The notes under the pieces: model-generated
Databases searched by the model: none
What the model was told of the DNA's origin: nothing
The model's input: only the letters and a program-made list of their open reading frames with translations
Position numbers and translations under genes: made by a program
Source: a virus
Length of the DNA stretch: 29,150 nt
Direction: 5' to 3' (one strand)
Virus record (IMG/VR): IMGVR_UViG_3300017917_002929
Span: 1-29,150 of that record
Shown: positions 1 through 29,150 of the stretch, piece after piece
Numbering within the stretch: the first letter of the stretch is position 1
Layout: each line of letters begins with the position of its first letter

Positions 1-69
1 ACTGGTTCAGGAATGTCCATTAATGGAATGTGTGAACGTTGTTATGAGAATGGAGGTGATGATGAGTAA
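1..69 (+). CDS. C-terminal end of a truncated upstream protein
   Basis: Frame 1 is open from the window edge to a TAA at 67-69 and gives 22 residues ending in Gly-Gly-Asp-Asp-Glu. It contains a Cys-x-x-Cys pair (MCERCYENG), which hints at a metal-binding tail, but too little remains to name the protein. It is followed after 34 AT-rich bases by the next start codon on the same strand. The reading frame could be chance, but the stop position and same-strand packing fit a real gene end. Confidence 0.45.
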   Translation, partial: TGSGMSINGMCERCYENGGDDE

Positions 70-103
70 ATCTAACCTCAATTAATTAACTAAATTAAAC
101 TAT

Positions 104-289
104 ATGAAAAAAATGAATTTATATATTATCAAATGTTACAATAAAGCAGGATATCCAATAGGAGATTACCATGTAGTAGCTTCAGGTGAACGTAAAGCAA
201 AAGCTGCTTTAAGAGAGGATGAACATACTAAAGGATGGTTGGGTAAAATGATAGTTGATTATGTGTTAAGTGTAATTATAACAGATTAA
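104..289 (+). CDS. Small hypothetical phage protein (61 aa)
   Basis: A 61-residue basic protein that I do not recognise. It opens with a short beta-like stretch (MNLYIIKCYN), has a basic/acidic middle with an Ala-Lys-rich helix (around residues 30-40) and ends in a hydrophobic strand (YVLSVIIT). No signal peptide or membrane helix is convincing. A Met three codons downstream is an alternative start. It lies 12 bases upstream of the next small gene, and all neighbours are on the same strand, so it is probably one of the small accessory proteins common between phage modules. Confidence 0.55.
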   Translation: MKKMNLYIIKCYNKAGYPIGDYHVVASGERKAKAALREDEHTKGWLGKMIVDYVLSVIITD

Positions 290-301
290 AAAATAAAAAA
301 T

Positions 302-481
302 ATGAGTGATAATAAAGAATCAAATGGATTAGGGTTAACAACAATATTATTTTTAATATTCATGACCCTCAAATTAGCAGGTTTTATTAATTGGTCTTGG
401 TGGTGGGTTACTTCACCGTTATGGATACCATTCGCTTCAGTTATGGTTCTTGTTATTATTGCTTTAACGTTTAAAAAATAA
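302..481 (+). CDS. Small Trp-rich membrane protein (59 aa; resembles the transmembrane Fragile-X-F family)
   Basis: ATG at 302 to TAA at 479-481 encodes 59 residues. There are two hydrophobic segments, at about residues 12-29 and 38-56, separated by an unusual tryptophan cluster (INWSWWWVTSPLWIPF). That cluster resembles the small phage and bacterial proteins grouped as transmembrane Fragile-X-F (PF10269). The short charged N-terminus and the Lys-Lys C-terminus suggest an inner-membrane hairpin. Its function is unknown; in a phage it could act in lysis or superinfection control, but nothing here shows that. It sits four bases before the next start codon, in the same run of genes. Confidence 0.7.
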   Translation: MSDNKESNGLGLTTILFLIFMTLKLAGFINWSWWWVTSPLWIPFASVMVLVIIALTFKK

Positions 482-485
482 AATT

Positions 486-1622
486 ATGTTAAATAGTATT
501 ACTAAAATAAGATTTACCCACTATTATAAAAGTGGAAAAACAATTATGGGATTTAGACAAGCTGGTTATTGGAGTGATAATACCTCATTTATTAATGAGA
601 AAGATAGTATCCAATTACAAAAAGCACTTAAAATAATTACTAAATCAGACCCAATTCAGATTGGAGGAAAAGATATTATTTACGCTACTAAAGCAAGTGA
701 TATACCTCGTTTCAAATTAAAAGAGTTTATTAAAGAAAATAAACTAAAGAAAACATCTAGAGCTAAAATGGCTAATATATTCATAATGAATAAAGGTATG
801 TTTTTGGATTTGATTAAGAAATTAGATTATGGTGAACATTATTTTGTAAATGAATATCATGCTGTAAGTAATTATATGCTTTGGGGTGATGGAGAAAGTT
901 TTAAAGAAAGTATAAAACAATTCAACTCCTATAAGGATAGAAATAACTATTGGCTTGTAGAAAAAGATAAGAATGGTTGGAAGGATTTATTTAAAGATAG
1001 TAGTTTAGAACAATTATTTAAAAATAATACTCACACAACTAAAGGTACTTTACTTTGTGTTTATAGAGAACAAAAATTAGTTGACTTACTTAATGTTATT
1101 GTTGATAATGTAAGTGATATTATAAATGGAAAGAAGAAAATTGTATTTGATGAAGATTTATTTGTTGAGTTAAATAAAGAAGGAATTGAACTTGATGATG
1201 AATATTTACAAACACTTCGTGATATGTTGTTTAGTAAAGATGATTCTAATGTTAAGTTAGGTTTTGAAATGATGTCTAATTTAGTACTTAATGAAAGTAC
1301 AATATTATCAATCTCATTCCTATTAAATGAATTAATTTATCAAACTAGATTCAGACCAAGTTATTATACTAATAGTAATACCAACTTAAAAGCGTTATTA
1401 AAACTACTTAAAACAAAAGGCATATATTGGGAACGTGATTGGAAAACGTTTGGTACTGGGTTGAGAAAGAATTTTAAAACAGGAAAAGAAGGTGCTATTG
1501 TTAAGAAATTCTTATTAGATAATATTAACCGTGAATTTAAACTGAACAATTCAGCCGCTGAACAATTAGTAGATATTGTTTTTTCAACCGAGGTTCAAGA
1601 AGTAAATTTAATAGAAAAATAA
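486..1622 (+). CDS. Uncharacterised protein at the head of the VWA/MoxR cluster (378 aa)
   Basis: I do not recognise a family. The protein is Lys/Asn-rich, mixed alpha/beta in the N-terminal half, with a longer helical-looking C-terminal half (about residues 190-370). There is no signal peptide, membrane helix or obvious catalytic motif. It starts four bases after the preceding small membrane protein and ends six bases before a metallopeptidase-like/VWA gene, then a 116-aa gene and a MoxR-type ATPase. This packing suggests co-transcription and a role in the same complex, perhaps as substrate or adaptor. That role is inferred only from position. The minus-strand frame inside it (1364-1549) has no support. 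Confidence 0.8.
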   Translation: MLNSITKIRFTHYYKSGKTIMGFRQAGYWSDNTSFINEKDSIQLQKALKIITKSDPIQIGGKDIIYATKASDIPRFKLKEFIKENKLKKTSRAKMANIFIMNKGMFLDLIKKLDYGEHYFVNEYHAVSNYMLWGDGESFKESIKQFNSYKDRNNYWLVEKDKNGWKDLFKDSSLEQLFKNNTHTTKGTLLCVYREQKLVDLLNVIVDNVSDIINGKKKIVFDEDLFVELNKEGIELDDEYLQTLRDMLFSKDDSNVKLGFEMMSNLVLNESTILSISFLLNELIYQTRFRPSYYTNSNTNLKALLKLLKTKGIYWERDWKTFGTGLRKNFKTGKEGAIVKKFLLDNINREFKLNNSAAEQLVDIVFSTEVQEVNLIEK

Positions 1623-1628
1623 AAGCAT

Positions 1629-2870
1629 ATGATAGATAATATACACGGCGACATAGCCAAACACTCCAAGACATTAATGTTTCGTGAACCGTTTTATGGA
1701 TTGTTCCTAATTGGTTTGAATAAAGAATTAAGTGATGCTGTTGCTACCGCTTGTGTAGCTAAAGATGGTATTAATACTAAGTTAGTTGTTAGTCCTAAAT
1801 TTTGGGAGACATTAGGTGATGGTTGTAAAGTAGCTGTTTTGAAACATGAATTATTACATATTGCATTTAAACATTTACAGATGTTTGATGAGTATGAAGA
1901 TAAAACATTATTGAATGTAGCTGCTGATTTAGAAATTAATCAATACATTCAAGACGAGTATAAAGATGATACTTGGGATGGTTTAGAAATTAATAAAGCA
2001 CCTTGGGATGAATTAAAATTACCTGTAAAAGCAGGTACTAGAAAGTATTATGAATTAATTAAAAAGGAAGCAGAACAAAATCCAGATGGTGATGTTGCTA
2101 AGTTTTTAGATGCTGCTAAAGCTGCTAATGGTGATGGTGAACCTAGAGAAATAACTTTAGGAGACGGTACTAAAGTGACTGTTAAAGCGTCTCATGAGTT
2201 TTGGAAACAATATGAGAATATGGATGAAGCAGAAAAGAAATTGATGGAGAAACAAATTGAACATCAATTAAAAGATACTGCTAACCAAGTACAAAAACAA
2301 AGAGGACATATACCAGGTGAGTTAAAAGAACTAATTGATAGTTTATATGTAAGTGAAGAAGCTGTTATCGATTGGAGAGCTTATTTAAGACGTTTTAATA
2401 GTATGGCTAGTAAAGTTTATACTAAGAAAACAAGACGTAAACCAAATAAACGTTTCTATGGTAATCCAGCTCTAAAAATTAAACAAAAGAAAAATACATT
2501 AGTTGCTATTGATACTTCAGGTTCAGTTTCTAAGGATGATTTGAAAGAATTTTTAAGTGAAATCCATCACATATATAAAACAGGTACTGAAATAACTGTT
2601 ATTGAATGTGATGCTCAAATAGGAAATGTTTATGAGTATAAAGGACAGTTCAGTGATGATTATAAAGTATCAGGTAGAGGAGGTACAAGCTATGAACCAG
2701 TATTAGATTATTTATTTGAACATAAAGATAGATTTCAAAACTTAATTTACTTAACTGATGGTGAGTGTTCAGTTAGTAGTGCACCATGTAAACCAACATT
2801 GTGGGTTCATTGTTCAGGAAGAAGTATTAATGAAGATTTACCAGGTGCTAAAGTTCAAATTAAATCATAA
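1629..2870 (+). CDS. Metallopeptidase-like protein with C-terminal VWA-like domain (DUF2201 type)
   Basis: 413 residues with two recognisable parts. The N-terminal part carries a His-Glu-Leu-Leu-His motif at residues 73-77 (KHELLHIAFKH) followed by NVAADLEINQ at about 96-105. This is the arrangement of the putative metallopeptidase domain that precedes VWA-like domains in DUF2201 proteins. The C-terminal part has a MIDAS-type metal site: Asp295-Thr-Ser297-Gly-Ser299, Thr353 in GGTSYEP and Asp377 in YLTDGE. The middle (about 150-270) is charged and helical. Proteins of this class are normally encoded with MoxR AAA+ ATPases, and one follows at 3253. The stop overlaps the next start (TAATG), so the two are probably translationally coupled. 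Peptidase activity is not proven by the motif. Confidence 0.88.
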   Translation: MIDNIHGDIAKHSKTLMFREPFYGLFLIGLNKELSDAVATACVAKDGINTKLVVSPKFWETLGDGCKVAVLKHELLHIAFKHLQMFDEYEDKTLLNVAADLEINQYIQDEYKDDTWDGLEINKAPWDELKLPVKAGTRKYYELIKKEAEQNPDGDVAKFLDAAKAANGDGEPREITLGDGTKVTVKASHEFWKQYENMDEAEKKLMEKQIEHQLKDTANQVQKQRGHIPGELKELIDSLYVSEEAVIDWRAYLRRFNSMASKVYTKKTRRKPNKRFYGNPALKIKQKKNTLVAIDTSGSVSKDDLKEFLSEIHHIYKTGTEITVIECDAQIGNVYEYKGQFSDDYKVSGRGGTSYEPVLDYLFEHKDRFQNLIYLTDGECSVSSAPCKPTLWVHCSGRSINEDLPGAKVQIKS

Positions 2871-3220
2871 TGGAAAATATACACGACTTAGATCAAGATC
2901 AAATTTACAGCTTGAAGGAGATGCTTACAAGTTGGGATGTAGATAATATTAGAATGGCATTAACATTATTAAACAATGCTAATTTTGAAAACCCAGAAAT
3001 TACCCAACAAGTAAATTATTTAATGAATGAATGTCCAGGACTAAGATTCGCTGTGTTCAGTAATATTGAAGGTGGTCATCGTGTTCGGTTTCATTATGAT
3101 GAAAAAAGATTAGATAATACTCGTGAACAGAATTTATATGTTGATGATGAATCAGACACAATGAGTTATAGTCCACTTCCTTATCCTTGGGATAAAATGA
3201 AATATGACCTTGGTAGATAA
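2870..3220 (+). CDS. Hypothetical protein between the VWA and MoxR genes (116 aa)
   Basis: A 116-residue acidic protein of unknown family. Residues 5-60 look helical (DLDQDQIYSLKEML and a Leu-rich stretch), followed by a short beta segment (LRFAVFSNIEGGHRVRFHYD) and an acidic tail. Its ATG overlaps the stop of the VWA gene, and the MoxR ATPase starts 32 bases downstream. It could be an adaptor of the ATPase/VWA pair. No catalytic motif is visible. Confidence 0.75.
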   Translation: MENIHDLDQDQIYSLKEMLTSWDVDNIRMALTLLNNANFENPEITQQVNYLMNECPGLRFAVFSNIEGGHRVRFHYDEKRLDNTREQNLYVDDESDTMSYSPLPYPWDKMKYDLGR

Positions 3221-3252
3221 ATTAAATTTAGTTATAAATAAAAAGTAAAAAA

Positions 3253-4443
3253 ATGGCAAAGACAAGTAAAAAACAAAACGCAACCGTATCATTAAATGTC
3301 CACGAATTAAAGGACTTTTTGAAACACATTATTGATAACAATCGTTATCTACAAGAAAACAATAAACCAATGGTATCAACTGAAGTTATAGGTGATAGTG
3401 GTATTGGTAAAACATCTTCTATCGTCCAATTAGCAGACGAATTAGGTTTGAATTTCGTTAAGTTAAACTTAGCTCAAATTGAGGAAATAGGTGACTTAGT
3501 AGGTTTTCCAATTCGTCAATTTGAAATGAAGGATAAAAAGTTAACTGAATGGGTAGATGAAAATTCAGTTGAGGACTATCGTAAGAAAGGTTATGAGGCT
3601 ACAGGTTTGAATCGTATGAGTTATTGTCCACCTGAATGGATTAGTGGTAAAACAAATGGTGGTATTCTATTATTAGATGACTGGAATAGAGCTGATATGA
3701 GATTCATTCAAGCTGTAATGGAGTTAATTGACCGTCAACAATATATTAGTTGGAAGTTACCTAAAGATTGGCATATCATATTAACTGCTAATCCTGATAA
3801 TGGAGACTATTTAGTTAACAGTATTGACAACGCTCAGAAAACAAGATTTATTAGTGTTAACTTAAAGTTTGATCTTAAATGTTGGGGTAAGTGGGCTGAA
3901 CAAGCTAAGCTAGATGGTCGTTGTATTAACTTTATGTTGATGCATCCAGAATTAGTTACTAAAGAAGTTAACAGTAGAAGTGTTAGTATGTTCTTTAATA
4001 GTATTAGTTCACTTAAATCGTTTGAAGATTCATTACCATTAATTCAAATGATTGGAGAAGGTAGTGTTGGTAGTGAGTTTAGTACTTTGTTTACTATGTT
4101 CATTAATAATAAATTGGATAAGATGATTTCACCTGAAAACATCATGAACCAAGATGAGACATATGTTATGAACACACTTAAGAGTCTAGTTGGTAAAGAT
4201 AAGAATTATAGAGCAGATATCGCCGCTACATTAGGTACTAGGGTTGCTAATTATTTAGAGTTCTATGCTAAAGATAACGCAGTTGAAAAACCATTAACTG
4301 AACGTATTAGTAAAATTGTAACAGAGAAAATATTCGCAACTGATGTTTGTTACAATATGGTGAAATCTATTTACAATAGTAATCCGAACAAATTTAAATT
4401 AATGATGTTAAATAAAGAATTAGTTAAATATATAACTAAATAA
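3253..4443 (+). CDS. MoxR-like AAA+ ATPase
   Basis: 396 residues. Walker A is GDSGIGKTSS at about residues 47-56, Walker B is GGILLLDDWNRAD at about 136-148, and a sensor-1 type ILTANPDNGDY lies at about 176-186. The sequence NAQKTRFISVNL downstream contains the arginine-bearing segment expected near the arginine finger. This layout is typical of MoxR-family ATPases, which use ATP to remodel or activate partner proteins, often VWA-domain proteins. The cognate VWA gene lies 382 bases upstream. The C-terminal third (about 260-396) is helical and unassigned. The start is preceded by an A-rich leader without a Shine-Dalgarno sequence. The target in the infected cell is unknown. Confidence 0.9.
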   Translation: MAKTSKKQNATVSLNVHELKDFLKHIIDNNRYLQENNKPMVSTEVIGDSGIGKTSSIVQLADELGLNFVKLNLAQIEEIGDLVGFPIRQFEMKDKKLTEWVDENSVEDYRKKGYEATGLNRMSYCPPEWISGKTNGGILLLDDWNRADMRFIQAVMELIDRQQYISWKLPKDWHIILTANPDNGDYLVNSIDNAQKTRFISVNLKFDLKCWGKWAEQAKLDGRCINFMLMHPELVTKEVNSRSVSMFFNSISSLKSFEDSLPLIQMIGEGSVGSEFSTLFTMFINNKLDKMISPENIMNQDETYVMNTLKSLVGKDKNYRADIAATLGTRVANYLEFYAKDNAVEKPLTERISKIVTEKIFATDVCYNMVKSIYNSNPNKFKLMMLNKELVKYITK

Positions 4444-4444
4444 T

Positions 4445-4939
4445 ATGTCAGACATAAAACGCATAACACAAGAACAAGCACACTATTATAAGTTGCTAGA
4501 TTCAGATAAGTTATCGCCAGAAGAACTTTGTCGCAAGTCCGTTGCTTTTACTTTAACTCCTGATCCGGCTAATCCGGGTTGGGAGTTTATCAATTATTAT
4601 CAAGATTCGCCTATCGATCAAAATGGTAATTTAGTTCCTACCGAGTACGTTTATGTACTTGTGAACAAGTCAATGCCTAATATGGTTAAAATAGGAATGA
4701 CAGTACGTGATGTAGATGAACGAGCAAAGGAAATATCAGGTGCAACAGGTGTACCTACACCTTGGGTTCCTGTGTATTCATTTAAATGTTTCAACTCATA
4801 TAAATTAGAACAAGAACTTCATGAACATTTAGACGCAGTTCGAGTAGCGGGTAATAGAGAAATGTTTTATATACATTCTAGTGATGCTATTACCACAGTA
4901 AAAAAATTGGGTGATAAATACACCTTAGCCCCACTTTAA
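4445..4939 (+). CDS. T5orf172-type GIY-YIG domain protein
   Basis: 164 residues. From about 66 onward it matches the T5orf172 subgroup of GIY-YIG nucleases: EYVYVLVNKS, then MVKIGMT (82-84 is the KIG element), Asp91/Arg93 of VDERAKEISG, a predicted catalytic Glu at about 123 in LEQELHEHL, and REMFYI at the end. The N-terminal 60 residues are a separate unassigned region. GIY-YIG proteins cut DNA, and in phages many are free-standing mobile or homing nucleases. Base use looks less AT-biased than in the adjoining ATPase gene, which would fit a recently acquired gene; this is an impression by eye. It starts one base after the ATPase stop. Confidence 0.82.
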   Translation: MSDIKRITQEQAHYYKLLDSDKLSPEELCRKSVAFTLTPDPANPGWEFINYYQDSPIDQNGNLVPTEYVYVLVNKSMPNMVKIGMTVRDVDERAKEISGATGVPTPWVPVYSFKCFNSYKLEQELHEHLDAVRVAGNREMFYIHSSDAITTVKKLGDKYTLAPL

Positions 4940-5094
4940 ACGGTTAACTCCTATGGTTCATATATATTTATATAACAGCACTTACCCCGTTAAATCCCCG
5001 GTAAAGGCCGTTGGAGAAGTTTGGATGACCTCAATTAAGAGTTTGGAATCCCAGGATTTTTTCCATATTTTTTTAGAGCACTAAATTAATTAGA
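4940..5094 (+). other. Longest intergenic gap (155 bp); promoter-like motif and possible leader RNA
   Basis: No open frame of note. The gap holds an ATATTTATATAAC element (4964-4976), then an unusually G+C-rich stretch for this genome at about 4984-5030 with short self-complementary pieces (CCGG and GGCC around 4998-5011). Near 5047-5070 a small AT-rich inverted repeat (AATC-CCAG-GATT) runs into TTTTTT, which could be a weak terminator. A transcript starting just after the motif would have a leader of roughly 110 bases before the glutaredoxin-like gene. An RNA structure or attenuator is possible but not demonstrated. Confidence 0.35.
4964..4976 (+). promoter_or_regulatory. Candidate late promoter element (ATATTTATATAAC)
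   Basis: This shares the ATATTTATATAA core with the elements at 7414 and 22046. It lies in the largest gap of the window, 118 bases before the next start codon. It resembles a T-A-rich late-promoter -10 box, though its strand orientation is TATTTATA rather than the T4 consensus TATAAATA. Confidence 0.4.
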
Positions 5095-5409
5095 ATGAGT
5101 AATAGAGGAATGAATGGAGAAGTAGGAGTAAGGTTATTAACGTTAAGTGACTGTGATTATTGCATTTGGTTGAAAAGTGAGTTGGACAGTTGCGGAATAT
5201 CCTATGTCGACATTGATGCTAATCAACACTCCGATTTTTCGGATGAAATTGAAAAGAAGTTCGGAACCGATCATTACCCGATGGTGTTCATAGAGAAAGA
5301 TAGAGAAGTATTCATCATCGTTTCTGAAACGAAGTTGGATACGAGTGAAACATTACGTACATTTAACACGATACCTGAATTAATTGGTATCATAAAATCA
5401 TACTTATGA
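5095..5409 (+). CDS. Glutaredoxin-like thiol-disulfide oxidoreductase
   Basis: 104 residues. The thioredoxin fold is signalled by LLTLSDCDYCIWLKSEL with a Cys20-Asp-Tyr-Cys23 active site at the start of a helix. A short beta strand (ISYVDIDAN) follows, and then the TDHYPMVFIEK segment in which Pro62 would be the cis-proline facing the active site. Phage glutaredoxins usually supply electrons to ribonucleotide reductase, but no reductase gene is in this window. The stop overlaps the next start (ATGA), giving coupled translation. The first 10 residues are probably disordered. An internal Met6 is an alternative start. Confidence 0.8.
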   Translation: MSNRGMNGEVGVRLLTLSDCDYCIWLKSELDSCGISYVDIDANQHSDFSDEIEKKFGTDHYPMVFIEKDREVFIIVSETKLDTSETLRTFNTIPELIGIIKSYL

Positions 5410-5579
5410 GATATAAACAACCCGTAGAAAGAAAATTGGATCAACTTGATAATATGTTAGTTGGATTCGGAGCTAGATTTTCCGATCCTACATTTAATGT
5501 TTTAGATGCTAAGGAAATGCTTAGTCAAATGAAAGACAAAGTTGAGGAAATTAGAACATTAATCAATTCTGAAGAATAA
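5406..5579 (+). CDS. Small helical hypothetical protein (57 aa)
   Basis: ATG at 5406 overlaps the TGA of the glutaredoxin-like gene (ATGA), and the frame runs to TAA at 5577-5579. The product is charged. A basic N-terminus (MRYKQPVERKLDQL) leads to an Asn-Met-Leu-Val-Gly turn, and a C-terminal amphipathic helix (AKEMLSQMKDKVEEIRTL) could form a coiled coil. No family is recognised. The four-base overlap, good codon character and exact fit between two genes support its reality. Confidence 0.65.
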   Translation: MRYKQPVERKLDQLDNMLVGFGARFSDPTFNVLDAKEMLSQMKDKVEEIRTLINSEE

Positions 5580-5597
5580 AAATAAATAATCAAAGTT

Positions 5598-6371
5598 ATG
5601 ATAACACCAGAACAAATTAAGAACAATTGGGATACATTTCTATCTAACATAGAACTATATATCTCAGAACCACGTAAACAACTATTACTTGAGTTTTATA
5701 CTAAACATGAGGAACGTTTCATTATGATGCCTGCGTCTCATAAATCTCAATATCATAATTGCTTCCCAGGTGGTTATGTCGACCATGTAAATAGAGTAGT
5801 TGCTGCTGCCTTAATATTCAATACTGTATGGCATGAGTTTGGAATGATAGATACTTATACAACTGAGGAATTAGTATTCTCAGCTATCAATCATGACTTA
5901 GGTAAGTTTGGAGATGAGGAAAACGCCGCGTACATTGAACAGACAGATCAATGGAGACGAGATAAACTAAATGAAACTTATATGTTTAACGATCGTTTAG
6001 AGTATATGACTGTCCCTGATCGTGGTTTACATTTGTTACTTAGTAATGGTATTATACCTACTAAAAACGAAATGATAGCTATTAGAACTCATGATGGACT
6101 ATATGATGAATCAAATAAGGCTTACTTAATGGGTTTCACACCTGAAACTAAACCTCGTACTTCACTTGTATATGTCTTACATCAGGCGGATTTAATGGCG
6201 GCTAGAATTGAGTTTGAAAAGGAATGGTTACCTAAATTATTAGGTCCTAAACAAGAAGTACCTAAGAAAGAAAATAACTTTAAATTAAATAAAAACAATT
6301 CGGCTGTAAAGCAAAAAGCATTAAAATCTATGTCTAATCCTGCTTTAGCCGAGCTAATGAAAAATATATGA
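5598..6371 (+). CDS. HD-domain metal-dependent phosphohydrolase
   Basis: 257 residues. The HD-domain metal ligands are visible in order: His53 and His63 in YHNCFPGGYVDHV, the paired His99-Asp100 in INHDLGKFGDEE, His165 in AIRTHDGLYD and Asp198 in LHQADLMAAR. This set is typical of the HD superfamily, which removes phosphate groups from nucleotides or cyclic nucleotides. The substrate cannot be told from sequence; dNTP metabolism or signalling-nucleotide removal are both known for phage HD proteins. The C-terminal 45 residues are Lys/Asn-rich and probably flexible. The stop overlaps the next start (ATGA). Confidence 0.83.
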   Translation: MITPEQIKNNWDTFLSNIELYISEPRKQLLLEFYTKHEERFIMMPASHKSQYHNCFPGGYVDHVNRVVAAALIFNTVWHEFGMIDTYTTEELVFSAINHDLGKFGDEENAAYIEQTDQWRRDKLNETYMFNDRLEYMTVPDRGLHLLLSNGIIPTKNEMIAIRTHDGLYDESNKAYLMGFTPETKPRTSLVYVLHQADLMAARIEFEKEWLPKLLGPKQEVPKKENNFKLNKNNSAVKQKALKSMSNPALAELMKNI

Positions 6372-6643
6372 TAACAGGAATTATAGCAATTATTTTATGG
6401 GCAGTCACTGTTGTTGGCTACATCATTTGGAATCTAAACAATAAAGTAGCTAAATTAGAACAAATTGCTACTCAACAAAAAATTGTAATTGATAGTGTAG
6501 CCGCTATTGTAGAAGAATCTAACAAACAACTTAACGCTGTTGAATTAACTGAAGCATTTAAATCAGATGATCAGATAGGATTCTTCTTCCGCAATTTAAA
6601 AAATATTCAAGATTCGTTAAATCACTACCTTAAGAACATTTAA
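6368..6643 (+). CDS. Small membrane-anchored coiled-coil protein (91 aa)
   Basis: One strongly hydrophobic segment at residues 2-22 (ITGIIAIILWAVTVVGYIIW) is followed by NNKVAKLEQIATQQ, a heptad-like coiled-coil start, and a helical, acidic C-terminal half. A single N-terminal membrane anchor with a cytoplasmic or periplasmic coiled coil is the simplest reading. It resembles spanin-like or membrane-associated small phage proteins only in outline; no function can be assigned. It overlaps the HD gene by four bases and precedes the sigma-factor gene by two bases. Confidence 0.72.
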   Translation: MITGIIAIILWAVTVVGYIIWNLNNKVAKLEQIATQQKIVIDSVAAIVEESNKQLNAVELTEAFKSDDQIGFFFRNLKNIQDSLNHYLKNI

Positions 6644-6645
6644 AC

Positions 6646-7398
6646 ATGGGAGAAGAAGAAGTATTATTAACGAAGAAGGGGACTGTACGTAAACGCAAAC
6701 CTAAAAAGGCTAACATCTACTTTACTCAAGAAACAGAAGATGCTATCATTGAGTATTTAAAATGTAAAGATCAAGATGAAAGAAATAAAATATTCAATGA
6801 AAAAATCAACTACTCATTTCATAAACTGGCTGAAAATATTATTCATACGTTTAAGTTTTACTATACGGAAGTGGATACTATCCCTGAATTACAGCATGAA
6901 GTGGTGGCCTTTTTATTAGAGAAATTACACTTATATAATCAAAATAAGGGTAAAGCATTTAGTTACTTTGGTACTATTGCTAAACGTTATCTTATTCTTT
7001 ACAATAATGCTAACTACAAGAAGCTAAAAGATAAGGCGCCTGTTGAAGCAGTTGACGAGGATAAAACAATTTTAATTGACATTGTTAACAACAATAACGA
7101 TCCTCAAATTGATCAACTTCCTTCATACGTTCAACAATTTGCTAAGTATGTAGACGTTAATTTATTCATTTTATTTCCCAAACCTAATGATGCTCGTATA
7201 GCTGACGCTATATTAGAGTTATTCCGTAAAAACGAAAATTTAGATATTTTTAATAAAAAAGCATTATATATCTACGTTAAGGAAATGACAGAAGCATCTA
7301 CACCTCAGATAACTAAGATTATCAAGCGATTAAAAGTAATATATGTTAAGAAATATAACGAATATTATGAACACGGGCGTATTACACTATCGATCTAA
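6646..7398 (+). CDS. Probable late-transcription sigma factor (T4 gp55-like)
   Basis: 250 residues. The basic N-terminus is followed by a region-2-like helical domain at about residues 55-130: INYSFHKLAENIIHTFKFYY, then ELQHEVVAFLLEKL, then GKAFSYFGTIAKRYLI. These correspond in pattern to sigma region 2.1-2.4, where FSYF..IAKRYLI is the promoter-contact helix. A second helical part (about 150-250) ends in a Lys-rich stretch that could bind DNA or the core enzyme. T4 gp55 directs host RNA polymerase to late promoters, and its relatives have this abbreviated sigma form. It sits directly before the virion genes, just upstream of a candidate late promoter at 7414. Identification rests on pattern, not alignment. 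Confidence 0.65.
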   Translation: MGEEEVLLTKKGTVRKRKPKKANIYFTQETEDAIIEYLKCKDQDERNKIFNEKINYSFHKLAENIIHTFKFYYTEVDTIPELQHEVVAFLLEKLHLYNQNKGKAFSYFGTIAKRYLILYNNANYKKLKDKAPVEAVDEDKTILIDIVNNNNDPQIDQLPSYVQQFAKYVDVNLFILFPKPNDARIADAILELFRKNENLDIFNKKALYIYVKEMTEASTPQITKIIKRLKVIYVKKYNEYYEHGRITLSI

Positions 7399-7413
7399 CT
7401 CTTCACATCTCTC

Positions 7414-7428
7414 ATATTTATATAAAAC
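7414..7428 (+). promoter_or_regulatory. Candidate late promoter element before the baseplate genes
   Basis: The 15-mer ATATTTATATAAAAC lies in the 36-base gap before 7435. The identical 15-mer is found at 22046-22060, also in an intergenic gap. Two exact copies of a 15-mer, both a few bases upstream of a structural gene, argue for a functional promoter or operator. The ATG follows 6 bases after the motif, so the transcript would have almost no leader if this is a -10 box. Confidence 0.5.
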
Positions 7429-7434
7429 GTAAAT

Positions 7435-7794
7435 ATGGATTTTAATCAAGTTTTATTCAAAGATAAAACCTTTTCAAGCTTACTTGAGGATATATATAAA
7501 AATGCCAACCGTAAGGAAAAGGAAATCAAAGCATTAATCGATCAACTGAAACCTATGATACAGGAGCCAGGTGACGCGATGATGCTTGTTCCTTTGTTAA
7601 AGGAATATATGGAATTAGCAATTAAGAATGATGATGCCTTAATTAAAATGGCAGGTATTGTTCAACGAGGAATGAATAGCAATAGCGGAAATACTGATGA
7701 TGGTATGTTAAGTGAGCGTGATAAAGAATTATTGTTCCAAGAAATTAGTAATATTGGCCATAATGTTGAAGTAAAGCAACTTGAAAATAAATAA
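7435..7794 (+). CDS. Helical hypothetical protein upstream of the baseplate hub genes (119 aa)
   Basis: An all-helical acidic protein of unknown family. It has a short N-terminal segment (MDFNQVLFKDKTF), charged helices (NANRKEKEIKALIDQLKP, then LVPLLKEYMELAIKNDDALI), a Ser/Asn/Gly linker (about 80-95) and a final helix. It is the first gene after the sigma factor and a candidate late promoter. Its stop overlaps the start of the composite hub protein (TAATG). It could be a chaperone or small tail-assembly protein; this is inferred only from position. Confidence 0.75.
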   Translation: MDFNQVLFKDKTFSSLLEDIYKNANRKEKEIKALIDQLKPMIQEPGDAMMLVPLLKEYMELAIKNDDALIKMAGIVQRGMNSNSGNTDDGMLSERDKELLFQEISNIGHNVEVKQLENK

Positions 7795-8798
7795 TGGGTA
7801 GAGAAAATACTATACGAACTGGAGTGAACGTACCTAACAGAATGTTAGATATGACTTATAATGTATCTAGTGCTAAAAAATCTCCTGCTCCACATTTCAC
7901 TTATGGTTTAGTTAGAGATGTAAATCCAAGTAATAGATCAATTTCATACTCACCTATTGTAAGTAATGTACCTTCAAATAAAGTAGGTATAGCTATTCCT
8001 TTATCAACTAATTTTGTTAAATTACCTGAACCTAATAATATAGTTCGTATATTTGTAGGTCCTGATATAGATGCTTCAATAGCTAACTCTGTAGGATCCA
8101 ATACAATGTATTATGATCCAACCCCAGTTGGTGTTTGGAAAACAGTAGATAATAATAAAATTGATCAAAGTTTACTTCAAGCTCCAAAAGATAAAGCATC
8201 TAATGTAAATGCTAAAGATATAAAAAAAGCAGCTTTAGGCATACCTCACAATTCAAATAAAAAAACAAACGGTGCTAACTCATTACCTACACATAATTAT
8301 ATAATTTCAAAACCAATAGCATCAGATGACAGTTTCGCTATTATAATTGGGGGTTATCCAAGTTCAGCTAATGGTGCTTCTCAAATTAAAAAACTAGCTG
8401 AAGCAGCAGGAGTAACAAGTAATAAAAATATTATTTTTAGCGACTATGAGAACTCAACTGAAAGTCTTAAAAATGTTATAAAAAAAGATTATCCAAATGC
8501 TACATTCTCTTCATTTAGTGGATGGTCAAGAGGAGGATTAAATGCTTGGGCAGAAGTAGGTAATTTTAATTTTGTAGGATTAATGGACCCATCAATGCCT
8601 AGTGGGTATATCCCAAACACAACAGACCCAGGAGCATTTATGATGTATAATCCTAATAACTGGCATACTAGTTACCCATTAATAGAATCAAATCAAAGAT
8701 TATATGGCCCTAAAATGGGAAATAGAGCCACAGAATTAAAACAAGGACATTCTGTTATACCAGTAACATTTTTAAAGACATATAGAAATAGATTATAA
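7794..8798 (+). CDS. Baseplate hub-like protein with C-terminal serine-hydrolase (lipase/esterase-like) domain
   Basis: 334 residues. Residues 35-90 form a beta-rich segment (HFTYGLVRDVNP, RSISYSPIV, VGIAIPLSTN, NNIVRIFVG) like the OB-fold of gp5-type hub proteins. A linker (about 115-175) leads to an alpha/beta domain: strand FAIIIGGYPSS, helix, strand NIIFSDYEN, helix, then FSGWSRGGLNAW with a nucleophile elbow Gly-x-Ser245-x-Gly. Strand FVGLMDPSMP presents Asp265 and KQGHSVIPV presents His319. This Ser-Asp-His order is that of the alpha/beta-hydrolase fold. I infer an esterase or lipase acting on the envelope during infection. T4 carries a lysozyme at the comparable place. Stop and next start overlap (TAATG). 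The hydrolase reading is motif-based; the hub role is inferred from the OB-like part and context. Confidence 0.7.
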   Translation: MGRENTIRTGVNVPNRMLDMTYNVSSAKKSPAPHFTYGLVRDVNPSNRSISYSPIVSNVPSNKVGIAIPLSTNFVKLPEPNNIVRIFVGPDIDASIANSVGSNTMYYDPTPVGVWKTVDNNKIDQSLLQAPKDKASNVNAKDIKKAALGIPHNSNKKTNGANSLPTHNYIISKPIASDDSFAIIIGGYPSSANGASQIKKLAEAAGVTSNKNIIFSDYENSTESLKNVIKKDYPNATFSSFSGWSRGGLNAWAEVGNFNFVGLMDPSMPSGYIPNTTDPGAFMMYNPNNWHTSYPLIESNQRLYGPKMGNRATELKQGHSVIPVTFLKTYRNRL

Positions 8799-10735
8799 TG
8801 GCAAACGATAAAATATATCCTATAGATATGAATTCCAAAGATATCCTCCTTCAAAATGAAGGTGGAGGTGGAATGATTATGAATGATCAATTTATTGGTA
8901 TTGTAGGTAATATGCTTCCTGACCAAAAGAAACTTCTTGATGATCAAGAATATACTGGTGGTACTAATATACAAACAGATAAATTTTCTAGTAATATTAT
9001 AATCACTAATGCTAGTAGTAATCCTGTTGGTGTAAATGACTTAGCAAGTAAGAACTTTGATTCATTAGATCAAAGTATAGGTACTAATCAAGTAGTAGCT
9101 CCTGCTCCAAAAGAACATTGTGGTGGAGCTAATTTATTAAATTATGAATTTCAAGAAGCTGCTCAAAATTTTTCATTATGGGAAGAGATAAATAGTGATG
9201 GAGGTAATCCAAAATTAAATTTTAATGATAATAACAATTATCTTAAAACTGAAGATCAACTAAATAAATTATTATTTTCAAAAACATCTATTGATGTTAT
9301 AAAAGGTGTAATATCCTTAGATAATTCCTCTTTTAAAGATTTAGGATGGGGTCAATATGGTAGTGGTTTATCTGATCTTTCACAAAATGTATTGAATTTT
9401 TATGACAATTACTTTTTAAGTAATAAAAAAAATGATTTAGGAAAAATTAAATATACATTAAAATATTTTAAAAATAATAATGGTGTTAATAAAAATGAAG
9501 CTAGAAGTGTATTTGATATACAAACATTACCTTCTGGATTAAGAGTAATGGCTTTACAAAACTGTTATAATTCAGGAGATAAATGGATAAATAGAATACT
9601 AACAACAATGGGTCCTAATAGACTAAATGTTCTTAATGGGATATTTGGTATTACTATTGAACAATCAAAAACAGGTGGAAAGGGTGCTTTACCTCCTGAT
9701 GAAAAAGCTAAAAAGTTTTTTGATCAATACGCTGATATAATTAATACTTATAATGAAGATAAACCTAAATTTTTAAAAACCTTAGCTACAGAAACTAAAG
9801 AATGGTATGGTAGATTAGTAGACCAAGGTGGAGATAAAAGATATAAACAACAAAATAAAGCATTTAAAGATTTTTATAATGTTTATGTTGATATAGCTCT
9901 AGCAATAGCATTAAAATATGCTGATTGCCCTGATGAATATGAATTAGCAGGAAATGTTCCAACAGCACCAACACCCTCTCCATCAGTGACAGTGACAGCA
10001 CCTCCAACAGTAGCAGAAACGGATGATGATATATACGCGGCGGAACTTTTACCTGCTTCAGAAGATGAAACTTTTAAAGTATTTGATGATGTGGAATATT
10101 CATCAAATTCAATTATATTAGATTTAATAGCAGAAGATCCATCAAGAGTAAATCCTTTTAAACCACCTACTAAAGTAGACCCATCATTACTAGTGGATAT
10201 GAATGAGATTTCTAAATGGGTAAAAATGGATAAAGATGCCCAAAGTGATTTTGATAATGGATGGACAAATCCAAATCATCCAAAATGGGGAACAATAAGT
10301 ATTAATCCTTATTTACTACAAAGTATAGCGTCAGCTTGTAAAAAGGTTAATATAGTAGCTACTATAACATGTGCAAAAACAGGACATGGTATAAAATCTA
10401 AAGGTGGTGCTGAGAGTAGACACTGGAAAGGTACTGGCGTTGATATTGGTATATTAAATGGTATTGCAGGAGAAAATAAACAATTCGCTGGAACAAATAT
10501 AAATAATATGGTACCTGAATTTCGAAGATTAGGTACAATACTTTATAATCAATTAGTAGCAGATGGACATGGTGGAGATGAAAGTCTTTTAGGTACAATG
10601 AAACAAGTTGAAGCATCATATGATAAATCTGTGTTATTTATGACAGATGTAGGCGGTAATCACTATAATCACTTACATGTTGGTAATAGAATTCTATCAG
10701 CACCAGGTGTTAAACCAAAAATAGTTAGATATTAA
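8798..10735 (+). CDS. Multidomain baseplate/tail lysin with C-terminal M15-like zinc peptidase domain
   Basis: 645 residues in three parts. Residues 1-110 are a Gly/Asn-rich unassigned head. Residues 120-380 are a helical domain with WEEINSDGG, ALQNCYNSGDKWI and KEWYGRLVDQGGDKRY; its layout loosely recalls GH108-type muramidases with a helical C-terminal part, but no catalytic Glu is certain. A Pro/Thr/Ser linker (389-406) leads to residues 490-645, where SRHWKGTGVDIG places His542 and Asp549 and NHYNHLHVG places His625 and His627. That His-x6-Asp plus His-x-His pattern marks M15/VanY-like peptidoglycan peptidases. The position three residues before the HxH (often Glu or Asp) is His622, which is odd. 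It is likely a virion-borne wall-degrading enzyme for DNA entry. It follows the esterase-like hub gene directly. Confidence 0.75.
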   Translation: MANDKIYPIDMNSKDILLQNEGGGGMIMNDQFIGIVGNMLPDQKKLLDDQEYTGGTNIQTDKFSSNIIITNASSNPVGVNDLASKNFDSLDQSIGTNQVVAPAPKEHCGGANLLNYEFQEAAQNFSLWEEINSDGGNPKLNFNDNNNYLKTEDQLNKLLFSKTSIDVIKGVISLDNSSFKDLGWGQYGSGLSDLSQNVLNFYDNYFLSNKKNDLGKIKYTLKYFKNNNGVNKNEARSVFDIQTLPSGLRVMALQNCYNSGDKWINRILTTMGPNRLNVLNGIFGITIEQSKTGGKGALPPDEKAKKFFDQYADIINTYNEDKPKFLKTLATETKEWYGRLVDQGGDKRYKQQNKAFKDFYNVYVDIALAIALKYADCPDEYELAGNVPTAPTPSPSVTVTAPPTVAETDDDIYAAELLPASEDETFKVFDDVEYSSNSIILDLIAEDPSRVNPFKPPTKVDPSLLVDMNEISKWVKMDKDAQSDFDNGWTNPNHPKWGTISINPYLLQSIASACKKVNIVATITCAKTGHGIKSKGGAESRHWKGTGVDIGILNGIAGENKQFAGTNINNMVPEFRRLGTILYNQLVADGHGGDESLLGTMKQVEASYDKSVLFMTDVGGNHYNHLHVGNRILSAPGVKPKIVRY

Positions 10736-10737
10736 TA

Positions 10738-11172
10738 ATGGGAAAAGATATAAATCAATATAAAGGAGAACAGATAGTATTATCATCAGGACGTTTAGTT
10801 TTTAACTCACGTGTTAATGATATTTATTTAAACGCTAAACGTTATATCAACTTCTCAGCTGGTGATAAAGTAACTATTGATGTAGGTAATATAGATAGTG
10901 ATGACGAACAAAATATGTTTTTAGTTAATGCTCCTAGAATACAGTTTGGTCTAGATAAAAATGGTGTAGCTGAACCAATAGTTAAAGGTGAGCAGTTAGA
11001 TGAGATATTATCTCAAATAATGGAAGCTTTAGCTGAGTATAGTGATTTGGTAGCTACATCATCTAATGAACCTGCTATAGCACCTATTGCTGCTAAATTT
11101 ATACAAGGTAGATTTCAAGGAATAAAAGCAAATCTAGAAAATTTTAAATCAACTAAATCCTTTACAATATAA
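10738..11172 (+). CDS. Baseplate spike protein, gp5 C-terminal-like beta-helix
   Basis: 144 residues. The N-terminal half is a run of short strands (EQIVLSSGRLVFNSRV, IYLNAKRYINFSAGDKVTID, QNMFLVNAPRIQFGLD) of the kind that makes the triple-stranded beta-helix of phage central spikes, where each strand adds a turn. The C-terminal half (about 85-144) is helical: a VKGEQLDEILSQIMEALAEY helix after a short Pro-rich connector, typical of gp5 C-terminal proteins in T4-like marine phages. It would form the membrane-piercing tip under the hub. It follows the peptidase protein by two bases and overlaps the next start. Confidence 0.68.
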   Translation: MGKDINQYKGEQIVLSSGRLVFNSRVNDIYLNAKRYINFSAGDKVTIDVGNIDSDDEQNMFLVNAPRIQFGLDKNGVAEPIVKGEQLDEILSQIMEALAEYSDLVATSSNEPAIAPIAAKFIQGRFQGIKANLENFKSTKSFTI

Positions 11173-12254
11173 TGGTATCAATCCCAAGTAATTTAAATCC
11201 ATCTCAAATAGGGAGTGTTGTTAATAATATTCCTGGCGCTGGTGCGGCTATAGGTAGTGCTAAAGCATTAGTTGGAGCCGGTGTAGCTAAAGCTGAGGAA
11301 GCTCAAGCTCAACTTAAAAAAGCTAAAGCCAAAATGGATAAGGCTAAGAAAGAATTAGAAAAATCTAAAAATGCTAAAAACTTTCTAAAAGATCAAAATA
11401 AATTAAGTGCTGCTGATACTAGAAATATACTAGTAGCAGCTGCTTTACCTATACTATCTCAATTTATCAATACAGAAAAATTAACAAAATTATTAATAGA
11501 TAAAATTATTAATGAAGCAAAAAAGAAACTAGAAAAATATGGCCGTGTAGAAGTATCAGGAGGTACAATTACCTTCACTCCTAAAAGTAAAGGTGATTTT
11601 GAAAAATTCGCTCAAAATTTTAAACGTAAAGTAGACTCATTAAAAAAAGCAGTTGCATCATTAAAAAAGATAATTGATTCTTTAGTTACCTTACTTAAGA
11701 TAGTTAGAGCAGGATTAGTAGCTATTAAAGCATATATTGTAGTTTTAAAAATAAAATTAAAAAGACTAGCTGCTAAAGCCGCTGCTGAAGCTGCACTTCC
11801 ATCTGATACAAAACCAGCAATGGCTAAGTATATAGCATTTAAAGAAGCAACTGATCCTATAATAAATGTATTAGAGAAAAAAGTAGATGATTATATATTA
11901 ATGACCACAGTTATTAGTGGTATGTTAGGTATATTTAAAAAATTAATTGATAAAATTAAACAAAAATTAGATCGATTAAATATTATTATTAATAGTGTAC
12001 CTGATCCATCTAACACATTATCAACAGAATTAAACACTACACCTACTTCAACAACCACAACATCAACATCATTGGAAGATTATGAAGACATGAAAGGTAG
12101 ACAATATTCTATCAAAGTTGATACTCTCCCAGATGGATCACTACAAGCTACAGCTTTTGATAAATCCAGCAAAATGCCAATAGCAAAAACAGCTCCTAGT
12201 AGAACACGTGGAGCCGATAAATTACTTGATGAAATTAAACAAATATTAGGATAA
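11172..12254 (+). CDS. Long helical structural protein, probably hub- or tail-associated (360 aa)
   Basis: Residues 30-70 form an Ala/Lys/Glu-rich coiled coil (KAEEAQAQLKKAKAKMDKAK), residues 75-230 are more hydrophobic helices (including SLVTLLKIVRAGLVAIKAYI, which may be buried or membrane-interacting), and residues 230-280 are a second coiled coil with FKKLIDKIKQKLDRLNIIIN. A Thr/Ser-rich linker (about 285-300) is followed by a compact beta-alpha tail. Helical Ala-rich proteins with internal hydrophobic segments are seen among tape-measure and hub-chaperone proteins, but it is far shorter than a tape measure. It overlaps the spike gene by one base. Function is inferred from context only. 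Confidence 0.72.
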   Translation: MVSIPSNLNPSQIGSVVNNIPGAGAAIGSAKALVGAGVAKAEEAQAQLKKAKAKMDKAKKELEKSKNAKNFLKDQNKLSAADTRNILVAAALPILSQFINTEKLTKLLIDKIINEAKKKLEKYGRVEVSGGTITFTPKSKGDFEKFAQNFKRKVDSLKKAVASLKKIIDSLVTLLKIVRAGLVAIKAYIVVLKIKLKRLAAKAAAEAALPSDTKPAMAKYIAFKEATDPIINVLEKKVDDYILMTTVISGMLGIFKKLIDKIKQKLDRLNIIINSVPDPSNTLSTELNTTPTSTTTTSTSLEDYEDMKGRQYSIKVDTLPDGSLQATAFDKSSKMPIAKTAPSRTRGADKLLDEIKQILG

Positions 12255-12258
12255 TAAA

Positions 12259-12267
12259 ATATTTATA
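12259..12267 (+). promoter_or_regulatory. Candidate late promoter motif ATATTTATA
   Basis: The core nine bases of the repeated motif lie in the 16-base gap before 12271, ending only three bases from the ATG. The flanking bases (AAAC) differ from the longer copies at 7414 and 22046. A match here may be chance in such AT-rich DNA. Confidence 0.3.
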
Positions 12268-12270
12268 AAC

Positions 12271-12735
12271 ATGAAAGCGGATACATTCGTAAAATTATTA
12301 AGAAAAGTCGTGCGTGAAGAAGTACAAGCTGTTGTAAGGGAAGAGCTAGGATTATTACTTGAGGCGCCAACGCCTAAACCGGTAGTGGCAGAGTCCAAAA
12401 AACCGGCTATTAAAAATTCCATGGTCGAATCAATACGACCTGCCAAACCTACACAGCCTTCAAAACCTATGAGTTTTTCTAGTAACAACGTATTAAATGA
12501 TATTCTAAATGAAACAGCTAATGCTGGTGAGTGGAGAACAGTAGCTGATATGAAAGCTGAAAACGCTATGGGTTTCGGAGGAAACGCATACGGGAATGAA
12601 TCTATGGTAGTAGAAAGCGTTGATCAAATGTTAGCTAGTACAAGACCAGCAGGAGATATTAACGCTGTTAGAATTGATGTTGTACCTGACTTCACAGCAT
12701 TAATGAGTAAAATGAAACAAGAAGGACAAATATAA
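12271..12735 (+). CDS. Hypothetical protein before gp25 (154 aa), N-terminal helix and disordered middle
   Basis: Residues 1-32 form a strongly amphipathic charged helix (KLLRKVVREEVQAVVREELG). Residues 33-70 are Pro/Lys/Ser-rich and probably disordered. Two helices follow, with a conserved-looking NVLNDILNETANAGEWRT segment and a C-terminal DVVPDFTALMSKMKQEGQI. No catalytic motif is seen. It lies immediately before the gp25 gene with TAATG overlap, as small wedge-associated proteins often do. I have no family name for it. Confidence 0.75.
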   Translation: MKADTFVKLLRKVVREEVQAVVREELGLLLEAPTPKPVVAESKKPAIKNSMVESIRPAKPTQPSKPMSFSSNNVLNDILNETANAGEWRTVADMKAENAMGFGGNAYGNESMVVESVDQMLASTRPAGDINAVRIDVVPDFTALMSKMKQEGQI

Positions 12736-13157
12736 TGTTAAAAAGACCTACATATACCTTAAATCCCCAAGACGTCGGACAAAAACGAGGTATTGGAATT
12801 AGTGTTCTTTTTAATAATGGAAATAATGTTTTCAATCAAACATTCACCACTAAAGATCAAGTTAAATCTAATTTAATTAACTATATATTAACTAATAAAG
12901 GTGAGCGTTTTTTTAATCCTACATTTGGGGGTGATTTAAGAGCTTCACTATTTGATCCTGATTCTTCATTTGATAATATAACAGCTAGATTAGAACAAGA
13001 AATATACGCTTATGTACCTAATATTATTATTCGTAATATAGGTATCAAAAAATATTCTGATGAAAATTTAGTGAATATAACACTAGACTATTCAATAAAT
13101 AACCAAGATGATACTTTAGTAATAAATGTATCAACAAATGATTTAACTAAACAATAA
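12735..13157 (+). CDS. gp25: Baseplate wedge protein, gp25/GPW family
   Basis: 140 residues, the usual length of T4 gp25 (about 132). The family signature is at residues 56-75: GERFFNPTFGGDLRASLFDP, preceded by the VKSNLINYILTNK helix and followed by an amphipathic helix (ITARLEQEIYAYVPNI) and two terminal strands (IGIKKYS and NITLDYSINN). gp25 forms the core of each baseplate wedge with gp6 and gp53 and is related to a type VI secretion baseplate protein. It is followed by the gp6 gene with TAATG overlap, the expected partner order. Confidence 0.92.
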   Translation: MLKRPTYTLNPQDVGQKRGIGISVLFNNGNNVFNQTFTTKDQVKSNLINYILTNKGERFFNPTFGGDLRASLFDPDSSFDNITARLEQEIYAYVPNIIIRNIGIKKYSDENLVNITLDYSINNQDDTLVINVSTNDLTKQ

Positions 13158-15028
13158 TGGCAAACGTACCTGATATAAAATATTTTGATAAAGACTTTAC
13201 TACGTTAAAGCAAGATCTAGTCAACTATGCTAGAACATATTTTCAGAACAACTATATGGATTTTAGTCCATCAGCACCTGGTAATATGTTTATGGAAATG
13301 GCTGCTTATGTAGGTGATGTATTATCATTTTACACTGACACTCAGTTACAAGAAACATTATTATTATATGCTCAAGAGAGAAAAAATATTATTGCTTTAG
13401 CATATGCTTTAGGTTATCGTCCTAAAGTAACTACAGCATCATCAGTAGTGTTAGATGTATTTCAATTAATACCTTCTGATGGTTCTCCTAGTTATAATCC
13501 TGATTATAGATATGCTTCAACATTAGATAAAAATACTGTAGTTAAATCAAATTCCAATCCAAACATAACTTTTATTACTCAAGATTCAGTTGATTTTAAA
13601 TTTTCATCATCATTTAATCCAACAGAAGTTAGTATATATCAATATTATAACTCAACTACAAATCCACAATATTATCTACTTAAAAAACAAGTAGAAGCAA
13701 TATCAGGACAAATTAAAACAACAGAATTTACATTTGGTAATCCTGAACAATTCCCAACAGTCACTATTAATGATGATAATATTATTGAGATACTTAGTAT
13801 AACTGATAGTGATAATAATACATGGTATGAAGTTCCTTATTTAGCTCAAGACACAGTATTTGATGAATCTTTAAATCTACCAGTATTTGAACCTAATTAT
13901 AGTAATGATGATAGCGCTCGTTTTTTATTGCGTTTAAAAAAAGTTCAAAGACGTTTTTCAACACGATTTAATGATGATAACAATTTAGTGTTAGAGTTTG
14001 GTAGCGGCGTTACTTCAGTTCCTGATGAGACAATTATACCTAATCCTGATAATGTTGGTTTAGGTCTAGTTGATGGAATTAGTAAATTAAATATGGCTTA
14101 TGATCCATCTAACTTCCAATATACAAATGAGTATGGTATTGCTCCTTCAAATACTACTTTAACAGTAACTTACTTAGTAGGTGGAGGTGTTGAAACTAAT
14201 TTGCCATCAGATGATATTAATTTAAATACTGACACTACTGTTAATATTAATGATTATAATTTAGACCCAACATTAGTTACTATTTCAAAAGGATCAGTTA
14301 GATTTAACAACCCAGCCCCTTCATCTGGAGGAGGACCGGGAGAAACTACTGAGCAGATTCGTTTACAAGCATTAGCTAATTTCCCAACTCAAAATAGAAA
14401 TGTCACTAAAGCTGACTATTTAGTTCGTGCTTTATCTATGCCTCCTAAATATGGTTATATAAGTAAAGCTTATGTAGCACAAGATTATTTAGTAATGAAT
14501 GACGCTGACAAACAAAATTTTATTACTAATAATCCTCTAGCTATTTCAGTTTATGTTTTATCAAATAATATAGATGGTAAAATAACAACAGCTGCTAATA
14601 TTATAAAACAAAATTTAAAAACATACTTATCATATAATAAAATGATGAGTGATGCTATTATCATTAAAGACGCTTATTATTCTAATATTAAAGTTAACTT
14701 TGACATAACAGCATTACCAGCTTATAACTCACAAGATGTATTAACTAAATGTATCGCTGAATTGAAATCATATTTTGATATATCTAAGTGGCAAATTAAC
14801 CAACCTATTATATACTCAGACATTTATAATTTAATAGGAGCTGTTAAAGGTGTACAATCAGTTATTAAAGTGACTATTGAAAATTTAGCAGGAGGTAATT
14901 ATTCTCCTTATAGTTATGATATCCAATCGGCTACAAAGCAAGGTGTTGTTTATCCTTCATTAGACCCAATGATTTTTGAAGTAAGATATCCTGACACTGA
15001 TATTTATGGCCGTATTGTAACCTACTAA
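13157..15028 (+). CDS. gp6: Baseplate wedge protein, gp6/baseplate-J type
   Basis: 623 residues (T4 gp6 has 660). The N-terminal segment has the family pattern: YFDKDFTTLKQDLVNYAR, then FSPSAPGNMFMEMAAYVGDV, LSFYTDTQLQETLL and ERKNIIALAYALGYRP. A beta-rich middle follows (about 90-330). The C-terminal half holds GETTEQIRLQALANFPTQNR and VTKADYLVRALS, found in baseplate-J proteins, and a ferredoxin-like terminal part with YNLIGAVKGVQSV. gp6 forms the ring that joins the six wedges. The gene follows gp25 directly. Start chosen at the TAATG overlap. Confidence 0.9.
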   Translation: MANVPDIKYFDKDFTTLKQDLVNYARTYFQNNYMDFSPSAPGNMFMEMAAYVGDVLSFYTDTQLQETLLLYAQERKNIIALAYALGYRPKVTTASSVVLDVFQLIPSDGSPSYNPDYRYASTLDKNTVVKSNSNPNITFITQDSVDFKFSSSFNPTEVSIYQYYNSTTNPQYYLLKKQVEAISGQIKTTEFTFGNPEQFPTVTINDDNIIEILSITDSDNNTWYEVPYLAQDTVFDESLNLPVFEPNYSNDDSARFLLRLKKVQRRFSTRFNDDNNLVLEFGSGVTSVPDETIIPNPDNVGLGLVDGISKLNMAYDPSNFQYTNEYGIAPSNTTLTVTYLVGGGVETNLPSDDINLNTDTTVNINDYNLDPTLVTISKGSVRFNNPAPSSGGGPGETTEQIRLQALANFPTQNRNVTKADYLVRALSMPPKYGYISKAYVAQDYLVMNDADKQNFITNNPLAISVYVLSNNIDGKITTAANIIKQNLKTYLSYNKMMSDAIIIKDAYYSNIKVNFDITALPAYNSQDVLTKCIAELKSYFDISKWQINQPIIYSDIYNLIGAVKGVQSVIKVTIENLAGGNYSPYSYDIQSATKQGVVYPSLDPMIFEVRYPDTDIYGRIVTY

Positions 15029-15038
15029 AAATTAAATT

Positions 15039-15638
15039 ATGGACTTAAGTAAATTAAAAGGACACGTTCCTGATAAAGTAATTGATCAAATCCCAGGAGT
15101 AATGGATAAATTCCAAATTAACACTCCACTACGTTTAGCACACTTTTTAGCTCAATGTGGCCATGAATCAGGTGGATTTAGATTAACTAAAGAGAATTTA
15201 AACTATAGTGCTAAAGGTTTAGCAGGTACATTTAAAAAATATTTCCCAACAGAAGCAGCAGCCGCATCATATGCTAGACAACCTGAGAAAATTGCTAATA
15301 AAGTGTATGGAAATAGAATGGGCAATGGTCCTGAATCATCTGGAGACGGTGCAAAGTATTGTGGTCGTGGTTATATACAGTTAACAGGTAAAGATAATTA
15401 CACAGCATTTGGTAAATCTATTAATGAAGATGTTTGTGCTAACCCAGCAGTAGTAGCTGACAAATATGCTTTATTATCAGCTGCTTGGTTCTTTAATAAA
15501 AATGGCTTACATAAAATGGCTGATGAAGGTGCTACTGACGCAGTTGTAACTAAAATCACTAAACGTGTCAATGGTGGTACTATTGGTTTAGCGGATCGTA
15601 TTAAGCATTTTAAAGAATATCATCATTTATTAGCTTAA
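15039..15638 (+). CDS. Glycoside hydrolase family 19 lysozyme/chitinase-like enzyme
   Basis: 199 residues, a single-domain GH19. Catalytic Glu43 is in LAQCGHESGGFRL and the second Glu (Glu52) is in KENLNYS, as in phage GH19 endolysins. GRGYIQLTGKDNY (109-121) is the substrate-cleft signature, and WFFNKNGLHK and VNGGTIGLADR complete the domain. The enzyme cuts beta-1,4 bonds in peptidoglycan or chitin. There is no signal peptide. Its position among wedge genes suggests either a virion-associated lysin or the lysis endolysin; no holin was found beside it. The start codon is preceded by an A/T leader 10 bases after the gp6 stop. Confidence 0.92.
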   Translation: MDLSKLKGHVPDKVIDQIPGVMDKFQINTPLRLAHFLAQCGHESGGFRLTKENLNYSAKGLAGTFKKYFPTEAAAASYARQPEKIANKVYGNRMGNGPESSGDGAKYCGRGYIQLTGKDNYTAFGKSINEDVCANPAVVADKYALLSAAWFFNKNGLHKMADEGATDAVVTKITKRVNGGTIGLADRIKHFKEYHHLLA

Positions 15639-15654
15639 TCTCTATAAACATTCC

Positions 15655-15663
15655 ATATTTATA
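15655..15663 (+). promoter_or_regulatory. Candidate late promoter motif ATATTTATA
   Basis: The core of the recurring motif lies in the 45-base gap after the GH19 gene, 20 bases before the ATG at 15684, a spacing close to that of the copy at 22046. The downstream bases (CTAGAATAATA) are different. Confidence 0.4.
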
Positions 15664-15683
15664 CTAGAATAATACTAATATAA

Positions 15684-16775
15684 ATGGGTGTTTACAAAAT
15701 ATTTCCTTCACAGGATACAACAATCTATACAGATTATAGAACTCTGAATGCGGGGTTGGACTCAATTTTAGATTTATCTAAAAAGGCACCATACCAATTT
15801 CCATCATCATCAACTAGTCGTATTTTAATTAAATTCGATAATGATGATATAGCTGATGCTGTTTCTAAATCGGGTGCTAATTTCACTGCATCTTTAAAAT
15901 TATACAACGCTCACGTTGAAGGTATTCCTACCAACTTTAATATTGAAGTACACCCTGTGTACCAAAGTTGGGCTATGGGTACAGGACGTTTCAATAATCT
16001 TCCTGAATCTGAAGATGGAGCTAGTTGGGCATATAGAAACCCAAACCAAACAAATGCTTGGACTATAACTAGTCTACCATCAGGTATTACATCATCTTAC
16101 TTTACAGGAGATGAAGGTGGTGCTAACTGGTATACTGCGTCTGTTACTCAATCATTTGATTATTTTTCAACTAAAGATATTAATGTTGATGTTACTCAAT
16201 TTGTAGGATGGTGGACAGGAAGTGTCATTGCTAATAATGGTTTTTTAATTAAAAATACAGGTAGCATTGAATTTGATTATAGCTACAAATATACATTTAA
16301 CTTTTTCTCTAGAGATACTAATACTATTTACCCACCTTGTTTGGAGTTTAAATGGGATGATAGTACATTCAACCCGGGTTCAACCCCATATGTTCCTAAT
16401 GAAGAAGTAAATATTGCTATTGCTAATAACAAGGGTACATTTTATGAAACAGAATATGTGAAGTTTAGAGTATACGCTAGAGAAAAATACCCAGCTAGAG
16501 TTTATTCACAAACATCATTATATCCATATAATAAATTACTACCAACAGCATCTTATTACTCAATTATAGATATGAATTCAAATACCAAAATTATAGATTT
16601 TGATAACGTAGCTACTAAATTAAGTAATGACTCAGTTAGTAGTTATTTTAGATTACATATGGCAGGATTAGAACCTGAACGTTATTATAAAATACAAATT
16701 AAATCCATCATTGATGGAGGTACTTATATTTTTGATGATGATTATTATTTTAAAGTTTCACAAACAGTTAACTAA
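15684..16775 (+). CDS. DNRLRE-domain-like tail/baseplate structural protein (363 aa)
   Basis: The N-terminal 200 residues look like a DNRLRE carbohydrate-binding-type beta-sandwich: the protein opens GVYKIFPSQDTTIYTDY, then has SRILIKFDNDD, FTASLKLYNA, a NFNIEVHPVYQSWAMGTGRF segment, and later VDVTQFVGWWTG with FLIKN. The C-terminal half has strands resembling a second beta domain (VKFRVYAREKYPARVY, SYFRLHMAGLEPERYYKIQI). There is no signal peptide. In a phage this would be a virion surface or baseplate protein. It overlaps the next gene's start (TAATG). Confidence 0.68.
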   Translation: MGVYKIFPSQDTTIYTDYRTLNAGLDSILDLSKKAPYQFPSSSTSRILIKFDNDDIADAVSKSGANFTASLKLYNAHVEGIPTNFNIEVHPVYQSWAMGTGRFNNLPESEDGASWAYRNPNQTNAWTITSLPSGITSSYFTGDEGGANWYTASVTQSFDYFSTKDINVDVTQFVGWWTGSVIANNGFLIKNTGSIEFDYSYKYTFNFFSRDTNTIYPPCLEFKWDDSTFNPGSTPYVPNEEVNIAIANNKGTFYETEYVKFRVYAREKYPARVYSQTSLYPYNKLLPTASYYSIIDMNSNTKIIDFDNVATKLSNDSVSSYFRLHMAGLEPERYYKIQIKSIIDGGTYIFDDDYYFKVSQTVN

Positions 16776-17119
16776 TGCCTGAATTACAAAAAACTATTTA
16801 TAGTCTAAACAGTTTTAATAATGTTGTGGATACTAATTTTTCACAATTAGCTAAAACAGCAGCTCCTATAGGAGCAAATGCTACTACATTAGATAAAACT
16901 GTTAATCAATTTTTTCAAGAATATGATTCATTATTTTTTGAAATTCCTCCAACGGGTTCAGATGAATCTCATTTAGGTTTAGCTACTAGAAGTTTAGAGT
17001 ATTTAGGATTATCATTAGAAACTTTACAAAAAGAAATTGATGATTTAAGAGAAGAAAATGTTAATCTAAAAAATCAAATAATATTAACTTCCGAAATTAA
17101 TACAGGAACACAAATATAA
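16775..17119 (+). CDS. Small coiled-coil structural protein (114 aa)
   Basis: The N-terminal part is Ser/Asn/Thr-rich with no motif. Residues 70-105 form a clear coiled coil (LGLSLETLQKEIDDLREENV, then NLKNQI), which suggests a trimeric or dimeric adaptor. It lies between the DNRLRE-like protein and the giant 1640-aa protein, two bases before the latter's start, so it is probably their partner in the outer baseplate. Family unknown. Confidence 0.75.
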   Translation: MPELQKTIYSLNSFNNVVDTNFSQLAKTAAPIGANATTLDKTVNQFFQEYDSLFFEIPPTGSDESHLGLATRSLEYLGLSLETLQKEIDDLREENVNLKNQIILTSEINTGTQI

Positions 17120-17121
17120 TT

Positions 17122-20100
17122 ATGGCAACAACAGTTAATAATGTAACCGTATCTAATAATATCCTTTCAGGATCATCTGCTCAGTTAGTAGTAACTAGAG
17201 ACATGGTTCGTAACTTTGGTGCTCCTGAAGATTTTGTTGAACTACATATAAGTGACCCATCAGGTAAAGTAATTTATTCTTTTGTTCCATTTAAAGGGTA
17301 TCAAATCCCAGGTAATTTCCAAGCATCTACTGCTTATACAATAAAAGAATTACTTTTTGATCCAACCGCAGACTTACAAAATGCTGGTATTGGTTACGGT
17401 GATTATAGACTTACTTATAATGTTTTTAGACCTAAAATTGTTAAAGATTCTAACCCAAATTTATTCATTAAAGAAATATCTGGTGATAGAACTGAAATTA
17501 GATTAAGTACTAATAATATTTCTACAAGTGAAATTCAAAGTAATACAAATGAGTTTATTAGAGATATTCAGGGATTACCTTACTTTAAAGAATTCTATTT
17601 AAATTTTGGAAGAAACCAATTAATACCTGCTATTAATGTAGCATTAGATTTAGGATCATCAAATATAATCATAGCTCAAAATCAAGATAATATTGTTGGA
17701 ACATCAGCATTAGCTGGACCTCCAACAGTATTGATTAAATTATTGAGTCCATTACCGCTACAATATACTACTAATACTTTAGTTAGTGTTGTGGATGCTA
17801 TTTCTAATCCTCAAATTTATGAGGTAAAATCAGAACCTGATCCAATTAAAGTTACCTATCCTTCATTACGTGGACCTAATTTTGATTTAGATTTAGATAA
17901 TTTAAGAGTAGGACCTACTCCATATTATAACTTTACTGATGTAACAACATTCCAAGGTACATTTGCTCCTCAATTGCAGCAATTACTTGGTCAATTAAGT
18001 GCTTCTAATTTTGCTATTAATGTTGATTACACAGATTATGAGAATTTTGCTCATTTTTCAAGTGCTGCTCGTCGTTTAGAAGGATTTAGATATAAATTAA
18101 TTAATATAGAAGCTACTTCATCATTAAGCGCTTCTGTAGTTTTAAGTTCATCTCCATCAGCTCAATTAGATGCTGCTAACTATCAAAAAAGTATAAATAA
18201 AATTATTCAAAGTTTTGATGGTTGGGAACAATATCTTTACTATGAAACAGGTTCATCAGCTTGGCCTAAGTACACAAGTACTAAACCATATATGAATTAT
18301 TCTGTGACAGCATCCCAAGGTATTACTTGGTATAATGGTAACCATGCTTCTGCTTCATTATATGATGAGAATAATCAAAACTATTTACTATATGCCCTAC
18401 CAGGCTATATAGCTGAAAATGATAATAATGAACTAGCATTCCAGTTTGTAGCTTCAATTGGACAAATGTTTGACGATATTTGGATTCATATTAAGGCTAT
18501 AACTGACTTATATCAAACTAAAAATGCTTTAGATCAAGGTATATCTAAGGATTTAGTATACTTTGCTTTACAATCTTTAGGAATTGATACTTATACAGAT
18601 CAAGATGGTAATAATCAATTCCAATACTTGTATGGAGTAGATGCAAATGGTAATTATTTGCCTCAAACTAGTTCATACCAAACTTTAGTTAGTGCCTCTA
18701 ACTATCAATTATCAGGACAAGACCAACAAAAAGGAATTTATAAACGTTTATATCATAACTTGCCTTTATTATTAAAGTCAAAAGGTACTACTCGTTTTAA
18801 TCAATATCTAAATACTATATTTGGTATTCCATCTACCATAATAGGATCTCTAGAATATGGTGGTGTGGATAAAGTAACATCTTCATTTGAATATGAATTT
18901 GATAGATTTACTTACGCATTACAAACATCAGGTTCAAACGCTGTGAGCATACCTTGGACTTATGTTTCACAAAGTAAAACAAGAACAACTTATTCAGATA
19001 TAGTACCAGATGGTATTGAACTTAGATTTAAAGCATCTCCATCATATACTACTACTCAATCATTATTTTATAGTGGCTCTAATTTAAGTCTTAGTGTTTT
19101 ATATGCTAATACAGGATCTAATAACTCTATATATAGTGGTACTGTAGGCAATTTTGGATACTTACAATTTAAATTAGGTACAACAGTAATTACTTCATCC
19201 ACAATACCTATATTCACAACAGGATCAGATAATGATACTAGTTGGTATAATGTATTAGTTCAAAGACGTACTCCTAATTTAAGAATAGGACAAACAAGTA
19301 CTTCTCAAACATATGATGTTTATGTTAAAAATAACATTTATGGAGAATTAGGACACGTAGCAAGTGCTAGTTTAACAACAGCAACGGCTGCCACTAACTC
19401 ATTATGGTACACTCAAGGAGCTATAACATTTGGAGGTGGTACTTATCCATTTAGTGGTTCAATCCAAGAAGTAAGATTATGGTCTAACTATGTATCTGAA
19501 TCAGTATTTGATTCTCATGTATTGAACCCTGAATCAATTGAAGGTAATACTTATAGTTCTTCATTCTCAGATTTAGTAGCAAGATGGCCATTAGGAAATA
19601 ATTTATATACATACAATCATAACTTAACTTCAAGTGTTGCTTCAGTAGCACCTGATCAAAAGATACAATCATTTACAGCTTCATTTTCTGGATTCCCAAA
19701 TCGAAATAATTATACTTCATTTACTGAAACATATTATGCTGATGTTGCTAATTCAGGATATGCTAATCCTGTAACTGATAAAGTTAGAATTGTAAGTGGA
19801 AGTACTTATGGTACTCAATTAATGCCTAATAAGAGTATTGTTGTACCTGATTTAATTCCAATAACAAAAGATATACATTTATTAGATGCTAGTTTATCTC
19901 CTCAAGATGAGATAGATAGAGCTATTATAGCAGCATTTGGTTCATCTTATAATTTAGATGATATTATTGGTAATCCGGCTACAGGCTCATATTATGAATT
20001 ACAGCCATTACAAAACGAATTCTTTAAGAAATTTGTTAATAAATACAACTACAAAGATTATATTCGTTTAATCGAATTTTTCCATAATTCATTATTTAGA

Positions 20101-22044
20101 ACACTCAAAGACTTCACTCCAGCTAGAACTAATTTAGCTACAGGTGTTGTTGTTAAACCACACTTACTTGAAAGATCTGTTATATACAGAAATGAACCTA
20201 CATTCACTTCATTTGATATTACAGCGTCAATTAACACAGCGTTTATAAGCGCTAGTAATGGAGGTAACTATAGCCAATCAGTATATCCAATAACATATAA
20301 AGGAAATTTAGGAGATGTTAATATGACATCTGACGTTAGAGATTTCTTTACAGGAGTATTACCTAGTTCATCAATTAATTATCGTGAAATATTTGTATCA
20401 AGATCTTATAATCCTTATAATCGTTTTGATCCAAATAATACAAGTTCATTCTCAAGTTCAGTTTGGAATTATTCATATAATCCATTAGTTAATAATGTTA
20501 GTACAGCGTCTTATATTTCAAAAATGAGACAAAAAATAACTTGGATTAATAGTGGTAGTAAGTTAGTTGAAGTACTTGAGCCATGTTCTGTACAAGATTT
20601 TACTTATGATTATATTCGTCATGCTAGACCAAGATATTTTGGTTCTACAATAACAAGTACTGATTTTAATTTTTATAATCAAAATGATTATTCATTTGGA
20701 TTAAATAGACCATTAGGTAAAACAGCAGCTATTAATGATAACTCAGTATATTGGGGTTATTTCTCTGAAGCAGTATGTACAGGTTCTCAAATAATAGGAG
20801 CCCCAGAGCGTACTAATTTATATTTAAAATACCTACTTGATGAATCAGGATCATTAAGTGAATTATTTCAGCGTAATTATGGTACTATAACTGATTCTCA
20901 ACATTATGATTTATACAGAGTTCAAAGTATATTTAAACCACAAGAAACATTAAATGTATCTTTATTTGATAACCAATCTCCCTCTCATCAGAAATCATTA
21001 GATGGTAACCATACAATATTTGCTAGCGGAGTTAAATATTATCCTACATTATGGAGAGTAGATAACTCTACTTCAGGATCAAGTGCATCAATATACTCAA
21101 TCCCAACAGGTTATACCACACAAGGATATTTAAATCCTTCAAATTGGAAAATAAGTAATAGAAGATATAGAAGTTGGATTGAATGGGGAGGTGTTATTAA
21201 TAGTATTGAAGCAGATGTTGAATATTATCCAAATAATGCCCCACCAGCAGGTTATTTACCTTTTGATGTTACAGCTCAAGTTTATCTTGACTTAGGCGTA
21301 AATTCTACTTTAGGTCTTTTTAGGGGAGGACATGTTATTTTAGATGTTTTAATACCTTCTAGAAAACCTGATGGTTCTCCAAACTATTCAGGACATTTTA
21401 GACATGATTCTGGTAACCAACACACAGGTACATCAGTATTAAATTTAAAACCAACTAATGGAATTGATCCCGGAGTTGAATATACAAAAACAGATACATC
21501 ACCACAATTAACTGTACAATCAACAGATAAAAGTATAGTATCTTGTTCAGCAGCAATGTCAGAACTTTATCAATATGGTTTTTCTTTTTCAGGTAGTGTA
21601 ATATCACCTGATAAAACTGTAGGCTCTGTTCAAACATTATACAATTCATTTTGTCCTCTTGATTATAATTTTAAAATAGAGGTAGGAGATCTTATACGCT
21701 TTACAAATGAAAAAGCCTCAGGACAAGCAACTACTAGATTTAGACCTGAAAATGAGTATACTATTATTGAAGCATATAATACTGGGTCTATTATAGCATT
21801 CAAATTAGATAGAGAAGTACAAAACTCAATGACATCTAGTACCGCTTATAAAATTGATAGGTATGTATTTTCAAGAAAAATAACAGATGAAACCAATGTA
21901 GTTATTCTACATGAGAAAAAACCAGGTCAAACATCAGCTGGTATAGCTAAAAATGTTGACTTACGTACTGATATTGATGAAAATATAGGAAACATGGTAA
22001 GTGATCTGAAGAGTAAGATATTTAGTACAGTTCTGAAACAATAA
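17122..22044 (+). CDS. Giant tail/baseplate structural protein with LamG-like domain (1640 aa)
   Basis: The largest gene of the window. The first 150 residues are beta-rich (SGSSAQLVVTRDMVRNFG, FVELHISDPSGKVIYSF, GYGDYRLTYNVFRP). Residues 280-520 contain helical and mixed segments, including QFVASIGQMFDDIWIHIKAI. A concanavalin/LamG-like sandwich spans about 629-812: GIELRFKASPSY, SWYNVLVQRRTP, TYDVYVKNN and FSGSIQEVRLWS are the expected strands. The rest is Ser/Asn/Tyr-rich beta structure with a helical segment (LQNEFFKKFVNKYNYKDYIR) near 965. There is no signal peptide or membrane segment. It probably forms the outer wedge or carries fibres, in the manner of T4 gp7/gp10, and the LamG domain may bind glycans. 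Only the LamG part is recognised. Confidence 0.82.
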   Translation: MATTVNNVTVSNNILSGSSAQLVVTRDMVRNFGAPEDFVELHISDPSGKVIYSFVPFKGYQIPGNFQASTAYTIKELLFDPTADLQNAGIGYGDYRLTYNVFRPKIVKDSNPNLFIKEISGDRTEIRLSTNNISTSEIQSNTNEFIRDIQGLPYFKEFYLNFGRNQLIPAINVALDLGSSNIIIAQNQDNIVGTSALAGPPTVLIKLLSPLPLQYTTNTLVSVVDAISNPQIYEVKSEPDPIKVTYPSLRGPNFDLDLDNLRVGPTPYYNFTDVTTFQGTFAPQLQQLLGQLSASNFAINVDYTDYENFAHFSSAARRLEGFRYKLINIEATSSLSASVVLSSSPSAQLDAANYQKSINKIIQSFDGWEQYLYYETGSSAWPKYTSTKPYMNYSVTASQGITWYNGNHASASLYDENNQNYLLYALPGYIAENDNNELAFQFVASIGQMFDDIWIHIKAITDLYQTKNALDQGISKDLVYFALQSLGIDTYTDQDGNNQFQYLYGVDANGNYLPQTSSYQTLVSASNYQLSGQDQQKGIYKRLYHNLPLLLKSKGTTRFNQYLNTIFGIPSTIIGSLEYGGVDKVTSSFEYEFDRFTYALQTSGSNAVSIPWTYVSQSKTRTTYSDIVPDGIELRFKASPSYTTTQSLFYSGSNLSLSVLYANTGSNNSIYSGTVGNFGYLQFKLGTTVITSSTIPIFTTGSDNDTSWYNVLVQRRTPNLRIGQTSTSQTYDVYVKNNIYGELGHVASASLTTATAATNSLWYTQGAITFGGGTYPFSGSIQEVRLWSNYVSESVFDSHVLNPESIEGNTYSSSFSDLVARWPLGNNLYTYNHNLTSSVASVAPDQKIQSFTASFSGFPNRNNYTSFTETYYADVANSGYANPVTDKVRIVSGSTYGTQLMPNKSIVVPDLIPITKDIHLLDASLSPQDEIDRAIIAAFGSSYNLDDIIGNPATGSYYELQPLQNEFFKKFVNKYNYKDYIRLIEFFHNSLFRTLKDFTPARTNLATGVVVKPHLLERSVIYRNEPTFTSFDITASINTAFISASNGGNYSQSVYPITYKGNLGDVNMTSDVRDFFTGVLPSSSINYREIFVSRSYNPYNRFDPNNTSSFSSSVWNYSYNPLVNNVSTASYISKMRQKITWINSGSKLVEVLEPCSVQDFTYDYIRHARPRYFGSTITSTDFNFYNQNDYSFGLNRPLGKTAAINDNSVYWGYFSEAVCTGSQIIGAPERTNLYLKYLLDESGSLSELFQRNYGTITDSQHYDLYRVQSIFKPQETLNVSLFDNQSPSHQKSLDGNHTIFASGVKYYPTLWRVDNSTSGSSASIYSIPTGYTTQGYLNPSNWKISNRRYRSWIEWGGVINSIEADVEYYPNNAPPAGYLPFDVTAQVYLDLGVNSTLGLFRGGHVILDVLIPSRKPDGSPNYSGHFRHDSGNQHTGTSVLNLKPTNGIDPGVEYTKTDTSPQLTVQSTDKSIVSCSAAMSELYQYGFSFSGSVISPDKTVGSVQTLYNSFCPLDYNFKIEVGDLIRFTNEKASGQATTRFRPENEYTIIEAYNTGSIIAFKLDREVQNSMTSSTAYKIDRYVFSRKITDETNVVILHEKKPGQTSAGIAKNVDLRTDIDENIGNMVSDLKSKIFSTVLKQ

Positions 22045-22045
22045 T

Positions 22046-22060
22046 ATATTTATATAAAAC
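22046..22060 (+). promoter_or_regulatory. Candidate late promoter element, second exact 15-mer copy
   Basis: This 15-mer is the same as at 7414-7428. It lies 11 bases upstream of the ATG at 22072, just after the stop of the giant protein. The identical copy and similar place strengthen the case that it is a promoter. Confidence 0.5.
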
Positions 22061-22071
22061 AACATTAACAA

Positions 22072-22740
22072 ATGGCGTATTTAAATAACCAATATGTAAC
22101 AATTGACGCAGTCCTAACAAAGAAAGGTCGTGAATTGTTAGCTCGTAATGACGGGTCTTTTCAAATTACTCAATTCGCATTAGCTGATGATGAGATTGAT
22201 TATACTCTTTATAATCCCAACCACCCATCAGGTTCTGCTTTCTTCGGTGAAGCAATTGAATCAATGCCTCTATTAGAAGCATTTGTAGATGAGACACAAA
22301 TCATGAAGTATAAGTTAGTTACACTTAATCGTGGTACAAGTAAATTACCTGTACTAAACTTAGGATATACAGCTATACAATTACGTCAAGCCGCTGCTAT
22401 TAATATCACTCCACAAACATTAAACTACTTAGGTGCTGTTTCAACTTTTGAACCATCAGGTTATTTATTAACTGTGGGAGATTCAAGATTTTTAAGTACA
22501 TTCACTGGTACAGGTATTGATACAACAGGATTGAGTATTACTGCTCCTATGCCAAATGCGAGTGGAGCTAGTTTATCAATGACTCAAGTTGGTACTTCAT
22601 TTAGTTTAATTGCTACAACAATTAATACTTTATTCCCAACAAGTGCTCTTCCTGGTGCTTCAATTTCTACAACAATAACAGCAATGGGTAGAGATAGCGG
22701 TGCTAGATTTACTATACCTTTAACATTAATTAAAACCTAA
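22072..22740 (+). CDS. Conserved structural protein of marine T4-like phages (222 aa)
   Basis: It opens YVTIDAVLTKKGRELLARN, then FQITQFALADDEIDYTLYNP and MKYKLVTLNRGTSKLPVLNL. I recall this pattern from tail-associated structural proteins of marine T4-like phages. The N-terminal 110 residues carry the conserved pattern; the C-terminal half is a Ser/Thr/Gly-rich beta domain. It may be a baseplate or fibre-attachment protein, but no activity is known to me. A candidate promoter precedes it by 11 bases, so it heads a transcription unit with the following fibre genes. Confidence 0.72.
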   Translation: MAYLNNQYVTIDAVLTKKGRELLARNDGSFQITQFALADDEIDYTLYNPNHPSGSAFFGEAIESMPLLEAFVDETQIMKYKLVTLNRGTSKLPVLNLGYTAIQLRQAAAINITPQTLNYLGAVSTFEPSGYLLTVGDSRFLSTFTGTGIDTTGLSITAPMPNASGASLSMTQVGTSFSLIATTINTLFPTSALPGASISTTITAMGRDSGARFTIPLTLIKT

Positions 22741-22747
22741 TTAAAAT

Positions 22748-23827
22748 ATGTCTTTCGGAACCTACGCAAGTGATGATCAAGTACTTAGCTCTGATGCTAT
22801 AGTATCTCCTATGTGGAGCAACAATGTCACTCAGTTAACTACTTTTTATAGTTGGTCAAATCAAGAACAAGCTACAAGTCAAGGAAAATTTTTCCTTAAC
22901 GTGTATTCTGTTAACCCTGTCACCACACAATCTGCTGAAACTCAGTTTTCAATAGCTTATGGTCATATCGCGGGTTCAGGTTCAGCTTATTTTAATTCCT
23001 TAGTACCAGATAAAACTCCAACAAGAGATGTTTATGGCCAATTTAGATCATTAATATTTGGTGATGAAAATTCAGCATTTACTTTTGGTTCAACTACTAT
23101 ATCTGGATCAAAAGATATTATTGTTATATCTGTAGCTAGATCTCGCTTTAAAGAATCATTTAACCAAGGCTCATTTTATTTAACTTTAAAGAGTGGTTCT
23201 AATCAAATTGGTTTAGTAGATGATTCTACAGTAACAACAACTTCTACTTACATTGGTACATCTCGTGTTTATCAATTATTAAGTGGTTCTTATAATTCAA
23301 ATACAGGATTAACTACCCCATCTTCTTCTAATTATACAGTTAGTGGATCTTATGGTATGTTGATTCCTGATGAAGGTTTAATTATCTTAAATCCAAGAGC
23401 TTTAGCTCTACCAGCTGGTCCTTTAGGTGGTGTTGCTGCTATATTTAATGAATTTAGCTCATCACAAGCAGCTGCTTTCTTCTCAGCAATTTCATCTTAC
23501 AATATTAATAATAGAATGGTATATGATATGATTGCAACAATACCTGCATCTCCATCATTTACTTTGCAAAGCTACGAAACACTATCATCACGTTATTTCT
23601 TCACTCGTGTTAAAAACAGTGAATTTAACTATACAACTAACCCAACAGTAATTGATACTAATGGTAATTTACTTTATACTCAATTAGTATATAATCCTCA
23701 AACGTTTATCACAACTGTAGGTTTATATAATAATGGTGGTGATTTATTAGCAGTAGCTAAATTAAACAAACCATTAGTAAAAGATTATACTAAAGAATTA
23801 TTATTAAGAGTTAAATTAGACTTCTAA
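22748..23827 (+). CDS. Tail/fibre-associated structural protein (359 aa)
   Basis: A beta-rich protein. Residues 1-130 have a pattern known to me from phage structural proteins (FFLNVYSVNP, AETQFSIAYGHIAGSGSAYF, VYGQFRSLIFGDENSAFTFG); residues 130-250 are Ser/Gly-rich. The C-terminal 60 residues (TVGLYNNGGDLLAVAKLNKP, then ELLLRVKLDF) match a segment of the protein encoded at 25724 ([20 protein letters not shown]), so this end is a shared structural module, perhaps for docking to the same partner. It lies 7 bases after the previous gene. Confidence 0.75.
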   Translation: MSFGTYASDDQVLSSDAIVSPMWSNNVTQLTTFYSWSNQEQATSQGKFFLNVYSVNPVTTQSAETQFSIAYGHIAGSGSAYFNSLVPDKTPTRDVYGQFRSLIFGDENSAFTFGSTTISGSKDIIVISVARSRFKESFNQGSFYLTLKSGSNQIGLVDDSTVTTTSTYIGTSRVYQLLSGSYNSNTGLTTPSSSNYTVSGSYGMLIPDEGLIILNPRALALPAGPLGGVAAIFNEFSSSQAAAFFSAISSYNINNRMVYDMIATIPASPSFTLQSYETLSSRYFFTRVKNSEFNYTTNPTVIDTNGNLLYTQLVYNPQTFITTVGLYNNGGDLLAVAKLNKPLVKDYTKELLLRVKLDF

Positions 23828-23837
23828 TGTTACGCCC

Positions 23838-25100
23838 ATGTCAGCAAATGTGTATAAAAGACTTAATGTATCTGATACTTTCGTAGTACCATATACAGCA
23901 AACAAAAGCTGGGATATCACCTCAGAGTCTTTTGCTGCTAATAGAATCAGCGTACTTGTAGGAGTTAATTATAGTGGATCTACATTTAATCCTGCTTCAG
24001 AGTATATTTCTAATAATCAGTATGATAGATTAGTTTATGATTCTGTTAATTTAACTTATTATCCTAGTTTTTTACCTAGACATATTGATATATCATCAAA
24101 AGTAAATACATTACTTAATGATGGTACTTTAACTACATCTTCTTATTTTAGAGGACATGTTGAATTAGGTAACGCTAATACTGTAAAATATTTTCCAACT
24201 GGAGCTAACGCTTATATATATGTTTTAAACATACCTAAAAACTTAACCAGCGAAAAAATATTACCAACTACTTTTGAAGCCTATTTCACTTCAGCTTCAT
24301 CAGAAATAAAATTATATGATGATGGAAATTATAATCTACTTTATAGTGGAAGTAATGTGAGTTCATCTATTGGAACTATATTAACATATGGCTCACAAGT
24401 TGGTAATGTATTTTATGAACAAAATATAGCTATTTTAACTGTTGTACCTGATAGTATATTAGCTACATCATGGAGAGGAGCTAATCCATATTGTGTTACA
24501 GTACCATTATCTCCTAGTGCTACACCTAGTGTCACTCCAACTGTTACACCAACTGTTACACCAACAATTAGTGTCACACCAAGTGTTACACCTAGTATAA
24601 CTGTGACTCCAAGTATCACTCCAACAATTTCAACATCTATTAGCACTACACCTAGTGTAACTCCAACTATATCAGTTACACCAACAATTAGTGTTACACC
24701 AAGTATTACAACAACACCATCAATAACAATAACTCCAACTATATCAGTTACACCTACTATAAGTGTTACACCAAGTATTACTGTAACACCAAGTGTTACT
24801 CCAAGCCCATCACCTAATTATAACCCAACAATAACAGGAGTATATAATATTGATAATATAAGTGGAGAGTGTTATCTTGATCCAGGCAATTATGAAACAA
24901 TCCAAACATGGTACGTGACATTTGCTTCACCATCAACAGTGAATGGAACTGTTAGAATTACATTTGATGATTCATATACTGTAGATTGCTCCTTTAGTAT
25001 AGGTGATACACAATCAGGTGAAAGTACTGGATATAACTGTGGTTGTGGTGGAGTATTATGTAGAGGTATTAGTGATGTGTTTTCAACCACTTTCCTATAA
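23838..25100 (+). CDS. Probable fibre/adhesin protein A with Thr/Ser-Pro repeat linker (420 aa)
   Basis: Residues 1-220 are a globular mixed-beta head (VYKRLNVSDTFVVPYTANKS, SVLVGVNYSGS, DISSKVNTLL, FEAYFTSASSEIKLYDDG). Residues 222-332 are a low-complexity linker of the pattern [13 protein letters not shown], mostly Thr, Pro, Ser, Val and Ile, likely extended. Residues 333-420 form a small beta domain with five Cys, including the CGCGGVLC cluster. The form resembles a phage fibre or adhesin: a virion-attached head, a stalk and a host-contact tip. The linker Thr/Ser could be glycosylated, but this is speculation. Start is the ATG after an A-poor 10-base gap. Confidence 0.72.
   Translation: MSANVYKRLNVSDTFVVPYTANKSWDITSESFAANRISVLVGVNYSGSTFNPASEYISNNQYDRLVYDSVNLTYYPSFLPRHIDISSKVNTLLNDGTLTTSSYFRGHVELGNANTVKYFPTGANAYIYVLNIPKNLTSEKILPTTFEAYFTSASSEIKLYDDGNYNLLYSGSNVSSSIGTILTYGSQVGNVFYEQNIAILTVVPDSILATSWRGANPYCVTVPLSPSATPSVTPTVTPTVTPTISVTPSVTPSITVTPSITPTISTSISTTPSVTPTISVTPTISVTPSITTTPSITITPTISVTPTISVTPSITVTPSVTPSPSPNYNPTITGVYNIDNISGECYLDPGNYETIQTWYVTFASPSTVNGTVRITFDDSYTVDCSFSIGDTQSGESTGYNCGCGGVLCRGISDVFSTTFL
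24505..24825 (+). repeat. Thr/Ser-Pro coding repeat, linker of fibre gene A
   Basis: A degenerate repeat of six to nine bases encoding Thr-Pro-Ser/Thr with Val or Ile. It contains a long imperfect direct repeat: 24660-24708 and 24732-24780 (46 of 49 bases agree by eye, offset 72). The DNA varies by synonymous bases elsewhere while the amino-acid pattern persists. It is inside a gene, not an array of spacers. Confidence 0.9.
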
Positions 25101-25114
25101 AATATGTATAAAAA

Positions 25115-25714
25115 ATGAGTAATACAGGATATAAAGCATATACAAATTTAGAACAATACTATATTAATAGTGGTGTCGCTACAGGCGTCACTAAAACAAA
25201 TAGTATTAGTGATCCTGATTATGTTGCTCCTGTTTATGATACTGCTTATTGTCCTTTACCATCAAATTCACCTTCACCAACTCCTAGTGTTACACCATCT
25301 ATCACAACCACACCAAGTATTACTCCAACAGTAACACCTAGTGTAACACCTAGTACTAGTATAGTGGCGTCTCCAAGTGTAACTCCTTCAATAAGTGTGA
25401 CACCAAGTATTACTCCAACAATTAGTAAGACACCATCAATAACACCAACTCCTAGTATAACACCTAGTAGACCACCTTCTTATAATTACTATGAAGCTGA
25501 TAGATATGATTGTATTAATGGATTATGTACTTATATTGAAACAGTAACTATCGCTAACCCTTCAGTATTAATTGAAGGTAAGTTTTATTTAGATTCTATC
25601 AATAACTACATATTTAATATTGTAAACACTAGTTTAACTGGACCTTACTTATATACAAGTATGTCAGGATTGGGGACAAATAACTGTAATACATTATGCT
25701 CAATAACACCATAA
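25115..25714 (+). CDS. Probable fibre/adhesin protein B with Thr/Ser-Pro repeat linker (199 aa)
   Basis: Residues 1-50 carry the segment [20 protein letters not shown] and [17 protein letters not shown], a pattern I associate with surface or structural repeats of Bacteroidota and their phages. Residues 52-120 are a Thr/Ser-Pro linker with [14 protein letters not shown] and [11 protein letters not shown]. Residues 121-199 are a small beta domain with Cys-containing loops (DCINGLCTY and NNCNTLCS). It is much shorter than its neighbours yet has the same head-linker-tip layout, so it is probably a related accessory adhesin. The intergenic gap of 14 bases before it contains ATATGTATAAAAA, a poor promoter-like match. 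Confidence 0.7.
25268..25473 (+). repeat. Thr/Ser-Pro coding repeat, linker of fibre gene B
   Basis: Same repeat type as in gene A, encoding TPSVTPSIT-like units. It shares ACAATTAGTAAGACACCA exactly (25418-25435) with the linker of gene C (26321-26338), which shows homologous DNA between the two linkers. Confidence 0.88.
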
Positions 25715-25723
25715 TGATTTAAA

Positions 25724-26779
25724 ATGAATTCAAGAAACGTAAATATAAACCTCACAAGAGTAAAATTTAAAAACAACCATGTTGTTTATGAGAATTTTGC
25801 TAAGTGTACTATAAAGGATTATGAATTCAATTTAAGTTATAACCCAACTTTATTATCAGGATCTCAAGGATTACTTGTTCCTTATACTTATACAAGTGCA
25901 TCATATAGAGGTAGTGAGACTTTTTATGAAGTTACAGGATCTGAATATTTTGGAATACTAAAAGATTTTGCCACTGGTTCTATTTCGGGATCAGATTTTT
26001 CTCCATATGTTAGTACTATTGGTTTATATAATGATGCTCAAGAATTATTAGCTGTAGCTAAAATGGCTGTTCCTACTCCAATATCTCCTAACACAGATAT
26101 GACTTTCTTAGTGAAGTTTGACACTCAATGGAATAATAAACCTTATTTCACTCCAACACCATCACCATCAAGAACTCCATATCCAACACAAGAAGTACCT
26201 TCTTTAACACCTACAAATACTCCAACAGTTACACCAACTGTTACTCCAAGTGTCACACCAACCATATCGAAAACACCAAGTGTAACACCAACGATATCAA
26301 CAACACCAAGTATAACACCTACAATTAGTAAGACACCAAGTATAACACCTACAGCGACAGTTAGTGTTACTCCAAGTATCACACCTTCTTTAACACCTAC
26401 TCCATCTGCTGGTGGTATATCAATAAATGTAATTGATTATGTATATCCTGTAACAGCAGGTTACGGATCCTCTTCAGGTACTATAACTAATACTTCAGGA
26501 GTTACAATTTATGTTTATCTTGTATTCAATAGTGGAGGTCACAATTCAGGTAATATAAACAATGATAGTGGAGATGTGGAAGGGAACATTTTATCTATGA
26601 GTGGTACTATAACATCATATGGACAATATTTTTATTCAACTAGTTATGTTGCTTTAGCTAATGGTTCGACCAATATAGGATGGAATTTATCTAAACAAGA
26701 TAATTTATCAAGTGGCGCTAGTCTAAGACTTGGATACTCAACCACACCAGGTGGTACAATAACATTAATAGCAGAATAA
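25724..26779 (+). CDS. Probable fibre/adhesin protein C with Thr/Ser-Pro repeat linker (351 aa)
   Basis: Residues 1-140 form a beta-rich head whose end ([20 protein letters not shown], then [12 protein letters not shown]) is related to the C-terminus of the protein encoded at 22748. Residues 142-229 are the Thr/Ser-Pro linker. Residues 230-351 form a Gly/Ser/Thr/Asn-rich beta domain ([36 protein letters not shown]) without Cys, different from the tips of A and B. The head-linker-tip layout is again that of an adhesin. The gene overlaps nothing and follows gene B by 9 bases. Confidence 0.72.
26145..26407 (+). repeat. Thr/Ser-Pro coding repeat, linker of fibre gene C
   Basis: It encodes [18 protein letters not shown] and following units with Ile-Ser-Lys-Thr-Pro. 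A direct repeat ACACCAAGTATAACACCTAC and its next base occurs at 26303-26323 and 26333-26353 (offset 30). Related sequence is shared with gene B. Confidence 0.88.
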
Positions 26780-26794
26780 TAAAACAATTTAGTT

Positions 26795-27247
26795 ATGTTT
26801 CAAACAAAAAATCCTCTATATGTAGAGGATCTAATCAATGATCCCGATTTTAATATCGAAGAATTTTATGGCTATGTGTATTTAACAATGCATATGAAGT
26901 CAAATCGTTCATATATTGGTAAAAAAGCATTTCAACATACCACAACTAAAAAGTTAGGCAAAAAAGAATTAGCAGAAATACCAGTAACTAGAGGTAAACG
27001 TCCATCCAAAAAATCAATAATCAAAGAAAGTGATTGGAAAACATATTATGGTTCCAATACTGAGGTAAAATCATTACCTAAAACTGAACTAACACGAATG
27101 GTGTTACGTTTATGTAAGACAAAAAAGGAACTAACATACTATGAGACAAAATACTTGTTTGCGTTTAATGTTTTAGAAAATGACTCATATATGAACGACA
27201 ATATATTAGGTAAGTTCTATAGAAAAGATTTGTCTACTCAAGAATAA
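26795..27247 (+). CDS. GIY-YIG-like putative nuclease (150 aa)
   Basis: Residues 23-43 show the GIY-YIG arrangement (FYGYVYLTMHMKSNRSYIGK), and a predicted catalytic Glu lies in ELTYYETKYLF at about 117. DWKTYYGSN, LPKTELTRMVLRLCKTKKEL and NDNILGKFYRKDL are further conserved-looking segments of a phage nuclease-like family I recognise by pattern. It precedes the primase gene and a PD-(D/E)XK nuclease, so it is probably part of a replication/recombination cluster, or else a mobile nuclease. Confidence in cutting activity is moderate. Confidence 0.68.
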   Translation: MFQTKNPLYVEDLINDPDFNIEEFYGYVYLTMHMKSNRSYIGKKAFQHTTTKKLGKKELAEIPVTRGKRPSKKSIIKESDWKTYYGSNTEVKSLPKTELTRMVLRLCKTKKELTYYETKYLFAFNVLENDSYMNDNILGKFYRKDLSTQE

Positions 27248-27265
27248 TGCATTATATTATAGGTT

Positions 27266-28201
27266 ATGATCAATGCAGCCTTACTACATACAGTTAATAG
27301 TGTGTTAGGGAAAGGAAAAGAAACAAGTAGTAACAACTATGCTTATAAATGTCCTTTCTGTAACCATCATAAATTGAAACTTGAAGTGAACATGGTTCCT
27401 AATTTAAAAGGAGAAAATCCATGGCATTGTTGGGTGTGTAACGCTAAAGGCAAAACATTAGTAAGTTTATTTAAGAAAGCTAAAGTAACTTCTGATAAAA
27501 TATCTGAGTTAAGATCAATACTTGGTTTTACTCAAAAAGAAGAAGTTGTTAGTGACAAAACAAAAGTTGAATTACCTAAAGAATATAAACCACTTACTAA
27601 TCTTGCACGCACAGATATCGCAGCTAAACACGCTTTAATGTATTTAAAAAAACGAGGTATCAATAAGGCGGATATATTGAAGTATAATATAGGCTATTGT
27701 GAAGAAGGCAGATATGCCAACAGAATTATTGTACCATCATATGATGCTAACGGTGAATTAAATTATTTTATAGCCAGGGACATTAATCCTGACTCTAAAA
27801 AGAAATATGACGCACCAAAATGTAATAAAAACGAACTAATAGGACTAGAATATTTCATAAACTGGGATGTTCCTGTTATATTATGTGAAGGAATATTTGA
27901 TGCTATTGCTATTAAACGTAACGCAGTACCATTATTAGGTAAAACAATACCTAAAGCACTAATGCTAAAATTAGTACAACCAAATGTAAAAACAGTATAC
28001 GTATCTTTAGATAGGGACGCCTTAAAAGATGCTCTAGGATATGCAGAACAACTTCTCAATTTAGGTAAAGACGTTTATCTGGTTGATTTACAAGATAAAG
28101 ACCCATCAGATATGGGTTTTGAAAAATTCACCAAATTAGTTCATGATGCTAATCAGTTAACACTCGGACAACTAATTTATAAAAAACTAGAATTAGCATG
28201 A
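27266..28201 (+). CDS. DNA primase, zinc ribbon plus TOPRIM (phage type)
   Basis: 311 residues. The N-terminal zinc ribbon is Cys29-x2-Cys32 and Cys55-x2-Cys58 (YKCPFCNHH and WHCWVCNAKG). A primase core follows (LMYLKKRGINKADILKYNIG, YANRIIVPSYD). The TOPRIM domain has its acidic Glu in VILCEGIFDAIAI (around 208) and the Asp-x-Asp-like VYVSLDRDA at about 246-254. This is the layout of DnaG-related phage primases such as T4 gp61. The C-terminal 40 residues may bind the helicase. No helicase gene is in the window. It overlaps the next start by four bases (ATGA). Confidence 0.88.
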   Translation: MINAALLHTVNSVLGKGKETSSNNYAYKCPFCNHHKLKLEVNMVPNLKGENPWHCWVCNAKGKTLVSLFKKAKVTSDKISELRSILGFTQKEEVVSDKTKVELPKEYKPLTNLARTDIAAKHALMYLKKRGINKADILKYNIGYCEEGRYANRIIVPSYDANGELNYFIARDINPDSKKKYDAPKCNKNELIGLEYFINWDVPVILCEGIFDAIAIKRNAVPLLGKTIPKALMLKLVQPNVKTVYVSLDRDALKDALGYAEQLLNLGKDVYLVDLQDKDPSDMGFEKFTKLVHDANQLTLGQLIYKKLELA

Positions 28202-28980
28202 GTATAGATAAACACTCAAACATTATTCACGATCCTAAAATTAAAAGAATTGTTGAATATAGTCAAGATAACAAACAAGTAAATGTATTAGACCAACGTT
28301 TTTATAGACGAGATGGTAAATATTATCCCTCTATCACTAGTATATTAAACTTTTTCCCTAAAAATCAATTCTTCCATAACTGGCTTAAAGATGTAGGACA
28401 CAATTCAGATATTATAGCGTCAAAAGCAGCAGCGGAAGGTACTCAAGTACATAACGCCTGTGAGGAACTTATGTTAGGTAGAGAAGTAACATGGATGAAT
28501 GAAGATGGTAAAGTAAATTATTCACTTGATGTATGGAAAATGATTTTAAAGTTTGCTGAGTTTTGGAAACAAACAAAACCAGAATTAATAGCAACTGAAT
28601 ACCATTTATTTTCAGATGAACATCAATATGCAGGTACAACAGATATCATTTGTCGTATTGATGGTAAATTATGGTTAATAGATATTAAAACATCTAATTC
28701 AGTTCATACATCATATAACTTACAATTAGCTGCTTATGCTAAAGCATGGAATGAAACTCATAATGAACATGTAGAAGGAATAGCTATTTTATGGTTAAAA
28801 GCAAATACACGCGGTGAGAAAAAAGATAAAATACAAGGTAAAGGATGGGAACTAAAAGTTATTGAAAACATGGAAGACAATTTCAGTATGTTTCTTAAAG
28901 TATATGACATATACAAACTTGAAAACCCTGATGCAAAACCAAGTACAGAAACTTTACCTATTTCAGTTAAAATAGATTAA
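28198..28980 (+). CDS. PD-(D/E)XK nuclease, RecB/Cas4-like
   Basis: 260 residues. The nuclease core is visible: GTQVHNACEE (His85), Glu134 in IATEYHLFSD, Asp149 in AGTTDIICR, Asp162-Ile-Lys164 in LWLIDIKTS, and Gln176 in YNLQLAAYAKAW. This set fits the RecB/Cas4 branch of PD-(D/E)XK nucleases, which process DNA ends. The N-terminal 60 residues hold a YPSITSILNFFPK segment as in phage exonucleases of this class. The ATGA overlap with the primase suggests coupled expression. A role in DNA processing or recombination is inferred. Confidence 0.87.
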   Translation: MSIDKHSNIIHDPKIKRIVEYSQDNKQVNVLDQRFYRRDGKYYPSITSILNFFPKNQFFHNWLKDVGHNSDIIASKAAAEGTQVHNACEELMLGREVTWMNEDGKVNYSLDVWKMILKFAEFWKQTKPELIATEYHLFSDEHQYAGTTDIICRIDGKLWLIDIKTSNSVHTSYNLQLAAYAKAWNETHNEHVEGIAILWLKANTRGEKKDKIQGKGWELKVIENMEDNFSMFLKVYDIYKLENPDAKPSTETLPISVKID

Positions 28981-29000
28981 TAAAATTCATACTGTATAGA

Positions 29001-29036
29001 GGCGGTTCGGTTAATTCCGAACCGCTTTCTTTATTG
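29001..29036 (+). terminator. Intrinsic transcription terminator
   Basis: GCGGTTCGG (29002-29010) and CCGAACCGC (29017-29025) form a perfect nine-base stem with a six-base loop (TTAATT), followed by TTTCTTTATT. It lies 21 bases after the stop of the nuclease gene and ends the long + strand run of genes. Confidence 0.92.
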
Positions 29037-29039
29037 ACC

Positions 29040-29074
29040 GCAACTACTATGCTAAATTTATTATATAATAAGAA
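29040..29074 (+). promoter_or_regulatory. Weak promoter-like AT stretch after the terminator
   Basis: A TATAAT is at 29064-29069 and a TTGACC at 29034-29039, but they are 24 bases apart, too far for a normal sigma-70 promoter. A new transcription unit must start here if the terminator works, but the promoter type is not clear. Confidence 0.3.
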
Positions 29075-29150
29075 ATGAAAGATATGAACACACAAGAATT
29101 AATGAATAAAGTTTGTTTGACCGCGGAAGAGCGTGAGTTTTTAACCACAA
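29075..29150 (+). CDS. Start of a gene cut by the window edge
   Basis: ATG at 29075 opens a frame that stays open to the end (25 codons): MKDMNTQELMNKVCLTAEER and onward. An internal Met four codons in is an alternative start. It is preceded by AAGAA, which may be a leader without a Shine-Dalgarno sequence. The product cannot be recognised from this piece. Confidence 0.5.
   Translation, partial: MKDMNTQELMNKVCLTAEEREFLTT

Follow-up and report, generated by a model that had tools for sequence, protein, structure and literature searches.

The stretch of DNA analyzed here (the window) comprises 29,150 nucleotides, positions 1 to 29,150 of IMG/VR virus record IMGVR_UViG_3300017917_002929. At positions 7794-8798 on the plus strand lies an ORF of 334 amino acids, which starts with ATG and is joined to both neighbouring genes by TAATG junctions. 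Its product is composed of two modules, an N-terminal one of ~150 residues and a C-terminal one of ~165 residues. The features of the ORF and of the surrounding region are listed in Table 1.

Table 1. Features of ORF 7794-8798 and of the neighbouring baseplate region (positions in the window).
Feature	Position	Strand	Basis or remark
Conserved small protein	7435..7794	+	alignment A6
N-terminal hub domain, MG[RK]ENTI..., putative OB-type	7794..8255	+	residues 1-154; profile match, common to 15 loci without the C-terminus
Variable linker joining hub domain to enzyme	8256..8303	+	length differences, low conservation
Compact alpha/beta-hydrolase domain (predicted)	8304..8795	+	residues 171-334; AF2, VIA, Foldseek
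Ser245, predicted nucleophile, GWSRG	8526..8528	+	invariant 39/39; strand/helix turn in model
Asp265, predicted catalytic acid, GLMDPS	8586..8588	+	invariant 39/39 (partly forced by search motif); end of beta-6
His319, predicted catalytic base, GHS	8748..8750	+	invariant 39/39; loop before last helix in model
Second cassette gene, 645 aa	8798..10735	+	conserved N-terminus, variable remainder
M15-like metallopeptidase motifs SRHxxGTGVD and NHLH	about 10196-10693	+	C-terminus of the 8798-10735 product; Pfam weak
Predicted beta-helix spike protein, gp5C-like	10738..11172	+	profile match to A9 columns 271-402
Coiled-coil rich baseplate-region protein	11172..12254	+	distant counterpart bears hydrolase in L204/L207
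gp25-type baseplate wedge protein	12735..13157	+	PF04965 30.5 bits (cut-off 27.2); PHROG 261
gp6-like baseplate wedge protein	13157..15028	+	PHROG 219; 48.6% identity to immuto baseplate wedge
GH19 endolysin-like gene	15039-15638		near baseplate genes

The wedge protein encoded at 13157-15028 shares 48.6% identity with its counterpart in Flavobacterium phage vB_FspM_immuto_2-6A (immuto hereafter), 46% with that in Microcystis phage Mel-JY01, and 41% with that in a 484-kb uncultured phage. These identities, together with the gp25/gp6-type genes, mark the locus as a contractile-phage baseplate region, and the source of the window is predicted to be a contractile-tailed water phage belonging to the broad group of immuto. 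The small protein encoded at 7435-7794 immediately precedes the hub gene in every relative examined and has >500 relatives in viral contigs, and family searches with it returned no match; it is a good anchor for locating the hub genes in this phage group. Far downstream, three successive genes (23838-26779) match a single PHROG of unknown function, 15511, which is a sign of related tail-fibre-like proteins.

The hub-type N-terminus that had been proposed from the sequence alone was recovered by profile comparison. The profile of the hub domain (A3; residues ~1-150) matched the N-terminus of A9, the profile of the one-chain hub/spike proteins found in immuto and in numerous environmental phages, with a probability of 97.6 and an E-value of 4e-12 in hhalign. 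The product of 10738-11172 matched the C-terminal part of A9 (columns 271-402) with a probability of 98.9 and an E-value of 1.8e-17, and by this profile homology is the putative counterpart of the beta-helix spike. As the two proteins correspond to the two ends of A9, the hub/spike appears to be split here into separate genes, with the predicted enzyme carried on the hub half and the putative beta-helix spike encoded by 10738-11172. A search of P0005 for the middle part of the immuto-type hub proteins found nothing. Profile searches of PDB with the hub domain gave no match, including any solved OB fold; the N-terminal module is thus regarded as a probable homologue of hub proteins with a putative OB fold. 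Four other full-length relatives (L004, L005, L006, and L007) were detected in viral contigs, and 15 further loci match only the first ~150 residues of the ORF.

A close counterpart is immuto gp116 (YP_010114567.1, annotated as hypothetical), which shares the homologous hub domain, the predicted beta-helix, and the same order relative to the gp25 and wedge genes, but is a single chain without an enzyme domain. In phage T4, gp5 is cleaved into gp5*, comprising the OB and lysozyme domains, and gp5C, the beta-helix (PMC3004832). The arrangement in the window resembles that of gp5*/gp5C in that an N-terminal hub domain is followed by a predicted enzyme, the putative beta-helix spike is a separate chain, and gp25/gp6-type baseplate genes adjoin. 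On the other hand, the split here lies between separate genes instead of being made by proteolysis, another gene intervenes between the hub and spike genes, the OB fold is a putative one, and the enzyme is predicted to be an alpha/beta-hydrolase in place of the lysozyme of T4.

The C-terminal module belongs to a family absent from the catalogues searched. The protein encoded by 7794-8798, searched alone, had no match in Pfam, PHROGs, NCBIfam, or, by sequence, PDB, and none in isolate phages (tblastn), plasmids, or genome contigs. Distant relatives were reached via the alignment of the conserved upstream gene (A6), which led to L062, a locus whose C-terminus is 33% identical to the C-terminal domain (residues 171-334) with a pairwise E-value of 2e-14 and retains the Ser, Asp, and His. 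The alignment including L062 yielded 80 loci with 57 distinct sequences, of which 39 domain sequences were non-redundant (<93% identity); the search that collected most of the members used two patterns, one of them being F[VI]G[LF][IM]DPS. The 39 members gave only weak matches to FSH1 in Pfam (best E-value of 0.065). Matches to FlgI and to antibodies in the profile searches were dismissed as chance, being short stretches with E-values of 0.03-0.9. The family is widespread among phages and in no protein-family catalogue searched, and this uncatalogued enzyme family is the main new item of this study.

The sequence-only reading had placed a catalytic triad at Ser245, Asp265, and His319, and all three residues are conserved beyond chance: each is invariant in 39 of the 39 members, although the constancy of Asp265, unlike that of Ser245 and His319, is partly ascertained, as the search pattern included the DPS motif. 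They account for three of the nine invariant columns in the 39-member alignment, are kept down to about 21% identity, and are invariant in the full-length relatives as well. Conservation extends to residues of non-catalytic character, namely Pro266, Ser267, the Trp at model position 125, and Phe161, and some hub genes carry no C-terminal domain at all, as might be expected if the domain were a binding or structural module of hydrolase origin that had lost catalysis. Such a module would need no conservation of this Ser/Asp/His set, and these three are the only typical catalytic residues among the invariant ones, so that we deem a non-catalytic module very unlikely and retain the reading of the domain as an active enzyme.

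The fold predicted for the C-terminal domain agrees with this reading. The AF2 model computed with the 39 diverse relatives had a pLDDT of 94.5 and a pTM of 0.90, while that computed with four close relatives only had a pLDDT of 44; the latter model found no significant match in Foldseek, and its list, albeit leaning to hydrolases, is not counted as proof. With the former model, all of the 50 matches listed by VIA were alpha/beta-hydrolases, nearly all of them esterases (Z of 11.6-13.4 over 147-163 residues), in a list that speaks for the families it contains and not against those it lacks. The best match listed was the LC-Est1 esterase domain (Z of 13.4, rmsd of 3.2, 158 residues aligned), and the other top rows were esterases, feruloyl esterases, and S-formylglutathione hydrolases. 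Foldseek against PDB agreed with the alpha/beta-hydrolase fold (best E-value of 3.4e-4), as did Foldseek against the viral models of BFVD. The alpha/beta-hydrolase nature of the C-terminus that the sequence-only reading had put forward is thereby upheld, and the non-hydrolase tail fold that it had named as the contrary outcome did not appear among the listed matches. On the other hand, the profile search against hydrolase families that it had suggested gave no Pfam match for the protein above the curated cut-offs.

In the model, the secondary-structure elements follow the order of a minimal alpha/beta-hydrolase. Ser245 is located at the turn between the strand of model residues 72-80 and the helix of 82-88 (this fourth main strand is conventionally called beta-5), Asp265 closes the following strand (95-101; beta-6), and His319 lies in the loop preceding the last helix (157-164). 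The acid and the histidine follow the nucleophile in the order of alpha/beta-hydrolases, as had been claimed, with the correction that the acid comes after beta-6 and not after beta-7. The acid of alpha/beta-hydrolases is canonically placed after beta-7, and the position after beta-6 is unusual, albeit shared by human pancreatic lipase; no other conserved acid was found after beta-7 in the 39-member alignment. The nucleophile sits in a mid-domain GxSxG, not in an N-terminal GDSL/SGNH motif, and the Pfam search of the protein gave no match to Lipase_GDSL. Altogether, the C-terminal domain is confidently predicted to adopt an alpha/beta-hydrolase fold and is most likely a small, lid-poor serine hydrolase with a Ser245-Asp265-His319 triad. 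The fold by itself cannot separate an esterase from a peptidase, amidase, or thioesterase.

The position behind the hub domain holds different enzymes in different relatives. C-terminal to the same hub domain, Phage_lysozyme2 was detected in L018 and L027 (60 and 56 bits; cut-off 28.2) and Peptidase_M15_3 in L014 (31 bits; cut-off 23.2), so that the earlier remark on a lysozyme or peptidase being usual in this slot is right: close relatives hold exactly those enzymes. A small beta-rich domain occupies the slot of L015-L017, a second hydrolase-like type that of the second copy in L014 and of L059, and the slot is empty in L008-L013 and L020-L022. Two comparisons illustrate the exchange. L017 and the locus in the window are 100% identical in the two upstream proteins and 97% in GH19, but the hub domains are only 36% identical and the hydrolase is absent from L017. 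L005 shares 90% identity with the window in the hydrolase, against 61% in the hub domain and 34% in most of the following gene. Conservation is much higher in the flanks than in the cassette, and we conclude that the enzyme is exchanged as a unit within this hypervariable hub cassette.

The second hydrolase-like type bears the motif FS[AK]G ... EP ... HW (L014:9095-10024, L059:3783-4895, and L008:3574-4122) and occurs in the same cassette, in some cases joined to the hub domain and in others within the next gene. Comparison by hhalign found no clear homology between this type (the P0010 type) and the main family, with probabilities of 0.7 for the four close relatives and 23 for the full family. 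The next gene, 8798-10735, retains its start across relatives and varies strongly in the remainder; judged by eye, its counterparts have M15-like, CHAP-like, GDSL-like, or second-hydrolase contents. As no homology was found by BLAST between P0005 and the M15 domain of L014, the M15 assignment of P0005 rests on the motifs.

Members of the hydrolase family were also found in other fusions, namely with VanY and M23 (L183), VanY and PG_binding_1 (L167), PG_binding_1 (L164), VanY (L197), and PG_binding_1, Phage_lysozyme2, and a GDSL lipase (L175). The last chain (L175:2338-5115; 926 aa), as well as that of L176, has a weak CHAP/NlpC match at its N-terminus. These partners suggest the cell wall or its vicinity as the site of action. 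Such company, along with the lysozyme or peptidase held by the same slot in relatives, would also suit a serine peptidase or amidase of the alpha/beta-hydrolase fold acting on peptide or amide bonds of peptidoglycan. However, the nearest folds among the matches listed are esterases, pointing in the model to esters, and a second peptidase would be redundant where peptidases already reside in the same proteins or loci. We thus consider a peptidase or amidase unlikely and favour an esterase or acylhydrolase as the predicted activity.

Esterase-like domains at the tail tip are not new in themselves. Tal of the Staphylococcus siphoviruses 80alpha and phi11 is a hub-type protein of the tail tip that ends in an esterase/lipase-like domain (PMC7048315, PMC5380687), as predicted for the protein described here, but it differs in having a gp27-like N-terminus, an SGNH/GDSL fold with another motif, and an origin in siphoviruses of a Gram-positive host. 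Lipases have also been predicted in the virions of Cellulophaga phages (PMC5380687). The gp5-like spikes of T6SS similarly deliver enzymes, lipases included, into bacterial envelopes, as in the specialised VgrG and the Tle lipase effectors; these belong to a bacterial secretion system and to other families, and the cited Tle1 is a bound cargo (PMC10433429). Lysin B of the mycobacteriophage type is an alpha/beta-hydrolase esterase that acts on the cell envelope, as is predicted for the hub hydrolase, and that of a Gordonia phage was among the weak BFVD matches, but Lysin B is a larger protein encoded by a lysis gene and not fused to a hub, and no sequence similarity between the two was found. 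For contractile phages, the mainly open-access literature searched contained no account of an alpha/beta-hydrolase in the gp5* slot. The sequence-only reading knew of no esterase described for this phage type; since the esterase-like domains of siphovirus Tal were already described, what is new is the placement in a contractile phage, in a gp5*-like slot, along with the family.

We regard it as likely that the protein encoded by 7794-8798 is a serine hydrolase borne on the hub, probably with esterase activity, and assists in breaching the host envelope at entry; its virion location, catalytic activity, ester substrate, and action at entry are what we infer from the above. The protein would be that half of a split tail hub/spike which bears the enzyme; in this arrangement, the N-terminal domain is placed in the baseplate hub and the 10738-11172 protein forms the spike, comparable to gp5*/gp5C. 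Tail contraction would carry the hydrolase with the spike to or into the envelope, where it may hydrolyse esters (amides being less likely) and, together with the M15-like peptidase encoded by the next gene, clear the way for the tube. Its targets could plausibly be acyl lipids or the O-acyl groups of peptidoglycan or surface polysaccharide, with O-acetyl groups or acyl lipids being the most economical guesses. More tentatively, and with chances we put a little short of even, this compact hydrolase family, as yet unnamed, may be a general envelope-breaching module of large immuto-related environmental phages, swapped with lysozyme and peptidases in the hypervariable cassette and matching the hub enzyme to the ester-modified or lipid barriers of particular hosts. 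The locus and its relatives show that the enzyme slot of a contractile-phage hub can be exchanged and is not reserved for peptidoglycan hydrolases. Near-identical genomes differ in this enzyme, so that what drives the choice of hub enzyme (host wall chemistry, capsule, or O-acetylation) can be tested directly; the widespread family is also readily testable and could find use in opening bacterial envelopes.

The hydrolase domain lies beside hub/baseplate genes in 36 of the 81 contigs, and in many members its gene directly precedes the gp25 and wedge genes. In the remaining 45, it is a stand-alone gene with no baseplate genes within the 3-kb flanks, implying that the family is not restricted to hubs; part of it may act elsewhere, for example in lysis. 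These stand-alone members, as well as the GH19 endolysin-like gene near the ORF, would fit a lysis or assembly enzyme that merely shares an operon with baseplate genes and stays outside the virion. Nevertheless, the enzyme is covalently joined to the hub domain in the window, and hub, beta-helix, and hydrolase form one 741-aa chain in L205/L208, so that for this protein we rate a role outside the virion as the least probable of the readings considered and prefer the hub-borne hydrolase. Many of the non-hub members (L164, L182, L200, L155, and others) carry at their start a short M-K/R-x-x-x-T-E-S-Q-like segment, perhaps a leader that is processed or serves in targeting.
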